Under the pieces are notes generated by a model that was not told where the DNA came from, ran no database searches, and was given only the letters and a program-made list of their open reading frames with translations. Position numbers and translations under genes: made by a program. Below, in pieces: positions 1 to 64,000 of a DNA stretch of 64,000 nucleotides (its first letter is position 1; the number at the start of each line of letters is the position of its first letter). Location of the stretch: positions 80,244 through 144,243 of IMG/VR virus record IMGVR_UViG_3300013099_000017; one strand, 5' to 3'. The DNA comes from a virus.

Positions 1-46
1 ATTATTTATTATAATTGTTATATAATAACACAAATGGAGAATTATT

Positions 47-244
47 ATGCCACAACTTAAAGTATGTTTTCCACATACAAAATCATGTTATACAGATGCT
101 TGTATTATAATTGACACATATCACAATGATAGTGAGGATGATATAATCAAACGAGCCAAAGAAAAAATTCAAAATGAAACTAAATTATGTTTTAGTGAAT
201 TTGATGGTTATCGTTCTATTCCTACTACAATAAAGAAAGTATAA
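47..244 (+). CDS. hypothetical protein (65 aa)
   Basis: I do not recognise this protein. It is soluble-looking, with four cysteines and an acidic middle (SEDD). A GGAG ribosome binding site lies 8 bases before the ATG, which supports the start. It is the first complete gene in the window, and the late-type motif that follows separates it from the next gene. Confidence 0.55.
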   Translation: MPQLKVCFPHTKSCYTDACIIIDTYHNDSEDDIIKRAKEKIQNETKLCFSEFDGYRSIPTTIKKV

Positions 245-247
245 ATA
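240..247 (+). promoter_or_regulatory. T4-type late promoter motif TATAAATA
   Basis: An exact TATAAATA lies 25 bases before the ATG at 273. It matches the consensus read by the T4 gp55 late sigma factor. The same word precedes other late-looking genes here, so this copy probably drives the small membrane-protein run that follows. Confidence 0.5.
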
Positions 248-272
248 GCCTATTAAATTATAGGAAAACATA

Positions 273-428
273 ATGTCAAAAGCAACACAAACGATAATTC
301 ATTGGGGATTAATTGGGGTTTTAGTATTTTCAACTTACACATTTATTCAATTATATAATATAATTGAAAATGATTTACAATATACCACTATTGATGGTGT
401 TAAACATTTAAAGGATATTGATATATGA
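273..428 (+). CDS. small membrane protein (51 aa)
   Basis: Residues 9 to 30 form one hydrophobic segment (IIHWGLIGVLVFSTYTF), followed by a short polar tail. AGGAAAA precedes the ATG. The stop overlaps the next start. No family is recognised; an inner-membrane location is inferred from the hydrophobic segment. Confidence 0.55.
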   Translation: MSKATQTIIHWGLIGVLVFSTYTFIQLYNIIENDLQYTTIDGVKHLKDIDI

Positions 429-622
429 TGGAAAACTTTGAAAAATATGCTATTAATACAGTTATTGTTATTGCGTTAATTACAACAATAGTTTCTTTCG
501 TTTATGGTTTTTGGTATATGAAACGAAGCATTAATGCTTGGTTATATTATGATGGTGTAACTACTGAGCAAGTTTGTGAAATGGTAAAGCCTGAATACAT
601 CAAAGATGGATATTGTAAATGA
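425..622 (+). CDS. small membrane protein (65 aa)
   Basis: Residues 10 to 32 are a strong transmembrane segment (INTVIVIALITTIVSF). The C-terminal half is soluble with two cysteines. The start is an ATGATG pair overlapping the previous stop, so this gene and the one before are probably translated together. Function unknown. Confidence 0.6.
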   Translation: MMENFEKYAINTVIVIALITTIVSFVYGFWYMKRSINAWLYYDGVTTEQVCEMVKPEYIKDGYCK

Positions 623-831
623 AATTCAGTGAAAGTTATGTAGGGCAACCAGTTTTTATAAAAAACGATACATCTAAATTTGGTTATATTAAGAAATTAT
701 CATTTATTGAATATGATGATTCTGATTCTAATATAAATACCATTAATAATATTTATGTTATAGTTGATCGTGGTGAAACATCAATTGAATATGATATTAA
801 AGAATTAACCCCAGCAAAAGGAAATATGTAA
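619..831 (+). CDS. hypothetical protein (70 aa)
   Basis: The ATG overlaps the preceding stop in an ATGA arrangement. The opening (ESYVGQPVFIKND, later FGYIKKL) looks like a small beta-rich fold. The family is not recognised. Confidence 0.55.
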   Translation: MKFSESYVGQPVFIKNDTSKFGYIKKLSFIEYDDSDSNINTINNIYVIVDRGETSIEYDIKELTPAKGNM

Positions 832-1016
832 TGTATAGAAATTATTTGTATAAATGTCCAATTTGTAGTCATGAGCAGAATTATTCAGTTGATCGAGTGA
901 ATGAACGTTGCTACTGTCAAAAATGTGAAAAAGATGGTAAAGCTGTTTTAATGGATCAAATTAAAGTAAATAAAGATGTCAAGGTTGAACTATTGATTGA
1001 AGATGATTGTAGATGA
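831..1016 (+). CDS. zinc-ribbon protein (61 aa)
   Basis: Two CxxC pairs (CPIC near residue 9 and CQKC near 29) are the spacing expected for a small zinc ribbon. The start overlaps the previous stop (TAATG). It may bind nucleic acid or a polymerase subunit, but the sequence does not say which. Confidence 0.6.
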   Translation: MYRNYLYKCPICSHEQNYSVDRVNERCYCQKCEKDGKAVLMDQIKVNKDVKVELLIEDDCR

Positions 1017-1273
1017 TTGTAGTATTGTCGTTAATAATTAATTCTATTATGGCAGTATTTGCTTTATATATGTTATGGACAGGATTAACGTTATTTAAAA
1101 TGACTGATGAAGAATATTCAAGACATAGGCAATTATTATTACATCCGGAAGAAGATCACACAGGCGATACCACAACATCAATTCTTATGGATAAAGATGG
1201 AAATGTTATAAGACGGGTACGATGTTCTCTTGGTGCAACAAAAAGATTATTACACAAAGTATGGAATAGATAA
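1013..1273 (+). CDS. membrane-anchored protein (86 aa)
   Basis: Residues 2 to 28 are hydrophobic and form a likely N-terminal transmembrane anchor. A polar domain of about 55 residues follows, ending in a basic stretch. It overlaps both neighbours by a few bases, as in a translationally coupled operon. Function unknown. Confidence 0.55.
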   Translation: MIVVLSLIINSIMAVFALYMLWTGLTLFKMTDEEYSRHRQLLLHPEEDHTGDTTTSILMDKDGNVIRRVRCSLGATKRLLHKVWNR

Positions 1274-1449
1274 TGGTAGACAAACAGAAAGATTTAGTGT
1301 ATAAAGTATTAATTCATCTTCATGATAAACTTAAACTCAATAAAAAATCTGAGGTAGTTTTTAAAGAATATATGGATTTTTATAAACAGGAAGAACCTGT
1401 AAATGAAAATGATCCAGAAATAATGTATGAAAATTATAAATCATGGTGA
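1273..1449 (+). CDS. hypothetical protein (58 aa)
   Basis: It begins MVDKQKDLVYKVLIHLHDKL. It is a short charged helical protein starting at a TAATG overlap with the previous gene and ending at TGA 1447-1449. No family recognised. Confidence 0.5.
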   Translation: MVDKQKDLVYKVLIHLHDKLKLNKKSEVVFKEYMDFYKQEEPVNENDPEIMYENYKSW

Positions 1450-1455
1450 AATATT

Positions 1456-1689
1456 ATGGAATATTCAAAAAATATTGATTGGGGTGTTAAAATTAATACC
1501 GATGGTGAAATATCCATTGGTGCTATTATTGATGGTTATATGCAATATCGGGTTTTTACAATTACAGATTTAGAATTCTTTTTAGAAAAAGCAAAAGATC
1601 ATAAAATGGATTTTGATGATCTTGTTTGTGCATACACTAGAGGTGGGATGTCATTAACTGATGCCCTTAAAAAAATTAATCATGGATGA
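1456..1689 (+). CDS. hypothetical protein (77 aa)
   Basis: A compact soluble protein with no cysteine-rich or membrane segment apart from one cysteine. Its last codons overlap the start of the release-factor-like gene. I do not recognise it. Confidence 0.55.
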   Translation: MEYSKNIDWGVKINTDGEISIGAIIDGYMQYRVFTITDLEFFLEKAKDHKMDFDDLVCAYTRGGMSLTDALKKINHG

Positions 1690-2074
1690 AATTCATTTAA
1701 GAAAAAAAGATTTCAAACTTGAATGGTTTAGCGGTACTGGTGCTGGTGGTCAACATAGAAATAAACATCAAAATTGTTGCAGAATAACTCATATTGAAAG
1801 TGGGTTAAAAGCACAAGGTACGGATCATAAATCAAGGGTATCAAATCAAAATGATGCTTTCATGAAATTAGCTAAAATGGTGATATCATTTTACCATGCA
1901 GATAAAATGAAAACACGCATAACAAGATCTGAAACCATTAGAAATTATCATGCTGTTAGAAATGAAGTTCATGATAAAGCAAGTGGACTAAAACAATCAT
2001 ATAAAGATGTGGTTGAAAATGGAAATTTAGGTAAAATGATTAAAGCCCGAATGGAGGCAACACATAATGAATAA
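1682..2074 (+). CDS. GGQ release-factor-like protein (RF-1 catalytic domain)
   Basis: Residues 14 to 25 carry GTGAGGQHRNK. This contains the GGQ tripeptide with which class I release factors and ArfB-type rescue proteins hydrolyse peptidyl-tRNA in the ribosome. A following NCCRITH...G..A segment and a basic C-terminal half are also typical. At about 130 residues it holds only the catalytic domain and lacks codon-recognition domains, so stalled-ribosome rescue is more likely than normal termination. I chose the ATG at 1682 because homologues start just before the RKKDF motif; 1661 is an upstream in-frame alternative. Neither has a strong ribosome binding site. Confidence 0.75.
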   Translation: MDEIHLRKKDFKLEWFSGTGAGGQHRNKHQNCCRITHIESGLKAQGTDHKSRVSNQNDAFMKLAKMVISFYHADKMKTRITRSETIRNYHAVRNEVHDKASGLKQSYKDVVENGNLGKMIKARMEATHNE

Positions 2075-2270
2075 TAATACACATTTAACTTTATTGGAAT
2101 TGAAACAGGAAATAGAACAACTTGATTATATTTTAAATCGAAATGATGTGGTGGATATTATAACCACATATATTGACCGTGAAAAACCAATATCAATTGA
2201 TGAATATAAACGTGACATGGGTTTAAGTTATGCCAATGATTTAGATTTTACCCAAATGGGGAATGGTTAA
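2067..2270 (+). CDS. hypothetical protein (67 aa)
   Basis: An acidic, helix-rich protein overlapping the previous gene by 8 bases and sharing a base with the next. No recognised motif. Confidence 0.5.
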   Translation: MNNNTHLTLLELKQEIEQLDYILNRNDVVDIITTYIDREKPISIDEYKRDMGLSYANDLDFTQMGNG

Positions 2271-2452
2271 TGAAAGTTTATGATTACAAATGTTTAGATA
2301 AAGAATGTGGGATCGTAGATGAACGTTTTGTCAAAGATCCAGATGATTTTCAATTTTGTCAAATATGTGGTTGTGAAATGGAAAAAATGCTATCCGCCCC
2401 AGCAATGGTCAAAGGCAATTTTTATAATGATAAGTGTGGTTCTAAAAAATGA
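2270..2452 (+). CDS. FmdB-type zinc-ribbon protein (60 aa)
   Basis: The pattern YDYKC then CG near residues 8 to 13, CxxCG at about 33, and EKMLSAPA after it matches the small regulatory zinc-ribbon (FmdB) family. It sits in the same overlapping operon as the release-factor-like gene. Its partner is not evident. Confidence 0.7.
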   Translation: MKVYDYKCLDKECGIVDERFVKDPDDFQFCQICGCEMEKMLSAPAMVKGNFYNDKCGSKK

Positions 2453-2592
2453 AAATTTTATATTTTTTTGGTAATATCTTATATGTTCTATTACTACCAT
2501 ATTGGTTATACATGTCTAAATTTCATTGGAAGAAAAATAGTTTATTTATATTAGCACAATATAAAATGGTTTTAACGGGTAAACTTACATGA
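2449..2592 (+). CDS. small membrane protein (47 aa)
   Basis: The N-terminal half (residues 3 to 21) is hydrophobic and the rest is basic. ATGA overlaps on both sides, with the previous gene and with the methyltransferase-like gene, support it as a real gene. Confidence 0.5.
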   Translation: MKILYFFGNILYVLLLPYWLYMSKFHWKKNSLFILAQYKMVLTGKLT

Positions 2593-3173
2593 GTTCTACA
2601 AATAGAAATGCTGTAAGAAATAAAAACGATTATTATATTACACCAATAAATCAAATTGAATTATTTTGGGAACATTTTACTAAACATAATTATATTAATT
2701 TATATGATTCTGTTCTTGATCCTTCTGCTGGTGGTGATCCGGAACATCCTATTATGCCTTATCCAAGTGTACTACAATCTCATTTCAATCATCCAATAAA
2801 AACGATTGATATTCGGGAAGATAGTATTGCTGAAATCAAGGGAAATTATTTAGACTTGACAATGGATAAAAAGTATAATATAATCGTTGCTAATCCACCA
2901 TTTAATTTGGCAATAGATTTTATTAAAAAAGCATTAAATGATGTTGCTATTGATGGATATGTAATTATGCTTCTGCGTTTAAATTTCTTTGGTAGTGAAA
3001 AGCGTTATAACTTTTTAAAAGATAATATGCCCGAAGAATGTTATGTCCATTCTAAAAGAATGGGGTTTATTCCAGAACAACCAAATAAAACAGATAGTAT
3101 TGAATATGCTCATTTTGTTTGGAGAAATAGACACAATAGGGATTATTCAACTAATTTAAGGATTATAAGATGA
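2589..3173 (+). CDS. N6-adenine methyltransferase-like protein
   Basis: The protein has DPSAGGD near residue 44 (SAM-binding motif I) and VANPPFN near 100 (an NPPF catalytic motif IV). This is the order of a gamma-type amino-methyltransferase. The opening RNKNDYYITPIN also fits the N terminus of phage adenine methyltransferases. At 194 residues it has little room for a target-recognition domain. It could methylate DNA or be a degenerate relative. The start overlaps the previous stop. Confidence 0.7.
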   Translation: MSSTNRNAVRNKNDYYITPINQIELFWEHFTKHNYINLYDSVLDPSAGGDPEHPIMPYPSVLQSHFNHPIKTIDIREDSIAEIKGNYLDLTMDKKYNIIVANPPFNLAIDFIKKALNDVAIDGYVIMLLRLNFFGSEKRYNFLKDNMPEECYVHSKRMGFIPEQPNKTDSIEYAHFVWRNRHNRDYSTNLRIIR

Positions 3174-3409
3174 TATTAATGGAAGAAATTGGAAAAAATG
3201 GGGAACGGTTTACACAAGAAATTTATACTATGTGTAAAATGCACAACATGACACATCTTGATGCTATTACCTTATTTTGTGAAGAACATGATATGGATGT
3301 GCAGGATGTAATTCCTTTAATTGGTTCAACATTAAAAGAACAAATTAGAATGGAAGCAGAAAAAAGAAGGATGCTTGAAGTTGAACACAATACACCAAGT
3401 CTTTTTTAA
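3170..3409 (+). CDS. gp33-like late transcription co-activator (putative)
   Basis: A 79-residue acidic helical protein. The pattern F..EIY.M, MTHLDAITLFCEEH, DVIPLI and LKE.I..EAE resembles the short gp33-type late-promoter accessory proteins of T4-like phages. Those proteins bridge the RNA polymerase flap and the sliding clamp with gp55. The many TATAAATA motifs in this window make such a protein expected. The assignment rests on pattern memory only. Confidence 0.45.
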   Translation: MILMEEIGKNGERFTQEIYTMCKMHNMTHLDAITLFCEEHDMDVQDVIPLIGSTLKEQIRMEAEKRRMLEVEHNTPSLF

Positions 3410-3442
3410 TTATTCGTAAATTTCCAATAGAGGATTAATATA

Positions 3443-3856
3443 ATGTATTCAAATGATGATTTAACTGTTGATATTCTATCTATCTATAGAGATAGAATTA
3501 ATCGAGTTTTAAAACAATTTCCAATTAAATTAGTATCTAACACAACTCATATTATTGATAGATTGAAAGATCGTGATTTAAATAATATGGATTTACGAAC
3601 TGTATTGCAATTATTGTATAGAACGTATTTGCCTGAGTTTATTTATTTGGCAACATTGGAAGAAACCAAAAGACCATTTAAAATTGAAATTAAAAATGAA
3701 CACATTATTATTGTGTTAAGTCGTATTGATGAATATAAATGGAAAATCAATACTGTACTTGATCCGAAGATTCACAGTAAACACGAAAAAACTGGTAATT
3801 ATCAAAAATACATTAATACAGATATACCACTTTCGGGAGACATGGTAAAATGGTAA
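3443..3856 (+). CDS. hypothetical protein (137 aa)
   Basis: AGAGGA precedes the ATG. The protein has HIIDRLKDRD near residue 36 and MDLRTVLQLLYRTYLPEF at 50 to 67. It ends in a basic segment. It resembles conserved hypothetical proteins of T4-like phages, but I know no function. Confidence 0.65.
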   Translation: MYSNDDLTVDILSIYRDRINRVLKQFPIKLVSNTTHIIDRLKDRDLNNMDLRTVLQLLYRTYLPEFIYLATLEETKRPFKIEIKNEHIIIVLSRIDEYKWKINTVLDPKIHSKHEKTGNYQKYINTDIPLSGDMVKW

Positions 3857-4053
3857 AAAATTATTATGGCAGAAACACAAGGGTTTATCAAAAAGGGAAA
3901 AATCAACACAAACTTCCTATGCCAAAATTAGTAAGAAATGAAGTTGAAAATAATACTGAATATTTGGAAAACTATTCTTTAAATAACTTACTTAAAATAA
4001 TGTTATATCTTGTCGTATTTTTTGTTATTATGATAGCAACATTCATGGACTAA
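3850..4053 (+). CDS. small membrane protein (67 aa)
   Basis: A basic N-terminal half is followed by one transmembrane segment at the C terminus (IMLYLVVFFVIMIATF), a tail-anchored arrangement. It overlaps the previous gene by 7 bases. Function unknown. Confidence 0.55.
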   Translation: MVKNYYGRNTRVYQKGKNQHKLPMPKLVRNEVENNTEYLENYSLNNLLKIMLYLVVFFVIMIATFMD

Positions 4054-4316
4054 TGTTAATGAATCAAACAAAATTATAAAGTTTATTAGAAACCTCTGTC
4101 AATATAGCAAGTGGATTTATTGTATCTTTATTTTTATGGTCATTTGTGGTTGCTCCATTATGGGGATTAGAAATGAGTACATTTGATAATCTTGGTATTG
4201 TTTCAATTTTCACAGTATCAGCAATTGGGCGTGGTTATGTTTGGCGTAGATTCTTTAATGCTGGAATACACAAAGCGATACACAAATATGTAAACAAATA
4301 TGTAAGGAGTTTTTAA
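4053..4316 (+). pseudogene. membrane protein gene with an in-frame TAA after codon 8
   Basis: Translation starts MLMNQTKL, meets TAA at 4077-4079, then stays open for 78 further codons beginning SLLETSVNIASGF and ending at TAA 4314-4316. The downstream part is a plausible small two-helix phage membrane protein of the SLLEA..N...G type. In that family the stop position usually carries glutamine, so a CAA to TAA change is the simplest explanation. Spacing to both neighbours is normal for an intact gene. Confidence 0.6.
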
Positions 4317-4318
4317 TT

Positions 4319-4501
4319 ATGGAATTACCATTTGTATTAAAATTATTTTTCAGTGAATTGATGCTTATAATTCTTTTGGCTTTATGTGGTTTATTTTTTT
4401 CACTGAATGAAACGTACCAAAAATTCTTAACAGGAATATTATTTGGATTGTGTATTATAATGTTAATAACATTATTTTTAGGAGTATGGGGATTTATATG
4501 A
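4319..4501 (+). CDS. small membrane protein (60 aa)
   Basis: Nearly all hydrophobic, with two predicted transmembrane segments (residues 5 to 26 and 35 to 58). AAGGAGT lies just before the ATG. It forms a membrane-protein group with the gene upstream. Confidence 0.6.
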   Translation: MELPFVLKLFFSELMLIILLALCGLFFSLNETYQKFLTGILFGLCIIMLITLFLGVWGFI

Positions 4502-4692
4502 TAGAATTACATAGATTTGATGGGAATAAAATATCATTTATAGCAAGAAATATTTTTGCAATTGAACCAAATGAATATTCAAAAAAATGCAATACAAATA
4601 TTTATGTCGTTGGTGATAAAAAAGATAAACCTTCATTTTCCGTATTAGAAAAATATGAAGATGTTTTACGTGATATGGCAAGATTTTCTTAA
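4498..4692 (+). CDS. hypothetical protein (64 aa)
   Basis: I use the ATG that overlaps the previous stop, giving MIELHRFDGNKISF. The protein looks soluble and beta-rich. No family recognised. Confidence 0.5.
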   Translation: MIELHRFDGNKISFIARNIFAIEPNEYSKKCNTNIYVVGDKKDKPSFSVLEKYEDVLRDMARFS

Positions 4693-4734
4693 AGGAAAAA
4701 TAATGAATACGATACAAAGTATTGGATTTATTGA

Positions 4735-5019
4735 ATGCAAAAATTAGCAGTTGATTCAAGAATAAGAATTGAGTTAGAAGGTGTAAAACAATCTGTTCAA
4801 CACATGTTTAATCAAAACAATGAAGAATTAAATAAAATGGTCATGGATGAAATTGATCGACAACTTCAACTGGAATGGGTTCAGGATAAAATTAGATGGT
4901 CTGTTGAATCTTGTATCAAAGAAGCAATAGATGATATTTCTAATAACTACCGATTAAAATCAGCAATTACAGGATTAATCGGAAAATCAATCGAAAAATT
5001 AATTAAGGAACCAAAATGA
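4735..5019 (+). CDS. hypothetical alpha-helical protein (94 aa)
   Basis: Long charged helices (ELEGVKQSVQHMFNQNNEEL and later) suggest a coiled-coil or adaptor protein. It overlaps the ligase start by four bases. A tiny ORF at 4703-4747 with a good ribosome binding site precedes it and may only serve for coupling. Confidence 0.55.
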   Translation: MQKLAVDSRIRIELEGVKQSVQHMFNQNNEELNKMVMDEIDRQLQLEWVQDKIRWSVESCIKEAIDDISNNYRLKSAITGLIGKSIEKLIKEPK

Positions 5020-6152
5020 GACAATTTCCAACTTTATATAAATTTGATACAAAAGGAAAAGTTCGCAGATGGGATATTTATTCTGATGAAAATATTTTTG
5101 TAGTTGAACATGGTTTAGATGGAGGTAAAATTCAATCAAAACCAACAAAATGTAAACCCAAAAATATTGGTAAAACAAACGAAACTACACCCGAAGAACA
5201 GGCTGAAAAAGAAGCTGTTGCAAGATGGGAAAAACAAATTCGTATAGAAGATTATGCCGAAAATATTAATGAAGCTGGGTTACAAAATAGACCAATGTTG
5301 GCACATGATTATCGAAAAGTACCACATCGAGTTAATTGGAATTATACTACATGTCAATTTAAATTAGATGGTCTGCGTTTACTTGGTGGTTATCGTTGGG
5401 ATGATTCAGCACTTGTTGAATTAATGAGCAGAAAGGGTGAGGTTTATCCTATACCACATTTTCAGCGTCCAGTAGAAGAATTACTTGAAATCATTATTGA
5501 TGAAATTGGATATGATTGTCATGCTATTGATGGTGAAGCATATATTCATGGTATGAAATTACAACATATTACAAGTTTAGCAAGAAAAAATAAACCAGAA
5601 TCATTTGATTTAAAATATTACTTATTTGATTTGGTTATGTATCATACTGAATTTGGTGAACGTTTTGGTATTTTAGAAAAAGCATTAAAAATTTATTCAA
5701 ACCGCAATAATGGTAGTGATCATCCATTTGTATTAGTTGAAGTAACATCATGTGAAAATGAAGATCAAATGAAAACTTTTCATGGTCAGGCAATTGAAAA
5801 GGGATATGAGGGTGCTATGATCCGTCATATAAACGGCAAATATAAAAAGGGACGTTCTGCCGATTTATTCAAGTATAAAGAATTTTTTGATGTTGAATGT
5901 AAAATCATTGGAATGAAATCAGATAATAATGATAATGCCATGTTTGTTGTCATTGCTCCCAATGGTGTGGAACTTGATGTAACACCAAAACGTACACACA
6001 AAGAACGTAAAGAAATGTTAAAACATCCTGATGATTATATCGGAAAATGGCTTACTGTTAAATATCAGGCATTAACTGAATCCGGTAATTTACAATTTCC
6101 AATTGGTTTAGATTTACGTGAATGTGGTGATGATGGTAAACCAATTATATGA
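5016..6152 (+). CDS. ATP-dependent DNA ligase with an N-terminal WGR-like domain
   Basis: It seals nicks in DNA through an enzyme-AMP intermediate. Motif I is FKLDGLR, with the nucleotidyl lysine near residue 116. The glutamate motif DGEAY lies near 170, motif IV EGAMIR near 265 and motif V FKYKEF near 287, followed by an OB-fold-sized C terminus. Residues 1 to about 60 (RRWDIYSDEN...VVEHGLDGGK) look like a WGR domain, a DNA-binding module sometimes attached to such ligases. At 378 residues it is a normal length for a compact phage ligase. It overlaps a nuclease gene downstream by four bases. Confidence 0.9.
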   Translation: MRQFPTLYKFDTKGKVRRWDIYSDENIFVVEHGLDGGKIQSKPTKCKPKNIGKTNETTPEEQAEKEAVARWEKQIRIEDYAENINEAGLQNRPMLAHDYRKVPHRVNWNYTTCQFKLDGLRLLGGYRWDDSALVELMSRKGEVYPIPHFQRPVEELLEIIIDEIGYDCHAIDGEAYIHGMKLQHITSLARKNKPESFDLKYYLFDLVMYHTEFGERFGILEKALKIYSNRNNGSDHPFVLVEVTSCENEDQMKTFHGQAIEKGYEGAMIRHINGKYKKGRSADLFKYKEFFDVECKIIGMKSDNNDNAMFVVIAPNGVELDVTPKRTHKERKEMLKHPDDYIGKWLTVKYQALTESGNLQFPIGLDLRECGDDGKPII

Positions 6153-6922
6153 ATAAATTGAGGGAAAATCAGGGGGGATATTTCATAACACGAAAATCCC
6201 CGTTTATTGAAGGTGTTGAATTTAAGAAAAAAGCTATTGAAGTTGTATTTAATTTTGCTTATGCTATGACATTTGGAGAAGGTGAACATCGAGATCATAG
6301 AACTGGTGGAAGTTATAATAGAAAAAAAGGTCAAATTTTCATTAATGCTTTCCAAGGTAAATTAGCCGAAATAGCTATATTTGATGTATTCAATAAAATA
6401 AATAAGGAAGCATATAATAAATTATCTAAGATAGATTTTGATATTTATGGTTTGGGTGAATGGGATGATAGTGATATAGTTTTGGGAAAATTGAAATTTT
6501 CGATTAAATCTACAAAACATTATGGAAATTTATTATTACTTGAAACGAAAGATTGGAATAATGCAGGGGAATATCTTCCAAATAAAAATACAGATAAAAC
6601 TTGCATATATGATTATTTTGTATTAGTTAGAATTAAGCCTGATGGTGAAAAAGTAATGAAGGAAAATAGATTACTATATTCTAATGATTATATTGAGAAG
6701 GATCATTTGTTTTCATTAATATATCAAGAACAATGGTTTTATGATATTGCAGGATACATAACCAATAATAACTTTAAATATATAATCGAAAATGATTTTG
6801 TTCTACCAAAGGGGGGATTACTTAATGGTAAGATACCTATGGATGCCGAAAACTATTATGTTCAAAGTGGCGATTTAAATGATTTTCAGCGATTAGTTGG
6901 TCGATTTAAAAATACTAATTAA
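6149..6922 (+). CDS. PD-(D/E)XK nuclease, possibly ScaI-type restriction endonuclease
   Basis: The core FDIYGLGEWDDSDIVL followed by KFSIKSTKHYGNLLLLET (about residues 95 to 132) has the spacing of an Asp...Ser-x-Lys nuclease active site. It resembles the ScaI restriction endonuclease family from memory. The protein is 257 residues. It is coupled to the ligase by a four-base overlap and has no adjacent methyltransferase; the nearest are at 2589 and 9179. It could degrade competing DNA or be a repair nuclease. Confidence 0.55.
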   Translation: MNKLRENQGGYFITRKSPFIEGVEFKKKAIEVVFNFAYAMTFGEGEHRDHRTGGSYNRKKGQIFINAFQGKLAEIAIFDVFNKINKEAYNKLSKIDFDIYGLGEWDDSDIVLGKLKFSIKSTKHYGNLLLLETKDWNNAGEYLPNKNTDKTCIYDYFVLVRIKPDGEKVMKENRLLYSNDYIEKDHLFSLIYQEQWFYDIAGYITNNNFKYIIENDFVLPKGGLLNGKIPMDAENYYVQSGDLNDFQRLVGRFKNTN

Positions 6923-6941
6923 CTACTTGATTTAAAACGCT

Positions 6942-6982
6942 ATTCTTATTAAATGACGTTTAAATGACCATTTAATAAGAAT
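6942..6982 (+). repeat. 14-bp inverted repeat (hairpin)
   Basis: ATTCTTATTAAATG at 6942 pairs perfectly with its complement at 6969-6982 across a 13-base loop. It lies 20 bases after the nuclease gene. There is no T-run after it, so it is not a standard intrinsic terminator, although it may stabilise the 3' end or bind a protein. Confidence 0.6.
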
Positions 6983-7047
6983 ATCCATCCTACCACACCA
7001 ATTCACATATTAAAACGTCATTTAAACGTCAAATAAAAGCAACTTTT

Positions 7048-7097
7048 CCTTATAAATCAACAACTTATCCCATAATAAGAAAATCCTTATAAATCAA
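7048..7097 (+). repeat. two direct repeats of CCTTATAAATCAA
   Basis: The 13-base word occurs at 7048-7060 and again at 7085-7097. AACGTC/GACGTT words also recur around 6957 and 7014-7030. The rest of 6983-7180 contains no gene that I can support. Confidence 0.45.
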
Positions 7098-7181
7098 TGA
7101 CTTAGAAAAAGCCTTGGTATTGTTGGAAACTCATATAAACACTGAAAAATATTCATATTAAGTATGAATATTATGCATATT

Positions 7182-7315
7182 AAAAAAATAATGCTTGACA
7201 GGGGTTGACAAGATTTCAACTAGTGGTATAATTCCACTGTTAATAATGAATGTTAGGGATCTATAATATATTATGTAGAAGAAAAAGGTTTGCCTTTGGC
7301 AATGCCGTAGGCAGT
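7182..7315 (+). promoter_or_regulatory. strong sigma70-type promoter, copy 1 of a duplicated region
   Basis: TTGACA at 7205-7210 and TATAAT at 7227-7232 are both perfect, with a 16-base spacer. The short inverted repeat AGTGG/CCACT flanks the -10 box and could be an operator. About 100 bases from before the -35 to beyond GTAGAAGAAAA are nearly identical to 54440-54568. The leader ends in a small GGC/GCC hairpin. It should be read by unmodified host RNA polymerase, so early expression of 7343 onward is likely. Confidence 0.8.
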
Positions 7316-7342
7316 TAATTAATGAATAATAAGGAATAAATA

Positions 7343-7660
7343 ATGAATTTAAAGTTTGATAAAGAACATTGGTTAAAAGATAAAGAGTATTTTAACAAAA
7401 ATGATGGTGTTGATCTTGATGTTGAATTAATGGATAAGTATAAATATTATTTTTTTGGTTTTATAGATTCTCCTGTTGATATATATGAGAATGTTGTTAT
7501 TGAAGCCAAATCAAATAATTTTCATAATGAAGATAAATTAAGATTATATCTTGATTCATATCGTGGTACTTGTAAAAAATTGATATTGTATTGTATTTTA
7601 CGAAATAATAATGATATGTTAAGATTAAGATATGTAATAATTCCGGAGGATGTTGAATAA
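7343..7660 (+). CDS. hypothetical protein, paralogue 1 (105 aa)
   Basis: The gene starts after AAGGAATAAATA and is the first behind the duplicated sigma70 promoter. It is a tandem paralogue of the next gene: both share FDKEHWL.DKE, LDVELMDKYK and LRLYLDS.RGT. Probably an immediate-early protein; function unknown. Confidence 0.7.
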   Translation: MNLKFDKEHWLKDKEYFNKNDGVDLDVELMDKYKYYFFGFIDSPVDIYENVVIEAKSNNFHNEDKLRLYLDSYRGTCKKLILYCILRNNNDMLRLRYVIIPEDVE

Positions 7661-7965
7661 TGCAATTAATATTTGATAAAGAACATTGGTTAAGGGATAA
7701 AGAAGAATTCCAAAATGATCTTGATGAACTTGATGTTGAATTGATGGATAAGTATAAAGACTATTTTTTTGGTTTTATGGAATGTCCGGTTGATTCATAT
7801 TATGACAATCAGTTGATTATTGCTAAAATTACTGATTTATATGATGAAGATGAATTGAGATTATATCTTGACTCACATCGTGGAACTGGGACAAAATTGG
7901 TATTATATCAGATTTTACGCAATGAAAATGGTATGATACGATTAAGATCGGCAATGATTTCATAA
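7660..7965 (+). CDS. hypothetical protein, paralogue 2 (101 aa)
   Basis: A paralogue of the preceding gene along its whole length (FDKEHWLRDKE, ELMDKYKDYFFGF, ELRLYLDSHRGT). Its start overlaps the upstream stop by one base. The pair looks like a recent tandem duplication. Confidence 0.7.
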   Translation: MQLIFDKEHWLRDKEEFQNDLDELDVELMDKYKDYFFGFMECPVDSYYDNQLIIAKITDLYDEDELRLYLDSHRGTGTKLVLYQILRNENGMIRLRSAMIS

Positions 7966-8048
7966 TATATCTCTTTTGGGATATATATATTTCATGAAAA
8001 TTAAACGATAATACAAGCATAAGATAAATTTCCAAAAGGAAAATAGTT
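7966..8048 (+). promoter_or_regulatory. promoter cassette (degenerate dyad)
   Basis: A poor dyad centred near 7976 lies 31 bases before the -10 box GATAAT at 8007. The leader ends in TTTCCAAAAGGAAA, the hairpin-forming ribosome binding site shared by this cassette family. Confidence 0.5.
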
Positions 8049-8258
8049 ATGTCAATCATTACATTAACAGCATTAGTTGAAGATAATGTACTCAATTTAT
8101 ATCCTGCAATATCAAAAGATGATAAGTGGTTTATTAGACATGATGGTGGTGCTAATGGTCAATTCACATTATTTGAAGTTTTAAGCAATGATGAAGTAGT
8201 AATAGTTGATTATTTTTCTACTGTTGATAAAGCAATTGAAGTAGGACAAAAACTATAA
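8049..8258 (+). CDS. hypothetical protein (69 aa)
   Basis: First gene after a promoter cassette. The protein is soluble, with a WFIRHDGGANGQF stretch near residue 30. No family recognised. Confidence 0.6.
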   Translation: MSIITLTALVEDNVLNLYPAISKDDKWFIRHDGGANGQFTLFEVLSNDEVVIVDYFSTVDKAIEVGQKL

Positions 8259-8659
8259 TGTTATCAATAGTTGATATTAAAGCAGGAAAAGCCATTTTTA
8301 CCGTATCTAATGATAAGGGTGATCATTACACATATAAAGTGAGTAAAGCGGATAATGGTTCTGTTTGGTTTGTTTCAACATTGGTTGGAAGTGATAACGA
8401 GAATTCTTATTCTTATCTTGGTATAATTACTACTGCAAATATTTTCAGATTGACCAAAGGTTCAAAATTTGGTGAAGATTCAAAATCATATAAAATTTTT
8501 AAATGGGTATTTGATATTATCAAAGGTGTCAAATCATTACCAATTGGATATGATGTTAAACATGCAGGATGTTGTTTGAAATGTGGTAGAACTTTGACAA
8601 CACCCGAAAGTATTGATAGTGGTTATGGTCCGGTTTGTCTTAAAAAGGTATATGGTTAA
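8258..8659 (+). CDS. zinc-binding protein with C-terminal DUF6011-like motif
   Basis: The C terminus (residues 107 to 130) reads CCLKCGRTLTTPESIDSGYG then PVC. This is the CxxCGR.LT.PESI..G.GP.C signature of a small phage zinc-binding domain (DUF6011-like). Residues 1 to 100 are a beta-rich domain I do not recognise. The start shares a base with the previous stop. Confidence 0.65.
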   Translation: MLSIVDIKAGKAIFTVSNDKGDHYTYKVSKADNGSVWFVSTLVGSDNENSYSYLGIITTANIFRLTKGSKFGEDSKSYKIFKWVFDIIKGVKSLPIGYDVKHAGCCLKCGRTLTTPESIDSGYGPVCLKKVYG

Positions 8660-8661
8660 TT

Positions 8662-8829
8662 ATGAAACAACTTGAATTTAAACCATATTTTGATGGTGGA
8701 TTAAATTTAGTTGGTGATTATACCGTTGTTTGGTGTGGACGTTCAATTGTTCTTTTGGGTACATATGATGGTATTGAAAATATTGATACTAGAGAATATA
8801 TTATTAACATTAATGATTTGACTTTATAG
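8662..8829 (+). CDS. hypothetical protein (55 aa)
   Basis: It begins MKQLEFKPYFDGGLNLVGDY and ends at TAG 8827-8829. It lies two bases after the preceding gene. Beta-rich, no recognised motif. Confidence 0.5.
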   Translation: MKQLEFKPYFDGGLNLVGDYTVVWCGRSIVLLGTYDGIENIDTREYIININDLTL

Positions 8830-8836
8830 GTGAAAA

Positions 8837-9025
8837 ATGTTTAAAATTGAAGTACACACCGTTGATGGAGAAACAACTTATACAGCGATAGCAATTGAAG
8901 AAGTTTATAATATTTATTATATTGATGGAACTTGGACTGCTATTGACAAAGATAATAAAATTGTTGATAAAGACAGGTATCGTTATGATTTATTTGATAG
9001 GTTGGAAATGTTATATGAAAAATAA
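8837..9025 (+). CDS. hypothetical protein (62 aa)
   Basis: TAGGTGAAAA gives a good ribosome binding site. The protein has repeated aromatic and acidic residues (YTAIAIEEVYNIYYIDGTW). Function unknown. Confidence 0.55.
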   Translation: MFKIEVHTVDGETTYTAIAIEEVYNIYYIDGTWTAIDKDNKIVDKDRYRYDLFDRLEMLYEK

Positions 9026-9182
9026 AGAACCATGTATTGATTGTCCGGATAAAGAAGAAATTCTTAAATTATTAAATTCGGTTCATGATAAGGGTGTACC
9101 AAATTGGTCAACATCTGATCTTCAATTGGTTCGTGAAAATTTGAAGTTATTAACTTATCTTTGGTTCAGGGTCGAATTATGA
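9015..9182 (+). CDS. hypothetical protein (55 aa)
   Basis: I start at the ATG at 9015, inside the end of the previous gene; it begins MKNKEPCIDCPDKEEI. A CxxC pair near residue 7 may hold a metal. It ends by overlapping the methyltransferase start (ATGA). Confidence 0.5.
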   Translation: MKNKEPCIDCPDKEEILKLLNSVHDKGVPNWSTSDLQLVRENLKLLTYLWFRVEL

Positions 9183-10111
9183 ATGTATTGGGATTGTTTT
9201 CTGGTATTGGTGGATTTGAATATGGATTACAAAATGTTGGATATAATATTAAGGCATTATGTGAGATTGAACCATATCCAGTTTCAGTATTAAAGAAAAA
9301 CTTTCCAACTATACCTATAATTAATGACGTTAGGGATATTGTTCATAATTCATTTAAAGATATTGATGTTATTGCTGGTGGATTTCCATGTACAGATATA
9401 TCCAGAGCAGGAAAAATGAATGGTGGTATACGTGGTGAAAAATCTGGATTATGGTTTGAATTTAGGAGAATAATAAATGACATTAAACCAAAATATGCTA
9501 TTATTGAAAACGTCAATTCAATACTTGGAAACGGAATTGAAACAGTCTTATCCAACCTTGCCGAAATCGGGTATGATGCGACTTGGACATCGTATGACAC
9601 AAAATACTTTGGATTACCACAACGTAGAAGTAGAGTGTATATTATTGCCGTTCGTGACGGAATCAAAGACGGAACCGAAATCTTCCAGTTTAAAGAACGT
9701 AGTACAGAACAACACAGATACAAAGTTCAATCTATCAAAAAGAGCTTTGAATGGGATTATACGCAGGATGGAAGAATCGAAAATCCCTTTGCCTTTTTTA
9801 CTAGACAAAGAAGTGATGAATTTGCTTGTACAGGATTAAGTTCTACTTTAATGAAGCGAGATTATAAAGATTTTACCGATATAATAGCCCAAAATGGACA
9901 ATTAAGACGGGTTACACCAACTGAGCGTATGTTGTTGCAGGGGTTTCCAAAAGATTGGCTTATAAAGTCAACTAACACCAATATGTATTCATGCAATGGA
10001 ATGAGTGTACCAGTTATTGAAGAAATTGGAAAACAATTATTTCAATATGATAAAAAATATGGTATGATGTCATATGTTAAAGATATTAAACTACAAAGGA
10101 AATTGTTTTGA
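9179..10111 (+). CDS. DNA (cytosine-5) methyltransferase
   Basis: It transfers a C1 group from SAM to cytosine C5 in DNA. Motif I is LGLFSGIGGFEYGL at the N terminus. Motif IV is GGFPCTDIS near residue 70, with the catalytic cysteine. Motif VI is ENV near 105, motif VIII QRRSRV near 145 and motif X NGMSVPVIEEIG near 285. The usual Gly of motif X GN is Cys here (CNG), while the Asn is kept. The ATG at 9179 overlaps the previous stop; six more upstream in-frame codons are possible. It overlaps the next gene, a CmoA-like SAM enzyme, by four bases, so the two products are probably made together. Target sequence unknown. Confidence 0.88.
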   Translation: MNVLGLFSGIGGFEYGLQNVGYNIKALCEIEPYPVSVLKKNFPTIPIINDVRDIVHNSFKDIDVIAGGFPCTDISRAGKMNGGIRGEKSGLWFEFRRIINDIKPKYAIIENVNSILGNGIETVLSNLAEIGYDATWTSYDTKYFGLPQRRSRVYIIAVRDGIKDGTEIFQFKERSTEQHRYKVQSIKKSFEWDYTQDGRIENPFAFFTRQRSDEFACTGLSSTLMKRDYKDFTDIIAQNGQLRRVTPTERMLLQGFPKDWLIKSTNTNMYSCNGMSVPVIEEIGKQLFQYDKKYGMMSYVKDIKLQRKLF

Positions 10112-10767
10112 AAAAAGATACTTTTAAGTTTGAAGATATTGATAATTTTAATCGACATATTGAATTGTCTATCCCAAATTACAAAGGATTAGTTGATATA
10201 TTCACATCATTTGCTTATGAATTCACTACACATGATGGGGTATTAATTGATTTGGGGTGTAGTACAGGATCATTCTTGGAACAATTGCCAAAAATAAAAA
10301 GTGCTCAATATATTGGTGTTGATGAAGTTGAATTTGTAGATCAAATTAATGTTAATAATGAATTTGATTATACTTTTATTAAAGGTGATATCTTGGATTG
10401 TTTAACTGAATATAATAATGATGATATTGATGTTATTGTATTAATGTTTACATTACAGTTTTTGGGTAATAAAAAACGTAAAAAAGTTGTTCAAGAATTA
10501 AAGAAATTTGTTGAACGTGGTACAACTGTATTAATATCGGAAAAAGTTTATTTAAATGATAGTAAAGTTAATTCTATTTTACAAAGAAACCATAGAGCAA
10601 TGAAGCGTCATAATTTTACTGATACTGAAATAGTAAATAAAGAATATCAATTGGCTGGCTCAATGTTTAATAAATCATATACTGACATTATAGAAGAATT
10701 GAATTTTATTGGAAATGTCAACCAAGTTTGGCAAAGTTATAATTTTATGGGATGGGTGATAAAATGA
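10108..10767 (+). CDS. CmoA-like SAM-dependent enzyme (carboxy-SAM synthase family)
   Basis: A class I SAM-binding fold: motif I is LIDLGCSTGSF near residue 50. The stretch VLMFTLQFL, the LISEKVY strand, KV..IL...H..MKR and a final W..YNFMGW follow the order and spacing of E. coli CmoA. CmoA makes carboxy-S-adenosylmethionine from SAM and prephenate for tRNA U34 modification. No CmoB partner is seen; instead the gene overlaps a cytosine-C5 DNA methyltransferase. By hand alignment the arginine thought to hold the extra carboxylate in CmoA (R199) is glutamate here, so the substrate may differ. The start is TTG at 10108 with AAAGGAAA upstream. Confidence 0.7.
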   Translation: MKKDTFKFEDIDNFNRHIELSIPNYKGLVDIFTSFAYEFTTHDGVLIDLGCSTGSFLEQLPKIKSAQYIGVDEVEFVDQINVNNEFDYTFIKGDILDCLTEYNNDDIDVIVLMFTLQFLGNKKRKKVVQELKKFVERGTTVLISEKVYLNDSKVNSILQRNHRAMKRHNFTDTEIVNKEYQLAGSMFNKSYTDIIEELNFIGNVNQVWQSYNFMGWVIK

Positions 10768-11009
10768 TTGAATTAGATGAACCAAAATATAAACAAGCAA
10801 TAAAAATGTTATATGATAATGGTATTATGTGTGAAGCTGTACGTGATGAAGAAAATGATATAAAATTGGCAGTTGAAGGAGAATTTAATTTTTTTGATTA
10901 TTATCCTTCAACAGGTAGATGGGTGCAACGATTGAGTCATGAATATTTGAGTACAGCCAGAGAAGGATTTAGTTTACTAAAATTAATTAATTATATAAAG
11001 GATCAATAA
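10764..11009 (+). CDS. hypothetical protein, paralogue A (81 aa)
   Basis: The start ATG overlaps the stop of the CmoA-like gene. It shares FDYYPSTGRW and GFSLLKLI with the next gene (FIDFYPTTGNW, GFSLRNLI), so the two are tandem paralogues of a small alpha/beta fold. Function unknown. Confidence 0.6.
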   Translation: MIELDEPKYKQAIKMLYDNGIMCEAVRDEENDIKLAVEGEFNFFDYYPSTGRWVQRLSHEYLSTAREGFSLLKLINYIKDQ

Positions 11010-11242
11010 TGCACGATAAAACACAAAGAGCTATGGATGCTTTGGAAATTAATCAGATTGGGTTTGAAGTAAAAAATAATGGTATCCAGTTAATTGTAGA
11101 GGGGAATGATGGATTTATTGATTTTTACCCTACTACAGGAAATTGGAAATGTCGAATTAATGATTCTGAAACTTATGATTCAGGAACCGGATTTAGTTTG
11201 AGAAATTTAATTGATCATATTTTGGGGGATCATCGTGGGTGA
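11009..11242 (+). CDS. hypothetical protein, paralogue B (77 aa)
   Basis: A paralogue of the preceding protein through the YPxTGxW and GFSLxxLI motifs. It starts within one base of the upstream stop. Confidence 0.6.
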   Translation: MHDKTQRAMDALEINQIGFEVKNNGIQLIVEGNDGFIDFYPTTGNWKCRINDSETYDSGTGFSLRNLIDHILGDHRG

Positions 11243-11489
11243 AATATCCGATAGTTATTATTTACCAGTAAAAGAAGATTCCTTTATTACTTATGCTATT
11301 GCCAAAGAAGATGTGATGGAAGAATTTAGATATTTAACAAATATCTCTCAATATTCACCATCACTCAAACGAGCTAATATATATAAATTAAATGAAGGAT
11401 TATCTAAATTATTCCAATTAGAAAATCATGTTTTGTTGAAGTTGGAAACTAAGGTAAGTCGGGTTGACGTGGAGGTCAAAAATGGCTAG
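11235..11489 (+). CDS. hypothetical protein (84 aa), GTG start
   Basis: I start at GTG 11235 because GGGGGAT lies 5 bases upstream and the position overlaps the previous stop. The protein begins MGEISDSYYLPVKEDSF. Helical and charged, no recognised family. Confidence 0.5.
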   Translation: MGEISDSYYLPVKEDSFITYAIAKEDVMEEFRYLTNISQYSPSLKRANIYKLNEGLSKLFQLENHVLLKLETKVSRVDVEVKNG

Positions 11490-11721
11490 AAAAGGTAAAA
11501 AACGTAGTATTGCAGTATTTGGTTGTACTCTTGATGATGGTTCATAATTGAATCACACAGATTCTGAATTTGTTTCTGTTATTGTAAATCCTGATAAAAC
11601 TGTAAGTGTAACTGATATTAACAACAATAGTACAATATTATTAGATATTAATGGTGATCCGGTTAAATCCGAGAACAAATTAATTAACGATAATATTTTG
11701 CCATTTCTTTCAATTCTATAA
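11482..11721 (+). pseudogene. small protein gene with an in-frame TAA
   Basis: It opens MARKGKKRSIAVFGCTLDDGS, meets TAA at 11545-11547, and continues in the same frame for 57 codons (LNHTDSEFVSVIVNPDKTV...) to TAA 11719-11721. The downstream part looks coding. Its 3' end overlaps the convergent nuclease gene on the minus strand by 38 bases. A CAA to TAA substitution or damage from insertion of the nuclease are both possible. Confidence 0.5.
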
Positions 11722-11995
11722 TAGAAAGATTATTTTTGGCACGATTGGCTTTAACTGATAAAACTTGAATATTGTCTGGTTCATAACCAAGATCACTATC
11801 AATTCTATCTATTGAAGGTGAAAATTCATTATAACCCCTTGCATTATAATCAATAATATGGTTTAATAGTGGACACGTTAAAGGTAATGATAAATCATAT
11901 AAATCGGTTAATGTGAGTGTAAATTTAATATTTCTTTTTTTAGCAGATGCTTTCAAATGAGATAATAATTTTTTGTAGTTTAGTGTATGTATCAT
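11684..11995 (-). CDS. HNH-type phage endonuclease
   Basis: The order CPLLNHIIDYNARGYNEF, then SPSIDRIDSDLGYEPDNIQVLS, then KANRAKNNLSIIEL is characteristic of small free-standing phage nucleases of the HNH class. They cut DNA and often behave as mobile genes. I start at ATG 11995 (103 residues), because the region upstream in the frame is low-complexity. It is one of only two genes on the minus strand and has its own TATAAATA motif 11 bases upstream. It interrupts the local operon and overlaps a damaged gene. Confidence 0.7.
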   Translation of the reverse strand: MIHTLNYKKLLSHLKASAKKRNIKFTLTLTDLYDLSLPLTCPLLNHIIDYNARGYNEFSPSIDRIDSDLGYEPDNIQVLSVKANRAKNNLSIIELKEMAKYYR

Positions 11996-12006
11996 AATAT
12001 TGTAAT

Positions 12007-12014
12007 TATTTATA
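12007..12014 (-). promoter_or_regulatory. late promoter motif TATAAATA (minus strand)
   Basis: The exact motif read on the minus strand lies 11 bases before the ATG of the HNH-type nuclease. It gives this reversed gene its own late expression. Confidence 0.45.
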
Positions 12015-12026
12015 AGGTGAAATAAA

Positions 12027-12191
12027 ATGAACGATTGTTTTAGATGTAAGCGGAAACACACAACATATTGTAATAGTTGTCGTAAAAATCCAAAATTGAA
12101 AGATAATTTCATTGAAAGTGATGAATATCATATTAATAAGTGGAGTTTGGAAGGAAAAGGTGCTAAGGTAATTGATGTCACTTATATGTAA
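12027..12191 (+). CDS. small zinc-binding protein (54 aa)
   Basis: It begins MNDCFRCKRKHTTYC and has two CxxC pairs (CFRC and CNSC), so a zinc knuckle is likely. AAGGTGAAATAAA gives a good ribosome binding site. It is divergent from the HNH-type gene. Confidence 0.55.
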   Translation: MNDCFRCKRKHTTYCNSCRKNPKLKDNFIESDEYHINKWSLEGKGAKVIDVTYM

Positions 12192-12201
12192 TTATTATTT
12201 T

Positions 12202-12209
12202 TATAAATA
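12202..12209 (+). promoter_or_regulatory. late promoter motif TATAAATA
   Basis: Exact match 27 bases before the start of the kinase gene at 12237. This fits late expression of a protein that carries a capsid-targeting-like N terminus. Confidence 0.6.
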
Positions 12210-12236
12210 GATAAAATAACTTTATAAGGTCAATTA

Positions 12237-13175
12237 ATGTTAAAATTCAAAAACTATCTTGTTGAACAGGATTTATTAAATGAGAAACTATTATTAATTA
12301 ATAGTGGTAAAAAATATGGACAGGTAGTTTTTCTTGCTGGTGGTGCTGGTTCTGGAAAGGGGTTTGCTGGAAATAATTTTATGAATATTCAGGATTTTAA
12401 AGTTCGGGATGTTGATGAAATGAAAAAAGCATATCTTACACTTAATAAATTGAGACACAAATATCCTGAATTAGATGGACTTGATTTAAAAAAACCAGAA
12501 GATGTTTTTAAAATGCATGGTTTTATTAAGAAAAAAGGTACAGTTAAATCTACATTAGATAATATGCTTTCTGTTATTGTAAATCCAAACATTTTACCAA
12601 ATATCGTATTTGATGTTACATTACAGTATGTTTCTAAAATTGATGATACCGTTCCATTATTAATCAAAGCTGGATATAAACCCGAAAATATTCATATTAT
12701 ATGGGTGTTGACTGATTATGAAATTGCATTTAAAGCAAATTTGGAAAGGGATCGTATTGTTCCTTATGGTAAAGATGGTACACCAAATATTATATTAGAT
12801 ACTCATGTTGGTGCAAGTAAAACAATGTGGAATATTGTTGGTAAAAATAATATTCCAAAATCAATTAATGGCGGTATTTATGTTATACTGAATAATCGTG
12901 ATCAAACTATTGTATTTAAAGAAGGTGATAAAAAAGATTTCAGAACAGCAAAAGATGATAAAGATGCACCAGCAAAAATAACAACAAGCCCTAGAAAATA
13001 TGTTAGTAAAAGTAGTGAGAATTACAAAAAGAAAACTATCGTTGTTAAAGATTTCACATATTTAACATATAAAGAACCTGGGAAGGCTCCCAAAAAAGAT
13101 AAAGAAATTTATAAACAGTTATTTGGATGGGTTAAAGCTAATATTCCAAAATCAGCATTAAAATTCATTAATTGA
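12237..13175 (+). CDS. zeta-toxin-like P-loop kinase with capsid-targeting-like N terminus
   Basis: Residues 1 to 10 (MLKFKNYLVE) match the T4-type capsid-targeting peptide. A P-loop follows near residue 37 (LAGGAGSGKG) and a basic patch with R183 and D187 later on, as in zeta-toxin or chloramphenicol-phosphotransferase-type small-molecule kinases. It is 312 residues. The late promoter upstream and the N-terminal motif suggest packaging into the capsid. Substrate unknown; UDP-N-acetylglucosamine is the known target of zeta toxins but is not shown here. Confidence 0.65.
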   Translation: MLKFKNYLVEQDLLNEKLLLINSGKKYGQVVFLAGGAGSGKGFAGNNFMNIQDFKVRDVDEMKKAYLTLNKLRHKYPELDGLDLKKPEDVFKMHGFIKKKGTVKSTLDNMLSVIVNPNILPNIVFDVTLQYVSKIDDTVPLLIKAGYKPENIHIIWVLTDYEIAFKANLERDRIVPYGKDGTPNIILDTHVGASKTMWNIVGKNNIPKSINGGIYVILNNRDQTIVFKEGDKKDFRTAKDDKDAPAKITTSPRKYVSKSSENYKKKTIVVKDFTYLTYKEPGKAPKKDKEIYKQLFGWVKANIPKSALKFIN

Positions 13176-13189
13176 TGATATATATCCCA

Positions 13190-13275
13190 TTGTGAGTATA
13201 TACATTAACATTTAATAATGTGATAATAATCCTGTAGTGAGAGATAGCGTTCCCATTTAAAGAAAAGGAGTCGAT
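13190..13275 (+). promoter_or_regulatory. promoter cassette
   Basis: A CCCATTGTGAG dyad centred at 13201 sits 31 bases before -10 GATAAT at 13232. The leader differs from the others, ending in AAAGGAGTCGAT rather than the CTTCCAAAAGGAA hairpin. Confidence 0.6.
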
Positions 13276-13476
13276 ATGAGTTATTCAGTTGTTCATTCCG
13301 AAAGATATTTAGTTGATAAAAAAGAAACAGAATATTCTAGTCTGGAAAAAATCAAAGAACGTTATTCCGTTTATTGGAATTATGTTAAAGATGAAATTTC
13401 TGCTCTGAATGTTGGTGATAGTGTTGATGTTCATTATGATGATTATGTTTCTCTGAATGTTAAAAAAGTTTCTTAA
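13276..13476 (+). CDS. hypothetical protein (66 aa)
   Basis: A strong AAAGGAG ribosome binding site and a single-gene transcription unit between two promoter cassettes. The protein is charged and alpha/beta, with VGDSVDVHYDDYVSL at the C terminus. Unknown. Confidence 0.6.
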   Translation: MSYSVVHSERYLVDKKETEYSSLEKIKERYSVYWNYVKDEISALNVGDSVDVHYDDYVSLNVKKVS

Positions 13477-13478
13477 CT

Positions 13479-13579
13479 CTTGATCTAGATCAAGGTAAAT
13501 ATCCTCTATCATTGATATACTATATTTGTGGTGAGGGAATTGTTCCCAAAATAGAAAAACTTCCAAAAGGAAATTCAAA
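13479..13579 (+). promoter_or_regulatory. promoter cassette with a perfect FNR-type box
   Basis: TTGATCTAGATCAA at 13480-13493 matches the FNR consensus TTGAT-N4-ATCAA exactly and extends to a 16-base palindrome. Its centre is 29.5 bases before the -10 TATACT at 13516, which puts it near -41.5, the class II activator position. A GGGAA/TTCCC hairpin and the CTTCCAAAAGGAAA leader follow. Confidence 0.65.
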
Positions 13580-14155
13580 ATGAAAGCAACACATAAAGGT
13601 ACTTGTCAATGTTGTGGTGCAATGCAAAAACTTCCAAATGGCGTATTATCTAATCATGGTTATACAGTTGATTGGGGTATGTTCAATGGCACTTGTCAAG
13701 GTGCAGGTCATAAGCCTTTTGAAAAATCAACAGATTTAATCGAAAGTTTCATAAATCAAGCCAAAGCTCAAATCGAAAATTTAAACAATGAAATCAGTGA
13801 AGTTTCTAATTCAACTGATGTTAAATCGGTTTGGTATCGTAAATATATTCCTGCAACATACAGCAAACAAGCACATTATGTTTGGGAAAAACGTGGTTTA
13901 TTATTAGATAAAGTTTATTCTGAAAGATTTACTTCTTGGAAATGGGATAGTTTACCAACTGATACCAAAGACGTTAATCGTGGTAAAACAGGTGTTGGTG
14001 ATCATAAACCAAATCCCGATGATGCAGTTAAATTTGAAAATGAAAAATATACCGCAATGTTAAGCAAAAAGGTTCAAGGTATTGAAGGTTATATCCAATG
14101 GCAAGAAGAACGTATTTCCGGTTGGACTGAGCAACCTTTACAGGAAATTAAATAA
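13580..14155 (+). CDS. zinc-binding coiled-coil protein (191 aa)
   Basis: The N terminus has GTCQCCGAMQKLPNG then GTCQGAGHKPF, a C..C...C..H metal site. Residues 50 to 75 form a coiled coil (LIESFINQAKAQIENLNNEI). It belongs to a widespread type of phage protein of unknown function. First gene behind the FNR-box cassette. Confidence 0.6.
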   Translation: MKATHKGTCQCCGAMQKLPNGVLSNHGYTVDWGMFNGTCQGAGHKPFEKSTDLIESFINQAKAQIENLNNEISEVSNSTDVKSVWYRKYIPATYSKQAHYVWEKRGLLLDKVYSERFTSWKWDSLPTDTKDVNRGKTGVGDHKPNPDDAVKFENEKYTAMLSKKVQGIEGYIQWQEERISGWTEQPLQEIK

Positions 14156-14343
14156 TGTTAAAACCTAGAATTGCTAAACTGAAAAAGGATACTCAATTAA
14201 AAATTAAACGATATGTAAATTTTCAAGAACAATATATTGGTGAAGTTGGGGATAAATCTCCAACATATTTTTTATTCTTGAAACGCATGGAAAAACAATA
14301 TCATAAAACCCTATCCACAATAAATAAACTTGGATCAAATTAA
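14155..14343 (+). CDS. hypothetical protein (62 aa), small helical family
   Basis: It has the pattern Y..F...ME..YHKTLSTINKL, shared with the genes at 14344, 14495 and 14670. This suggests a tandem family of short two-helix proteins. Start shares a base with the previous stop. Confidence 0.5.
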   Translation: MLKPRIAKLKKDTQLKIKRYVNFQEQYIGEVGDKSPTYFLFLKRMEKQYHKTLSTINKLGSN

Positions 14344-14493
14344 ATGGATGATACATTAACAATATCGGAAAAGATAAAAGAAGCTCAATATTATTTTAAT
14401 ACTTATTCTGAAACTGTCCGACTATATGAAGAAATTCATGGAGTCGGTAATTATTCACCTAAACTAACTGTATTATACACACTGGAATCATAA
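14344..14493 (+). CDS. hypothetical protein (49 aa)
   Basis: It opens MDDTLTISEKIKEAQYYF and ends in YSPKLTVLYTLES. Two short helices like its neighbours. It abuts the previous stop without a gap. Confidence 0.45.
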   Translation: MDDTLTISEKIKEAQYYFNTYSETVRLYEEIHGVGNYSPKLTVLYTLES

Positions 14494-14494
14494 A

Positions 14495-14686
14495 ATGGAT
14501 ATTGAAGAAATAAAAAAAGAACACAATTATATGTTGGATAGTTATTCAAAACAACTAAAAACATATCAAGATGAAAATGGATGTGATGATTATCCTGATT
14601 ATATGATGTATACAATTAAATTGATAGAATTTTATCGTGGTACTTTGACTATATTAAATCGAATTGAAAATGGTGTATTTAAATGA
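14495..14686 (+). CDS. hypothetical protein (63 aa)
   Basis: It shares KQLKTYQDENG..DYP.YM.Y..KLIEFYRGTL with the short proteins around it. Part of the tandem helical family. Unknown function. Confidence 0.5.
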   Translation: MDIEEIKKEHNYMLDSYSKQLKTYQDENGCDDYPDYMMYTIKLIEFYRGTLTILNRIENGVFK

Positions 14687-14777
14687 ATATACAGAATATC
14701 TTGTTTACCGATTACAAATGGAAGAATATTATCGTGGTGTTTGGAACACATTAAATGAACTTAAACGGGGTGCATAA
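14670..14777 (+). CDS. hypothetical short protein (35 aa)
   Basis: Starting inside the preceding gene, the frame reads MVYLNEYTEYLVYRLQMEEY and then YRGVWNTLNELKRG. This is close to the end of the previous protein (FYRGTLTILNRIENG), so it looks like a truncated tandem copy. No clear ribosome binding site. Confidence 0.4.
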   Translation: MVYLNEYTEYLVYRLQMEEYYRGVWNTLNELKRGA

Positions 14778-14941
14778 TGAAAAAATATAAATTCTCTGTT
14801 ATTTATTTCATCTATAATGAAGAAGATGAAATAAAAAAAGTTATTGATGTTATGTATGGCTCAGGACATCAATCAGTTGTAGATGAAATCAAAAAACTGG
14901 AAAATTTTGTCACTATGGTTTATATTGGAGTAATTGAGTAA
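14777..14941 (+). CDS. hypothetical protein (54 aa)
   Basis: It begins MKKYKFSVIYFIYNEEDE, with TAATG overlap on the previous gene. It could be a beta-strand-rich domain. The start only loosely resembles the capsid-targeting motif and lacks its E/L positions, so I do not count it there. Confidence 0.5.
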   Translation: MKKYKFSVIYFIYNEEDEIKKVIDVMYGSGHQSVVDEIKKLENFVTMVYIGVIE

Positions 14942-15044
14942 TATATCCCATTGTAGGTATATATTTATCAATATAATTGTGAGATACTATACTTGTGGTG
15001 AGGGGATTTCCCCAATTAGATAAACTTCCAAAAGGAAATAAATC
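14942..15044 (+). promoter_or_regulatory. promoter cassette
   Basis: Dyad CCCATTGTAGG centred at 14952, -10 GATACT at 14983 (31 bases on), then a GGGGATTTCCCC leader hairpin and CTTCCAAAAGGAAA before the ATG. Confidence 0.7.
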
Positions 15045-15542
15045 ATGAACTATTTTTCTGCCGTTTCAACTGTCGAAGAAATCAAAAAACTTTATCGTAA
15101 ATTGTGTTCTAAATTTCATCCGGATCGTGGTGGTGATTTAGAAATCATGAAAACGGTAAACGTTCAATATAAAGAATCCCTTGCTGGAAATCATGGTCAA
15201 AAATCTACCGATAATTTTGGTAAAGAACATACTTATTACTACAATGAGCATGTAGAAGATGCATTGATGGAAAAAATTCAGGAACTTTTAGCCCTCAATA
15301 TGACAGGTGTTGAAGTTGCTTTAATTGGTGTTTGGATTTGGGTGACGGGCGATAATACTAAAGATTATCGCACACAATTCAAAAACCTTAAATTACGTTG
15401 GCACTCAAAGCGTCAAGCGTGGTACTTTCAAACAAGTAAGAAGCGTACCAAATATAAGAGAAACTTTTCAATGGATGATATGGCTCATGCTTATGGTTAT
15501 CAGACATTCAAAAGTGATGATAATAAATTGGCACTTGCCTAA
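15045..15542 (+). CDS. DnaJ-domain protein (165 aa)
   Basis: A J-domain lies at the N terminus: VEEIKKLYRKLCSKFHPDRG contains the invariant HPD that stimulates Hsp70 ATPase. The rest (residues 70 to 165) is a basic helical domain found in other phage J-proteins. It probably redirects host DnaK. Sole or first gene of its cassette. Confidence 0.75.
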   Translation: MNYFSAVSTVEEIKKLYRKLCSKFHPDRGGDLEIMKTVNVQYKESLAGNHGQKSTDNFGKEHTYYYNEHVEDALMEKIQELLALNMTGVEVALIGVWIWVTGDNTKDYRTQFKNLKLRWHSKRQAWYFQTSKKRTKYKRNFSMDDMAHAYGYQTFKSDDNKLALA

Positions 15543-15667
15543 TGAATATCGTTGATTTCTTTTTTACTTCTTATGTTGTTATTATCACATCAATTCCGTT
15601 TATATTTTATTATGATGATATTAAACGGAAACGGTGGGTTAATGGAAAAGATGATACCATAAAATAA
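15542..15667 (+). CDS. small membrane protein (41 aa)
   Basis: It opens MNIVDFFFTSYVVIITSIPF, one transmembrane segment, and then a basic tail (DDIKRKRWVNGKDD). The start overlaps the J-protein stop. Confidence 0.5.
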   Translation: MNIVDFFFTSYVVIITSIPFIFYYDDIKRKRWVNGKDDTIK

Positions 15668-15685
15668 CTATTATAGGATAATATT

Positions 15686-15877
15686 ATGATCAAATCACAA
15701 CAAAATGCTCTTGTTGTTCTTTCTGTTATGGGTGAACTTGTTACAGAAAAAATTTCAAAAATTATTGAACTTGAAGAAGAACTTGCACAAGTAAAAAAAG
15801 AATTGGAGCAAGAGCGCAATATGAAAGAATATTTAGTTGCTTTAACTTCGGTAAAATACCCATTAAGAGATATATAA
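15686..15877 (+). CDS. coiled-coil protein (63 aa)
   Basis: Residues 22 to 45 (KIIELEEELAQVKKELEQER) form a strong coiled coil. A ribosome binding site of the AGGATAAT type precedes it. Likely a small oligomeric adaptor. Confidence 0.5.
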   Translation: MIKSQQNALVVLSVMGELVTEKISKIIELEEELAQVKKELEQERNMKEYLVALTSVKYPLRDI

Positions 15878-15940
15878 ATTATTTTTTAAGTATGTAATAA
15901 TAAAGTCTGAATTGAGATAAACTTCCAAAAGGAAATCAAA
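15857..15940 (+). promoter_or_regulatory. promoter cassette (weak dyad)
   Basis: ACCCATTAAGAG centred at 15864, inside the end of the previous gene, is a poor match to the dyad, but TAATAA lies 31 bases on at 15895. The CTTCCAAAAGGAAA leader is intact; the leader hairpin is missing. Confidence 0.4.
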
Positions 15941-16360
15941 ATGGCTGAGTCAGCAAAGTTCAAAAAATACGAAATGGTTTGTAAATCTTCAAAGAAATCT
16001 CAAGAACGAAATGACTGTTCCGTAAAAGCTGTATCAATGGCAGGACGGGTTTCATATAAAGAAGCTCATAGACGTTGTGCAGAACATGGTAGAATTAATA
16101 ATAAGGGTATGATGAATAGCCAAATTAATTCTACATTGGAAGATTTAGGATTTGAATTGCAACTAATTGAAAACCTTTATCAAAAGAATGGTTCTAAATA
16201 CACTCCTAAGACTATTGGGAAGCGTTTAAAGGCAGGTTATTACATTGTTTATGTTAAAGGGCATGTGTTCCCTGTAATCAATGGTACGGTCTTTGATTGG
16301 TCTGCTAATAGACAACATAGAATCTACCAAGCATATAAAATTGTAAGGAAGCGTACATAA
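15941..16360 (+). CDS. papain-fold-like protein (139 aa), possible cysteine peptidase
   Basis: NDCSVKAVSMA near residue 26 gives a candidate catalytic cysteine at a helix start. KGHVFPVINGTVFDW near 108 gives a histidine and an Asp/Asn. That order fits C39/papain-like folds known in some phage small proteins. No signal peptide. The catalytic reading is inference only. Confidence 0.45.
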   Translation: MAESAKFKKYEMVCKSSKKSQERNDCSVKAVSMAGRVSYKEAHRRCAEHGRINNKGMMNSQINSTLEDLGFELQLIENLYQKNGSKYTPKTIGKRLKAGYYIVYVKGHVFPVINGTVFDWSANRQHRIYQAYKIVRKRT

Positions 16361-16551
16361 TGAGTAATGGAATTGAAGGTAATATTAGGGTATTTGAAGT
16401 TGATTTATTTAGTGAGGTTCTTTACTTTGTCTTACCAAAACACATGAGTAAGCAAGATAAATTAATAATTTATAAGAGTGTTGGAGCCACACGTTCTTAT
16501 GAAAATCAAAATGGCAATACTGTTTTGGTTGTTAAAAAGTGGCAAAATTAA
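16360..16551 (+). CDS. hypothetical protein (63 aa)
   Basis: Shares a base with the previous stop. The hydrophobic stretch VLYFVLPKH is too short for a membrane span. No family recognised. Confidence 0.5.
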   Translation: MSNGIEGNIRVFEVDLFSEVLYFVLPKHMSKQDKLIIYKSVGATRSYENQNGNTVLVVKKWQN

Positions 16552-16567
16552 AAAGGAAATAAATATT

Positions 16568-16810
16568 ATGACAAAGAAATCATTCCATCCAAAGAAATTA
16601 TCTGATTATTCAGACATATGTCATTTGCGTGATACATTACATATATTACATGAAATTGATTGGGAAATTGATTTGATTAATGATAGTTTGCAAAACGATA
16701 ATCATACGAAAACAACAACATTAAATAGATTGGAACGAAAAGATGAATTGGAAACGGTTTTGGGAACAGTTTTTAGTTTATTAAAACCATATGGGGAAAA
16801 ATTCAGATAA
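16568..16810 (+). CDS. hypothetical helical protein (80 aa)
   Basis: I start at ATG 16568 after AAAAGGAAATAAA, giving MTKKSFHPKKLSDYSDICHL. Two amphipathic helices follow. Unknown. Confidence 0.55.
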   Translation: MTKKSFHPKKLSDYSDICHLRDTLHILHEIDWEIDLINDSLQNDNHTKTTTLNRLERKDELETVLGTVFSLLKPYGEKFR

Positions 16811-16811
16811 T

Positions 16812-16910
16812 ATCCCATTGTGGGTATATACATTCATTAACTAATATAAGATAATATATTTGTGGTTGGGGGAAGTCTCCCAAAAGATAAATTTTCAAAA
16901 GGAAATAATT
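16812..16910 (+). promoter_or_regulatory. promoter cassette
   Basis: Perfect CCCATTGTGGG dyad centred at 16819, -10 GATAAT at 16850 (31 bases on), GTGGTTGGGGGAAGTCTCCC leader hairpin from about the transcription start, and TTTTCAAAAGGAAA before the ATG. Confidence 0.75.
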
Positions 16911-17222
16911 ATGAATGGTTTATTAGTTTCAATCTATCGTGATGGATTTGGTGATTGTACAAATGGTGGTGTTTCAGGTCGTGTTAAACAGGCTGTAATC
17001 ACTGGTGATTTAGTTGATTGTGATGTGTTTGAACCAACTGCTTTACAACCTGAAATGGTCATTGTGGAGCGTTATATAGGTACTAATAAATACCTTCATG
17101 CTGTTCCAAAAGATTTACATGAAAGTGGAAAATGGGTTATGTTTGGTGGTAATTTTCTTTATAGTTCAGACAGCCGTTTCCCTTCGGATCAACCAATTGC
17201 AATCCATGACAGGGTGGAATAA
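16911..17222 (+). CDS. hypothetical protein (103 aa)
   Basis: I use ATG 16911 behind the cassette leader, giving MNGLLVSIYRDGFGDCTNGG. The fold looks beta-rich with a glycine-rich start and a VSGRVKQA motif seen in assorted phage proteins. Function unknown. Confidence 0.6.
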   Translation: MNGLLVSIYRDGFGDCTNGGVSGRVKQAVITGDLVDCDVFEPTALQPEMVIVERYIGTNKYLHAVPKDLHESGKWVMFGGNFLYSSDSRFPSDQPIAIHDRVE

Positions 17223-17388
17223 TGAGAGATCCAAGTTTTTATGGTCATTTAAAGTCATAACAACATTTCCAAGTGGAATGAAAAGTTCCACTTGGTTTTA
17301 TAATTATAGACTTCTTAAAAAATATAAGAAATCAGTTCGTAAATTTGAACCTGATTCAAAAATTGTAGTATTTCCGTATAGTGAATAG
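17206..17388 (+). CDS. hypothetical protein (60 aa), start uncertain
   Basis: The frame ERSKFLWSFKVITTFPSGMK followed by a basic helix and FEPDSKIVVFPYSE looks coding. The first in-frame ATG at 17206 overlaps the previous gene by 17 bases and has no good ribosome binding site; 17278 is an alternative. A perfect hairpin lies inside the gene. Confidence 0.4.
   Translation: MTGWNNERSKFLWSFKVITTFPSGMKSSTWFYNYRLLKKYKKSVRKFEPDSKIVVFPYSE
17269..17295 (+). repeat. 10-bp perfect hairpin followed by TTTT
   Basis: CCAAGTGGAA and TTCCACTTGG flank a 7-base loop, and TTTTATAATT follows. The form is that of an intrinsic terminator, but it lies inside a plausible reading frame. It could cause partial termination of the operon. 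Confidence 0.5.
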
Positions 17389-17399
17389 GAAGATTAAAT

Positions 17400-17774
17400 A
17401 TGTTTGAAGTTGATGGAATAAAAGTATCAAATAAAGATGGTGCATTGATAAAAAGAGCCATGAAGGAATTTGGAAAACAATTAAGTTCTGGTATAATTAC
17501 CCATAATGGAAAAGAAAAAAATAAAATTAAATTAATTCAGCAATGTGCAAAAATCATTGATAAATTTAATTATGATGCTTTTGGAAACCAAGCATCATAT
17601 ATGGCATCATATAGAATATTTTACAAATACGCAGATAAACCCGATATGGAACCATTATATGCAGATATGCGTTCATCATCAAAAGAAGGTGCTGTTGATG
17701 AATTTTATATATGGTATTGGGATGGTGAGCGCATTGTTAATAATAAAGAAATAGAAATTGTTGGTTTGGGGTAA
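17400..17774 (+). CDS. hypothetical protein (124 aa)
   Basis: AGGAAGATTAAAT precedes the start. The protein has a Lys-rich N-terminal half and MRSSSKEGAVDEFYIWYWDG near residue 88. No recognised family. Confidence 0.55.
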   Translation: MFEVDGIKVSNKDGALIKRAMKEFGKQLSSGIITHNGKEKNKIKLIQQCAKIIDKFNYDAFGNQASYMASYRIFYKYADKPDMEPLYADMRSSSKEGAVDEFYIWYWDGERIVNNKEIEIVGLG

Positions 17775-17783
17775 TTAATATGT

Positions 17784-18041
17784 TTGATTTTTTTTGGAAA
17801 ATTATTATCTATTGGAAATGATGTGGCATTAACACCAAAACATTATCGGGGTTTAGTTCTTGGTAAAGTGGTTGGTTTTACCCCAAAACAAGTTATATGC
17901 AATACTGGAAATATTGAAGGAATGAAAAAGTTTCTAATCTTAATAACAGAAATGACATTTATTTTAATTATTGCCATTATTGAAGCAATTTGGAAAAAGT
18001 TTAACAAAAATCTTAGAATAGATATTGAAGGAATTGATTGA
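17784..18041 (+). CDS. hypothetical membrane protein (85 aa), TTG start or frameshift
   Basis: Residues 13 to 38 (DVALTPKHYRGLVLGKVVGF...) resemble short phage proteins that normally begin MFDFFGK. The ATG at 17780 is thrown out of frame by a run of eight T; removing one T restores the join. Otherwise TTG at 17784 must be used. The C-terminal half is a transmembrane segment (FLILITEMTFILIIAIIEAI). Confidence 0.45.
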   Translation: MIFFGKLLSIGNDVALTPKHYRGLVLGKVVGFTPKQVICNTGNIEGMKKFLILITEMTFILIIAIIEAIWKKFNKNLRIDIEGID

Positions 18042-18328
18042 TGAAATTACAAGCACCAAAATTGCCACTTAAATATCGTGCCGATTTTATGTTACGATAT
18101 AAAGAAATATTAGATCAGAAATTATCATTTGAAGGTGCTGAGAATGGTATATTTTATTTTAAAGGATTGATACAAATATCCGGTAAAATGTTAGAAGCTG
18201 AAATGAATGTTGCCTGTACAGATATGAGTGATTTATATTTGAACCCCATTGAATCAATTAAAAATCTATTGGATTTTGAATATATTGATTTATTTATTGA
18301 TGATGTATATTGTTTAAGGATACAATAA
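18041..18328 (+). CDS. hypothetical protein (95 aa)
   Basis: GAAGGAATTGATTG precedes ATG 18041, which overlaps the previous stop. The protein begins MKLQAPKLPLKYRADFML. Unknown. Confidence 0.55.
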   Translation: MKLQAPKLPLKYRADFMLRYKEILDQKLSFEGAENGIFYFKGLIQISGKMLEAEMNVACTDMSDLYLNPIESIKNLLDFEYIDLFIDDVYCLRIQ

Positions 18329-18525
18329 TGAAAACTAAATGGAAATCTATTGCTTATTGGGATAAAGGGGTAAGTACCGGAAATAGTAAAAACGTATCAG
18401 TTGATACACATAGCACCGAAGAAATGGCTCAGGCTGTTGCTGATGCATTATTAATTGAGGGTTTGGGTGGTGAACGTAAAATTTTCCCAATAAAAACCAG
18501 AGTTGAAAAGGTTATTATCTTATGA
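18328..18525 (+). CDS. hypothetical protein (65 aa)
   Basis: Starts MKTKWKSIAYWDKGVSTGNS after GGATACAATA. A helix near residue 30 (STEEMAQAVADALLIEGLGG) suggests a small alpha/beta fold. The stop overlaps the next start. Confidence 0.55.
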   Translation: MKTKWKSIAYWDKGVSTGNSKNVSVDTHSTEEMAQAVADALLIEGLGGERKIFPIKTRVEKVIIL

Positions 18526-18746
18526 AAAGAACTATTGTTTCAGAAATTCAACCTGAATATGCAGTTTCTTATTATTCAATAAAAAAACATGGTAATAGTG
18601 GAGCAGGATTTTATTTACATAAAACAGATGATCCGGATAATGGATATTGTGAATTAGAATTAGTGGAAATGGGTGCTTCTCCTAAAACTGTTCGTGAGTT
18701 AAGGGAAGTTGCAAGTATTGAAGTATTTGGTAAACCCTTGATCTAG
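18522..18746 (+). CDS. hypothetical protein (74 aa)
   Basis: ATGA overlap with the previous gene. The middle reads HGNSGAGFYLHKTDDPDNGY. Its last bases run into the FNR-type box that starts the next cassette. Confidence 0.55.
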   Translation: MKRTIVSEIQPEYAVSYYSIKKHGNSGAGFYLHKTDDPDNGYCELELVEMGASPKTVRELREVASIEVFGKPLI

Positions 18747-18834
18747 ATCAATGTTATTTTATCCAAGTTTGATAAACTATATATGTGGTTGGGGAATGAT
18801 CCCCAAAAGATAAATTTTCAAAAGGAAATAAATA
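18737..18834 (+). promoter_or_regulatory. promoter cassette with a perfect FNR-type box (second copy)
   Basis: TTGATCTAGATCAA at 18738-18751, identical to the first copy, is centred 28.5 bases before -10 TAAACT at 18773. The leader has GGGGAATGATCCCC and TTTTCAAAAGGAAA. As in copy 1, the FNR box takes the place of the CCCATTGTGGG dyad. Confidence 0.65.
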
Positions 18835-19143
18835 ATGAGTGATCAGAATCCAATTTTAAAAATTACAACTGATAAGATGCATAAATTTGGAGTTCGTATT
18901 GTTAATACAGGTGATCATTATGGTCTTAATGATGTATTGGTTAATGATGGTGATCCATTGGTAGAATTTTGGGATCATACAACTTTTGAAGAAGGTCAAT
19001 TCGTTAGTCGATATTATGTTAAAACCATTTTAGATCATGAATATGGTCATGATTTAAATTTAGATGGTGGTATTCCTGAGTGGTCTATTGATGCTAATTC
19101 CATGACTACTATTGTTGGTTGGTTAAATTTTATATTGGATTGA
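18835..19143 (+). CDS. hypothetical protein, paralogue 1 (102 aa)
   Basis: Paralogous to the next gene: both have F.VRI..TG..Y......NDGDP.VEF.D, then I.DHE and W.ID...M..IV.WLN. An acidic, soluble alpha/beta protein made from the FNR-box promoter. Function unknown. Confidence 0.65.
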   Translation: MSDQNPILKITTDKMHKFGVRIVNTGDHYGLNDVLVNDGDPLVEFWDHTTFEEGQFVSRYYVKTILDHEYGHDLNLDGGIPEWSIDANSMTTIVGWLNFILD

Positions 19144-19146
19144 AAA

Positions 19147-19458
19147 ATGAATAATTTAAATAATGTGTTTAATGTTGTAAATGGTAATCTACATCAATTC
19201 CAAGTTCGGATCATTGATACGGGTGAACAATATGATACGACATTATTTAATGATGGTGATCCAATGGTTGAATTTTTGGATACAACATTAAATGAAGCAG
19301 GGCAATCAATTTCCATGTTTTATGTTTCAAGTCTTATAGATCATGAACCTGGATCAAGTTTAGATTTAGCAGGTGGTATTTCTAAATGGATAATTGATGG
19401 TGATACAATGGATAGCATTGTTGATTGGTTAAATGATTATTTTGGGTATGGGAGATAA
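19147..19458 (+). CDS. hypothetical protein, paralogue 2 (103 aa)
   Basis: Tandem duplicate of the preceding gene over the whole length (QVRIIDTGEQYDTTLFNDGD, LIDHEPGSSLDLAGGI). Three bases separate the two. Confidence 0.65.
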   Translation: MNNLNNVFNVVNGNLHQFQVRIIDTGEQYDTTLFNDGDPMVEFLDTTLNEAGQSISMFYVSSLIDHEPGSSLDLAGGISKWIIDGDTMDSIVDWLNDYFGYGR

Positions 19459-19460
19459 TA

Positions 19461-19709
19461 ATGAATATAAATGATATGTCTAAGTTGACAGATTCAAGAT
19501 TGAGAACATTAGATACAGATAATCTTGATAGTGCAACCCGTGTAGAATTATTGGAATCTTTGAATATAGAATTGAATTTCATAAAAAATACTTTACGAGA
19601 TTTGAGAATAACAAATTCTGATACACATTTGGCTGTTATGTTAGAAAATCTCATGCATAGTGATTGTGGTGAAGAAGATAATCATTTCACTAGAAGTAGA
19701 GAATTATAA
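19461..19709 (+). CDS. hypothetical helical protein (82 aa)
   Basis: Helices with leucine spacing (ELLESLNIELNFIKNTLRDL) suggest oligomerisation. Two bases after the previous gene. Unknown. Confidence 0.5.
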   Translation: MNINDMSKLTDSRLRTLDTDNLDSATRVELLESLNIELNFIKNTLRDLRITNSDTHLAVMLENLMHSDCGEEDNHFTRSREL

Positions 19710-19954
19710 TGAAATTTGATGATGTTTGGGTTGAATGTCGAGAAGCAATACATTCATATAAAATTCATGGTGCTCTTATTGCACCAGATATGTTTTATAG
19801 TGTTACTTTTTACAATGATCTTGAAGGTTGTATTAGCATTGGTGGTTGGATTTTATATGATGATGTTTGGGTTAAGGTTCTTTTTAGTTTAACCAAAGAT
19901 GATGAAGAAATTAAATATATTGATGGGATACTATCTCATAATTGGGAAAAATGA
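19709..19954 (+). CDS. hypothetical protein (81 aa)
   Basis: Begins MKFDDVWVECREAIHSYKIH; beta-rich in the middle (GCISIGGWILYDDVWVKVLF). Start shares a base with the previous stop. Confidence 0.5.
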   Translation: MKFDDVWVECREAIHSYKIHGALIAPDMFYSVTFYNDLEGCISIGGWILYDDVWVKVLFSLTKDDEEIKYIDGILSHNWEK

Positions 19955-20133
19955 TGGAATATGAAAAATTTGAAAGTTGGGAAAATACTTACATGTCAAG
20001 ACATGTAATTTCTTCTGATGTTATTATGACAGAAAAAGAAACGGGTCGGGTTGTTGCAGTTTTTTACAATGATTATGATTTGGATGATGTTTTGGAACAA
20101 TTGAAAAAGGTAAAAGAAAATGGCACATTATAG
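19951..20133 (+). CDS. hypothetical protein (60 aa)
   Basis: An ATGATG start pair overlaps the previous stop. The stretch SSDVIMTEKETGRVVAVFYN is beta-hairpin-like. Unknown. Confidence 0.5.
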   Translation: MMEYEKFESWENTYMSRHVISSDVIMTEKETGRVVAVFYNDYDLDDVLEQLKKVKENGTL

Positions 20134-20464
20134 AAAAATGACAGTTGATGGTATTGAATATCAATATAACATTGGTAAGAAATTTGTTGAAATTCGAGAA
20201 GAACTTGCACCAAAACAACTTATTGAAAAATCCGAAATTGGATTTAAGAGCAAACATAATGAATTAATTGTTCATCCTAAAATGATTGCTGATTATATTC
20301 AGGGTAAAAAGAAGCAACATGTGAGTAAGTATTTTCGTACATGTAAATGTGTTGGTGTTTCTAAACAATTAGGTGTAATACCATATGATTATGAAATTGA
20401 CAATAAATCCAATTATGTTTATTGGTGTAGTGCTTGTTATAGTGCAAATGCAGATGATATATGA
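20120..20464 (+). CDS. hypothetical zinc-binding protein (114 aa)
   Basis: C-terminal CKCVGV near residue 71 and WCSACYSANA near 105 give two Cys pairs for a zinc ribbon. AAAAGGTAAAAGAAA precedes the start. Confidence 0.5.
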   Translation: MAHYRKMTVDGIEYQYNIGKKFVEIREELAPKQLIEKSEIGFKSKHNELIVHPKMIADYIQGKKKQHVSKYFRTCKCVGVSKQLGVIPYDYEIDNKSNYVYWCSACYSANADDI

Positions 20465-20832
20465 TGGAAACGATGGAATCTTTGGACGACACATTATGTG
20501 ATTATTGTCCTAAAACAGAGTATGGTACTTGTTCGGTAAATACAAACCAATATAATTTATGTGAGGGTTATCACTGTGATGATGCTTATGAAAATTATAA
20601 AGATGATTTTGAAAACGAAATGGAGACTAAAATGAAACACAATAAAGTAATTTTTTCTGGAAATGCGACAATAGTTTTTTGGGAAGATAATACAAAAACT
20701 ATCGTTAAATGTTCTGATAACGATAGTTTTGATTCTGAAAAGGGATTCTTAATTGCATATTATCAGAAACATACGGGGAATAGTAAAAAACAAACATCCA
20801 AAGTATTACAATCCTTACCTGATAGAAAATAA
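20461..20832 (+). CDS. Cys-rich phage protein (123 aa)
   Basis: The N-terminal half is cysteine-rich (CDYCPKTEYGTCSV, CEGYHC). The C-terminal half, from an internal Met at residue 58, reads ATIVFWEDNTKTIVKC..ND.FD.EKGFL, a pattern common in phage proteins annotated only as hypothetical. That half may also be made alone. Confidence 0.6.
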   Translation: MMETMESLDDTLCDYCPKTEYGTCSVNTNQYNLCEGYHCDDAYENYKDDFENEMETKMKHNKVIFSGNATIVFWEDNTKTIVKCSDNDSFDSEKGFLIAYYQKHTGNSKKQTSKVLQSLPDRK

Positions 20833-20834
20833 TA

Positions 20835-20933
20835 CACCCACAATGGGATATATACATTTTAATCTAATTATCGGATAATATACATGTGGTCGGGGAAATC
20901 CCCATTTAGAAAAACTTCCAAAAGGAAAAGAAA
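20835..20933 (+). promoter_or_regulatory. promoter cassette (dyad in reverse orientation)
   Basis: CCCACAATGGG, the reverse complement of the usual dyad, is centred at 20842, 32 bases before GATAAT at 20874. Leader hairpin CGGGGAAATCCCC and CTTCCAAAAGGAAA follow. Confidence 0.7.
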
Positions 20934-22103
20934 ATGACCGATTTTAATACTGATGTGATTGAAATACCTTCTGAAAATATTGATATTCTCAAAAAGAAAG
21001 TTGAACAAGTCAACAAAAAAGCGATTAAAAATGGTTTGGTTCCAATGGTTTTGACTATTGGTGATGTTATCGAAACTAAACAAAAAGACCATTTTGGTAA
21101 TGTTTCATATACCAAATCTTATCCGGTTTCAATTGCAGGTGAATATCCTGCTATTAATGGTTGGAAATGTATTGCTAAAATTGATCATCGTGATGGTGTT
21201 AATATCGTTGCCATTTATGATGAAATTGATGTTTCAAAATATCGTGATCGTAAACCAACATGTGATCATTGTGGTCATAACAAAATCAAGGTTCAATCTT
21301 ATTTGATTCAAAATATTGAGTCAGGTGAAATTTTACAAATTGGTAAATCTTGTATTAAAGATTATATCAAGGGTGATCCTAAATGGATGCTTCAAATGCT
21401 TACTTGGATTCGTACCTTAGATGAACAACTGAAAGATGAATTTTCAATTGGTGGTGGTTCTGAATTTTATTATGACATTGAAAAAATTGCTTCTGCTTCT
21501 GCATTGTCAATTGAATTAAATGGTTTCGTTGGTTCGGGTGGTTATGATTATGACAAAACACCTACCGTTTCAGATGTCAATGATTTCTTTTTTGGTAAAC
21601 GTGATAATGATTGGTTAGGTTATTGGAAAATTACTGATGAAAATAAAGCTATTGCCAAAGGCATGATTGAATATTTCAATGAACAGTCAGGCGATAATAA
21701 TTTTGTTATCACTATCAAGCAACTGTTAGAACTTGGTAAAGTTCGAGCTAAGTTCTTTTCATACATTGCAGGGGCAGTATCAGGCTATTTAAAGCATCTT
21801 GACCGTGAAGCTAAGAAAGCAGTCGATGAAAAAATTAAGCGTGTTAATGCTACCGTTGGTGAAGTTAAAAAGCGTCAAGATTTCAATGTTACTTTGGAAT
21901 CACTGATTACTACTTCCGGTTTTTATGGAACAATTTATGTTCATAAATTCCGTAAAGATACAGGTGAAACAATCGTTTGGTTTGCAAATGGTACTTCATT
22001 AGATCGTGAAATTGGTGATGAATTCACCATCAAAGCAACCGTTAAAAAGTTTGATGAATATAATGGTTGGAAACAAACAATTGTTGTTAGAGTTAAGGAT
22101 TGA
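20934..22103 (+). CDS. large zinc-finger phage protein (389 aa)
   Basis: CDHCGHNKIKVQSYLIQN near residue 113 plus IGKSCIKDY near 140 make a C..C...C treble-clef-like site followed by a helical region. The last 60 residues (HKFRKDTGETIVWFANGTSL, FTIKATVKKFDEYNGW) look like an OB fold. This architecture occurs in other phage proteins of unknown role, possibly nucleic-acid binding. It is the largest gene behind any of the cassettes. Confidence 0.6.
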   Translation: MTDFNTDVIEIPSENIDILKKKVEQVNKKAIKNGLVPMVLTIGDVIETKQKDHFGNVSYTKSYPVSIAGEYPAINGWKCIAKIDHRDGVNIVAIYDEIDVSKYRDRKPTCDHCGHNKIKVQSYLIQNIESGEILQIGKSCIKDYIKGDPKWMLQMLTWIRTLDEQLKDEFSIGGGSEFYYDIEKIASASALSIELNGFVGSGGYDYDKTPTVSDVNDFFFGKRDNDWLGYWKITDENKAIAKGMIEYFNEQSGDNNFVITIKQLLELGKVRAKFFSYIAGAVSGYLKHLDREAKKAVDEKIKRVNATVGEVKKRQDFNVTLESLITTSGFYGTIYVHKFRKDTGETIVWFANGTSLDREIGDEFTIKATVKKFDEYNGWKQTIVVRVKD

Positions 22104-22106
22104 ATT

Positions 22107-22349
22107 ATGACTAATAAATTTAGTATTACTGAAAGTGATAAGCAATTCCTTAGTGCTGTAAATCGTTGGAGAAACGAAAATGAAATCAATAAACAGATAT
22201 TAGCGTTTATTGATGAATTAATTGAATCTGTCAATGATGATGATTGTATGTGTGATCAATTTGATGATGGATTTGATGCATGTGCTTATATGGTTAAACT
22301 TCAAATTAACAAGATAATTAATGGGGCAAATAATGCAAAGGGAAATTGA
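22107..22349 (+). CDS. hypothetical protein (80 aa)
   Basis: An acidic helical protein with CMCDQFDDGFDACAYM near residue 47. It overlaps the CYTH gene. Confidence 0.5.
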   Translation: MTNKFSITESDKQFLSAVNRWRNENEINKQILAFIDELIESVNDDDCMCDQFDDGFDACAYMVKLQINKIINGANNAKGN

Positions 22350-22821
22350 AAGAAAATTTTTATTAACAAATGATTGGAAAGATCGAATTAAAAAATATGC
22401 GGTTGATAAAAATCTAATTCGACAAGGATATTTGAAATTATCTGATCCTGTTGTTCGTGTTAGAACATTCAATAATATCGGTAAACTCACCATCAAGGGG
22501 AATCCTACTGATGGTGAATTGGGTGTTGATGAATATGAATATACTATTCCATATGTAGATGCTATCAATATGTTATTAACATTGTGTGATCGTGAATTGT
22601 GGAAAACAAGATATTCTGTTTTTATTTGTGGTAAAATTTGGGAAATTGATGAATTTCTTGGAGACAATAAGGGTTTGATATTTTGTGAAGTTGAATTAGA
22701 TTCAGAAGATGAATTTCTTGATTTGCCTAATTTTATTGGCAAAGAAGTTACAGGCAATGAACGATTTTATAATAATTGGATTATTAATAACCCAATAGGT
22801 GAAACAAATGAAAACGATTGA
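22333..22821 (+). CDS. CYTH-domain protein (triphosphate tunnel enzyme)
   Basis: The hallmark ExExK-type motif appears as REIERKFLL at the N terminus. R.R.F...GKLTIKG and then EIDEF, F.EVELDSED follow in the order of the tunnel fold. Such enzymes hydrolyse triphosphates or polyphosphate, or make cAMP. ATG 22333 is preferred; 22321 is an in-frame alternative. 162 residues is a normal length. Confidence 0.8.
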   Translation: MQREIERKFLLTNDWKDRIKKYAVDKNLIRQGYLKLSDPVVRVRTFNNIGKLTIKGNPTDGELGVDEYEYTIPYVDAINMLLTLCDRELWKTRYSVFICGKIWEIDEFLGDNKGLIFCEVELDSEDEFLDLPNFIGKEVTGNERFYNNWIINNPIGETNEND

Positions 22822-23089
22822 TTATGTAAACCTATCAAATAATGTTTTATTTTGGTTGGGTAGTGCTGGTGTTAAAGATATTAAAGATATAGCAATTACA
22901 GATGATAACATTACTATAAACATTTAGGTAAAGGTTATAAATCAGAATTAAACAATTCACTTGATTTTTTGTTGGAAAATTTACAAGATGTATGTATTTT
23001 TTATTATAAATTTATATGAGATCTTTATAGGTAAAGATAATAATCTTATACAAGTTATATTTAAAGTCAAAAAATCGGGTGATAAATAA
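22808..23089 (+). pseudogene. small protein gene with two compensating frameshifts
   Basis: It starts MKTIDYVNLSNNVLFWLGSA and stops at TAG 22925. From about 22916 the -1 frame reads KHLGKGYKSELNNSLDFLLE to about 23012. The original frame then resumes with YEIFIGKDNNLIQVIFKVKK and ends at TAA 23087, exactly where the next gene starts. One lost A near 22916 and one extra base near 23012 would explain everything. Confidence 0.55.
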
Positions 23090-23232
23090 TGAGTATTAAT
23101 ATTGAAAATGAATTGACCAATTTTGGTGGATGGGAAAAAAATAAAATTCGTAATATGCTTAGGCAAGAATTTAAGTATGGGGTTTTATTGGGTGTTATTG
23201 GAACTTTGATCATTGTGTGGATTTTTATATGA
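23089..23232 (+). CDS. small membrane protein (47 aa)
   Basis: Soluble N-terminal half, then one transmembrane segment (YGVLLGVIGTLIIVWIFI). TAATG overlap upstream and ATGA overlap with the Nudix gene. Confidence 0.55.
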   Translation: MSINIENELTNFGGWEKNKIRNMLRQEFKYGVLLGVIGTLIIVWIFI

Positions 23233-23645
23233 AAAAAGTAAGTGCTGGTATCATCATAACAGATGGTAAAGAAATTTTATTAGGTCATTCAACTGGTAAT
23301 AATTTTTGGGATATTCCAAAGGGGATGGTTGAAGATGGTGAAAATCCATACGATACTGCTATCCGTGAAACTCATGAAGAATTTGGATTAGATTTTTCAG
23401 ATCATACATTAGTTGATATTGGTGAATTTAAATATTCAAAATCTAAGAATTTACATTTATTTTTGGCAAACGTATCATCAATGCCAAACGCAAAACACTG
23501 TGAATGTACATCATATTTTGATATCGGGCAGGGTAAGAAACCAGAAATTGATACTTTTATTGTTTTTGAATTAAAAAATGTAGAAGTATTATTTTGTGCA
23601 TCAATGAAAGAATGTTTTAAACAATGGAGAAAATATATAAAATGA
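23229..23645 (+). CDS. Nudix hydrolase (138 aa)
   Basis: A full Nudix box G-x5-E-x7-RE-x-xEE-xG is present: GMVEDGENPYDTAIRETHEE then FGL (about residues 36 to 58). It hydrolyses a nucleoside diphosphate linked to another group; the substrate cannot be read from sequence. ATG 23229 overlaps the previous stop. Confidence 0.85.
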   Translation: MKKVSAGIIITDGKEILLGHSTGNNFWDIPKGMVEDGENPYDTAIRETHEEFGLDFSDHTLVDIGEFKYSKSKNLHLFLANVSSMPNAKHCECTSYFDIGQGKKPEIDTFIVFELKNVEVLFCASMKECFKQWRKYIK

Positions 23646-24142
23646 GTACAAAAATATACAATGCTTATATCTGTAAAATGGGGATGCCGTATCTTAGTCT
23701 TATTATTAAAGAATTAAGAAAAGAATATACAGAAGAAGTACAAAAAACGATTTTAGATATACCATTTAATTTTAGAAAAAAATGCATTGAATTTTATGAA
23801 GATGATTCTATTGTAATTTATCCGTTGCAAAATGGTGATATTTTATTTCAAGAGTGGCGTTATAGATTGAGATATAGTGTAAATTTACCTACATTCAATT
23901 TGATGCTCAATTTCAATAAAATTGAAGATTATCATTATCAAGATCAGTCAGATCCTTGGTATATTGATGATTATGATGATGATAAAATTACCAAAGAAGA
24001 ATATGAAAGTGCAATAATCCAATATGAACAGCGTGAAAAAGATTGGAATGAAGTATTCGGTGATGGTTCATGGAGTCCAGCCGAAACTGGATTTACTATA
24101 CCTTATATAAACGATAAAATTAGATTAGAGTGGGACAAATGA
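23642..24142 (+). CDS. hypothetical protein (166 aa)
   Basis: Starts MSTKIYNAYICKMGMPYLSL at an ATGA overlap. It has a long acidic segment (WYIDDYDDDKITKEEYESAI) and ends in FTIPYINDKIRLEW. Unknown. Confidence 0.6.
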   Translation: MSTKIYNAYICKMGMPYLSLIIKELRKEYTEEVQKTILDIPFNFRKKCIEFYEDDSIVIYPLQNGDILFQEWRYRLRYSVNLPTFNLMLNFNKIEDYHYQDQSDPWYIDDYDDDKITKEEYESAIIQYEQREKDWNEVFGDGSWSPAETGFTIPYINDKIRLEWDK

Positions 24143-24366
24143 AGCGATTAGTAGAATTACCACTTACCTTATATACAATTTTGGATACAAAATCTAATGA
24201 AAATTGGCATACAAATCAAAACAAGGGTGTTTGGTTTAAAATAAATCATGCTAAATCAGCATGGACAAATAACCAATGGCGTGATGAAATTAAATTCAAT
24301 GATCAAGACAGATATAAGATTGTTGAAAATACTGTTGCTTCATGGAATAAGCAAATTATTAATTAA
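24139..24366 (+). CDS. hypothetical protein (75 aa)
   Basis: Starts MKRLVELPLTLYTILDTKSN at an ATGA overlap; rich in Trp and Asn (NENWHTNQNKGVWFKINHAK). Unknown. Confidence 0.5.
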   Translation: MKRLVELPLTLYTILDTKSNENWHTNQNKGVWFKINHAKSAWTNNQWRDEIKFNDQDRYKIVENTVASWNKQIIN

Positions 24367-24386
24367 TAAATAGGTTTAAGGATAAA

Positions 24387-24611
24387 ATGATTGAAATAAA
24401 ATTTACGGCAGTTGCTCCGGTGGTTCAGGGTTGGAAAAATGGAATTGATGTTTCACGACATAAATACTATGATTGTTCATTCTCAGTATCATTCGATCCA
24501 ACTAAAATTAATGATCATCAAGTTAATCAAATGATTCACAATCAAATGCTTCAAATGAAACGAGATCATCCAAGAAGTCAAGTACTTAAACAAGCCCAAA
24601 GGCAATATTAA
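24387..24611 (+). CDS. hypothetical protein (74 aa)
   Basis: TTAAGGATAAA precedes the ATG. The C-terminal half is a basic helix (QVNQMIHNQMLQMKRDHPRS). No family recognised. Confidence 0.5.
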   Translation: MIEIKFTAVAPVVQGWKNGIDVSRHKYYDCSFSVSFDPTKINDHQVNQMIHNQMLQMKRDHPRSQVLKQAQRQY

Positions 24612-24631
24612 TTAATATGAGATAAAATAAT

Positions 24632-24853
24632 ATGTATGAACCAGAAGAAACCTATTATGGAAAAGAACAGCACCAACAAGAGCAAATAATATTACAACAT
24701 GGACAACCTGAAATTCCTTGGTATTTTGGTCAGGATTTCCAATGGTGGTGGACCGGTGTATTTGTGCCAATTATTCTTGCTATTGTTATTAATAAGACTA
24801 TGAAAAAGAAAACCGTTGTTAATGAAAGTAATCATAAACATCCAAGATTGTAA
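24632..24853 (+). CDS. membrane-anchored protein (73 aa)
   Basis: A glutamine-rich N terminus is followed by one transmembrane segment (WWWTGVFVPIILAIVI) and a basic tail. Last gene of its operon. Confidence 0.5.
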   Translation: MYEPEETYYGKEQHQQEQIILQHGQPEIPWYFGQDFQWWWTGVFVPIILAIVINKTMKKKTVVNESNHKHPRL

Positions 24854-24856
24854 ATA

Positions 24857-24938
24857 TATCCACAATGGGATATATACCAATGTATCCCATTGTGTGATAA
24901 TATCTGTATTGTAGAAAACATTCCAAAAGGAAAATATT
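24857..24938 (+). promoter_or_regulatory. promoter cassette with two dyads
   Basis: CCACAATGGG centred near 24864 lies 32 bases before GATAAT at 24896. A second half-copy, CCCATTGTG, directly abuts the -10 box. The leader lacks the GGGG hairpin but ends in ATTCCAAAAGGAAA. Confidence 0.65.
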
Positions 24939-25355
24939 ATGAGTCGTTCTGTCAGTTATCCTAATAATGCTAGTGTTGTCTGTTATATTGATGTGAGTTA
25001 TATGGAAGATTCCGATGAATGGAATGATTTCATGGATTCATTAAAATATGTTATTTTAACAAAATATAAATCTTTTGAAGATGATGATCATTATATTGGT
25101 CGGGAATTAACTTCTGTTTTATCAAACCAACATGCTCAAATTGTGGTATCTGAATATTGTGGATTAGCAAGCGTTTCTCTTGCTCCAATTGAATTTGATG
25201 GTTATGGTGAAGATTCGAGTTTACAAAATATTGCTAATGCATGGTGTAATTTGGTATCTGATAACTTCAAAAAATTAATTGATAAACATTTTAATTCTTT
25301 AAATAAAGTTGCAACATTCAGCAATGGTGAATCTATGTATGAGTATGCATCATGA
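24939..25355 (+). CDS. hypothetical protein (138 aa)
   Basis: An acidic soluble protein of mixed alpha/beta type (VVCYIDVSYMEDSDEWNDF, then VVSEYCGLASVSLAPI). First gene behind its cassette. Unknown. Confidence 0.6.
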   Translation: MSRSVSYPNNASVVCYIDVSYMEDSDEWNDFMDSLKYVILTKYKSFEDDDHYIGRELTSVLSNQHAQIVVSEYCGLASVSLAPIEFDGYGEDSSLQNIANAWCNLVSDNFKKLIDKHFNSLNKVATFSNGESMYEYAS

Positions 25356-25579
25356 AAATATATCAACTAACAAGTGAAAATTTTGATGAAGGTTGTGGTA
25401 CTTTTACTTATATTATAAGCACTTCAAAAAACAAAAAACAACTTGAATCTGTTGCCAAAAAATTAAATGATTTATATGAAACTAATTATCAACATTATTA
25501 TGTAAATAATGTTGATGTTAAAGATTCTTTAACACATGATGAAATTGAACAAATAATCAAACAAATATTGGAGCCATAA
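25352..25579 (+). CDS. hypothetical protein (75 aa)
   Basis: ATGA overlap. Begins MKIYQLTSENFDEGCGTFTY and continues with a helix and a strand, perhaps a ferredoxin-like fold. Unknown. Confidence 0.5.
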   Translation: MKIYQLTSENFDEGCGTFTYIISTSKNKKQLESVAKKLNDLYETNYQHYYVNNVDVKDSLTHDEIEQIIKQILEP

Positions 25580-25581
25580 AA

Positions 25582-26265
25582 ATGTCATATCTATTACAAA
25601 AAAGAAATGAAAGTTGTGTTGAATATGCTTTGATTAATCAACATCCAATTGATTTTTTCAGACAATTATTTTTTACTAATGGCAATGGTATTGAGATTAG
25701 TAATGGTAATCCAGTTGAAGTCGTTAATTATGGACGGACTATCCCTTGGATAGAATATTATAAAGAAGAAACCACATTAGATGATATTAAAGATTATTTT
25801 GTTGATTATAAACTTGAACGCAAAGTTCAAGAAACTCAAAAAATGATTCGTGGTATGGATTCTTATAGCAATATATATAAGGATGCTCTTGCTGAATTGG
25901 ATGATATTTATGAATTGAGTGATAATGAAATCACAAATAGTCATTTTTGGTTAAATAAATTATTAGATGAAAAGGGTAATTTTTATCCATATTTGTCATT
26001 ATCTGATGGTTATTTTAAATTGCAACAAATTAATGAAAATACAGAACCATTATTATTGGATGTTGCAATAGCGGTTACGTCTGCATATGTATCATTTTTT
26101 GCTTATGTGAAAATAAATAAAACTTTCATTGAAGAATATAAATCAATTATTTCATTTAGATGGAATGTTGAAACTCTCGAAAGATGTTATAATACATCTA
26201 TGGATGATTTGGAAATGTTGCGAAAAGAATTTAAACGTTTATTGAAACTTAAAATGGATAGATAA
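25582..26265 (+). CDS. hypothetical protein (227 aa)
   Basis: Mixed composition with a long central helix (RKVQETQKMIRGMDSYSNIY) and a C-terminal basic helix. It sits directly before the QueC-like gene and shares a base with it. No recognised motif. Confidence 0.55.
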   Translation: MSYLLQKRNESCVEYALINQHPIDFFRQLFFTNGNGIEISNGNPVEVVNYGRTIPWIEYYKEETTLDDIKDYFVDYKLERKVQETQKMIRGMDSYSNIYKDALAELDDIYELSDNEITNSHFWLNKLLDEKGNFYPYLSLSDGYFKLQQINENTEPLLLDVAIAVTSAYVSFFAYVKINKTFIEEYKSIISFRWNVETLERCYNTSMDDLEMLRKEFKRLLKLKMDR

Positions 26266-26921
26266 TGAAAACCTTAATTTGTTATAGTGGTGGATTTGAT
26301 TCAACTGCTTTATTATTGAATGAGTTACAGAATGGTTATCATGTTGATACTTGTTATTTTGAATTGCCAAATAATACAGGTGCTCAATCAATTGAATTGA
26401 AAAATCGTAAAAAGATTTTAAAGTATGTATCCAAAATAACAAAAGATCCTGAAATGTCAGGAACTTTGGGAAATGATGTTGTTTATAATTTATATACTAA
26501 ATTTGATAATCGGGTATATTTACATCTTCAACAAGCATACCTATGGATACAATTTTTAATATTGAAAGTTGATTTAAGTAAATATGATCGAGTTGTTTTT
26601 GGTTATGTGAAATATGATGATTTTTGGCATTTTAAAAATGAATTTATTGAGTTATATAATTCATCCGTAAAATTAACTGTACATAAAAACACACCAAAAT
26701 TGGTATATCCTTTTGAGTGGTGTACTAAAAAAGATGTTTTAAAATGGTATGATACGGAAAATTTTTACAATAAAAATGTATCCAAATATATTAAAAAAAT
26801 AGAAAAATTAACGTTTTATTGTGAAACTCCGGTTGATGGTAAAGCATGTAAAAAATGTGATTCATGTAAACGACATAAAAGTGAGATTGGAAATGAACAG
26901 AAAAGAATTAATATTAACTAA
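26265..26921 (+). CDS. QueC-like PP-loop ATPase (7-cyano-7-deazaguanine synthase family)
   Basis: The PP-loop CYSGGFDSTALLL at residues 6 to 18 activates a substrate carboxylate with ATP. The C terminus has CETPVDGKACKKCDSCKRH, the C..CxxCxxC zinc site of QueC. In phages such enzymes supply preQ0 for 7-deazaguanine DNA modification, but no queD, queE, folE or transglycosylase is in this window, so they would have to lie elsewhere or come from the host. Confidence 0.65.
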   Translation: MKTLICYSGGFDSTALLLNELQNGYHVDTCYFELPNNTGAQSIELKNRKKILKYVSKITKDPEMSGTLGNDVVYNLYTKFDNRVYLHLQQAYLWIQFLILKVDLSKYDRVVFGYVKYDDFWHFKNEFIELYNSSVKLTVHKNTPKLVYPFEWCTKKDVLKWYDTENFYNKNVSKYIKKIEKLTFYCETPVDGKACKKCDSCKRHKSEIGNEQKRININ

Positions 26922-26979
26922 TATACTTGACATGGTATCTAATTTCTTATATTATAATACAATAAATAATATTTATTAA
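26893..26979 (+). CDS. short protein (28 aa), possibly truncated
   Basis: Reads MNRKELILTNILDMVSNFLY then YNTINNIY. It resembles the start of longer phage proteins of the DMVSDFLYYDR type, so it may be a truncated gene. It overlaps the QueC-like gene by 29 bases. Confidence 0.3.
   Translation: MNRKELILTNILDMVSNFLYYNTINNIY
26927..26955 (+). promoter_or_regulatory. possible sigma70-type promoter
   Basis: TTGACA at 26927 and TATTAT at 26950 with a 17-base spacer lie upstream of the RNA ligase. The -35 lies inside a short reading frame, so it may be chance. Confidence 0.4.
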
Positions 26980-27040
26980 AAACATAAATAAATTGTGGTG
27001 TTTCCATGCAGTTATTTATATTACATTAGGATTTAAACTT

Positions 27041-27982
27041 ATGAAAATTCCAACAAAGGAATTTATTGAAAATAATAGAAAGATGGTGAAATTGAAGCCA
27101 ACACCATATGATAATGTGTTTGTGTTGAAATATACTCCAAAAGTATTTTATAATTATTGGTGGGATAAAGATGATTCGTTAATTGAATGTCGTGGGACTT
27201 TGGTCGATAAAGATTTAAATATCGTATCAAGACCATATACAAAAATCTTCAATCATAATGAAAAGTTTGCACCAAAATTTGATGATGATGAAATTGTTTT
27301 AGTTGCTGATAAAATCAATGGCTTTATGTGTGCGGTTACTTGGCACAATGATATGGTTTTGGTTTCCACAACTGGTACAACTGATTCAGATTTTGCAAAG
27401 GTTGCAAGAGAAGAAGTAATGAAGGTCACGAATGAAACTCTATTTAAAGACCATTCAGATTATACTTTCATCTTTGAAGTTTGTACAAAAGAAGATAGAC
27501 ATATCATTGAAGAAGATTTGGGTGTTTATTTATTGGATGTTAGACTGAAAAAATGGGATACACCTAATATTGGTTTGGGGTCAAGTGAAATAGCTTGTTT
27601 GAGATTGACAACACAATATCGTAATGAAGATAATTTCAATGATAGCTTTAAATTACCTAAACATTGGATGTATAAGTTTGGTGAACTTGAATCAATTTTG
27701 AAAACATATAAGCGTGAAGGTTTTGTTGTGACAAGTTTGGATAGAACCCGACAAGTTAAAATGAAATCCCCATATTATTTAACATCAAAATTTTTGGCTA
27801 AATTGAATAATGATAATGTTGAATTGTTGTTATCAAATCCACAAAAATGTAAAGCACGAATTGATGAAGAATTTTATCCAATTGTGGATTATTTAAATGA
27901 AAATTTAGATCATTTTAAAACGTTGGATAATTTCGATAAAGCAATGTATGTTCAGGCATACTTCGATGGAGAAGAAACATGA
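27041..27982 (+). CDS. T4 Rnl1-type RNA ligase
   Basis: It joins RNA ends through an enzyme-AMP intermediate. Motif I is ADKINGF near residue 88 (nucleotidyl lysine), motif IIIa FIFEVCT near 145, motif IV EGFVV near 228 and motif V VKMKSPYY near 242. In T4, Rnl1 repairs tRNA cut by host anticodon nucleases. I start at ATG 27041 (313 residues) because the upstream in-frame extension is not ligase-like. No polynucleotide kinase gene is in this window. Confidence 0.85.
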   Translation: MKIPTKEFIENNRKMVKLKPTPYDNVFVLKYTPKVFYNYWWDKDDSLIECRGTLVDKDLNIVSRPYTKIFNHNEKFAPKFDDDEIVLVADKINGFMCAVTWHNDMVLVSTTGTTDSDFAKVAREEVMKVTNETLFKDHSDYTFIFEVCTKEDRHIIEEDLGVYLLDVRLKKWDTPNIGLGSSEIACLRLTTQYRNEDNFNDSFKLPKHWMYKFGELESILKTYKREGFVVTSLDRTRQVKMKSPYYLTSKFLAKLNNDNVELLLSNPQKCKARIDEEFYPIVDYLNENLDHFKTLDNFDKAMYVQAYFDGEET

Positions 27983-28290
27983 GAAAAGAAAAAGATGATA
28001 GTTATTTTATTAATAGAATGAGTTCATTTGGGGAATGGGTGTGGCGATTATATATTATTGAAGTTTTCCGTGATGGTGATGGGGTTTCATTTATTTTTAA
28101 TAAATATCATCCACTTTCATATATAATGTTCTTGGTTAGTATATTAGATGTATTTTGGATCAGTGGTGCAGATGGTGTAAAAGAAGAATGGAAAGATAAT
28201 CAATTGGGTTGGGATTTTACAAAGTATTGGAAAAAACCGGAAAATAAAATACGGTATATTCCAAGACCAGATATATATTTTTATACATAA
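27979..28290 (+). CDS. hypothetical protein (103 aa)
   Basis: ATGA overlap with the RNA ligase. A moderately hydrophobic helix (PLSYIMFLVSILDVFWI) may touch the membrane. Unknown. Confidence 0.5.
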   Translation: MRKEKDDSYFINRMSSFGEWVWRLYIIEVFRDGDGVSFIFNKYHPLSYIMFLVSILDVFWISGADGVKEEWKDNQLGWDFTKYWKKPENKIRYIPRPDIYFYT

Positions 28291-28291
28291 G

Positions 28292-28363
28292 TATCCACAA
28301 TGGGATATATTAATTATCATTGTATATGATATACTATGATTATAAATTTTAAAGGATAGAAGA
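28292..28363 (+). promoter_or_regulatory. promoter cassette
   Basis: CCACAATGGG centred near 28299 is 31 bases before -10 TATACT at 28330. The usual leader is missing and AAAGGATAGAAG serves as ribosome binding site. Confidence 0.6.
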
Positions 28364-28765
28364 ATGAAAGGTAATATAACAATTTCCAGACCGAGTTATG
28401 GTGATGGTAGGGAAAATATTGTAATTTCAATCAGAGATCGTGATTCAGGTGAAAGATTTTGTGAAGTTAATATAGATTACAAATCTTTTACTAAGTTAAT
28501 TACGGGTCAATCGGAAATTGATTGTGAATTAAATGTAAAAAATTTAGAACGTGTTGGTAAAAAACGGGAAAATGATACAATTGAATTTCCATTTGATAAA
28601 ACATATTCAAATGAGAGAAATGAATTAGCAATTGAAAAAGTAAAAGAATATACTCCGGAAGGTTGGACATGTGATAATTATTTTGGTTCACAAACATCAT
28701 TTTTCCGTAAAGATGGGGTTGATTATGCAAGGGCAACAATCAGACGTTGGATAGATAAAGAATAA
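28364..28765 (+). CDS. hypothetical protein (133 aa)
   Basis: Starts MKGNITISRPSYGDGRENIV. The first half resembles phage proteins with ISIRDRDSGERFCEVNIDYK strands; the second half is a small domain with GWTCDNYFGSQTSFFRKDGV. Function unknown. Confidence 0.55.
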   Translation: MKGNITISRPSYGDGRENIVISIRDRDSGERFCEVNIDYKSFTKLITGQSEIDCELNVKNLERVGKKRENDTIEFPFDKTYSNERNELAIEKVKEYTPEGWTCDNYFGSQTSFFRKDGVDYARATIRRWIDKE

Positions 28766-29316
28766 TGAGAGAAGCATATATTACAAGTGATAATCATTTT
28801 TATCATAAAAACATTTTAAAATATCAAAAGGAAGAAAGACCATTTGATGATGTTTTGGAAATGAATGAAGTTATTATTGAACGACATAATGAAGTTGTTA
28901 AAGATAAAGATGATATTTATTATCTTGGTGATTTTGCTATGACCGGAAATAATAATATTATTGAAATTTTAAAAAGATTAAATGGTAGAAAGCATTTTGT
29001 TTTTGGTAATCATGATCGACAAATGAGACATGATTCTGTCAAAGAATATTTTGATTGGATGTTTCAGTATCATGAACTTAAAGTAAAGCAATATGGCTTT
29101 AAAATTCCTCCAATTACATTATTTCATTATCCTATGGAACGTTGGAATAGAAAGAGCTATGGTTCATTTCATTTCTTTGGACATACTCATTCTAATGAAT
29201 ATGATGAAGTTGGTCGATTTAATGTTGGTGTTGATAACCATAATTTATATCCGTGGTCATTGGCAGAAGCAATTGAAAATTTAGAATCTATTGGGAGAGA
29301 TAACAATGAAAGTTGA
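28765..29316 (+). CDS. metallophosphoesterase (183 aa)
   Basis: The calcineurin-type metal sites are all present: SDNHFYH at residue 8, YLGDFA near 53, GNHDR near 75, FHYP near 113 and FGHTHS near 130. Substrate unknown. It shares a base with the preceding stop. Confidence 0.8.
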   Translation: MREAYITSDNHFYHKNILKYQKEERPFDDVLEMNEVIIERHNEVVKDKDDIYYLGDFAMTGNNNIIEILKRLNGRKHFVFGNHDRQMRHDSVKEYFDWMFQYHELKVKQYGFKIPPITLFHYPMERWNRKSYGSFHFFGHTHSNEYDEVGRFNVGVDNHNLYPWSLAEAIENLESIGRDNNES

Positions 29317-29512
29317 ACATTGGGATGGTGATCATCTTTGTGGTGATACAGGATTTATTGATACAGATTATACACCAGAAGAAGTTTTAGAATCATATAA
29401 AAATGATCGTGGCATACCAACGGTAATGTGGGGAGCATATACATTTTTAATTGTTGATGTTGTGTGGGCTGATCCAATTAAAAAGGATAAAATCAAGGTG
29501 TGTTTACAATGA
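29306..29512 (+). CDS. hypothetical protein (68 aa)
   Basis: I use ATG 29306 after GGGAGAGATAAC; it begins MKVEHWDGDHLCGDTGFIDT. It overlaps the phosphoesterase by 11 bases. Unknown. Confidence 0.5.
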   Translation: MKVEHWDGDHLCGDTGFIDTDYTPEEVLESYKNDRGIPTVMWGAYTFLIVDVVWADPIKKDKIKVCLQ

Positions 29513-29781
29513 ATCTGAAAGTAATACATTTAACTGAAACATGTGATATGATTTATCGTGAAGATGATGAAATATTTTATGTTATTCATGCAGGTGAAAA
29601 TGAAGGTGTAACTTTTACCCTATTGGATCTGGTGATTTCAATTGTAGATGGTCAATATAAACATGATTATTTACCACTTATCATAGAAAACTCTTATAAT
29701 GCTCCAGTTAAATTAATTTATAATGAAATTTTTGAAGTTGTTCAGGCAAAAGTTAAATTATATATGGATAAAATAAAATAA
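29509..29781 (+). CDS. hypothetical protein (90 aa)
   Basis: ATGA overlap. Begins MNLKVIHLTETCDMIYREDD; alpha/beta. Unknown. Confidence 0.5.
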   Translation: MNLKVIHLTETCDMIYREDDEIFYVIHAGENEGVTFTLLDLVISIVDGQYKHDYLPLIIENSYNAPVKLIYNEIFEVVQAKVKLYMDKIK

Positions 29782-30488
29782 TGTTATTAAGAATAGTGAG
29801 TGATTTACATTTAGATATTGAATATAAAGAATTGTCAATATTACCGGATGAAGATAAACAAGTTCTTATATTAGCTGGTGATATTGCATCAAACATCGAC
29901 CTATTTGATGAATTCCTACTTGACGTTGTGTACAGATTCAAACAGATTATTATTATCTATGGGAACCACGAATACTATGGTCATAACGTTGAAGCCCGTA
30001 AAAACGAGTTGTTTGAATTGTGTACAGATTATAGTAATGTTCAATTATTAGATGATGTGGCAATTAATTATGATGGAGTTACTATCTATGGTGGTACATT
30101 ATGGACAAGTGCTTATAAAGATCCCGTATATTGGTTAAATGATTTCAATGTTGTTGATTTTCCTGATGATTTTTATATTGAAGAACATAATTGCCAAGTC
30201 AATCATTTATCGAAAATGATTGACCAATTTGATGTGGTTATTACTCACCATGCACCAAGTTATAAGTCATGTGCTCCAAGATTTGAAAATTCTCCAATGA
30301 ATAAATACTTCATGAACCACCTTGACAATTTAATTTTAGATGCTGGAAAAAAGTTGAAATTGTGGGTACATGGACATGGACACGATTCATGTCAATATAA
30401 AATTGGTGAATGTGATGTAATTTGCAATCCAAAAGGATATAACGATGAAAATAAGGAATATAATGATGGGTTAATATACGAAATTTAA
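29781..30488 (+). CDS. metallophosphoesterase (235 aa)
   Basis: SDLHLD at residue 7, LAGDIA near 32, GNHEYY near 61, THHAPS near 151 and VHGHGHD near 195 give the full two-metal site of the calcineurin family. It is not closely similar to the phosphoesterase at 28765, so the two probably have different substrates. End of the operon. Confidence 0.8.
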   Translation: MLLRIVSDLHLDIEYKELSILPDEDKQVLILAGDIASNIDLFDEFLLDVVYRFKQIIIIYGNHEYYGHNVEARKNELFELCTDYSNVQLLDDVAINYDGVTIYGGTLWTSAYKDPVYWLNDFNVVDFPDDFYIEEHNCQVNHLSKMIDQFDVVITHHAPSYKSCAPRFENSPMNKYFMNHLDNLILDAGKKLKLWVHGHGHDSCQYKIGECDVICNPKGYNDENKEYNDGLIYEI

Positions 30489-30498
30489 TTAATAGTGC

Positions 30499-30527
30499 TT
30501 GTAAAAAAATGGATAGTATGCTACAAT
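30499..30527 (+). promoter_or_regulatory. sigma70-type promoter
   Basis: TTGTAA at 30499 and TACAAT at 30522 with a 17-base spacer. It lies in the gap before the short gene at 30565 and could also serve the helicase. Confidence 0.5.
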
Positions 30528-30564
30528 GCTATCTAATTAATGTTGTAATCATATATGGACTAAT

Positions 30565-30735
30565 ATGAAAACCACTAAGATTAAAATGAAAAAAGTAAGC
30601 GGTATGGCTGTTTTAAGTACAAACATATGGAATTTGGGTAAAATAAACATATCATTTGGTGATAATTTACCTGAAATGAAAAATGTATATGATTATAAGA
30701 CATATAGACCGATACTAATTACTCAACTGTTTTAA
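30565..30735 (+). CDS. hypothetical protein (56 aa)
   Basis: Begins MKTTKIKMKKVSGMAVLSTN and ends at TAA 30733. Basic N terminus. Placed alone between promoter and helicase. No family recognised. Confidence 0.4.
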   Translation: MKTTKIKMKKVSGMAVLSTNIWNLGKINISFGDNLPEMKNVYDYKTYRPILITQLF

Positions 30736-30812
30736 CAATTAATTAAATTTATTAACCGATTTACATAATAATGTATAGGGGATTACTATACCCGAAATAA
30801 TGAGAGATATGG

Positions 30813-33182
30813 ATGTCAGAAGAACTAATACTTACCAATTTAATACATAATGATGAATTTATAAAAAGAGCATTACCCTTCCTAAAATTATCATATTTTC
30901 AATATGAAGAAAATAAATTAATCTTTGAGCAATATGTCAGATACTACGCAAAGTATAATACAAAACCAACGGCTGAAACTCTTGCTCACGAAATAGCAGA
31001 AATAGAAGAAATTCGTGATGATACCCTTGAAAACACATTGGAAAGTTTGGGTGATCTTGAACAGGATGAAGAACCCAATATTGAATGGTTAGTAAATACA
31101 ACCGAGGGTTTTTGTCAAGAACGTGCTATTTATAATGCTATTCAAAATTCAATTGACATTATTGATGGTGTTGATGAAAAACACACTAAACACGCTATTC
31201 CCGATATTCTTAAAAAAGCCTTATCAATTTCATTTGATGTTAAGTTAGGTCATGATTATTTAGAAGATGCTGAAAAGCGTTTTGAATTTTATAATTTAGA
31301 TCATCCAAGAATCGAATTTGACATTGAAATGTTGAATAAAATTACCAATGGTGGTTGTCCAAGAAAAACTTTAAATGTTCTATTAGGAACCACTAATGTA
31401 GGTAAAGCTGAAAGTATTTTTACTAAATTATTAACTCCAACTGGAATTAAAATGTTTGGTGATTTAAAAGTTAATGATTATGTTTATGGTAGTGATGGAA
31501 ATCCAACTAAAATTATCAATACATATCCCCAGGGAGAATTACCATTATATGAAATAACATTCAAAGATGGTAGATCAACACAATGTTCATATGAACATCT
31601 TTGGAATGTATATAAAGGCGATAATAAAGAACAAATTACAATTGATTCTAATGAAATATTTAGGTTGATGGATTTAAAATATTACAGTAAAAGATTATGG
31701 ATACCATTATCTAAACCAATTAATTTCAATAAAGAATATAATTTTAATATAGATCCATATTTAATGGGTGTTTATTTGGGTGATGGTACTACAATGGCTG
31801 AATCTATTGGAATATCATCTAATGATAACCATATTATTGAAAAAATAAAAAATATCATTGATATTGATGATATGGATATCAAATATAAATCAAAATACGA
31901 TTATATAATTAAGTCTAGGTTCACTGGTGAAAATGAATATTTAACAGAGTTAAAACAATATAATTTATTTAAAGTGAAATCAGATAAAAAGTTTATTCCA
32001 AAAGAAATGATGAATTCTACAATTCAAAACAGATGGGATTTATTGACAGGATTGATTGATTCTGATGGATATTGTGGTAAACATGGAACATTACAATATT
32101 ATACTACAAGTGAACAACTTAAAAATGATGTAATTGATCTTGTAAGAAGTTTAGGTGGGATTGCCACAAGTAAAGATAAACAAACATATTGTAATGGAAA
32201 AAAAGGATTACCATCTTATGATATAATGATTAAAATTAATCCTGAAAATGGATTAAATATTAGTCCAAATAAAAAGAATGTGGAAATATTTAATAATAGA
32301 ATAAAAATTCCAAAACTAAAAATTGAATCAATAAAGAAAATACACAAAGAAGAATGTATGTGTATTAAAGTTGAAGCAAAAGATCATTTATATTTAACAA
32401 AGGATTTTATTGTTACTCATAATACATTGGGATTAGTACATATGGCAACTGCATATATGAATCTTGGTTATAATGTTGCATATATCACAGCGGAAATGAG
32501 TGAAGAAGCAATTGGTAATCGTGTTGATGCTAATGAATTTCAAGTTAATGTGAATGATGTAGAAGATATGGATTTCGATATCTTCATGAATAAAATTAAT
32601 GCCATTAAGAATAAAACAAAGGGTCGATTAAAAATACACGAATATCCTACAAGTACAGCTCATACAGGTCATATTAAGACATTATTACAAGAATGGCAAT
32701 TGAAGATGAATTTCACGCCAGATATTATAATGATAGATTATATAAATATTATGGCAAGTAGTAGGGTCAAGTTAGCTAATACCGGATCATATTTTTACAT
32801 TAAAGCCATTGCCGAAGAATTTAGAGCATTGGCAGTAGAAACAAATACAGTTTTATGGACTGCTACTCAATCAAATCGAGGCGGTGCTAATAATCCAGAT
32901 GTTGATTTAACTGATACGAGTGAATCATTTGGTTTACCTGCAACTGCTGATTTTATGTTGGCATTAATCAGAACAGAAGAATTGGATGCTTTGGGTCAAT
33001 TAATGATCAAACAATTAAAATCAAGATATGGCAATAAGGGCTATTATGAGAAATTTGTAATTGGTTCTAACATTAATACAATGAGTTGGTATGATGTTGA
33101 TGATACTGCTCAATTTGATGATGTTATTAAAGAAGATACAAAGCAAAAACATAAGGGGAAATTCGATGATTTTAAAATTTAA
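30813..33182 (+). CDS. gp41-like replicative DNA helicase with a class 3 intein
   Basis: The spliced protein (residues 1-198 plus 538-789, 450 aa) follows T4 gp41, the hexameric 5'-3' helicase of the replication fork. It has LSISFDV.LGHDYLED before the ATPase core, Walker A GTTNVGK-T at the splice junction, AYITAEMSEEAIGNRVDAN, the Walker B strand IIMIDYINIM, TATQSNRGG and QLKSRYGNKG. The intein splits the P-loop after the lysine, so the helicase is inactive until splicing. The primase partner is at 43843. Confidence 0.92.
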   Translation: MSEELILTNLIHNDEFIKRALPFLKLSYFQYEENKLIFEQYVRYYAKYNTKPTAETLAHEIAEIEEIRDDTLENTLESLGDLEQDEEPNIEWLVNTTEGFCQERAIYNAIQNSIDIIDGVDEKHTKHAIPDILKKALSISFDVKLGHDYLEDAEKRFEFYNLDHPRIEFDIEMLNKITNGGCPRKTLNVLLGTTNVGKAESIFTKLLTPTGIKMFGDLKVNDYVYGSDGNPTKIINTYPQGELPLYEITFKDGRSTQCSYEHLWNVYKGDNKEQITIDSNEIFRLMDLKYYSKRLWIPLSKPINFNKEYNFNIDPYLMGVYLGDGTTMAESIGISSNDNHIIEKIKNIIDIDDMDIKYKSKYDYIIKSRFTGENEYLTELKQYNLFKVKSDKKFIPKEMMNSTIQNRWDLLTGLIDSDGYCGKHGTLQYYTTSEQLKNDVIDLVRSLGGIATSKDKQTYCNGKKGLPSYDIMIKINPENGLNISPNKKNVEIFNNRIKIPKLKIESIKKIHKEECMCIKVEAKDHLYLTKDFIVTHNTLGLVHMATAYMNLGYNVAYITAEMSEEAIGNRVDANEFQVNVNDVEDMDFDIFMNKINAIKNKTKGRLKIHEYPTSTAHTGHIKTLLQEWQLKMNFTPDIIMIDYINIMASSRVKLANTGSYFYIKAIAEEFRALAVETNTVLWTATQSNRGGANNPDVDLTDTSESFGLPATADFMLALIRTEELDALGQLMIKQLKSRYGNKGYYEKFVIGSNINTMSWYDVDDTAQFDDVIKEDTKQKHKGKFDDFKI
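31407..32423 (+). mobile_element. class 3 intein with LAGLIDADG homing endonuclease
   Basis: The element spans helicase residues 199 to 537 (339 aa). It starts with Ala rather than Cys/Ser and ends THN before extein Thr. The class 3 signature is visible: Trp 264 in block B (EHLW), Cys 517 in block F (MCIKV) and Thr 535 in block G (VTHN). In this class the block F cysteine attacks instead of residue 1. Two LAGLIDADG-like helices, LMGVYLGDG near 317 and LLTGLIDSDG near 409, indicate an active-looking homing endonuclease. Confidence 0.85.
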
Positions 33183-33201
33183 TTCAACTGAGACTATTTA
33201 A

Positions 33202-34203
33202 ATGGGATTCTTTGATTTTTGGGATAAAGATATATCTGATGAAGATAAGAAAATTGCATATGAAAAGTGTAAGCATATTGCACCACCACCATTAGAACCC
33301 CCTGCCCAACATCCACCAGAAGTAATAGAAGAATATAATGAAAAACGTTTAGAGTGTATGCGTATTCAGCAAGATATTCTTTATTATAGTAAAATTCAAC
33401 ATTTGTGTATTAAAAGTGGGGAACATATTGAAGATAATAGATTTTCTGATATAGTTGCTAAGGCATGGATTAATTGTTGGAAACAATATCCTTCAACAGA
33501 AGAATATATTGAAATGTATGGTCTTGATCCATATACAGAATGTTTCCATTGTGAAAAAGATAAACAGGGTAAACTAATTGATGAACGTGAAATTTGTAAT
33601 CCATGTAATCCTTGTGTAAATTTTGAATATGATGGTAATTGTACTAAGTGGCAATATTGGTATATGATTTTTGATGTTAAATCTCAAAGATTTTGGAGAC
33701 AACCAACAACAAAAGAACCAATATGGGATTGTGAACAACAAGCTATCCAAGCATGGGAGGAAGATAATCCACCAAAATCTGCTGGTAAACAACAAATATC
33801 ATTTCATGATCCCTTGAAACAACAGGGTAATTTCTGTCCAAAATATGAAAGTCAAATTACAGGTGATCCCGAAAAAGATAAAAATATTCCAAAAGTGGAA
33901 AATAGTTTTAAATGGTGTGTACCAAGATGGAATGATCAATGTCGTTTTTTTGTTATGAAATTTAAAAATAATATGATTTCCATTAATGATAGTGATACCA
34001 TGTACACATCTTGGACAATGATTAAAAAATGTAATCAAGAAGAATGTGATTTAGCCGAAGCAGAAGATGAAGATTCATCTTTGAATAGATTGGCAAGACA
34101 TGCCCGATATTGTATTAATAGATGTTTTGATGTTGATCCAAAACATGCAATCTATCCTGCATGGGAAGGAAATTTAGTAAATTATACTCATAAAGGATGG
34201 TAA
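33202..34203 (+). CDS. hypothetical Cys-rich protein (333 aa)
   Basis: The protein is rich in Cys and Trp (CFHCEKDKQG, CNPCNPCVNF, CVPRWNDQCRFF). It has a proline-rich stretch PPPLEPPAQHPPEV near residue 27. The paired cysteines suggest several zinc sites. No recognised family. It follows the helicase by 19 bases and ends just before a late promoter. Confidence 0.6.
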   Translation: MGFFDFWDKDISDEDKKIAYEKCKHIAPPPLEPPAQHPPEVIEEYNEKRLECMRIQQDILYYSKIQHLCIKSGEHIEDNRFSDIVAKAWINCWKQYPSTEEYIEMYGLDPYTECFHCEKDKQGKLIDEREICNPCNPCVNFEYDGNCTKWQYWYMIFDVKSQRFWRQPTTKEPIWDCEQQAIQAWEEDNPPKSAGKQQISFHDPLKQQGNFCPKYESQITGDPEKDKNIPKVENSFKWCVPRWNDQCRFFVMKFKNNMISINDSDTMYTSWTMIKKCNQEECDLAEAEDEDSSLNRLARHARYCINRCFDVDPKHAIYPAWEGNLVNYTHKGW

Positions 34204-34212
34204 TTTTCAAAT

Positions 34213-34220
34213 TATAAATA
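34213..34220 (+). promoter_or_regulatory. late promoter motif TATAAATA
   Basis: Exact motif 21 bases before ATG 34242, with AGGATAG as ribosome binding site. It probably drives the first genes of the capsid-targeted block. Confidence 0.65.
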
Positions 34221-34241
34221 CTATAAAATAGGATAGTTTGA

Positions 34242-35060
34242 ATGAAATATAACAATATCACATATGATGAATATGTGGATGCTTTAAATGAAATTGCATT
34301 GCTTGACGAAAATGGTCAATTAAATGAGGGTATCTTAGATTCATTGTCGGGTTTAACTGGTAAGGTTGGTAAATTTATATCAACTGCTAAAAAAACTATG
34401 GGTGAACTTGTTGATTCTACTAAACTTGAAACCCGTGATATAATTAAAGCATTTAAAAATAGAGAAATTTTTTCAGTATTGAAGAAAGTTGGGTTTAGTA
34501 TTAAGAAATTACTGATGATGCTTAAAGCAGGACAAAAAGCATTAAATGGTGGTTTAAATAAAATATTCAAAGAAATCCACAATCATAAAATATTACAAAA
34601 AATTCATAGTGGTGTTATGACTGTTGATGAATTTATCAACAAATATCCCATTCTTAATAAAATAGGTGGAATTGCTGTTGCTGGAATTTTATTGTGGATA
34701 TGGTTAAATATGTCATTTACGGGAGCAAGTCTTGATTTTGACATTGATCAATCTTCTCTATTAGATGCATTAGCTGGCAATTATTCATTAGCCGATCTAT
34801 TTACATCCCCTACTGGTTTAAAAACAATAGCATTTTTAGCGGTTGGTTTATCCGGTATTTCTGTTATAGCTTATTTTCCTGTAACTGCATATAATCTTAC
34901 TATGAGTATTATCTATACAGGACTTAAAAAATCCAACTTCAAAGATCAATCCACTATGCACAAAATAAAACATCATATTTTTAAAATAGCAGAAAAATGT
35001 GATTATAAAATGTCATTTAAGCAATTTAATAAATACAGTAAAATACAGGAAGTATTATGA
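34242..35060 (+). CDS. capsid-targeted membrane-active protein (272 aa, putative)
   Basis: The N terminus (MKYNNITYDEYVDALNE) and LNEG at residues 27 to 30 fit a targeting peptide and prohead-protease site of the L-N-E/G type. Basic amphipathic helices and two transmembrane segments follow (IGGIAVAGILLWIWL near 143, TIAFLAVGLSGISVIAYF near 195). Such a protein inside the capsid could act on the host membrane during DNA entry. That role is inference. Confidence 0.5.
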   Translation: MKYNNITYDEYVDALNEIALLDENGQLNEGILDSLSGLTGKVGKFISTAKKTMGELVDSTKLETRDIIKAFKNREIFSVLKKVGFSIKKLLMMLKAGQKALNGGLNKIFKEIHNHKILQKIHSGVMTVDEFINKYPILNKIGGIAVAGILLWIWLNMSFTGASLDFDIDQSSLLDALAGNYSLADLFTSPTGLKTIAFLAVGLSGISVIAYFPVTAYNLTMSIIYTGLKKSNFKDQSTMHKIKHHIFKIAEKCDYKMSFKQFNKYSKIQEVL

Positions 35061-35254
35061 TTACAAAATACAGAGAATATCTTATTGAAGGCGTAAATCA
35101 AGTTTTCAAAAAATTTCCGGATTACGAAAGTCGGAAAAAAGAATTAAATAGATTAGTTGATAAGCGTGGAGATCAATCTTCAAATTTATCTAAACAAGAA
35201 CAAAAAAACTATATCACATTAACTGATTGGTGGGATGAAAAGGGAAAAGATTAA
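35057..35254 (+). CDS. capsid-targeted small protein (65 aa, putative)
   Basis: Begins MITKYREYLIEGV: a targeting-type peptide with a likely cleavage site after Glu 11 (LIE/G). The remaining 54 residues are basic and polar. ATGA overlap with the previous gene. Confidence 0.5.
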   Translation: MITKYREYLIEGVNQVFKKFPDYESRKKELNRLVDKRGDQSSNLSKQEQKNYITLTDWWDEKGKD

Positions 35255-35883
35255 TGAAAAGTTATAAAGCATTACAAGAAGAATTAAATAAGCCAAGTGA
35301 AGTATTAATTGAAGATATTATGTCAATCATTGCTATTCGTGGGGCAGATCAAACTCAATTATATGAAGCATTTGATGCTGATTGTGATCATATCTTAAAT
35401 GAAGGTATTATGGATGTTCTTAAAATGGATGTTCGTACCGTTGCCAAAAATGTCGATGGTTTGCTTAGTAAGGGTTTAAAAAAGGTTGGATTACACACAC
35501 ATAAGGGTAAGGGTATTATCTCTTATATAATGAGTGCAGGTAAAGGTGTGGGTAAAATGGTTTTAGCTGGTATCCGTGGTGATTCTGAAACAGTTAAAGA
35601 ACTTGCTCGAAGTGTTAAAAAAGAAGATGTTTTGGATTTTGTATTAAAACTTGACATGGCTACACAACACTTAATTACCGGACCAATTCATATGATCGAT
35701 GCTTGGACGGGTTGGCATATTGGGGCAAATTTAGAAAACGTTATTCGTGGTAAGGATGGTATCGTTGCGAAAATTAAAGGTGCTTTTCAGACAATTAAAC
35801 AAAATATTGGTCATGTGGTTGATAAAACCCGTGTGGCAGTATTTAATAAAGGTATTAGTCAACTTGAAGCAGAAATCAGTTAA
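35254..35883 (+). CDS. capsid-targeted protein (209 aa, putative)
   Basis: Begins MKSYKALQEE and carries HILNEGIMD near residue 47, where LNE/G is a good prohead-protease site. The mature part is basic and glycine-rich (SYIMSAGKGVGKMVLAGI). Parallels with the 34242 protein (LNEGI.D followed by a basic helical region) suggest a shared internal-protein layout. Confidence 0.5.
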   Translation: MKSYKALQEELNKPSEVLIEDIMSIIAIRGADQTQLYEAFDADCDHILNEGIMDVLKMDVRTVAKNVDGLLSKGLKKVGLHTHKGKGIISYIMSAGKGVGKMVLAGIRGDSETVKELARSVKKEDVLDFVLKLDMATQHLITGPIHMIDAWTGWHIGANLENVIRGKDGIVAKIKGAFQTIKQNIGHVVDKTRVAVFNKGISQLEAEIS

Positions 35884-35904
35884 TTGGAACTAATTAATAA
35901 ATAA

Positions 35905-35933
35905 TTGCTTTAATATGTAAAATATGTTAAACT
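35905..35933 (+). promoter_or_regulatory. sigma70-type promoter
   Basis: TTGCTT at 35905 and TAAACT at 35928, spacer 17. The same TAAACT -10 recurs at 43801 and 51197. It precedes the small gene at 35956. Confidence 0.5.
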
Positions 35934-35955
35934 GAGGGGATAAAGGAGAATATTA

Positions 35956-36123
35956 ATGATATCATATGAAGAATATCTTAATATCAACAGAGGTATTGTT
36001 GGTGTTTATCATACAGAAGATGTAGCAAAGAATCAAAAAAAGAAATTAAAGGTATATTATTCCGGTTTAAATGTTCAACGAAGTAAATCAGGTGATTATA
36101 TTCTTTACGGAATACCATTATAA
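35956..36123 (+). CDS. hypothetical protein (55 aa), targeting-like start
   Basis: Begins MISYEEYLNINRGIVG after a strong AAGGAG site. The YEEYLN start resembles the capsid-targeting pattern but no clear x-E/G site follows. Confidence 0.5.
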   Translation: MISYEEYLNINRGIVGVYHTEDVAKNQKKKLKVYYSGLNVQRSKSGDYILYGIPL

Positions 36124-36139
36124 ATTAAGGAAAAAACAA

Positions 36140-36322
36140 ATGAAAAAGAATTATAAAGAGTTTTTGGAAGAACAAAGAGAAGTTCTAACAGAAAGTGAAA
36201 AATGGGCTAAATCAGAAGCTATGAAAGTTTTAAATGCTCATTTCAAGAAAATGGAACACAAAATGGAAGTATCGGAAGCGGAATCATTTCAAAATTTCAT
36301 CAATAAAATGAAAAAAGGTTAA
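36140..36322 (+). CDS. capsid-targeted small protein (60 aa, putative)
   Basis: I start at ATG 36140 after AAGGAAAAAAC. The sequence MKKNYKEFLEEQREVLTESE has the targeting pattern and LTE/S as a possible cleavage site at residue 18. The rest is one charged helix. Confidence 0.55.
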   Translation: MKKNYKEFLEEQREVLTESEKWAKSEAMKVLNAHFKKMEHKMEVSEAESFQNFINKMKKG

Positions 36323-36327
36323 GTAAA

Positions 36328-36837
36328 ATGCAACAAAATGCTTACTGGATCAATCCAAGGGGCAAAATCCTTGATATTGGAATGGGAACACACATTAATC
36401 AGATTATTAAATCACCAAAATCGTTTGGATTGACAGAACGTTATATTCGTAATGTCTATGAAAAATTTGGTGAGCCAATGAGTCTTGAAGGTAAAGCCCG
36501 TGAACAAATCATGTTGGAAGTTATCAAGGATGGATTTGTTCGTATCAGATTGGTTCCAAATAGATTTTGGTTAGTCAATGCTAATAAATATGATCGAAAA
36601 TTAAAAAAAGCATTATCTGTTTGGGCTGGTGATGCCAAAGATGTAAAAAATGCAGGTAAATTTATGCCTGTCAAAATTGTTACTAACAGTGAAGTAGTAA
36701 GCACATATGATGTTAATGATTTATATTATGAAAAACATTTGAATGAATCTGATAACATATCCGGTTATAATCCTATTATGGTTGAAAGTGTTGAAGATTT
36801 CAAATATTCAAAATATCAACAACTTAGGAACTTATGA
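36328..36837 (+). CDS. hypothetical phage protein (169 aa)
   Basis: Opens MQQNAYWINPRGKILDIGMG and has IIKSPKSFGLTERYI, a domain layout seen in some phage proteins with no assigned role. It lacks the targeting peptide although its neighbours have it. Unknown. Confidence 0.55.
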   Translation: MQQNAYWINPRGKILDIGMGTHINQIIKSPKSFGLTERYIRNVYEKFGEPMSLEGKAREQIMLEVIKDGFVRIRLVPNRFWLVNANKYDRKLKKALSVWAGDAKDVKNAGKFMPVKIVTNSEVVSTYDVNDLYYEKHLNESDNISGYNPIMVESVEDFKYSKYQQLRNL

Positions 36838-37424
36838 AAACATTTAAACAATTTAATAAATCAGGTAGAAATGTAGAAATTTCAAAGTATTCATTATCAG
36901 ATGCTATTGAATATTCACAAAGTCAATTCCGTGAATATGGTAAAGACTTATATGAAGAAATACCAAACTTTGATAAGAACTTTGAAATAGCTCAAATGAA
37001 AGCGAGTACGGGTAGAACATTAAGAAAAGATATGCCTGTAATTTCAAGAAAAGATATTGCTGATTTCAAAGTATTTCTTAAAGAAAAAGGTGTTAAATTT
37101 AAATTAAAGAAACAGGAAGTTAGTAAATTTCATCCAATTCAAAAACAAATTTATTTAAATAAATCTATTGATATTATTGCTAAATTTAGTGTTCAAGATT
37201 CTAAAAACTTCTTAACTGATTCTAAAACTGTTAGTGTATTATCGAGAGATAATTATCTTATTGATGGACATCATAGGATGCTTACAGGGTTATTAATAAA
37301 TCCTAAAATGAAATTTAATACCATTATTGTTGATTTACCTGCAATTGAATTATTACCACTAGCGTTAGAATTTTCAGATGATCATACTAGTAATACACGA
37401 AACGAATCATATGAAAAAGTTTAA
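36834..37424 (+). CDS. ParB/Srx-fold-like protein with targeting-like N terminus (196 aa)
   Basis: Begins MKTFKQFNKSGRN. It contains HPIQKQIYLNKSID near residue 99 and LIDGHHRMLTGLLI near 141; the DGHHR element is typical of ParB-like/sulfiredoxin-like folds, where it can bind or cleave nucleotides. It is a paralogue of the 41530 protein. Confidence 0.6.
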   Translation: MKTFKQFNKSGRNVEISKYSLSDAIEYSQSQFREYGKDLYEEIPNFDKNFEIAQMKASTGRTLRKDMPVISRKDIADFKVFLKEKGVKFKLKKQEVSKFHPIQKQIYLNKSIDIIAKFSVQDSKNFLTDSKTVSVLSRDNYLIDGHHRMLTGLLINPKMKFNTIIVDLPAIELLPLALEFSDDHTSNTRNESYEKV

Positions 37425-37839
37425 AGAATATTTAAAAGAAGAATGGTATCAAACATATAAGATACCAAGTTTAAAAGATCCATTAAATATCTTTAAAAAT
37501 CCATCAAGAAAAGAAATAATGGAATTAGCAAAACAAGATTTTGATAGTTTTAGAGTATTATTGATGGATAATGGTGATGTTTATGCATGGTCAAAAGCAA
37601 TTCATGCACAAGCACATAAAGCATTAAAATTGAATGATAAATTTATTCCTGCTTATATTGAATTTGCTGGAAATACTGGTGTAATTACTATTACAGATTT
37701 TATAAATAAATCATATTGGGGTGATCATCGTGAAATGGTTGCTGAACAAGTTAGAACCAACAAACATTTAAAAAAATTATTCAATAATATAAAAATTGGA
37801 TATTACAACAAACGTTCAACCGGAGATTGGGAACAATGA
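37411..37839 (+). CDS. capsid-targeted protein (142 aa, putative)
   Basis: ATG 37411 gives MKKFKEYLKEEWYQ. The mature part has RVLLMDNGDVYAWSKAIHAQ near residue 46, a strand-helix arrangement I do not recognise. It overlaps the previous gene by 14 bases. Confidence 0.5.
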   Translation: MKKFKEYLKEEWYQTYKIPSLKDPLNIFKNPSRKEIMELAKQDFDSFRVLLMDNGDVYAWSKAIHAQAHKALKLNDKFIPAYIEFAGNTGVITITDFINKSYWGDHREMVAEQVRTNKHLKKLFNNIKIGYYNKRSTGDWEQ

Positions 37840-38213
37840 AAAAATTTAAAGATCTATTAACTGAAATAACATTACAACGTGCAGTAACAAAAGAACCAAT
37901 ATTGAATAAAATTAAGAAATTATTTCAAAATAAATTCGATAAAACAAATAATAATTTATTTTTTATGGATAAAAAAGATGCGATTAAACGATTAAAATCT
38001 TATGGATTATCTGATGAAGAAATCAAAACGATTGAAACTGTTGCCTATTCTGAAATGAAAAAGATTATGACAAAATATAATATTGCTTTTCGTGGAAATG
38101 ATCCATTTGTACTTCATGGATTTAATTTATTTTGGGAGCGTAGTTTTGGTGATGAAAAAACTGCCGATAAAGCATATAAAGAATATTTAAATAACATTAA
38201 GCAGAAACTATAA
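37836..38213 (+). CDS. capsid-targeted protein (125 aa, putative)
   Basis: Begins MKKFKDLLTEITLQ, with LTE at residues 8 to 10 as a candidate cleavage site. The remainder is a basic helical domain. ATGA overlap upstream. Confidence 0.5.
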   Translation: MKKFKDLLTEITLQRAVTKEPILNKIKKLFQNKFDKTNNNLFFMDKKDAIKRLKSYGLSDEEIKTIETVAYSEMKKIMTKYNIAFRGNDPFVLHGFNLFWERSFGDEKTADKAYKEYLNNIKQKL

Positions 38214-38371
38214 TGAAAAGTTTTAAAGAATTAAACGAAAATGTATTGACAAAAGAAATGGATTTTGTTGATGATAGTTCATCAAAATATAATTATTTAG
38301 ATCAACTTGATAGTCATTTAAGTGGTATAATTACAGTATCAGAAGCTCTTGAAAGGGAATATAAAAAATGA
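38213..38371 (+). CDS. capsid-targeted small protein (52 aa, putative)
   Basis: Begins MKSFKELNENVLTKE. TAATG overlap upstream and TGA at 38369. Too short for a domain assignment. Confidence 0.45.
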   Translation: MKSFKELNENVLTKEMDFVDDSSSKYNYLDQLDSHLSGIITVSEALEREYKK

Positions 38372-38384
38372 GTGATATAGATAT

Positions 38385-39326
38385 ATGAAAAAATTTAAAG
38401 CATTTTTAAAAGAACAACCATCCGAAGCTCAGATAAAAGCTGGGAATTATAAGAAAAAACATATGCGATTTTGTACTTGTGATATAGCAATTGAAAATCG
38501 TAAAGGGTCAGTTCGTTCTGGTACTGATCCCGATGGTAAAGAATGGTCTGTAAAAATGCCGTTTGATTATGGTTATATTAAAAGAACCAATGGTGCTGAT
38601 GGTGATGCTGTTGATGTGTTTGTTGGTCCCGATAAAAAGAGTGAACGTATCTTTACAATTAATCAAACTGATGATAAAGGAAAGTTTGATGAACATAAAG
38701 TAATGATGGGTTTTACTGACAAAAAGGATGCAGAAAAAGGTTATCTATCTGCATACGATAAGGGTTGGTCTAACTATGAGAAAGATATTATAGAAATGGA
38801 TATTGATACTTTTAAAAAGTGGTTGGATGTTAAATCACAAAAGAAACCAATGACCGAAAGTTTTGTATTATTACTTAAAGAAAATACCGAGATAAATGGT
38901 TTAGCTCAAATGAAAAAATTTGCTAAAAGTGCAATTTTAAAAATGTCCCAAACAGAACAGTTATCTGAAATGTCATTTGCTCAAATGAAATCAGTTGAGC
39001 AACATGCTGATGATATTTTTTCATCATTAAACATTGATGTTAAGTTAAGGGGTCATTTCTTTGATAGATTGAATGATGCAAGAAATGGTCGTGAAATTAC
39101 CGAAGCTGAAATGATACATTTATTTAATGCCACATTTAAAAAGTATGGGGCTAAAATAGCTCATATGTCAAAGGGTCATGAAGCTGTTATATTTGATCAT
39201 ATGAATAATATTAATGTTCCATTTTTAATAGACTTTGATAATGTTACCGGACAACTGGTATTGATACCAAAAACGGTTATGAGAAAAAAGAATTTTCTAA
39301 CAAGAACACAAAAATTAAAGGTGTAA
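38385..39326 (+). CDS. inorganic-pyrophosphatase-like domain protein, capsid-targeted (313 aa)
   Basis: Begins MKKFKAFLKEQPSE. Residues 25 to 135 match a phage pyrophosphatase-like domain (InPase type): RKGSVRSGTDPDG, MPFDYGYIKRTNGADGDAVD, VFVGP and DKKDAEKGYLSAYD. The acidic residues of the GADGDAVDVFVG turn would bind metal. A second domain (about 165 to 300) is unrecognised. Such domains often occur in phage polyvalent or injected proteins. Confidence 0.65.
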   Translation: MKKFKAFLKEQPSEAQIKAGNYKKKHMRFCTCDIAIENRKGSVRSGTDPDGKEWSVKMPFDYGYIKRTNGADGDAVDVFVGPDKKSERIFTINQTDDKGKFDEHKVMMGFTDKKDAEKGYLSAYDKGWSNYEKDIIEMDIDTFKKWLDVKSQKKPMTESFVLLLKENTEINGLAQMKKFAKSAILKMSQTEQLSEMSFAQMKSVEQHADDIFSSLNIDVKLRGHFFDRLNDARNGREITEAEMIHLFNATFKKYGAKIAHMSKGHEAVIFDHMNNINVPFLIDFDNVTGQLVLIPKTVMRKKNFLTRTQKLKV

Positions 39327-39328
39327 AA

Positions 39329-39601
39329 ATGAAATCATATAAAGAATTTAACAAATTATCAGAAGGATTTGCCAATAAATTAAGGTCTGGTAAAGTTCCG
39401 GTTGGTGAATATAGATTTAAATATGTATCAAAGGGAAATGTTGATTTTATATCAAATTCAACTAAACATAGAAAAAGTTTAAAAGTAATTGAAAAAGGTA
39501 GAGATTATGTTATCATTAATGGTAATGCAAATGATCATTCATCTTTAATTACATCATTGCAATCATTTGGGGATATTAACGGTTATGTCGAAGAAGAATA
39601 A
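39329..39601 (+). CDS. capsid-targeted protein (90 aa, putative)
   Basis: Begins MKSYKEFNKLSEGF, with LSE/G at residues 10 to 13. The mature part is a small basic beta-rich domain. Lies two bases after the pyrophosphatase-like gene. Confidence 0.55.
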   Translation: MKSYKEFNKLSEGFANKLRSGKVPVGEYRFKYVSKGNVDFISNSTKHRKSLKVIEKGRDYVIINGNANDHSSLITSLQSFGDINGYVEEE

Positions 39602-39947
39602 CAAATACGATCAATTTTTAGATAACATTGAAGATCCTGCCGAAAAAATGGTAAAGGAAAATAAAATTCCTGTTGATTATAAATTGATCCATAATATGAC
39701 AAAAGAAATATGGTCATATGAAAATGAAAACGGTGATCTTAGTGAAATATTTAAAAGTAAAGATGAAGCATTATTAAGTATTTGGAATGAAAAATATTTA
39801 AATGAATCATCTAAAGAAAATGGGATGGTTGGTGAAGCGATTGATATATTATCATTAACTAATACAAGAATAACGGATTCTTCCATTACATCTAAATTAG
39901 AAAAAATCATAAACGAATTAAGTTCGATCCAAAGGAAAATCAAATGA
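39585..39947 (+). CDS. hypothetical protein (120 aa)
   Basis: I choose ATG 39585, giving MSKKNNKYDQFLDNIEDPAE; it overlaps the previous gene by 17 bases. It has no targeting peptide at the N terminus, although YLNES appears near residue 69. Unknown. Confidence 0.5.
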   Translation: MSKKNNKYDQFLDNIEDPAEKMVKENKIPVDYKLIHNMTKEIWSYENENGDLSEIFKSKDEALLSIWNEKYLNESSKENGMVGEAIDILSLTNTRITDSSITSKLEKIINELSSIQRKIK

Positions 39948-40249
39948 GTAAATATAAAGAATATTTAAACGAAGCAAATAGTGGTAAATATGAAATTTAT
40001 CATGATTCATTAACAAGTGCCGTTCAAGAAATGGAATCATATGTTGTTAAAAATGGTTATACGTTGGATGATGAAGAAATGGCTGAAACCGTAGGGTTTG
40101 GTCCAAAAAAACCTTCTGGTGGAAAAACTAACCGATATACCATGTCGTTATATAAGGATGGTAAAAAGCAACGTAAGGCTATTCATTTCCAAGTTTATAA
40201 TCGTGAAACAAAACGAAACACTTTTGAGTTAAATATGTATATTAGATGA
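39944..40249 (+). CDS. capsid-targeted protein (101 aa, putative)
   Basis: Begins MSKYKEYLNEANSG, with LNE/A at residues 8 to 11, the closest match in the window to the T4 internal-protein start. The mature part is basic (GPKKPSGGKTNRYTMSLYKD). Confidence 0.6.
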   Translation: MSKYKEYLNEANSGKYEIYHDSLTSAVQEMESYVVKNGYTLDDEEMAETVGFGPKKPSGGKTNRYTMSLYKDGKKQRKAIHFQVYNRETKRNTFELNMYIR

Positions 40250-40692
40250 AAAAATTTAAACAATTCTTAAATGATTACAGTAAAAAAGCTCCAGTATTGG
40301 AGGCAAAGAATGTCTATGCTGTCAATTTTACATTTAGAGATTTAAAGAAAATCATACAACTTGAAGATTCACCAAATGATTATATTGATCAATTAACAAC
40401 GATCATGAAATTGAGTAATTCAAAAGGTGGTGCAACCATTAATGAAATGATATTTAATGGTTGGGAAAAACAAATCAAGAAATATACCAAAGACATTATA
40501 TTAATTGAAAAATTATCAAATCGTTTCATTAATGGTGATAAATCTGAAACAATTATTGAAATTTATAAAACCTTTCCTGATGATAAGGAATGGATTAAAG
40601 AATTAAATACAAATTCTAATAAAATTAATAAAGAATTAAAAACCCCATTAGAAGAATTATTTTTAGCATTAGGTAAAAAAGAATGGATATGA
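40246..40692 (+). CDS. capsid-targeted protein (148 aa, putative)
   Basis: Begins MKKFKQFLNDYSKK. The rest is helical and lysine-rich with no recognised motif. Overlaps both neighbours by four bases. Confidence 0.5.
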   Translation: MKKFKQFLNDYSKKAPVLEAKNVYAVNFTFRDLKKIIQLEDSPNDYIDQLTTIMKLSNSKGGATINEMIFNGWEKQIKKYTKDIILIEKLSNRFINGDKSETIIEIYKTFPDDKEWIKELNTNSNKINKELKTPLEELFLALGKKEWI

Positions 40693-41201
40693 AATCATTT
40701 AAACAATTTAATGAGGGTAATTTATCTAAACTTAAATCACTAAAAAAGTCCAAAACAGATAACATCAAATCATTTGATAGATTAGGTAAGGGTGATAAAA
40801 TTACAATTGGTAATAAAAATATCATTTTATCTAATAGAGTTGAATTGAAAACACATCCTTATGAACTTGATGGATGGTATATCGCATTAGCACAAGATGG
40901 AAATGATTCTTATTATATTACAAAATCTAAAAATTCAGATACTTATAAATTATATAAAGCATTAAAATTATCACAAGTTGGTTCAGAATATGAACCAATT
41001 GCAAAATCACCAAAATTAACTAAAAATAAAATTATTATAGAAGATATAAAAATTCCTATAAAAGTTGGTGATATTGTATTGGGTGGTAAATTTAAAAACA
41101 AAAAAATCAAAGTTAAATCTATTGGTAAAAATGAAAAAGGTGATATCACCATTAACAATAGACCATTATTAAAATTTAGAATAATCGATCAGGATAAATA
41201 A
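40689..41201 (+). CDS. capsid-targeted protein (170 aa, putative)
   Basis: ATG 40689 gives MKSFKQFNEGNLSK, with FNE/G at residues 7 to 10. Two beta-rich repeats of GD.I..GNK / GDIVLGGKFKNKKI type suggest small barrel domains. Unknown target. Confidence 0.55.
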   Translation: MKSFKQFNEGNLSKLKSLKKSKTDNIKSFDRLGKGDKITIGNKNIILSNRVELKTHPYELDGWYIALAQDGNDSYYITKSKNSDTYKLYKALKLSQVGSEYEPIAKSPKLTKNKIIIEDIKIPIKVGDIVLGGKFKNKKIKVKSIGKNEKGDITINNRPLLKFRIIDQDK

Positions 41202-41533
41202 TGATGCAAGACATATATCAAGTTATAGTTCGGGGAAATTTTTGGGGTGGTCGATACTATGAAGATAGTTTGGATTCTATTTTTGTATTGGCTGATGATA
41301 AGCAAGATGCTGTTAATATAGCAAAATCAAATATTGAACAAGTTGAAGTTCATTTTAGAAATAAAAGGTATTATGGTGGAAAGTTGGCTATTGCTAAACA
41401 CGATAAATATAAATTTAAAGAACGTAATATTTGTGTTGCCAAAACATCATACCAAAAAGTTTATAATAAAACATTAACAAAACACGGAAACTTTGAAAAA
41501 GTAAATCTAAACACATTAGGGACAAATGAATGA
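41201..41533 (+). CDS. hypothetical protein (110 aa)
   Basis: Begins MMQDIYQVIVRGNFWGGRYY. It has strands and a helix that could make a ferredoxin-like fold. No targeting peptide. Unknown. Confidence 0.5.
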   Translation: MMQDIYQVIVRGNFWGGRYYEDSLDSIFVLADDKQDAVNIAKSNIEQVEVHFRNKRYYGGKLAIAKHDKYKFKERNICVAKTSYQKVYNKTLTKHGNFEKVNLNTLGTNE

Positions 41534-42243
41534 ATACATTTAAACAATATTTAATTGAAGCTGGACAAGGGGCAGGACAACTTGAATTAGTAAAAACAGA
41601 CGTTAAAAAAGCAAGGGAATATGCTGAAAAAGATTTTCAAAAATATGATCGTGATTTAGATGAACAAATTCCTGATTTTGATAAGAATTATTTATTTGCT
41701 CAAAAACAAGCAGGGTCAGGTAAAACACAACGTAAAGATATGCCTGTAATTGAAGAAAAAGATGTTAAGGATTTACAGCGTAGACTAGAAAATGGTCATA
41801 TTGATATTAAATCACCACATCCTAAAAATACTAAACATCCTTTTCCAAAAGGACTAACACAACAAACCGGACATCAATGGTTGGAAAATGGATTAAAGCG
41901 TCATGATGGTAGTATTAAAGATGATATCGTAAAAGTTAAGATGGAGCAAGTTACCGTTGGGTCATTACATCCAATACAAAAACAAATATATTTTGATAAG
42001 TCAATTAATCCAATTGCAGAAAATGGTGCTGTTAAATCAAAAGCATTTATGACAGGAAAAAATACTACTTTCATTATGTCAAAAGATCATTACATCATTG
42101 ATGGACATCATAGATTTTTAGCTTCTGTATTATTAGATCCAACAATGAAAGTTAATTCATTGGTTATTGATTTACCAATTAAAGATTTACTACCATTAAC
42201 ATTATCCTACTCAGATGCAGTAGGAAACAAAAGGAACGCATAA
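41530..42243 (+). CDS. ParB/Srx-fold-like protein, capsid-targeted (237 aa)
   Basis: Begins MNTFKQYLIEAGQGAG; LIE/A at residues 8 to 11 is a typical cleavage site. SLHPIQKQIYFDKSINPI and YIIDGHHRFLASVLLD match the 36834 paralogue, with an extra segment (PKNTKHPFPKGLTQQTGHQW) inserted in the middle. A nuclease or nucleotide-binding role is possible from the fold. Confidence 0.65.
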   Translation: MNTFKQYLIEAGQGAGQLELVKTDVKKAREYAEKDFQKYDRDLDEQIPDFDKNYLFAQKQAGSGKTQRKDMPVIEEKDVKDLQRRLENGHIDIKSPHPKNTKHPFPKGLTQQTGHQWLENGLKRHDGSIKDDIVKVKMEQVTVGSLHPIQKQIYFDKSINPIAENGAVKSKAFMTGKNTTFIMSKDHYIIDGHHRFLASVLLDPTMKVNSLVIDLPIKDLLPLTLSYSDAVGNKRNA

Positions 42244-42244
42244 C

Positions 42245-42511
42245 ATGGCATTTACACATATACCAAATAACTCAGATTGGGAATACGATAACGCACCTCC
42301 TGACCCTGGAGGAAAACAATCTAATTTGTGGAATAAACAAGTTAATGGTATTCGTGTTAATTCTGGTGGTGATGAAGTTTACTCACATTGTCGAAAAATT
42401 GGAACAAGTGTACAAACTTCCGGTGAGTTAAATAAATCTTATTGGGATAATCAAAGAATATCATTTAATGTTACTGGTGGTTCCGGTGAATCAGTACATG
42501 TTGCTAATTAA
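42245..42511 (+). CDS. hypothetical protein (88 aa)
   Basis: Begins MAFTHIPNNSDWEYDNAPPD; glycine- and asparagine-rich, beta-type, which could be a small virion protein. One base separates it from the previous stop; AAAAGGAACG gives a ribosome binding site. Confidence 0.5.
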   Translation: MAFTHIPNNSDWEYDNAPPDPGGKQSNLWNKQVNGIRVNSGGDEVYSHCRKIGTSVQTSGELNKSYWDNQRISFNVTGGSGESVHVAN

Positions 42512-42516
42512 CATTG

Positions 42517-42524
42517 TATAAATA
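42517..42524 (+). promoter_or_regulatory. late promoter motif TATAAATA
   Basis: Exact motif 16 bases before ATG 42541. It fits late expression of the next gene. Confidence 0.55.
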
Positions 42525-42540
42525 ATTACATGGAATTAAT

Positions 42541-42978
42541 ATGAAAAATCTCTTTGAAGATGGTGAACCAACAAATAGTGTAAGTGCTGGATCAATGGAT
42601 TCACATGAAGCAACTGATGGTAAAAGAAAAAAAGAAAAAACAAAAATAGCAAGGCGTAAAAAAATGAAAAAATATAAAGAATATCAGGAATCATTGAAAG
42701 AAGATCATGTTGATGATGGTTGGGTTCAATATCAATATGAAGATTCAACATCAATGAAAAAAGCAGTTGTTAATTTAAATATTTCACCAGAAGATTATGT
42801 TATGTATCCTGTTGAAAAATATATTGAATTTAAAAAAGAAAGTGATTTGGAAGCAGTTTTAAAAATCATTGACGATCCACATCATCAAAAACCATTCCAT
42901 CCATATCACGAACATGAACATGATGATCATATAAGTGATTATGAATACGATTATGAAGAAGAAGATTTAGAATTATAA
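42541..42978 (+). CDS. late protein (145 aa) with internal targeting-like start
   Basis: The N terminus MKNLFEDGEPTNSVSAGSM recalls short phage structural-protein starts. A lysine-rich linker leads to an internal Met at 42664 that begins MKKYKEYQESLKED, a capsid-targeting-like pattern, so a second start there is possible. The C-terminal end is very rich in His, Asp and Glu. Confidence 0.5.
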   Translation: MKNLFEDGEPTNSVSAGSMDSHEATDGKRKKEKTKIARRKKMKKYKEYQESLKEDHVDDGWVQYQYEDSTSMKKAVVNLNISPEDYVMYPVEKYIEFKKESDLEAVLKIIDDPHHQKPFHPYHEHEHDDHISDYEYDYEEEDLEL

Positions 42979-43001
42979 TATCAAATTAAGGAAGTTAAAC
43001 A

Positions 43002-43424
43002 ATGAGTAAAAATATAAACATAGCACCAAGTTATTGTCCGAAAGCCAAAGCAACTAAACGTGGTTGGGAAGATCCTGAAACTGGTGAATTATTGGTATCC
43101 AATAAAAGTTTGGATTTAGAGTTAATTAATTCTGGTGTTTCATTAAATGATGTTGTTTCAGCAAACGTTGAAACTACCACAAAAGATGAAACCTTATATG
43201 ATGAATTAGTTGAAATGAATAAGGAATTGGAAGAATTAGTTGAAATGAATAAGGAATTGGAAGAAGAACCTGTTGAATTGGCAGAAAAAACCGAAGAAAA
43301 AATTAATTTAAGTACCATGAATAAAACTGAAATCATTGCTTATGCTGAGAATGTTTTAGATTTAGAATTGAGTATGGATGATACTAAAAAAAGTTTAATT
43401 GAACAAATAAAAAACCAAAAGTAA
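43002..43424 (+). CDS. hypothetical protein with an internal repeat (140 aa)
   Basis: The N terminus (APSYCPKAKATKRGWEDPET, GELLVS) is a conserved phage start. ELVEMNKELE is repeated in tandem around residues 68 to 87. The C-terminal 35 residues resemble a HeH/LEM-like DNA-binding helix pair. Unknown role. Confidence 0.55.
   Translation: MSKNINIAPSYCPKAKATKRGWEDPETGELLVSNKSLDLELINSGVSLNDVVSANVETTTKDETLYDELVEMNKELEELVEMNKELEEEPVELAEKTEEKINLSTMNKTEIIAYAENVLDLELSMDDTKKSLIEQIKNQK
43203..43262 (+). repeat. tandem 30-bp direct repeat inside a gene
   Basis: Two identical 30-base units lie end to end at 43203-43232 and 43233-43262. They add ten residues in frame, so the copy number can vary without breaking the gene. 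Confidence 0.85.
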
Positions 43425-43427
43425 AAT

Positions 43428-43781
43428 ATGAATGATAATGATGATTTTGTTCAGTATTGTATAAAAAACTACAAAGCACGTTTTTTCTCACTGGATGAAT
43501 TTAAAAAAGATTTAAGTACCGTAACCAATATTAAAAAAATGTTATCACGGTACTTAACATCCAATAAAATTAATGAAAGACTTGTTTTAAATCATGTAAT
43601 TACACTCAATAATGTATTTGGTGTGGAAGCAACTAATGTTATATTATTCTATAAATTGGAAGATAAATTTTATCCTGCCATTAAATCTATATTAATATTT
43701 CTTAATATATACATTCAGAGCAATCTTACACATAGAATAAAACAAGATGTTAAATTAACCGATTTATTAGAAATATCTTGA
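43428..43781 (+). CDS. conserved T4-type hypothetical protein (117 aa)
   Basis: The pattern RLVLNHVITLNNVFGVEATN near residue 52 and a run of hydrophobic helices after it resemble conserved hypotheticals that lie beside primase or helicase genes in T4-like phages. Role unknown. Confidence 0.6.
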   Translation: MNDNDDFVQYCIKNYKARFFSLDEFKKDLSTVTNIKKMLSRYLTSNKINERLVLNHVITLNNVFGVEATNVILFYKLEDKFYPAIKSILIFLNIYIQSNLTHRIKQDVKLTDLLEIS

Positions 43782-43806
43782 CATAATATATATATTGTGC
43801 TAAACT
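43778..43806 (+). promoter_or_regulatory. sigma70-type promoter
   Basis: TTGACA at 43778 and TAAACT at 43801 with a 17-base spacer, just upstream of the primase. Confidence 0.6.
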
Positions 43807-43842
43807 GGGTCAAATGAAATAAATTCATAATGAGAACGATTA

Positions 43843-44847
43843 ATGGCAGATCCGTACATAGACATGAAGTATATTCGATTGTTATCAACACAATTGAGAA
43901 ATTACAAGGAAAAGAAAAATAATTTAATTAATTTTTCGTGTCCGATATGTGGTGATTCTGAAAAAGATAAGCTCAAAGCAAGAGGTTATATCTATGAAAA
44001 ACAAAACAAATATCAATATAAATGTCATAATTGCAATGTTGGTATGTCTGCTGGAAATTTAATTAAAGCTGTTAATCCGGAATTATGGAAAGAATGGAAA
44101 GCTGAGAAATTTAAAAGTAAATATAAGCCAAAACCAAAATTCAACAATTCATTATTTAAGAATAAACCAAAGATACTTGATTATGTATTAGGTATGGAAT
44201 CTTTAGATAAATTAGATGATGATCATGTTGCTGTTCGTTATGTTAAAAGTAGATTAATACCCAAAGAACAATATCATAGAATTTATTACACGGATAATAT
44301 AAATAAAATTGGTGTTCAATTGGGATATGATGATAAATTTCCTGTTGCTGATATGATTGTATTTGAATTTATCAATATGGATGGGAGAACTACACACATT
44401 CAAGGTCGATATATTGATCCACAATCAAAAGAATTTAGATTTGTTACATTGGATATGATGAAAGATCAACCAAAAATATTTGGTTTAGAAACAATCGATC
44501 CAACTAAAAAAGTATATATTGTTGAAGCACCAATTGACAGTTTATTTTTACCAAACTGTATTGCTTATGCAGGATCAAGCCTAAATACATTTACACCCGA
44601 ATATGATGATTTTACAATCATTTTGGATCGAGAACCTAAAAATTCAGTAATTGTGAAAATTATGATGAAATGTATTGAAAAGGGATTCCCCATTGCTATT
44701 TTACCAAATGATTTAGACGGTAAAGATATTAATGATTATGTGAAGTGGGGATATGATCTCATTCCCTTAAAGGAATTGATTGACAATAATACCTTTCAGG
44801 GAATGAAAGCGAAATTAAAAATGACATTATGGAGAAAAGGAATTTGA
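43843..44847 (+). CDS. gp61-like DNA primase
   Basis: It makes RNA primers for lagging-strand synthesis with the gp41-type helicase at 30813. FSCPICGDSEKDKLKARGYI and KCHNCN near residues 30 to 65 form the zinc-binding domain, with the same layout as T4 gp61. VYIVEAPIDSLFLPNCIAY and ITIILDREPKN-type strands (near 225 and 258) form the TOPRIM catalytic core. 334 residues is a normal length. Confidence 0.88.
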   Translation: MADPYIDMKYIRLLSTQLRNYKEKKNNLINFSCPICGDSEKDKLKARGYIYEKQNKYQYKCHNCNVGMSAGNLIKAVNPELWKEWKAEKFKSKYKPKPKFNNSLFKNKPKILDYVLGMESLDKLDDDHVAVRYVKSRLIPKEQYHRIYYTDNINKIGVQLGYDDKFPVADMIVFEFINMDGRTTHIQGRYIDPQSKEFRFVTLDMMKDQPKIFGLETIDPTKKVYIVEAPIDSLFLPNCIAYAGSSLNTFTPEYDDFTIILDREPKNSVIVKIMMKCIEKGFPIAILPNDLDGKDINDYVKWGYDLIPLKELIDNNTFQGMKAKLKMTLWRKGI

Positions 44848-45464
44848 TAGATTTAAAATTAACACCATCGACTACTACTAATTCATCTTTATGTGATGTA
44901 TTTGGTGGAAATATTGAATTAGGAAATTTGATTGCAAGCGTACAATCTATTAAAATAAAAATAGGTTATGAACTTGAAACTCAAATATGTTCTATTATAA
45001 ATAAAAATAATGAAATTTATAGGCATCATAAAACAACAATAAACAAAACAACAATAGAAGCTGATATTATTGATTGTACAAATAAAAGAATAATTGAAAT
45101 AAAAAATGGTGTAAATTTTGATACAAAAAAAAGTAAAGGGGAACTTAGTTCATTATCAAAATTATATGATTATTATAATCATTTAGATTATAAATGTTAT
45201 TTTGTTTCATGGGATGCAATAACATATGATGCAATTATTTCTGGAATGAAGTTAAAACGAAACGAACAACCAGAAAATATTGAATTCTTAACAGGACAAA
45301 TGTTTGCCGATTTATATGAATTTGATTACACTATCCCTCAAAAAAATATACATAATAAAACACAGGAAAATATACAAATATTTAAGAATTATTTTAATAA
45401 TATTGATTTTACCAAACAAAAACAAACAAAATCATGTAATTGTGAACCAAGGGTATTATTTTGA
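44829..45464 (+). CDS. PD-(D/E)XK restriction-endonuclease-like protein (211 aa)
   Basis: EADIIDCTNKRIIEIKNGVN near residue 78 carries D...ExK, the catalytic signature of type II restriction endonucleases. It overlaps the next gene, a DPPY methyltransferase, by four bases, and together they look like a restriction-modification pair. Start ATG 44829 overlaps the primase end; TTG 44844 is an alternative. Confidence 0.65.
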   Translation: MEKRNLIDLKLTPSTTTNSSLCDVFGGNIELGNLIASVQSIKIKIGYELETQICSIINKNNEIYRHHKTTINKTTIEADIIDCTNKRIIEIKNGVNFDTKKSKGELSSLSKLYDYYNHLDYKCYFVSWDAITYDAIISGMKLKRNEQPENIEFLTGQMFADLYEFDYTIPQKNIHNKTQENIQIFKNYFNNIDFTKQKQTKSCNCEPRVLF

Positions 45465-46150
45465 AAAATTCAATTAAAAATATTGATGCTACTATAGGAT
45501 TAAAAAATATACCAAGTTCTTCTGTGGATTTAATTGTTACTGATCCACCATATCCGGTCATATCTGGTGGTCCAGGGGATAAAACATCCCCACAAGGGGT
45601 AATAAAAAGTAATGATGGTAAAATATTTAAACATAATGATATACATATCAAAGAATGGATATATGAATGTTATAGAGTATTAAAACCAAATACACATATA
45701 TATATTATGGTGAATTTTTTAAATTTGTCGGAATATTTAATAGAAATACAAAAAGCAAAATTTAAATTACATAATTTACTTGTATGGAAAAAGAACAATG
45801 TCACACCAAATCGTTGGTACATGAAAAATGCAGAATACACTATATTTGCATATAAAGGTTCAGCTAAAAGAATTAATAATGTTGGTCAAAGTAATACAGT
45901 ACATGAAATAAAAAATATTACTGGCAATAAAGTACATCCTACTGAAAAACCAATAGAATTAATGGATTTATATATTAATAATTCATCAAATAAAAATGAT
46001 TTAGTTTTAGATCCGTTTATGGGGTCGGGTAGTGTTGCACTTTCATGTATTAACAATAAAAGGAATTATATTGGGTTTGAAATAGATAAAGATTATTACA
46101 ATATAATTAATAATAGAATAAAAAATAATATAAACACTAAACTATTTTAA
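45461..46150 (+). CDS. beta-class DNA methyltransferase (N6-A or N4-C)
   Basis: Catalytic motif IV DPPYPV near residue 28 comes before SAM-binding motif I LDPFMGSGSVALSC near 185, the beta-class order. KVHPTEKP near 162 is also typical. The start is TTG, overlapping the nuclease stop. It would protect phage DNA from the paired nuclease. Confidence 0.8.
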   Translation: MKNSIKNIDATIGLKNIPSSSVDLIVTDPPYPVISGGPGDKTSPQGVIKSNDGKIFKHNDIHIKEWIYECYRVLKPNTHIYIMVNFLNLSEYLIEIQKAKFKLHNLLVWKKNNVTPNRWYMKNAEYTIFAYKGSAKRINNVGQSNTVHEIKNITGNKVHPTEKPIELMDLYINNSSNKNDLVLDPFMGSGSVALSCINNKRNYIGFEIDKDYYNIINNRIKNNINTKLF

Positions 46151-46161
46151 GAAAATATATT

Positions 46162-49100
46162 ATGACAGATGAAACATTTAGATTAATGCATGAAGCAGAA
46201 ATATTACACAAAAGGATTAAAGAGTTAATGGAAAACACAAAATTTCAGGATGAATTCAGTAAAGAAATATGGCAAAGTACATATAAAGATCACAGTGATG
46301 AAAACGTTGATGATACATTTAGACGGGTAGCAACATATGTAGCAAGCGTTGAACCATCATTTGAATTACAATTAGAATGGCAACAAAAGTTTTATGATGC
46401 TTTAACTGATTTCAAAATCACGGCTGGTGGAAGAATTTATTCAAATGCAGGTACAGAGTGGGCTAAAAAGGGGACAGGTTTATTAAATTGTTATGTTGCT
46501 CCAAGAAAAAATAAAGATATTGATAGTCTTAATAATATCTTAGATACGGTTAAAGATCAAAGCAATACATTAAAATCCGAAGGGGGTTGGGGAGAAAATT
46601 TCTCTTATATTAGACCAAGGGGAGGTTTTATTCATGGTGTTGGTGTAGAAACTCCAGGAGCAGTTAAATATATGGAAATATTTGACAAAACTTCTGATGT
46701 TATTACAAGTGGTTCAGGTCGTAAATCAAAAAATAAAAAAGCTAAAGGTAAAATCCGTAAAGGTGCAATGATGGGTGTATTAGATTGCTTATCAGGAAAT
46801 ACATTAATTGATACAATAGATGGTAAAATTGCTATTAAAGATTTAGTTGGAAAAAATCCATATCTATATTGTACTGATGGTAATGGTAATATATTTGTTA
46901 GACAGGCACAATTAGTATGGTCAAAAGGTATTAGAAAAACAATTAAAATAACTATGGATGGTCATGAAACATTAGAATGTACACCAGAACATGAAATAAT
47001 GCTATCAAATGGTTCTTATAAAATGGCAAAAGATTTAACAACTGGTGATAGTTTATCAGTATTAAATCGAAAAATGTATAATAAACAATATATATATTTA
47101 GGTGTATCAGGAAATAGAATTAAAATAGCAGAACATCATGCTACTTATGAAATGAAATATGGTGAATATCCTACATGTACAGGTAAAAAAAGAAAAGGTT
47201 GGATGACATTAGCACATCATAAAGATGAATGTAAATGGAATAATCATCCTGATAATATTGAAAAAATGACATTATCAGATCATGCTAAATTACACGACAA
47301 CATTTTAAGAGAAAATCAAAAAAGAATTTCTAAAGAAAGAAAGGGGAAAAGTTGGGATGAATATTATGGTAAAGAACTAGCAGATCGTATTAAAAAATCA
47401 TCAAATTTCAATCATAAAGTAGTTAAAATTGAAACGCATATTGAACAAGAAGTGTTTGATATTGCTATGCCAGAGTATCATAATTTTGTAGCAAATGGGG
47501 TATTTGTACATAACTGTTGGCATCCAGATATTTTTGAATTTATTACAGCAAAACAAAATGCAGGAAGATTGACCAAATTTAATATGTCAGTAAATTGTAC
47601 AAATGAATTTATGGCAAGAGTAATTGAAATTGAAGATAATGGTTGTGATGAATTTGATACAATTGATATTTGGGATCTTAAATTTCCGGATACCACTTAT
47701 TCAAAATATAGTGATGAATGGGATGGTGATTTAGAATTATGGGAATCTAAGGGATATCCAACTATTATACATGATACCGTTAGTGTTAAGCACTTGTGGA
47801 ACATTATAATGGAATCTACTTATAATCGTGCAGAACCTGGAATTTTGTGGTGTGATCGTGCTAATGAATTTAACCCTGCTTATTATATTGAAAAAATTCG
47901 TGCAACAAATCCATGCGGTGAACAATTTCTTGCTGAGAGTGGTGTATGTGATTTAGCATCATATAACTTAACTCAGTATATTGAAGAAGATTCAAATGGT
48001 GGACATTATTTCAATTTTGAGAAATTTGAAAAATATATTTCCGTTGGTGTAAGATTTTTAGATAATGTTAATACTGTATCAAATTCACCATTACCAGAAT
48101 ATAAAGATTCTATGTTAAATAAACGCAGAATTGGTTTAGGTATTTTAGGGTGGGGATCATTGTTATTCATGTTAAAAATTCGTTTTGGTAGTACGGATGC
48201 TAATACTTTACGTGATAAAATAATGCAAACATTAGCAACTAAATCATATGAATATAGTATTGATTTGGCTATTGAAAAAGGTATGTTTACTTATTGTGAT
48301 CCAATTAAACATGCTGATGGTAAATTTATTCAAAATCTACATTTATCACAAGATTACATGGATAAATTAAGAACTACAGGTATTAGAAATAGTTCATTAT
48401 TATCATGTCAGCCTACCGGAAACACATCTATTTTTGCTAATATTGTGAGTGGCGGGATTGAGCCTGTATTCATGCCAGAATATATCAGAACTGTTATCGT
48501 TAATAGTATGCCCGAAGAAATTTCACATGTTTGTCCAAAATGGTATGAGGGTGAATGGAATGAAACCGATGTGTTTTCATTTACCAAAGAAGGTGATGAA
48601 GAAATTCTTAAAGGTAAAATGAATGGCATCATGTATAAAATTGACAAAAATCGTGGATTAACAAAAGAAGTATTGTGTGAAGATTATGGTGTACGTTGGT
48701 TAAAAGCCCGTGGTGAATATGATCCAACTGCTGATTATATTGTAACTACAACTGAATTAACTGCTGATGATCATTTAAATGATTTAAAAGGATTTGCAAG
48801 ATGGGTAGATAGTGCGTTAAGTAAAACAATTAATTTACCAAATGATTATTCCTTTGAAGATTTTAAAAACGTTTATCTTGATACTTACAAAACGGGATAT
48901 ATTAAAGGTATAACTACTTATCGTGCAGGTACAATGACAACTGTATTGAGTTCAGTTGATGATCAAATAAAAGAAGAAGAAATTATTCTTGATGATGTTA
49001 AAATGCCTGATAGTGCCTCAGCTACAATTAAAACAATTAAAGCCGAAGGTAAAAAATGGTATTTAACGATTGTTTATCATACAGATAGTGATAAACCATT

Positions 49101-49503
49101 TGCATTATTCGTTAAAACAAATTCAAATGAAAAAACAGTTAATGCTAATAATGCTATTGAAGTATTAACAAAATTAGCATATAAAAAAGGTATTCCGGAA
49201 CAACATATTGAAACAACAATATCCAAAATAAATCAAGATAGTAATGCCAGTAAAATTACACGTATTATTTCATTGATGTTAAGACATGGTGTTTTAATTA
49301 AAAACATTGTACTTGCATTGGATACCATTGAAGATGTATATGTTGGTTCATTCTTATTTCAAATTAAGAAATTTTTAAGTTCTTATGTTAAGGATGGGGA
49401 AAAAGTTGAAGGGGCTAAATGTGAGAATTGTGGATCTGATAAGATTGAATTTTCAGAAGGTTGCTTCAAATGTGTGGAATGTGGAAGTTCTAAATGTGGT
49501 TAA
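46162..49503 (+). CDS. nrdJ: class II ribonucleotide reductase (NrdJ-like) with an intein
   Basis: It reduces ribonucleotides to deoxyribonucleotides, with adenosylcobalamin as radical source. The spliced protein is about 870 residues. GGWGENFSYIRPRGG near residue 138, GAMMGVLD-C split by the intein, NPCGEQ at 583, QPTGNTSIFA near 752 and a C-terminal zinc/cysteine tail (CENCGSDKIEFSEGCFKC, then SSKCG) are as in B12-dependent enzymes. No separate small subunit is nearby, as expected for class II. Confidence 0.88.
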   Translation: MTDETFRLMHEAEILHKRIKELMENTKFQDEFSKEIWQSTYKDHSDENVDDTFRRVATYVASVEPSFELQLEWQQKFYDALTDFKITAGGRIYSNAGTEWAKKGTGLLNCYVAPRKNKDIDSLNNILDTVKDQSNTLKSEGGWGENFSYIRPRGGFIHGVGVETPGAVKYMEIFDKTSDVITSGSGRKSKNKKAKGKIRKGAMMGVLDCLSGNTLIDTIDGKIAIKDLVGKNPYLYCTDGNGNIFVRQAQLVWSKGIRKTIKITMDGHETLECTPEHEIMLSNGSYKMAKDLTTGDSLSVLNRKMYNKQYIYLGVSGNRIKIAEHHATYEMKYGEYPTCTGKKRKGWMTLAHHKDECKWNNHPDNIEKMTLSDHAKLHDNILRENQKRISKERKGKSWDEYYGKELADRIKKSSNFNHKVVKIETHIEQEVFDIAMPEYHNFVANGVFVHNCWHPDIFEFITAKQNAGRLTKFNMSVNCTNEFMARVIEIEDNGCDEFDTIDIWDLKFPDTTYSKYSDEWDGDLELWESKGYPTIIHDTVSVKHLWNIIMESTYNRAEPGILWCDRANEFNPAYYIEKIRATNPCGEQFLAESGVCDLASYNLTQYIEEDSNGGHYFNFEKFEKYISVGVRFLDNVNTVSNSPLPEYKDSMLNKRRIGLGILGWGSLLFMLKIRFGSTDANTLRDKIMQTLATKSYEYSIDLAIEKGMFTYCDPIKHADGKFIQNLHLSQDYMDKLRTTGIRNSSLLSCQPTGNTSIFANIVSGGIEPVFMPEYIRTVIVNSMPEEISHVCPKWYEGEWNETDVFSFTKEGDEEILKGKMNGIMYKIDKNRGLTKEVLCEDYGVRWLKARGEYDPTADYIVTTTELTADDHLNDLKGFARWVDSALSKTINLPNDYSFEDFKNVYLDTYKTGYIKGITTYRAGTMTTVLSSVDDQIKEEEIILDDVKMPDSASATIKTIKAEGKKWYLTIVYHTDSDKPFALFVKTNSNEKTVNANNAIEVLTKLAYKKGIPEQHIETTISKINQDSNASKITRIISLMLRHGVLIKNIVLALDTIEDVYVGSFLFQIKKFLSSYVKDGEKVEGAKCENCGSDKIEFSEGCFKCVECGSSKCG
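46786..47514 (+). mobile_element. intein with HNH endonuclease in ribonucleotide reductase
   Basis: A 243-residue element (residues 209 to 451) begins with Cys (CLSGNTLIDTIDGK) and ends VFVHN before extein Cys, so it is a class 1 intein. Block B is HETLECTPEHEIML. An HNH-like module (LAHHKDECKWNNHPDNIEKM) replaces the usual LAGLIDADG. The insertion is in the conserved GAMMGVL.C.HPDI active-site region. Confidence 0.85.
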
Positions 49504-49536
49504 AAACTAAAACTAAATAATGAGGATTATTATATT

Positions 49537-50166
49537 ATGATAAATTTAAAAGAACAACACGATCAATATTACCAAGATGATAACAATTTGGTTAATCTTA
49601 GAAAGAGTATTGATAGTGTACCAAATAAATATAAAATAGAACAGTATTGCAATAAATTTAAAAGAGACTATACTATGGTCAGAAACAAAATTTTAAGTGA
49701 TGATTGTTTTGCTGATTTTTTTGTACCAATATTAGCAAAACGAAATTTCTTTGAATCAAAAACATTGAAATATTTACAAACTGAATTGGGTTATCCTATG
49801 GTAAAAATGAATCATGTGGGTGATCATGCATTATATTTATCTGATGGTAGAATAGTTTCAAATCCAACAATAAATAGCACCAAATCATTTGATTTTAAAA
49901 TGTTGGAAAAACGATCAACTACTTTTATAGCACATAAGTATATACATGAAAATGGTGGTGCTCAAGATAATCAATTCAATGATCTTAAATACTTTTTAGT
50001 TCAGGCTAATAAATATTTCGATGCTGATCGAGAAGATTTATTTGATAGTAATATTAAATTTATGGCAATTGTCGATGGTGAATATTTCACAAATGAGAGA
50101 ATTGGTGTGTTAAATACATTTAAACGGAAAAATAAAATTATGATAAATCGTCTTAATGATATGTAA
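49537..50166 (+). CDS. putative type II restriction endonuclease (209 aa)
   Basis: FDFKMLEKRSTTFIAHKYIH then ENGGAQDNQFNDLKYFL near residues 111 to 150 resembles an active-site and subunit segment seen in some type II restriction enzymes. The call rests mainly on the overlap with the gamma-class methyltransferase downstream. The exact PD-(D/E)XK residues are not certain. Confidence 0.5.
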   Translation: MINLKEQHDQYYQDDNNLVNLRKSIDSVPNKYKIEQYCNKFKRDYTMVRNKILSDDCFADFFVPILAKRNFFESKTLKYLQTELGYPMVKMNHVGDHALYLSDGRIVSNPTINSTKSFDFKMLEKRSTTFIAHKYIHENGGAQDNQFNDLKYFLVQANKYFDADREDLFDSNIKFMAIVDGEYFTNERIGVLNTFKRKNKIMINRLNDM

Positions 50167-51166
50167 TAAAAAACAATTGGGTCAATTTTACACAAAAAAC
50201 GCAGAGTATATTTTAAGGGGTTTTGTTATACCTGCAAATGTTGTTAAAATTGAGCCATTTGTGGGGGATGGTGATTTGGCAAAATGGGGTGATATTGATG
50301 AAGTTTATGATATTGATCCCAAAATAAAAAATGCTATCATACGTGATACGTTAAAGAATCCACCAAAATATAAGGACAAGTATGTAATTACAAATCCACC
50401 ATATTTGGCAAAAAATAAAAATAAAGATAAATCTTTATACAATAAATATAAAGTCGATGATTTATATAAAGCATTCATGATCTCAATGATTGATGGTAGT
50501 GTGTGCGGTGGAATACTTATAATCCCATTAAATTTTTTATGCAGTCAAGATACTGATATTCGTAATCGTTTATTTATGAAATATGATGTAATCAAAATTA
50601 ATATTTTTGAAGAAGCTGTTTTTGATGATACCGATATTCCAGTATGTGCAATTCAATTTATGAGAAAAGAATTGCAAATGTTGGGTAGTTCAACTGAAAC
50701 CGAAACTGAAATAACATCATATCCAAACAATATTACATTTAAACATGTATTTAAAAAATCAGAAAATTGGATGGTTGGTGGTGAGTTATATAACAATAAA
50801 ATTAAATCAAATTATAAGATTGGAAGATTACTTAAAAATGGTAAAGATCATACTAATTTATATTTGTATGCTATTGATGGTGGTTTGCCTGAAAACAGAA
50901 TACGATTAGAATATAGAGATACACCCTTTTATGGTAAAATTTCCGATAGAAGTTTTGCAACAATAACATCAAATATTAAAATTGAAAATGTTGAATATGT
51001 TATTAATTCATTTAATAGAATAATTGAATATTATAGGATTAAATACAATTCGTTGTTTTTAACTAATTTCCGAAATTCAACTAAGCATTATGTGAGAAAA
51101 AGACTTACATTTAAATTGGCATTTAATATTATTCAACATATTTTAAATAAACAGAAATTTTCTTAA
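50156..51166 (+). CDS. gamma-class N6-adenine DNA methyltransferase (336 aa)
   Basis: LGQFYTKNAEYILRGFVIP at the N terminus, IEPFVGDGDL near residue 31 (motif I) and VITNPPYLAKNK near 73 (NPPY, motif IV) give the gamma-class order of adenine methyltransferases. A target-recognition domain would fill residues 165 to 320. It overlaps the putative nuclease by 11 bases. Confidence 0.8.
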   Translation: MICNKKQLGQFYTKNAEYILRGFVIPANVVKIEPFVGDGDLAKWGDIDEVYDIDPKIKNAIIRDTLKNPPKYKDKYVITNPPYLAKNKNKDKSLYNKYKVDDLYKAFMISMIDGSVCGGILIIPLNFLCSQDTDIRNRLFMKYDVIKINIFEEAVFDDTDIPVCAIQFMRKELQMLGSSTETETEITSYPNNITFKHVFKKSENWMVGGELYNNKIKSNYKIGRLLKNGKDHTNLYLYAIDGGLPENRIRLEYRDTPFYGKISDRSFATITSNIKIENVEYVINSFNRIIEYYRIKYNSLFLTNFRNSTKHYVRKRLTFKLAFNIIQHILNKQKFS

Positions 51167-51173
51167 AAAAGTG

Positions 51174-51202
51174 TTGACATCATAATTCTAATAATGTAAA
51201 CT
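51174..51202 (+). promoter_or_regulatory. sigma70-type promoter
   Basis: TTGACA at 51174 and TAAACT at 51197, spacer 17. Its leader carries a TTGTGGT...ACCACAA hairpin reminiscent of the GTGGT start of the cassette leaders. Confidence 0.65.
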
Positions 51203-51259
51203 GTTCTTGTGGTCGGGAATTCTTAACCACAAACCTTTTAATTATTATGGAGAAACATT

Positions 51260-51382
51260 ATGATCTATTTCACAACACGTACACTTGCCCGTACATTTTC
51301 TCAAAAAGCTGATAAATACAAAGTGACCGATAATGGTAAAAATCAGGATGTTGGCAGACGTTGGGGCGTTAAAGTTCTTTGA
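51260..51382 (+). CDS. short conserved phage protein (40 aa)
   Basis: Reads MIYFTTRTLARTFSQKADKY and ends RRWGVKVL. This type of 40-residue basic protein recurs in phages, with no known role. Strong GGAGAAAC site. Confidence 0.6.
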   Translation: MIYFTTRTLARTFSQKADKYKVTDNGKNQDVGRRWGVKVL

Positions 51383-51438
51383 TTCATATATGATGCATAT
51401 ACCCCCAATATGTAAGCTGTATAATACAATTGGGGTAT

Positions 51439-51539
51439 ATCCCATTGTGGGTATATACATTTATTCCTATTCATGAGATACTATACTTGTGGTGAGGGGA
51501 TTGTTTCCCAAAAAGATAAAATTCCAAAAGGAAATTCAA
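51439..51539 (+). promoter_or_regulatory. promoter cassette
   Basis: CCCATTGTGGG centred at 51446 is 31 bases before -10 GATACT at 51477. GAGGGGATTGTTTCCC hairpin and ATTCCAAAAGGAAA leader follow. Confidence 0.75.
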
Positions 51540-51866
51540 ATGTTATATACAAAAAAAGTTGTTGGTTCTACGGTTCATGGTTCATTTGAATTTTTGATTG
51601 TTGCCAATAATGAATGTAAATCAAGATTTAAAAATGGATATTCCAATTGGGATGGTAAAGTTGTCGATGATGGTTTTACTGTAAAATGGAATGATGCTAA
51701 TAATGATTATCATGAAACTTGGGATATAACCCGTAAAAATGCAATTAAAAATGCTATCGTGGAATATTGTTATTCCAAATTCAAATCAGTACAACCCCCA
51801 AAGAAAAATGGTAAACGTGTTAAAATAATTCAGCCTTATGATGGTTTAGAATACACATTATATTAA
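51540..51866 (+). CDS. hypothetical protein (108 aa)
   Basis: ATG 51540 after the cassette leader. Begins MLYTKKVVGSTVHGSFEFLI; beta-rich, then a helix and a basic tail. Unknown. Confidence 0.6.
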   Translation: MLYTKKVVGSTVHGSFEFLIVANNECKSRFKNGYSNWDGKVVDDGFTVKWNDANNDYHETWDITRKNAIKNAIVEYCYSKFKSVQPPKKNGKRVKIIQPYDGLEYTLY

Positions 51867-51959
51867 ATGTAAACACTACTTACCATTTTGACCAAATTAA
51901 CTTAAAATGTAAAGAGAGATTAACAATGAAATACCCAAATACGAAAGGGGAACATTAAC

Positions 51960-52484
51960 ATGAATTTACTACAAAAGGGGCTATTGTTTGCAACCGTTGC
52001 TCATGGTGCGGTTGGTCAAATACGAAAATATAGTGGGGTGGATTATATTGTTCATCCTGTTGGAGTTAAGAATATTTTGATTGATTTTGGATTTAAAGAT
52101 GATATTAACCTATTGGTTGCATCTTTATTACATGATGTTGTCGAAGATACCAAAATTAAATTTGACTTAATTGAAGCAGAATTCAATATTGATGTTGCTA
52201 ATCTTGTATTTGAAGTAACAAACCCAAGTAAACAATATCCTGAATTAAACAGAAAAGCAAGAAAGACAATGGATCTTGAACATTTAAAAAGTGCAACCAA
52301 ACGTGGTATGGCTCTTAAACTTGCTGATGTATTATTTAATACTCCGGATATCATTAAAGAAGATCCAAAATTTGCAAAAATTTGGATTCCAGAAGCATAT
52401 AAAGTAGTTGAAGTTGTTAAAGATGGTTCCGAAGCACTTTATGCAGAAGCGAAATGGACACTAGGGTTATGGAGTGATAAATAA
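51960..52484 (+). CDS. HD-domain phosphohydrolase, RelA/SpoT-hydrolase-like (174 aa)
   Basis: ASLLHDVVEDTKIKFDLIEA near residue 55 carries the HD motif with the ED pair typical of the (p)ppGpp hydrolase family. YIVHPVGVKNIL upstream and RGMALKLADVLFNT further on complete the metal site. It may cleave (p)ppGpp or another nucleotide. A ten-codon ORF at 51927 precedes it. Confidence 0.7.
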   Translation: MNLLQKGLLFATVAHGAVGQIRKYSGVDYIVHPVGVKNILIDFGFKDDINLLVASLLHDVVEDTKIKFDLIEAEFNIDVANLVFEVTNPSKQYPELNRKARKTMDLEHLKSATKRGMALKLADVLFNTPDIIKEDPKFAKIWIPEAYKVVEVVKDGSEALYAEAKWTLGLWSDK

Positions 52485-52732
52485 TGGGTGATGAATATTT
52501 TGATATTACTTTGGATTGGGATGATACCATTTTTAAAAAATGTGAATTTTATTGGTTTATTGTTGAAACCGATAATACTTTTTGGGTAGAATGTTATTTT
52601 CCTGAAATTAAGGTTTCTATGACGTATAGTGATTATTTTACTAATTTCCAAGATGCATTTGATTATGCAAATGGTAAATGGGGTTCATTTTTTTATAATG
52701 AAGATTCAAATGAAAGTGAAACTGATGGATAA
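52484..52732 (+). CDS. hypothetical protein (82 aa)
   Basis: Shares a base with the HD gene stop. Acidic and aromatic (FDITLDWDDTIFKKCEFYWF). Unknown. Confidence 0.5.
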   Translation: MGDEYFDITLDWDDTIFKKCEFYWFIVETDNTFWVECYFPEIKVSMTYSDYFTNFQDAFDYANGKWGSFFYNEDSNESETDG

Positions 52733-52961
52733 AGACTTTGAAAAAATAGATAATATTGCTGAACATTTAGATTTTCTATCTGATCAGCAATATGCACACG
52801 GCAATGATTATATTGCTAAAATTTTATTAAATTTATCACATGAATTATATCAAACCAATTCAAGTTTAAATTCAAAATTAAATGATCGGTTAGATAAGAT
52901 TTTGAATGGTATAGTTGAATCAAATAAAAAAATAAAATATATAGTGGATAATATTAAATAA
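52725..52961 (+). CDS. hypothetical helical protein (78 aa)
   Basis: Begins MDKDFEKIDNIAEHLDFLSD; a helical protein with a leucine-spaced C-terminal coil. ATG 52710 is an alternative start. Confidence 0.5.
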   Translation: MDKDFEKIDNIAEHLDFLSDQQYAHGNDYIAKILLNLSHELYQTNSSLNSKLNDRLDKILNGIVESNKKIKYIVDNIK

Positions 52962-52995
52962 CATAAATAGTCAAAATTAAACAACAAGGGATACT

Positions 52996-53220
52996 ATGGA
53001 ACTACTTAAATTAAATGAATTAGATGATGTGGAAAAATGGGAATATGTATTAAATCATATTTCTGAGTGTGAATTGATGGATGAAGATGATATTTATTTT
53101 CTATTTCAAGATAAAGATACATTGGATGATTTTGAATTACATTTCAATGAACCACTTGAAGCAGACAACAATATCAATTCTTTACTTAAAGCATTGGGTT
53201 TTGAATCACACAATTATTAA
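52996..53220 (+). CDS. hypothetical acidic protein (74 aa)
   Basis: AAGGGATACT precedes the start. Very acidic and helical (MDEDDIYFLFQDKDTLDDFE), with a charge like DNA-mimic proteins, but too little is seen to claim that. Confidence 0.5.
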   Translation: MELLKLNELDDVEKWEYVLNHISECELMDEDDIYFLFQDKDTLDDFELHFNEPLEADNNINSLLKALGFESHNY

Positions 53221-53232
53221 AAATATCCTTTT

Positions 53233-53240
53233 TATAAATA
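53233..53240 (+). promoter_or_regulatory. late promoter motif TATAAATA
   Basis: Exact motif 27 bases before ATG 53268, which encodes a capsid-targeting-type N terminus. AAAGGATAAA serves as ribosome binding site. Confidence 0.65.
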
Positions 53241-53267
53241 CACTTATACACTTAAAGGATAAATCAT

Positions 53268-53972
53268 ATGTTAAATTTTAAACAATTCTTGATAGAAAAT
53301 AAAAAAATATTAAGTTTTGAAGATACAAAAAAATATTTTGAAGAAGCTAAAAAAACAACAAAATATCCTCCAACAAAAACTATTAAAGTGTATAAATTAT
53401 TCAAACAAAAGAAAAAATCACCAAATAAGATATTTCCTCTTTTTATTGGATCAATGAAACCAACTGCTATTAATAAATGGCAAGTTGCAGAAAATATTGA
53501 AACTAAGGGGTTCAAAAAACGTCCTGGGTGGCATAGTGGTGGTTCACCATATGCTCCACATCTAATGAAAAAAGATAGACAGACAATGCAAGAAAATAGA
53601 GTTTGGGCGTTATGTGAAGCTCCGAATGATTATAATTGGAACGCTGTCTTGAAAAAAGAGAATGTAACTCAATTAGATGATCATGTCCCATATGGGGGAT
53701 TTTATTATTTCAATACAAATAAAGCCAAGGGTACTGTCATGGATTGGCGTATATCCGGTGCAATTAAAGTTGTTAAAATTTTAACTCATGAAGAAGCTGA
53801 TAATATTAATGCTAAAAATGGAATTAATACAGAATATGCCAAAATGGATGAATTTTTGCAAATAGAATTAGCAAAGAAACGTGAAGTGAATAGGAATAAA
53901 GCAAAAGCTAAACGTGAATTGAAGAAACAACAAAATGCATTATTGAAAAATGTTGATATAGTAGGGGGTTAA
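53268..53972 (+). CDS. capsid-targeted protein (234 aa, putative)
   Basis: Begins MLNFKQFLIENKK, with LIE at residues 8 to 10. A middle domain has RPGWHSGGSPYAPHLMKKDR and WALCEAPNDYNWN, and the C terminus is a lysine/arginine-rich helix. It sits far from the main late block but has its own late promoter. Unknown activity. Confidence 0.55.
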   Translation: MLNFKQFLIENKKILSFEDTKKYFEEAKKTTKYPPTKTIKVYKLFKQKKKSPNKIFPLFIGSMKPTAINKWQVAENIETKGFKKRPGWHSGGSPYAPHLMKKDRQTMQENRVWALCEAPNDYNWNAVLKKENVTQLDDHVPYGGFYYFNTNKAKGTVMDWRISGAIKVVKILTHEEADNINAKNGINTEYAKMDEFLQIELAKKREVNRNKAKAKRELKKQQNALLKNVDIVGG

Positions 53973-54244
53973 TTTCCCCTTATTTCCTTTTCATCCCTAC
54001 TTACAATTTTATTGTAAGATTCTATTTCTTCCCTATAATTATGATTAAATTCACTCATATGTGAATAATAAGTATTAATATCTTTTTTTGTTATAATATC
54101 ACCAAATTTATGACGTTTATCAATAATCTGTTCATCTTTTAAATCTTTATGGGTAGATTTAGCAATTTTGATGTCAATTTTCTTAAACATCATATGTAAT
54201 GCTCTTTCTTCAAGTGGTTTTTGGTATTGTTTAAATGATTTCAT
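53969..54244 (-). CDS. capsid-targeted protein on the minus strand (91 aa, putative)
   Basis: Begins MKSFKQYQKPLEERAL, the same N-terminal type as the plus-strand family, and has a TATAAATA just upstream on its own strand. The rest is basic (KKIDIKIAKSTHKDLKDEQI). Converges on the 53268 gene, overlapping by four bases. Confidence 0.6.
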   Translation of the reverse strand: MKSFKQYQKPLEERALHMMFKKIDIKIAKSTHKDLKDEQIIDKRHKFGDIITKKDINTYYSHMSEFNHNYREEIESYNKIVSRDEKEIRGN

Positions 54245-54249
54245 AATAG

Positions 54250-54257
54250 TATTTATA
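54250..54257 (-). promoter_or_regulatory. late promoter motif TATAAATA (minus strand)
   Basis: Exact motif on the minus strand five bases upstream of ATG 54244. The short distance would leave a very short leader. Confidence 0.5.
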
Positions 54258-54439
54258 ATTATCAATTTACTTACATTTTCCACACTCCATATAATTTATA
54301 CGTCTAATCATTCGTACAAGTTTCATACAAAGGTGATCTCAACCTACCCTTAGTACCCCTACATGGTCTATCTTAAAACACCATTTAAACATCAAATAAT
54401 AAAAGTATTGACATATGTCAAGTAAATATCAGAAAAGTG

Positions 54440-54568
54440 AAAAATAATGCTTGACAGCACTTGACAAGATTTCAACTAGTGTTATAATTCCACTGTTAAT
54501 AATGAATGTTAGGGATCTATAATATATTATGTAGAAGAAAAGATTGGCTTTGCCATGCCGTAGGCAAG
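54440..54568 (+). promoter_or_regulatory. strong sigma70-type promoter, copy 2 of the duplicated region
   Basis: TTGACA at 54461 and TATAAT at 54483, spacer 16, in a block nearly identical to 7182-7315. Upstream, 54370-54400 also resembles 7010-7035 (CATTTAAAC.TCAAATAA). The rest of 54258-54439 has no gene that I can support. Confidence 0.8.
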
Positions 54569-54583
54569 TATATAAATACCCTT

Positions 54584-55048
54584 ATGAGTAAATGGAAATA
54601 TAACAAGAAAGAATTTAATACAGATGATATTTGTGATTATAATGGATTTGTGTATTTAATAACGAACACCCTTACCAATAAACAATATATTGGTAAGAAA
54701 TTCTTTTATTCTTTAAGAACATTGAAACCATTAAAAGGTAAGAAACGTAAACGTAAAGTTAAAAAAGAATCGGATTGGAAAAAATATAATAGTTCATCTA
54801 AATATGTGTTAGCAGATATTGAAGAATTTGGTGAAGATATTTTTACTTTTGAAATATTAGATTTATGTCTGGATCGTGCTGAAACAAATTATTCAGAATT
54901 GAAACATTTAATATATTATCAAGTATTGGAAAGATTAGATGAAGATGGAAATCGTGCTTTCTATAATGAAAACGTAAGTATGCGTTTTTATCATAATACA
55001 AAACACAACGATAAGCGATTATTATTAACTGAGAAATTAAAACGATAA
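54584..55048 (+). CDS. GIY-YIG endonuclease (154 aa)
   Basis: GFVYLITNTLTNKQYIGKKF near residue 22 is the GIY-YIG core (here VYL...YIG) with the following KKFF basic segment. Then KESDWKKYNSSSKYVLADIE and an E near residue 128. Such proteins are usually free-standing homing nucleases in T4-like phages. It lies behind the duplicated sigma70 promoter, whose copying may be linked to nuclease mobility. Confidence 0.75.
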   Translation: MSKWKYNKKEFNTDDICDYNGFVYLITNTLTNKQYIGKKFFYSLRTLKPLKGKKRKRKVKKESDWKKYNSSSKYVLADIEEFGEDIFTFEILDLCLDRAETNYSELKHLIYYQVLERLDEDGNRAFYNENVSMRFYHNTKHNDKRLLLTEKLKR

Positions 55049-55078
55049 ATATATATAAAACTATTATAAGGAATCAAA

Positions 55079-55291
55079 ATGAGTAAATATCAAGAGTATC
55101 GAGACAGTATCTTAGAAGGTAAGGATAGACTGAAAAAATCTAAAGAAATCATACAGGCTATTAAAGCACAAACAGATGATAAAGAAATTCTTACAATGGC
55201 AGATGGTATTTTAGCCGATATTGCAACTGGTAAATTAACACCAAAACAATCAGAATGGATTTACAATACATCAACATCATTTAAAAAGTAA
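55079..55291 (+). CDS. capsid-targeted small protein (70 aa, putative)
   Basis: Begins MSKYQEYRDSILEGKD, with ILE/G at residues 11 to 14. The mature part is a lysine-rich helix. A near-match GATAAATA lies about 30 bases upstream. Confidence 0.5.
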   Translation: MSKYQEYRDSILEGKDRLKKSKEIIQAIKAQTDDKEILTMADGILADIATGKLTPKQSEWIYNTSTSFKK

Positions 55292-55295
55292 ATAT

Positions 55296-55345
55296 ATCCC
55301 ATTGTAGGTATATACAATGATATTCGATTATGAGAGAATGTATTC
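55296..55345 (+). promoter_or_regulatory. promoter cassette feeding a non-coding region
   Basis: CCCATTGTAGG centred at 55303 and GAGAAT at 55334, again 31 bases apart. No gene starts within 340 bases, so the transcript begins with the structured region downstream. Confidence 0.6.
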
Positions 55346-55691
55346 ACTGGTTAAGAAGTTCTTCATAATTTCTTCTTTATCCTTTAATTAATTTAAATAA
55401 TATGCCAAAGAGCAAGGAAATTTGTGAATGACATGACTAATTTAAATCCTGATGCAACTGAACTGTAAAGGTTGCATTATAACTCACACCCTAAAGACCG
55501 TTGGTGGGAATGTGAACTGGATATTGACCAAACGCAATTCGATTGTAGTAGATGGGACTAGGAAGCAGAGGCGAAAAATAGCATCTAATCGAACCAAGTG
55601 ACCGTGAAGCTCTGAGAGATTGAGAAGTCTAAGAAACCCTTCAATGATTCAGCATTAGAAGGGCTACTATAAAATTTAAGGAAATTGAATA
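55346..55691 (+). ncRNA. structured non-coding region A (long leader or small RNA)
   Basis: No reading frame of note. Stems: ATGCAAC 55452 with GTTGCAT 55471; TCACA+CCC 55484-55491 with GGG+TGTGA 55506-55515; TTCGATT 55538 with AATCGAA 55587, continued by AGATG 55550 with CATCT 55582; CCCTTC 55637 with GAAGGG 55658. It is visibly richer in G and C than the flanks. No known RNA family recognised; it does not have a group I intron core that I could see. Confidence 0.5.
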
Positions 55692-55884
55692 ATGATGAAT
55701 CAACCGTGGAAACAATCACCATTCAACGAGTGGTCAATATGTGGAATGAATCATTACCATGTTAAAGGTGAAAAATTTTTTATTCGTATCTATGGTAAAA
55801 AACGGAAAATGTATTACAGAAGAAGGTAAAGATGATGAATATTTATGGAATCGTCTTTGGTGGAAAGCAATGGAAGGTATATGA
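55692..55884 (+). pseudogene. small protein gene with one frameshift in a T6 run
   Basis: It starts MMNQPWKQSPFNEWSICGMN after AAGGAAATTGAAT, then stops at 55827 in the first frame. Removing one T from the run near 55770 gives GEKFLFVSMVKNGKCITEEG and continues DDEYLWNRLWWKAMEGI to TGA 55882. That stop overlaps the next ATG as ATGA, which strongly supports the joined frame. Confidence 0.6.
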
Positions 55885-56240
55885 AGTTATTTAATTATGA
55901 AGTAAAAGAACCAAAATTTAAGTATGATGATATTGTATGGGTTTATTTTAATCCACAAGGTTTAGTTGATAAATCAGCAAAACCTATATTCCAATGTACA
56001 ATTGAAGATTTACAAATGAAAGCATCTTCTGAGTATGGTAAACAAACAACCGTTGAATATACATATACGCTTGCATTTATGGATACTTTTGATGAAGCGT
56101 CATATAAAAAAGAATGTGATATTTTTGCTACTGAAAAAGAAGCACATGAATACTCTATATTAAAATTGAAAGAGTATGCAGAAAGTTTAAAAGTAAAATC
56201 TGATAATTATCAGGAAATCATGAAAAAACTTGAATCATAA
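55881..56240 (+). CDS. hypothetical protein (119 aa)
   Basis: ATG 55881 after GGAAGGTAT, giving MKLFNYEVKEPKFKYDDIVW. The beginning looks like a small SH3-like barrel (DDIVWVYFNPQGL) and the end is helical. Unknown. Confidence 0.55.
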   Translation: MKLFNYEVKEPKFKYDDIVWVYFNPQGLVDKSAKPIFQCTIEDLQMKASSEYGKQTTVEYTYTLAFMDTFDEASYKKECDIFATEKEAHEYSILKLKEYAESLKVKSDNYQEIMKKLES

Positions 56241-56257
56241 ATAAAGGTGTAAATTGT

Positions 56258-56485
56258 ATGAGTGAATTAAAGGTTATTGTTATTGGTGCAACTGGTCAAG
56301 GTAAATCAGCGGTGGCACAATTGATTAATCAGGCATTGAGTAATGTCGGATTTGATGTAACAAATAGTGATGATGATGAACTTAATTATCGGGATGCTGA
56401 TGATATTCAAAAGCTCCGGATAGATAATACATTATTAAAAAATACAAGTGTTGAAATATTAACTCAGCAACTTGCAAGAGAATAA
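56258..56485 (+). CDS. small P-loop protein (75 aa)
   Basis: A Walker A motif GATGQGKS at residues 10 to 17 and then a helix and VTNSDDDE. It is the length of only half a kinase domain, so it may be a truncated nucleotide-binding protein. It precedes the NAD genes. Confidence 0.5.
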   Translation: MSELKVIVIGATGQGKSAVAQLINQALSNVGFDVTNSDDDELNYRDADDIQKLRIDNTLLKNTSVEILTQQLARE

Positions 56486-56524
56486 GCAGTAAAAAAACAA
56501 CCATCTATAAAGGAGTTTTATAAG

Positions 56525-57538
56525 ATGAATAAACAATATGATGTAATTGTGTACATTGGGCGTTTCCGTCCACAACATAATGGACACACCAAAATAATTC
56601 AAGATATCTCACAGTTAGCCAAAAAAACATTGGTTATTGTTGGATCAAAATCAAACCCAATTACCATTAAAAATCCGTGGACTTATGAAGAAGTCTCTGA
56701 TATGATCAAACATTCTGTACATGTTCAATATATGACAATTGCAGGAGTTGAAGATTATACCTATGATGATTATAAATGGATCAATGAAGTTAATAAACTG
56801 GTTGATAAAGAAACCGTTGGTATCGTTAATTCAAAAATTGCTATTGCAGGTTATGATAAAGATCACACAAGTTATTATTTGAAATATTTTCCACAATGGG
56901 ATTTTATTGAGCAAAAGGCTTATAGAGAATATGGCACAATTGTCAATGGTACTGATATTCGTACAGAATTCTTTAAAGGTAATACTCACCACATAAAATC
57001 TATTGTACCACCATATGTATTTGATGTTATTTTGGGGATGGATAGTAAACGTAAAAAATATCTACAAAATGAATATAATGGTATTATTGAAACACAAAAG
57101 AAATATGGTACGGGTAATAATGTATCAACTGATGCAATTGTGGTTCAATCAGGACATCTTCTATTAGTACAACGTAAAGAATCCGGAATTGATTTATGGG
57201 CTATGCCTGGGGGTTTTCTTGAACCTGATGAACTTTTAGTAGAGGGTGTTATTCGTGAATTAAGACAAGAAACTGTACTCAAAGTTCCTGAAAAAGTTTT
57301 ATTGGGTAGCATTAAAGAAATTAAACTATTTGATAAAATTGATCGAGATTTACGCAGTAGAATTATCACACAAGTTTATTTATTTAAACTGGATGATAAT
57401 TTAGATTTACCCAAAGTGAAAGGAAGTGATGATGCAAAAGAAGCAAAATGGGTTTCTATTCATGAGTTTTATAATATGAGATCTGTAATGTATGCTGATC
57501 ACTATCACATAATTGAAAAAATGTTGGAGAGTTTATAA
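56525..57538 (+). CDS. bifunctional NMN adenylyltransferase / Nudix hydrolase (NadM-type)
   Basis: Residues 1 to 175 are a nicotinamide mononucleotide adenylyltransferase: GRFRPQHNGH at residue 13 holds the ATP-binding HxGH. Residues 200 to 330 are a Nudix domain with GGFLEPDELLVEGVIRELRQ followed by ET. Together they convert NMN and ATP to NAD+ and cleave ADP-ribose or a related compound. The same fused enzyme is known from T4-like Vibrio phage KVP40. AAGGAGTTTTATAAG precedes the start. Confidence 0.9.
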   Translation: MNKQYDVIVYIGRFRPQHNGHTKIIQDISQLAKKTLVIVGSKSNPITIKNPWTYEEVSDMIKHSVHVQYMTIAGVEDYTYDDYKWINEVNKLVDKETVGIVNSKIAIAGYDKDHTSYYLKYFPQWDFIEQKAYREYGTIVNGTDIRTEFFKGNTHHIKSIVPPYVFDVILGMDSKRKKYLQNEYNGIIETQKKYGTGNNVSTDAIVVQSGHLLLVQRKESGIDLWAMPGGFLEPDELLVEGVIRELRQETVLKVPEKVLLGSIKEIKLFDKIDRDLRSRIITQVYLFKLDDNLDLPKVKGSDDAKEAKWVSIHEFYNMRSVMYADHYHIIEKMLESL

Positions 57539-57798
57539 TGTTATATCGTGTAACTGAAAAGTTTTATGAAGATCCAGATAATATAATTGAATATGATACA
57601 TTGGATTTTGCAAAAAAACATGTTGATGAATTCTATAAAAATATTACTGATACTTATGATTCATGTTCAATTGTTCAAGTATTTCATGAAGAAGATGTTG
57701 ATTATAAATCCCCATGGGAAAATAATGATTATCGAATTTTAATGAAAATGGATAAAGAAGAACTTGTAAGTAAATTAATGGGAAAAATGGTATTATAA
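57538..57798 (+). CDS. hypothetical protein (86 aa)
   Basis: TAATG overlap with the NadM-type gene. Acidic (FYEDPDNIIEYDTLDFAKKH). Unknown. Confidence 0.5.
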   Translation: MLYRVTEKFYEDPDNIIEYDTLDFAKKHVDEFYKNITDTYDSCSIVQVFHEEDVDYKSPWENNDYRILMKMDKEELVSKLMGKMVL

Positions 57799-57812
57799 TT
57801 GGAGAGTTTATA

Positions 57813-58175
57813 ATGAGAACTATTAAAGAAGAACTTGGTTATACTGTTGTTTATGATACAACATACAATACAGTTGGTTATATTTCTATTGATGATAGTA
57901 GCGGTGGTTATCCATATTTTAGTGATAGACCGGATTCACGTAATGTATTTGTTGAATCATCGGATGCTGTAAAATTATTGGAAACAAGTAAAACAATGAA
58001 AACGTTTTATAAAGCAGATAAAGTTAAATTTGATACAATGAGAATTGTTAAAATAACAAGAATCATTGAAGATGTTAATATTACTGAGTTGGGTATTTCT
58101 ATACGAAAATCAATAATGAATAAATTATCAAAAGAAGAAATTGCATTTATAAAGAGTGATTTCAATGAAACTTAA
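57813..58175 (+). CDS. hypothetical protein (120 aa)
   Basis: GGAGAGTTTATA precedes the ATG. The C-terminal NKLSKEEIAFIKSDFNE resembles the end of the next protein (NKLTHDEIDFLRREFKE), so the two share a small domain. Confidence 0.5.
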   Translation: MRTIKEELGYTVVYDTTYNTVGYISIDDSSGGYPYFSDRPDSRNVFVESSDAVKLLETSKTMKTFYKADKVKFDTMRIVKITRIIEDVNITELGISIRKSIMNKLSKEEIAFIKSDFNET

Positions 58176-58488
58176 ATTTAAAGCATATTCATTAAAAAAT
58201 CCCGACAGTTCAAATGTTTATCGTGAAGGTCGGGAACGTGGTATGAAGATTGGTGAACAATTATTAGTTTTTGGTTCTAACCTTCATGATTCTGAATTCA
58301 AATTGAATGTTATAAGGACAATTTTTGAAGATAATAAAAATTGTAAATTTTTAACCAATAATCAAGCATCTTTTGAAGTTGAAATTGACGGTACTGAAAG
58401 TGCAGATGATCGTTTACGTGATTCATTATTGAATAAATTAACACACGATGAAATTGATTTTTTAAGACGGGAGTTTAAAGAAATATGA
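58165..58488 (+). CDS. hypothetical protein (107 aa)
   Basis: ATG 58165 gives MKLKFKAYSLKNPDSSNVYR and overlaps the previous gene by 11 bases. Shares the C-terminal domain with its neighbour. Unknown. Confidence 0.5.
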   Translation: MKLKFKAYSLKNPDSSNVYREGRERGMKIGEQLLVFGSNLHDSEFKLNVIRTIFEDNKNCKFLTNNQASFEVEIDGTESADDRLRDSLLNKLTHDEIDFLRREFKEI

Positions 58489-58691
58489 GAAATAGAAGGG
58501 ATGAAATTTATAGTATCTGTATTGCTTATGAACAGGGTTATGGTAAAGGTTTATATAATACCCGTAAAATAAGTAATCCGTATGTCGAAAGTGATGAACG
58601 TGTCGGCTGGGGTATTGGATATGAAGAAGGTAAAAATCAAAGAGAAATTGATGAAAGGAATAAAATTGAAAAGTCTAACACAACAACTTAA
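58485..58691 (+). CDS. hypothetical protein (68 aa)
   Basis: ATGA overlap. Its layout (YEQGYGKGLYNTRKISNPY then DERVGWGIGYEEGKN) is common among small phage proteins of unknown function. Confidence 0.55.
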   Translation: MRNRRDEIYSICIAYEQGYGKGLYNTRKISNPYVESDERVGWGIGYEEGKNQREIDERNKIEKSNTTT

Positions 58692-58890
58692 TTATTATAT
58701 TTCTTCAATTTTTGCAAATGAAAGAAAATTTTTAAAAGAATTTTTTCCTGAATGGGATGAAATAGAATTACTGGAATGTTATTTTGCCAGTGAAAGAGTG
58801 AAATTAGTTATCTTGGATATAGATTCAGGACAACATATTTCCACAACGGAACCAACTTATGATGTTATGAATTGGGTAGACAACTTATAA
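58651..58890 (+). CDS. hypothetical protein (79 aa)
   Basis: I start at ATG 58651, inside the previous gene, giving MKGIKLKSLTQQLNYYISSI. The downstream part (FFPEWDEIELLECYFASERV) is clearly coding. Unknown. Confidence 0.45.
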   Translation: MKGIKLKSLTQQLNYYISSIFANERKFLKEFFPEWDEIELLECYFASERVKLVILDIDSGQHISTTEPTYDVMNWVDNL

Positions 58891-58911
58891 ACGATTAAAG
58901 GAGTTTTAATC

Positions 58912-60288
58912 ATGTCAATAATTACAGATGTAGATAGCTACAAAGTGGGGATGTTTAAACAATATCCTCCAAAAACTGAATATGTTTCAAGTTATATTGA
59001 ATCAAGGGGATCAGATGATCCGGATTTTGATGAAAGTGTATTCTTTGGTTTAGAATATTACATCAAAGAATATCTTATGAAACCTGTTACAATGGAAGAT
59101 CTTGAAGAAGCAAAAGAGATTTTTGATTTACATGGTGAACCATTTCCATATGATGAATGGAAATATATCATTGATGAATATGATGGATATTTACCACTAA
59201 AAATTGAATCGGTTCTGGAAGGTTCGGTACTACCACTATCAAATGTGTTAGTCCAAATTACCAACACTGATCCAAAATGTTTTTGGCTTACAACATGGGT
59301 AGAAACTCCAATACTGAGAAATGTTTGGTATGCTTCAACTGTTGCAACCAATTCAAGAGCAATCAAAAAAGAACTTAAAAAATTCTATGATAAATCTGGT
59401 TCTGTTGATGGGTTGGATTTCAAACTACATGATTTTGGTGCAAGGGGTGTATCGAGTAAAGAATCTGCTGGACTTGGTGGACTTGCTCACCTTATTAATT
59501 TCATGGGAACAGATAATGTTGAAGCATTGATGTTTGGTAGAAAGTATTATAATATTCTTATGGCTGGATTTAGTATTCCTGCTAGTGAACATAGTACAAT
59601 TACAGCATGGGGCATAAAAAACGAAAATAAAGCATTTGAAAATATGCTAAATCAATTTCCTGATTATCCTATAATTGCATGTGTTTCTGATAGTTATAAT
59701 ATTTATAAAGCTGTTGATGAATTATGGGGCAAACAATTCAAACATAGAATTCTTGATGGAAATCAAACTATTGTTATTCGTCCGGATTCTGGTGATCCAT
59801 TAACTGTACCAATTGAAGTTATTGAACGGTTAATGGCGAAATTTGGATATAGTGTAAATTCCAAAGGTTATAAAACATTACCAAAACAAGTACGAGTTAT
59901 TCAGGGTGATGGTATAACAAAAGATTCAATTAAACTTATTCTTGGTAATATGGAAAAAGCTAAATTGACTCTTGATAATCTTAGTTTTGGTATGGGATCG
60001 GGTATGCTTCAACAAGTTAATAGGGATACACTTAAATATGCCATGAAAGCAAATGCAATTTGTATTGATGGTGTTTGGTCAGATGTATACAAAGATCCTA
60101 TTAATGGTGGTAAACAGTCTAAACGTGGTGTATTAGGTTTATATCATAATGAAAACGATGGATGGATTACTGAACGTAAACTTCCAAATGATGAATCATT
60201 TAATAATTTAAATGTTGTTTATGATACAGGTATTATGAAAACAGATACACTATTTAAATTTGTTAGACAAAGAGCGAGAATAGAATAA
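58912..60288 (+). CDS. nadV: nicotinamide phosphoribosyltransferase (Nampt/NadV)
   Basis: It makes NMN from nicotinamide and PRPP. HDFGARG near residue 172, SIPASEHST near 223, IRPDSGDPL near 289, IQGDGI near 330 and FGMGSGMLQQ near 360 are the family landmarks, and 458 residues is normal. With the NadM-type enzyme at 56525 it completes a two-step route from nicotinamide to NAD+. AAAGGAG precedes the start. Confidence 0.93.
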   Translation: MSIITDVDSYKVGMFKQYPPKTEYVSSYIESRGSDDPDFDESVFFGLEYYIKEYLMKPVTMEDLEEAKEIFDLHGEPFPYDEWKYIIDEYDGYLPLKIESVLEGSVLPLSNVLVQITNTDPKCFWLTTWVETPILRNVWYASTVATNSRAIKKELKKFYDKSGSVDGLDFKLHDFGARGVSSKESAGLGGLAHLINFMGTDNVEALMFGRKYYNILMAGFSIPASEHSTITAWGIKNENKAFENMLNQFPDYPIIACVSDSYNIYKAVDELWGKQFKHRILDGNQTIVIRPDSGDPLTVPIEVIERLMAKFGYSVNSKGYKTLPKQVRVIQGDGITKDSIKLILGNMEKAKLTLDNLSFGMGSGMLQQVNRDTLKYAMKANAICIDGVWSDVYKDPINGGKQSKRGVLGLYHNENDGWITERKLPNDESFNNLNVVYDTGIMKTDTLFKFVRQRARIE

Positions 60289-60291
60289 TAT

Positions 60292-60393
60292 ATCCCATTG
60301 TAGGTATATACATTGTTTCCCAATTATAAGATAATATCCTTGTGGTTGGGGAAACTTCTCCCATTTTTAATAAACTTCCAAAAGGAAATCAAA
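60292..60393 (+). promoter_or_regulatory. promoter cassette
   Basis: CCCATTGTAGG centred at 60299, GATAAT at 60330 (31 bases), GTGGTTGGGGAAACTTCTCC leader hairpin and CTTCCAAAAGGAAA before ATG 60394. Confidence 0.75.
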
Positions 60394-60651
60394 ATGACAA
60401 CTCCAAAAATTAATTTTACTAATATGTTCACTGATGAAGGTGAAGATATGGGTTTTGCTATTACTGTGAATGATTGCTCATTCGGTAGTGCTACATTAGT
60501 TGAAGATGGTCGTGGTAATGAAAGCTACAACGTTTTATCTGGTGTTGGTACATTTGAATCTGATGATCAGGATGAAATCCTTGCTATCTTACTGGAACGT
60601 TTAAATTATGTTGGTTCTGCAATAAATGATTCCGAATATATCCCATTGTAG
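60394..60651 (+). CDS. hypothetical protein (85 aa)
   Basis: Starts MTTPKINFTNMFTDEGEDMG; acidic, soluble. It is alone between two cassettes and its last codons run into the second dyad. Confidence 0.6.
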   Translation: MTTPKINFTNMFTDEGEDMGFAITVNDCSFGSATLVEDGRGNESYNVLSGVGTFESDDQDEILAILLERLNYVGSAINDSEYIPL

Positions 60652-60690
60652 GTATACTCATAAATAGTTTTTTATGAGATAATAATCTCA
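60640..60690 (+). promoter_or_regulatory. promoter cassette feeding a non-coding region
   Basis: CCCATTGTAGG centred at 60647 and GATAAT at 60678, 31 bases apart. The next gene starts only at 61241, so the transcript opens with the structured region. Confidence 0.65.
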
Positions 60691-60701
60691 CTTAATAAAA
60701 A

Positions 60702-60955
60702 AAGGTAAAGCGTTTCCTGAATGGTTGGCAATATCATAATGATGTGATAATTACCTTATATATATAAAATATTCTTTTAATTCAACTGAGGATAATACAA
60801 TGAAATCAGCCCCATAATGGGGTTCATCGTACCCAAATTGGGGTACTGATGCTAAATGTGAAATATTATTACTGGTCATACCGAGTGTATTGCAGGAAAT
60901 GGTTTGCAGACAGTGATAAAATAATTTATTATTGGGGAACTACCCCCTTATTCAG
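60702..60955 (+). ncRNA. structured non-coding region B, first part
   Basis: AAGGTAA 60702 pairs with TTACCTT 60751, enclosing a TATCA/TGATA hairpin. Next come CCCCATAATGGGG at 60810-60822 and GTACCC 60829 with GGGTAC 60841, both enclosed by ATCAG 60805 and CTGAT 60846. GGGG/CCCC at 60934-60947 follows. ATG 60801 opens only a few codons, so this is non-coding. Confidence 0.5.
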
Positions 60956-61100
60956 CATTTTGTAATTGACTAAGTTTTATCGTATATGGTCATGGGTTGC
61001 CAAAGTTTGCAAACTTAGCGGTTCAATTCCGAATAGATAAAAAAGCTGGTTTGCCTTAAAATGGGAGTTCAATTCTCCCATGTTAGTCAATTACAAAGTG
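60956..61100 (+). ncRNA. structured non-coding region B, tRNA-like multibranch domain
   Basis: An 18-bp stem, CATTTTGTAATTGACTAA at 60956 with its partner at 61083-61100 (one G-U pair), encloses three elements: TTTTATC/GATAAAA 60975/61036 around an AAGTTTGCAAACTT palindrome and CGG-TTCAATT-CCG; and GGGAG-TTCAATT-CTCCC at 61063-61079. TTCAATT matches a tRNA T-loop, but no valid anticodon arm or CCA end fits, so it is not a standard tRNA. Confidence 0.6.
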
Positions 61101-61218
61101 TTGATATAATCTGAGATATTTTTGTATAAATGGGTGTACTTTTACACCCTTTCCAATTATTTGGAATTGTAGATAATGTCTATAAGTTTATAGTGTTTTA
61201 TGTCTCAGATTATATCAA
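61101..61218 (+). ncRNA. structured non-coding region B, cloverleaf domain
   Basis: A perfect 16-bp stem, TTGATATAATCTGAGA at 61101 with TCTCAGATTATATCAA at 61203, encloses three hairpins: GGGTGTA/TACACCC 61132-61149, TTCCAA/TTGGAA 61151-61166 and CTATA/TATAG 61180-61193. The result is a four-way junction of about 118 bases directly next to the previous domain. Confidence 0.65.
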
Positions 61219-61240
61219 TATTTAATTACAGGTGTATATT

Positions 61241-61546
61241 ATGATAAATAAAACGTTTACCAATTCCGATGAATTTCTTTTGAATGTATTTAAACATGAT
61301 GAAATTAATGATGTTGAAATAACATTAGAAAGTTATAATTCCGATGTGGCTATATATTCGGGTTATATGTTAGCAGATGATTTTGCATATACATTAGATA
61401 TGGATGATGAAGATGAAATTTATATTAGTGTTGAAATATATAATAATCTGTCTGAAATTGAAATGGAATATGATATTGAAACTTTGGTGAAGCATAGTAT
61501 CGTTAAAGTTTATTTCAATAGTTTTTTGGTATTAGATAAAGAATGA
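61241..61546 (+). CDS. hypothetical acidic protein (101 aa)
   Basis: ATG 61241 after ACAGGTGTATATT. Highly acidic, with MDDEDEIYISVEIYNNLSEI near residue 58. First gene after structured region B; it may be translated from the same transcript. Confidence 0.55.
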   Translation: MINKTFTNSDEFLLNVFKHDEINDVEITLESYNSDVAIYSGYMLADDFAYTLDMDDEDEIYISVEIYNNLSEIEMEYDIETLVKHSIVKVYFNSFLVLDKE

Positions 61547-61812
61547 AAACTAAATTAAGAATTAAAATTATAAATTACTTTGATAAACATCTTTTAGCAG
61601 AAATTGATGCAAAAGATTACGATGTTATTATCGTTGCCAATACTTATGAACAGGAATTCATTGTGGTTCATAATAATGTTATGGAATATGATAGCTCAGT
61701 TAGATTACAATTGATTGAGGTTAATAGTTATATATTGGATTGTTATGATGCCTATAATGGTGTAAGTGAATTAAATTTACACAAGGCTAATACAAATCGA
61801 TCATGGATTTAG
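61543..61812 (+). CDS. hypothetical protein (89 aa)
   Basis: ATGA overlap. Begins MKTKLRIKIINYFDKHLLAE; alpha/beta. Unknown. Confidence 0.5.
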   Translation: MKTKLRIKIINYFDKHLLAEIDAKDYDVIIVANTYEQEFIVVHNNVMEYDSSVRLQLIEVNSYILDCYDAYNGVSELNLHKANTNRSWI

Positions 61813-63035
61813 AAGCATATTATGAAACTCAATATCATGATTGGTATAATTCCGAAAATTTTAATAATCAACATGATTTGGAGTTTATTGAAAATCAATT
61901 AAAATGGGAACTTGAATACTATTCAAATATGAGTGTGGAAGAATATACTCTGTTTGTTAAATTTAATGAATTACATAATACTTATAATGTTTCAAATAAA
62001 AATACATTGTTTGGCACTCAATTAAGACCAAATGCAGATTTAAGTTTTATTAATCAAATCAAAAAGAATATCTGGAACTCAGATGATTATATGTCATTGG
62101 AACCAGAATTATTATTATGTAAAGATAATCCAAAATTAAACAAAATTCGTAAAACTTTAAATGATTTTATAACTACTGGAAAAAATCAAAATAATATTGG
62201 CAGAAATTTATATTATATTGTAAGAGATAAAATAACCTTAAAATATTTGGGGATAATTACAATATCCTCTGATTATTTGGATTTAACTTGTCGAGATAAT
62301 AAAATAGGTTGGGATAAGGAACGCAAAACACAACAAATGATTAAACACTCTGTTGTATGTTCAGCATTAGTGCCTACACAACCGTTAGGATACAATTATG
62401 TTGGTGGTAAGCTGTTATCCCTATTGGTATTATCAAAACAGGTACAAGATGATTACAAGCGTATCTATGGTGATAAATTAGTTCATTACACAACTACTTC
62501 ATTGTATGGATCATTCTCCCAATATACAAGATTGAAATACTGGAAAAAAGTTGGTAAATCAAATGGTACTGTGATATTAAAACCAAGAGATAGAACATTA
62601 ATAAATCTAATGAAAGATTGGATAAGATTTATTGAACCTAAACGATTTTGGGAATGGTGGATTGCTAATACAATTAATGGTCAAAGATTTAAACGAGATC
62701 ATATCAATAGATTTTTTGTATTCTGTTATAGTAAATTAAATATCAATAGAAGTGAATATATATCCGGTCATAAACGTGGTGTATATGTTGCAGAATTATA
62801 TGAGAATACCAAAGAATTTCTAAGAGAAGAAATTACAGAAGATGAATTAATTCCAAAATTTGATAATTCTATTGAAGCATTGACTGATGTTTGGAAAAAT
62901 AAATATGCCAAGAAACGTTATGATAATTTGGTTAAAAATAACAGACTATTAAATGATGTATTATTTTATGATGATATATTATATAATGATTGGGATATAA
63001 TAAAGGATAAGTATTTGAAACAGGTTGGGAGATAA
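61803..63035 (+). CDS. DruA/DUF4338-like protein (410 aa), possible DNA modification enzyme
   Basis: Residues 135 to 265 contain LGIITISSDYLDL, CRDNKIGWDKERK, SALVPTQPLGYNYVGGKLLS, YGDKLVHYTTTSLYGSFSQY and KVGKSNG. This order matches the DUF4338 domain found in DruA of the Druantia system and in Mom-like proteins, thought to be GNAT-type acyltransferases. In phage Mu, Mom modifies adenine to block restriction. About 130 residues on each side are unassigned. The start overlaps the previous gene by 10 bases. Confidence 0.55.
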   Translation: MDLEAYYETQYHDWYNSENFNNQHDLEFIENQLKWELEYYSNMSVEEYTLFVKFNELHNTYNVSNKNTLFGTQLRPNADLSFINQIKKNIWNSDDYMSLEPELLLCKDNPKLNKIRKTLNDFITTGKNQNNIGRNLYYIVRDKITLKYLGIITISSDYLDLTCRDNKIGWDKERKTQQMIKHSVVCSALVPTQPLGYNYVGGKLLSLLVLSKQVQDDYKRIYGDKLVHYTTTSLYGSFSQYTRLKYWKKVGKSNGTVILKPRDRTLINLMKDWIRFIEPKRFWEWWIANTINGQRFKRDHINRFFVFCYSKLNINRSEYISGHKRGVYVAELYENTKEFLREEITEDELIPKFDNSIEALTDVWKNKYAKKRYDNLVKNNRLLNDVLFYDDILYNDWDIIKDKYLKQVGR

Positions 63036-63038
63036 ATT

Positions 63039-63224
63039 ATGAGATTAAGTAAACGTTTGGCATTGGATTTCTGTTATAAAAATCGTGATAATTATATCCG
63101 AACATTTCAGTCAATAGACGAAGGTGTTGAACAGTTTGATAATCTAATTACATTATTAGAATCTAATCAAATTGTTGGTGATGATTTGATAGATTATGGT
63201 ATGGATGTTAGTGAATTTAAATAA
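63039..63224 (+). CDS. hypothetical protein (61 aa)
   Basis: Begins MRLSKRLALDFCYKNRDNYI; helical. Three bases after the DruA-like gene. Unknown. Confidence 0.5.
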   Translation: MRLSKRLALDFCYKNRDNYIRTFQSIDEGVEQFDNLITLLESNQIVGDDLIDYGMDVSEFK

Positions 63225-63225
63225 A

Positions 63226-63250
63226 CGATATATCTAATTAGAGATATATC
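63226..63250 (+). repeat. palindromic GATATATC pair
   Basis: GATATATCT and AGAGATATATC face each other across a few A/T bases in the gap before the next gene. It could be an operator or mRNA hairpin. Confidence 0.35.
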
Positions 63251-63275
63251 CAGAAATTTAATTAGGTGGTATATT

Positions 63276-63476
63276 ATGATTAATCGTGAAGATGTTGAGA
63301 TTCGTAATCAAAAACATTTAATGGATGCAGAAGGTTCTCAGGTTGAAAAACCAACTTTATTAGAGATTAATACACTTCTTAACGAAGAAGGATATAACTC
63401 AAATGGGTTAGAAGTTTGGCATGATGATTTAATGGGTTTATGGTCTTGGAACTGTGATATTGAGGAAATAAAATGA
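63276..63476 (+). CDS. hypothetical protein (66 aa)
   Basis: TTAGGTGGTATATT precedes the start. Begins MINREDVEIRNQKHLMDAEG. Unknown. Confidence 0.5.
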   Translation: MINREDVEIRNQKHLMDAEGSQVEKPTLLEINTLLNEEGYNSNGLEVWHDDLMGLWSWNCDIEEIK

Positions 63477-63658
63477 CAAAATATGAAGAAAATGCGTTTC
63501 GTTTATTAATTAAAGAATTATATGTTGAACAAACAGATGATAAATTAAGTGATGAATTTCTAAGTGGTTTAAATTGTGGTCGTGAAGAATCCGGTATTGA
63601 ATTGGAAAATCTACTTAATTTAATGATTAAAGAAGAACAGAACCGGAAAATATCATGA
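63473..63658 (+). CDS. hypothetical helical protein (61 aa)
   Basis: ATGA overlap. An acidic helix pair (ENAFRLLIKELYVEQTDDKL). Unknown. Confidence 0.5.
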   Translation: MTKYEENAFRLLIKELYVEQTDDKLSDEFLSGLNCGREESGIELENLLNLMIKEEQNRKIS

Positions 63659-63843
63659 TTGTAATTGCATTGGGAACAGAAATAGATATTAATACTAAAA
63701 CTTATGTTGCTGTATATGATTCAAGTCTCGTTTGTGATCGTTGTTCTATGGATGGAAAAGATTCATCATATTGTACATTATTACATGAATTTGATAAAAC
63801 GTTGTGTTCTGATAATGATATTGTATGGATTGAGAAAAAATAA
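63655..63843 (+). CDS. hypothetical protein (62 aa)
   Basis: ATGA overlap. CDRCSMDGKDSSYC and a later C suggest a small zinc site (pattern C..C...C). Similar short phage proteins exist, function unknown. Confidence 0.55.
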   Translation: MIVIALGTEIDINTKTYVAVYDSSLVCDRCSMDGKDSSYCTLLHEFDKTLCSDNDIVWIEKK

Positions 63844-63851
63844 TCAAATAT

Positions 63852-63936
63852 ATCCCATTGTGGGTATATGCAAGCAAGATAAAATCAAATATAATATAAT
63901 CTGAATTGAGAGATAAACTTCCAAAAGGAAAAGAGA
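63852..63936 (+). promoter_or_regulatory. promoter cassette
   Basis: CCCATTGTGGG centred at 63859 and a perfect -10 TATAAT at 63890, 31 bases apart. The GGGG hairpin is missing but CTTCCAAAAGGAAA precedes the ATG. Confidence 0.75.
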
Positions 63937-64000
63937 ATGACCAAAGTATTTGAAATTTTCACCATATTCATGCTACGGGATGGATGGTCACTTGAAGATA
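63937..64000 (+). CDS. partial gene cut by the window end
   Basis: Begins MTKVFEIFTIFMLRDGWSLE after the cassette leader and runs off the end. Too short to classify. Confidence 0.55.
   Translation, partial: MTKVFEIFTIFMLRDGWSLED

Follow-up and report, generated by a model that had tools for sequence, protein, structure and literature searches.

A predicted pair of adjacent structured RNA domains in a T4-type phage genome, one of which resembles tRNA-like, double-T-arm elements of other phages

We analysed a 64-kb stretch of viral DNA (hereafter the window), which corresponds to positions 80244-144243 of a 144,243-base IMG/VR record (GC 29%). This marine phage is of the T4 type, based on a DNA polymerase that is 41% identical to those of cyanophages and on the presence of a DnaB-type helicase, a primase and an RNA ligase/tail-fibre protein. 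Two genes of the window carry probable inteins, namely the DnaB-type helicase gene (30813-33182), which is split by a segment that matches terminase-type PHROGs, and the ribonucleotide reductase gene (46162-49503), with an HNH-matching insert. The locus under study lies downstream of an orphan gene (60394-60651), itself 3' of the nicotinamide phosphoribosyltransferase gene (58912-60288), which together with a cytidylyltransferase-Nudix fusion (56525-57538) constitutes an NAD salvage pair. It is followed on the plus strand by a second orphan gene (61241-61546), which opens a likely operon that includes one more orphan and ends with a DruA-family gene (PF14236; 61803-63035). The latter gene is stand-alone; the Pelagibacter phages Mosig and HTVC008M have it too, at 44-45% identity, as do many viral contigs. 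The DruA neighbourhood was rejected as a link to the region, as Pelagibacter phages carry DruA without any such gap.

The initial annotation had placed a promoter cassette ahead of a structured region devoid of coding capacity, and both statements are borne out. No open reading frame of at least 55 amino acids is present between 60652 and 61231, and an exact copy of a phage promoter motif, a ATATATCCCATTGTAGGTATA block and a GATAAT block at fixed spacing, occupies 60636-60683 on the plus strand. The cassette consists of ATATATCCCATTGT[A/G][A/G]GTATA and, exactly 36 nt further on, GATA[A/C]T; it occurs genome-wide, with 16 exact copies of the motif in the 144-kb genome and 19 upon looser matching. 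In 10 of 13 plus-strand copies, that at 60636-60683 included, GATA[AC]T is found exactly 36 nt 3' of CCCATTGT, against a background frequency of 0.0017. Within the window, two-block copies on the plus strand are located at 13186, 14947, 16814, 51441, 55298, 60294, 60642 and 63854; the fixed 36-nt spacing of this phage-specific promoter gives it a layout comparable to that of T4 middle promoters, and in several cases a leader hairpin, for instance GGGGATTTCCCC, stands between the copy and the ribosome site.

Next, we examined the folding of the ORF-less region, in which four self-contained base-paired domains had been described. The last two, D3 (60956-61100) and D4 (61101-61218), stand out clearly, whereas the first two do not: the 5' part (60702-60955) comprises one weak hairpin at 60703-60757, followed by loosely grouped hairpins at 60786-60955, with z-scores of −1.6 and −1.9, and is probably leader sequence whose structure is not clearly above chance. 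D3 is closed by the 18-bp acceptor-like stem that the annotation had reported (60956-60973 with 61083-61100, one G-U pair), directly inside which a 7-bp helix with the 5' strand TTTTATC (60975-60981 with 61036-61042) is found both in the minimum-energy fold and in an alternative cloverleaf. The likewise reported perfect 16-bp stem of D4 (61101-61116 with 61203-61218) is the longest perfect stem of the window, can be extended with G-U pairs to about 21, and encloses three hairpins in the predicted fold, GGGTGTA/TACACCC (61132-61149), TTCCAA/TTGGAA (61151-61166) and a third around AATGTCTATAAG (61167-61187, limits approximate).

The D3 and D4 stems are the two longest Watson-Crick stems (loop of 20-220 nt) in the window, at 15 and 16 bp, and they are adjacent; the longest stems in two shuffled 64-kb sequences were 13 and 15 bp. 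Either stem taken singly is within chance, and the adjacent pair with its inner structure is beyond it. Compared with dinucleotide shuffles, the z-scores are −6.6 for D3 (60953-61101), −9.9 for D4 (61099-61220) and −7.5 for the whole region, with zero shuffles folding as well. Among 983 folding windows on the plus strand D4 ranks as the most structured (z-score of −9.0, the next being −5.3). The second most structured place, at 6923-7342, likewise lacks ORFs; it contains a perfect inverted repeat of 15 bp (6954-7031) and has an overall z-score of −4.3. Furthermore, folding favours the plus strand over the minus strand by 8-12 kcal/mol (D3, −48.9 vs −40.4; D4, −49.2 vs −37.2), and it is on the plus strand that the promoter motif precedes the region.

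Within D3 we find two exact tRNA T-loop signatures (GTTCAATTC). The two TTCAATT loops that had been noticed are both present (61022-61028 and 61068-61074), and the more 3' of them, T-arm 2 (61061-61081), forms the expected hairpin with a 7-bp stem (P=0.997); the hairpin of T-arm 1 (61019-61031, CGG-TTCAATT-CCG, an exact G53-TTCRANY-C61 signature) fares poorly in the folding model (P=0.006). A gap of 1 nt separates T-arm 2 from the closing stem's 3' strand, in the manner of a T-arm stacked on an acceptor stem. The T-arm 1 signature is enclosed by the 7-bp inner helix, 45 nt from the closing stem, and as a hairpin has only 3 pairs. The motif GTTCRANYC occurs 14 times on both strands of the 144 kb, and two of these occurrences lie inside D3, 46 nt apart; at the genome rate, the calculated probability of two in a given 110-nt interior is about 1e-5. 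This distance is too short for two neighbouring tRNAs and D3 is therefore not a tRNA pair. The folding model prefers a rod-like D3 over the cloverleaf by 8 kcal/mol. Folding without tertiary contacts is not decisive on T-arm 1, because the minimum-energy fold of an RNA of phage Aeh1 likewise misses its T-arm 1, which is preserved by covariation among the relatives of Aeh1.

The domains matched none of the RNA families that we searched for. Rfam, both at the gathering cut-off and at E<=10, returned only chance-level matches in the region and none to tRNA, GOLLD, ROOL or tmRNA, and ARAGORN at default settings did not recognise D3, in agreement with the earlier statement that these sequences are not standard tRNAs. 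The assignment of D3 to tRNA (RF00005) was thus rejected, being below the cut-offs of both the covariance model and ARAGORN; with lowered ARAGORN thresholds 87 chance matches appear in the window, so the 3 in the region carry no meaning. For a tmRNA with a tag ORF there was no match in Rfam or by ARAGORN at default settings, the only such call arising at a relaxed ARAGORN threshold. Neither a clear D-arm nor a recognisable anticodon loop was found in D3. No tRNA genes lie near D3 or D4, the two of this genome being about 77-82 kb away. A distant-mode BLAST search of 60000-62000 against phages matched no phage record, T4 RNAC and RNAD included. Searches via the neighbouring proteins, gp43, DNA, and records with similar elements found no close relative of the region in the collections covered; the routes through neighbouring proteins, gp43 and DNA gave only distant proteins (33-54% identical) and a 32-kb fragment (L066) that has an identical gp43 and no significant match to the D3/D4 region. 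These collections contained no sequence relatives in which covariation within D3 and D4 themselves would show.

We then asked IMG/VR for the layout rather than the sequence. Two scans for T-loop signatures closer together than those of tRNAs can be each listed more than 100 stretches; matches inside ordinary tRNAs were dropped, and a closing stem of at least 7 bp abutting T-arm 2 (0-1 nt) was required. The layout further calls for a second T-arm, GTTCRANYC with a stem, within the closed domain at 20-60 nt from the closing stem. D3 has a closing stem of this kind, of 18 bp and with a gap of 1 nt, and the second signature at 45 nt, though with a disfavoured hairpin. Among the matches listed, 25 phage contigs besides the window share the layout, in which a T-arm directly adjoins an acceptor-like stem of 7-22 bp that also encloses another T-arm; some of the elements with 7-8 bp stems are expected by chance. 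Among the matches listed, T-arm 1 starts 21-52 nt after the stem (45 in D3) and the two T-arms are 29-59 nt apart (46 in D3). Closing stems that abut T-arm 2 exceed expectation at each length among the matches listed, window included (at least 7 bp, 41 vs 19 expected; at least 9 bp, 13 vs 4.25; at least 11 bp, 6 vs 0.8). D3 is not alone in having a long stem, since one contig (L254) reaches 22 bp, about 200 nt from a tRNA-Met, and another (L096) 17 bp. Upon setting aside one lambdoid family, 30 of the 77 double-T-arm matches listed lie within 500 nt of a tRNA, against an expectation of 19.3, and every one of these 30 has the orientation of the tRNA. D3 is not near a tRNA cluster, and likewise 47 of the 77 other elements listed have no tRNA within 500 nt; a tRNA-cluster location is thus frequent and not universal, and it was therefore not used to define the layout.

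Three unrelated families of such elements display compensatory changes in the closing stem and in both T-arms: Aeh1-like T4-type Aeromonas phages, lambdoid prophages and jumbo phages. The distinct sequences are few (5, 15 and 3, respectively). In the Aeh1 group 8 pairs are changed on both sides and in the jumbo-phage family (L264, L299, L272) 7, neither of which was reached in 500 shuffles; in the lambdoid family compensatory changes affect 13 of 34 pairs. The Rfam tRNA model accepts some elements of this layout as tRNAs with about 50 extra nucleotides, which in the jumbo family it places in the anticodon loop. T-arm 1 thus appears to replace the anticodon, and on their sequences the elements would be tRNA-shaped and unable to decode unless spliced. 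We know of no bacterial intron type as short as about 50 nt.

The Aeh1-like Aeromonas phages contain an ORF-less gap of about 460 nt with three tandem tRNA-like RNAs (L321:1529-1985, L322-L327). The first combines a 14-bp acceptor-like stem with a D-arm, with T-arm 2 and with an inner helix that holds T-arm 1; this RNA is known from Aeh1, Ah1, PX29 (where it is labelled 'tRNA-OTHER'), AsFcp_2, avDM12-TAAL, phiAS5 and phiWae14. It resembles D3 in its T4-type host phages, in its place within an ORF-less gap, in the long acceptor-like stem abutting T-arm 2 and in the second T-arm within the inner helix, but differs in its clear D-arm, and it has no sequence similarity to the window. In contrast to D3, the phiAS5 RNA is recognised by the Rfam tRNA model, with a large insert. 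As to the remaining Aeromonas tandem RNAs, the second has a 16-bp acceptor stem and the third carries an insert of about 50 nt in its anticodon loop; the annotation of the three is inconsistent (tRNA-Val, tRNA-Leu with intron, tRNA-OTHER, or nothing). The lambdoid-type double-T-arm RNA is about 130 nt long and is found in Salmonella phages SPN9TCW and SPN1S, Citrobacter phage phiNP and others (L085, L131, L135, L143, L154, L174, L087, L127, L080, L185, L188, L094, L108, L079, L320). It sometimes lies beside a tRNA-Arg, covariation in it is strong, and Rfam has no separate family for it; of 5,426 E. coli genomes, only 2 contain it. The jumbo-phage, L254 and L298 elements had no match among named phages.

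Among characterised RNAs, the nearest in kind are RNAC (species 1) and RNAD (species 2) of T4, long known as stable RNAs, which are late transcripts validated by northern blot and of unknown role (PMC9697503, PMC3014915). Like D3 and D4 they are two adjacent non-coding RNAs of a T4-type phage (139 and 119 nt in T4); RNAC has a 3' T-arm (CCGGGTTCGAATCCCGG) and a fold z-score of −4.6, and RNAD, like D4, is without a T-arm. Unlike D3 and D4, they lie at the end of a tRNA cluster and lack a closing stem of 16-18 bp, and RNAC has a single T-arm. With a canonical tRNA D3 has in common the T-loop signature and the stacking of acceptor stem and T-arm; it differs in its closing stem of 18 rather than 7 bp, its two T-loop signatures, the absence of a CCA end, and the absence of a recognisable D-arm or anticodon loop. 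A pseudo-tRNA of Bacillus cereus, tRNA-Other, is described in PMC3399842 as tRNA-derived, without a role in translation and with a deletion phenotype; it is bacterial and a single tRNA-like unit. GOLLD and ROOL are, as D3 and D4 would be, phage-encoded, non-coding and multibranched RNAs of unknown function, but they gave no covariance-model match here and are much larger, with many GOLLD RNAs over 800 nt.

Overall, D3 agrees with the recurrent layout in its stem, in the stacking and in the spacing; the missing D-arm and the weak T-arm 1 set it apart. Because of this fit and of the resemblance to T4 RNAC and RNAD, where RNAD lies beside RNAC and has no T-arm, we read D3 and D4 as stable tRNA-like RNAs: on balance we favour D3 being a non-decoding tRNA-like stable RNA akin to RNAC/RNAD, with D4 as its companion. 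The promoter at 60636-60683 would drive transcription of D3 and D4 on the plus strand; the two domains lie ahead of the 61241-63035 operon and would probably share one transcript with it. D3 would present the recurrent phage arrangement, a long acceptor-like stem continued directly by a T-arm, and its inner helix would hold the second T-arm signature at the place of a tRNA anticodon loop, without decoding. The long stems and the acceptor/T-arm helix may let host RNase III, RNase P or RNase Z excise the domains, which by analogy with RNAC and RNAD would then persist as small stable RNAs. Their T-arm and acceptor surfaces could be bound by proteins that recognise these parts of a tRNA (TruB, TrmA, RNase P, EF-Tu, or a defence that senses tRNA); that D3 and D4 in this way act as a tRNA mimic or sponge is a speculative step, which we consider rather doubtful. 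A decoy for tRNA-cutting defences, as the initial annotation had suggested, would be a conceivable role, but D3 has no recognisable anticodon loop and is therefore unlikely to divert anticodon nucleases in particular.

The initial annotation had offered four options, and a phage RNA class is the best supported of them, given the 25 other contigs among the matches listed and the covariation in three families. The structured leader, which it had also proposed, would have D3 and D4 act in cis in the mRNA of the 61241-63035 operon, on its stability, processing or translation, with the T-loop signatures incidental. The promoter lies upstream, we found no terminator-like site between D4 and gene 61241, the end of D4 is 22 nt before the start codon, and the next copy of the promoter motif downstream is only at 63854. 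The fold, however, shows no strong helix that sequesters the ribosome site of 61241, and the other elements with this layout, among the matches listed, tend toward tRNA clusters and the tRNA strand and not toward a position before one gene; we regard a purely cis-acting leader as unlikely. The absence of a terminator makes a leader role and a stable-RNA role compatible.

A cluster of decayed tRNA genes, the remnants of which kept their T-arms and acquired repeats, would account for the two T-loop signatures and for weak D-like and anticodon-like arms, and T4-type phages often carry tRNA clusters. Perfect closing stems of 16 and 18 bp, far beyond the length of a tRNA acceptor, would not survive such decay, the same-layout families elsewhere retain their stems through compensatory change, and tRNA genes are absent nearby; this part of the initial annotation fits poorly and is improbable. 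A DNA-level element, in which the two long inverted repeats side by side serve recombination or replication or represent transposon ends, is more improbable still, considering the strand asymmetry of folding through G-U pairs, the internal hairpins, the single copy in the genome, and that neither a target-site duplication nor a transposase is seen at the repeat ends. Finally, a distinct large ornate RNA with D3 and D4 as two of its domains is the least probable reading, for although an ORF-less phage stretch of about 500 nt with multibranch domains recalls such RNAs, which are often near phage tRNAs (PMC12286853), and phage ICP1 offers the precedent of an abundant 800-nt ncRNA (PMC7567579), no GOLLD, ROOL or other Rfam family matches and the first 250 nt are not clearly structured.

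Returning to D3 as a non-decoding tRNA-like RNA, we tentatively propose a broader possibility, that phages widely encode tRNA mimics that do not decode and have so far escaped recognition as a class. In these, a T-arm would be stacked on a long acceptor-like stem and a second T-arm domain would replace the anticodon loop. D3 would be a divergent member without a D-arm, and the class, possibly together with T4 RNAC and RNAD, might act as a sponge or decoy on tRNA enzymes that bind the T-arm or on defences that sense tRNA. Tandem or double T-arm RNAs yielded nothing relevant in the open-access literature. Phage tRNA-like stable RNAs as such are already known; the double-T-arm layout we did not find described in the open literature. 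The recurring layout and its covariation in three families provide a concrete, testable definition of what RNAs of the RNAC/RNAD type may share, the proposed traits being a T-arm on a long stem and a second T-arm in place of the anticodon. Candidates exist in cultivable phages, for instance Aeh1 and phiAS5, in which deletion and pull-down are possible. Annotation pipelines overlook such elements or assign them to 'tRNA-OTHER' or to intron-containing tRNAs; the records of named phages leave the double-T-arm elements unannotated or list them as 'tRNA-OTHER', tRNA-Ala or tRNA with intron. A different kind of reduced tRNA was observed in one contig (L134, minus strand, near 830-1000), which encodes two tRNA minihelices, each with a short acceptor stem, a T-arm and an encoded ACCA end and without a D or anticodon arm, for example GGTCAAG ... 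T-arm ... CTTGACC-ACCA.
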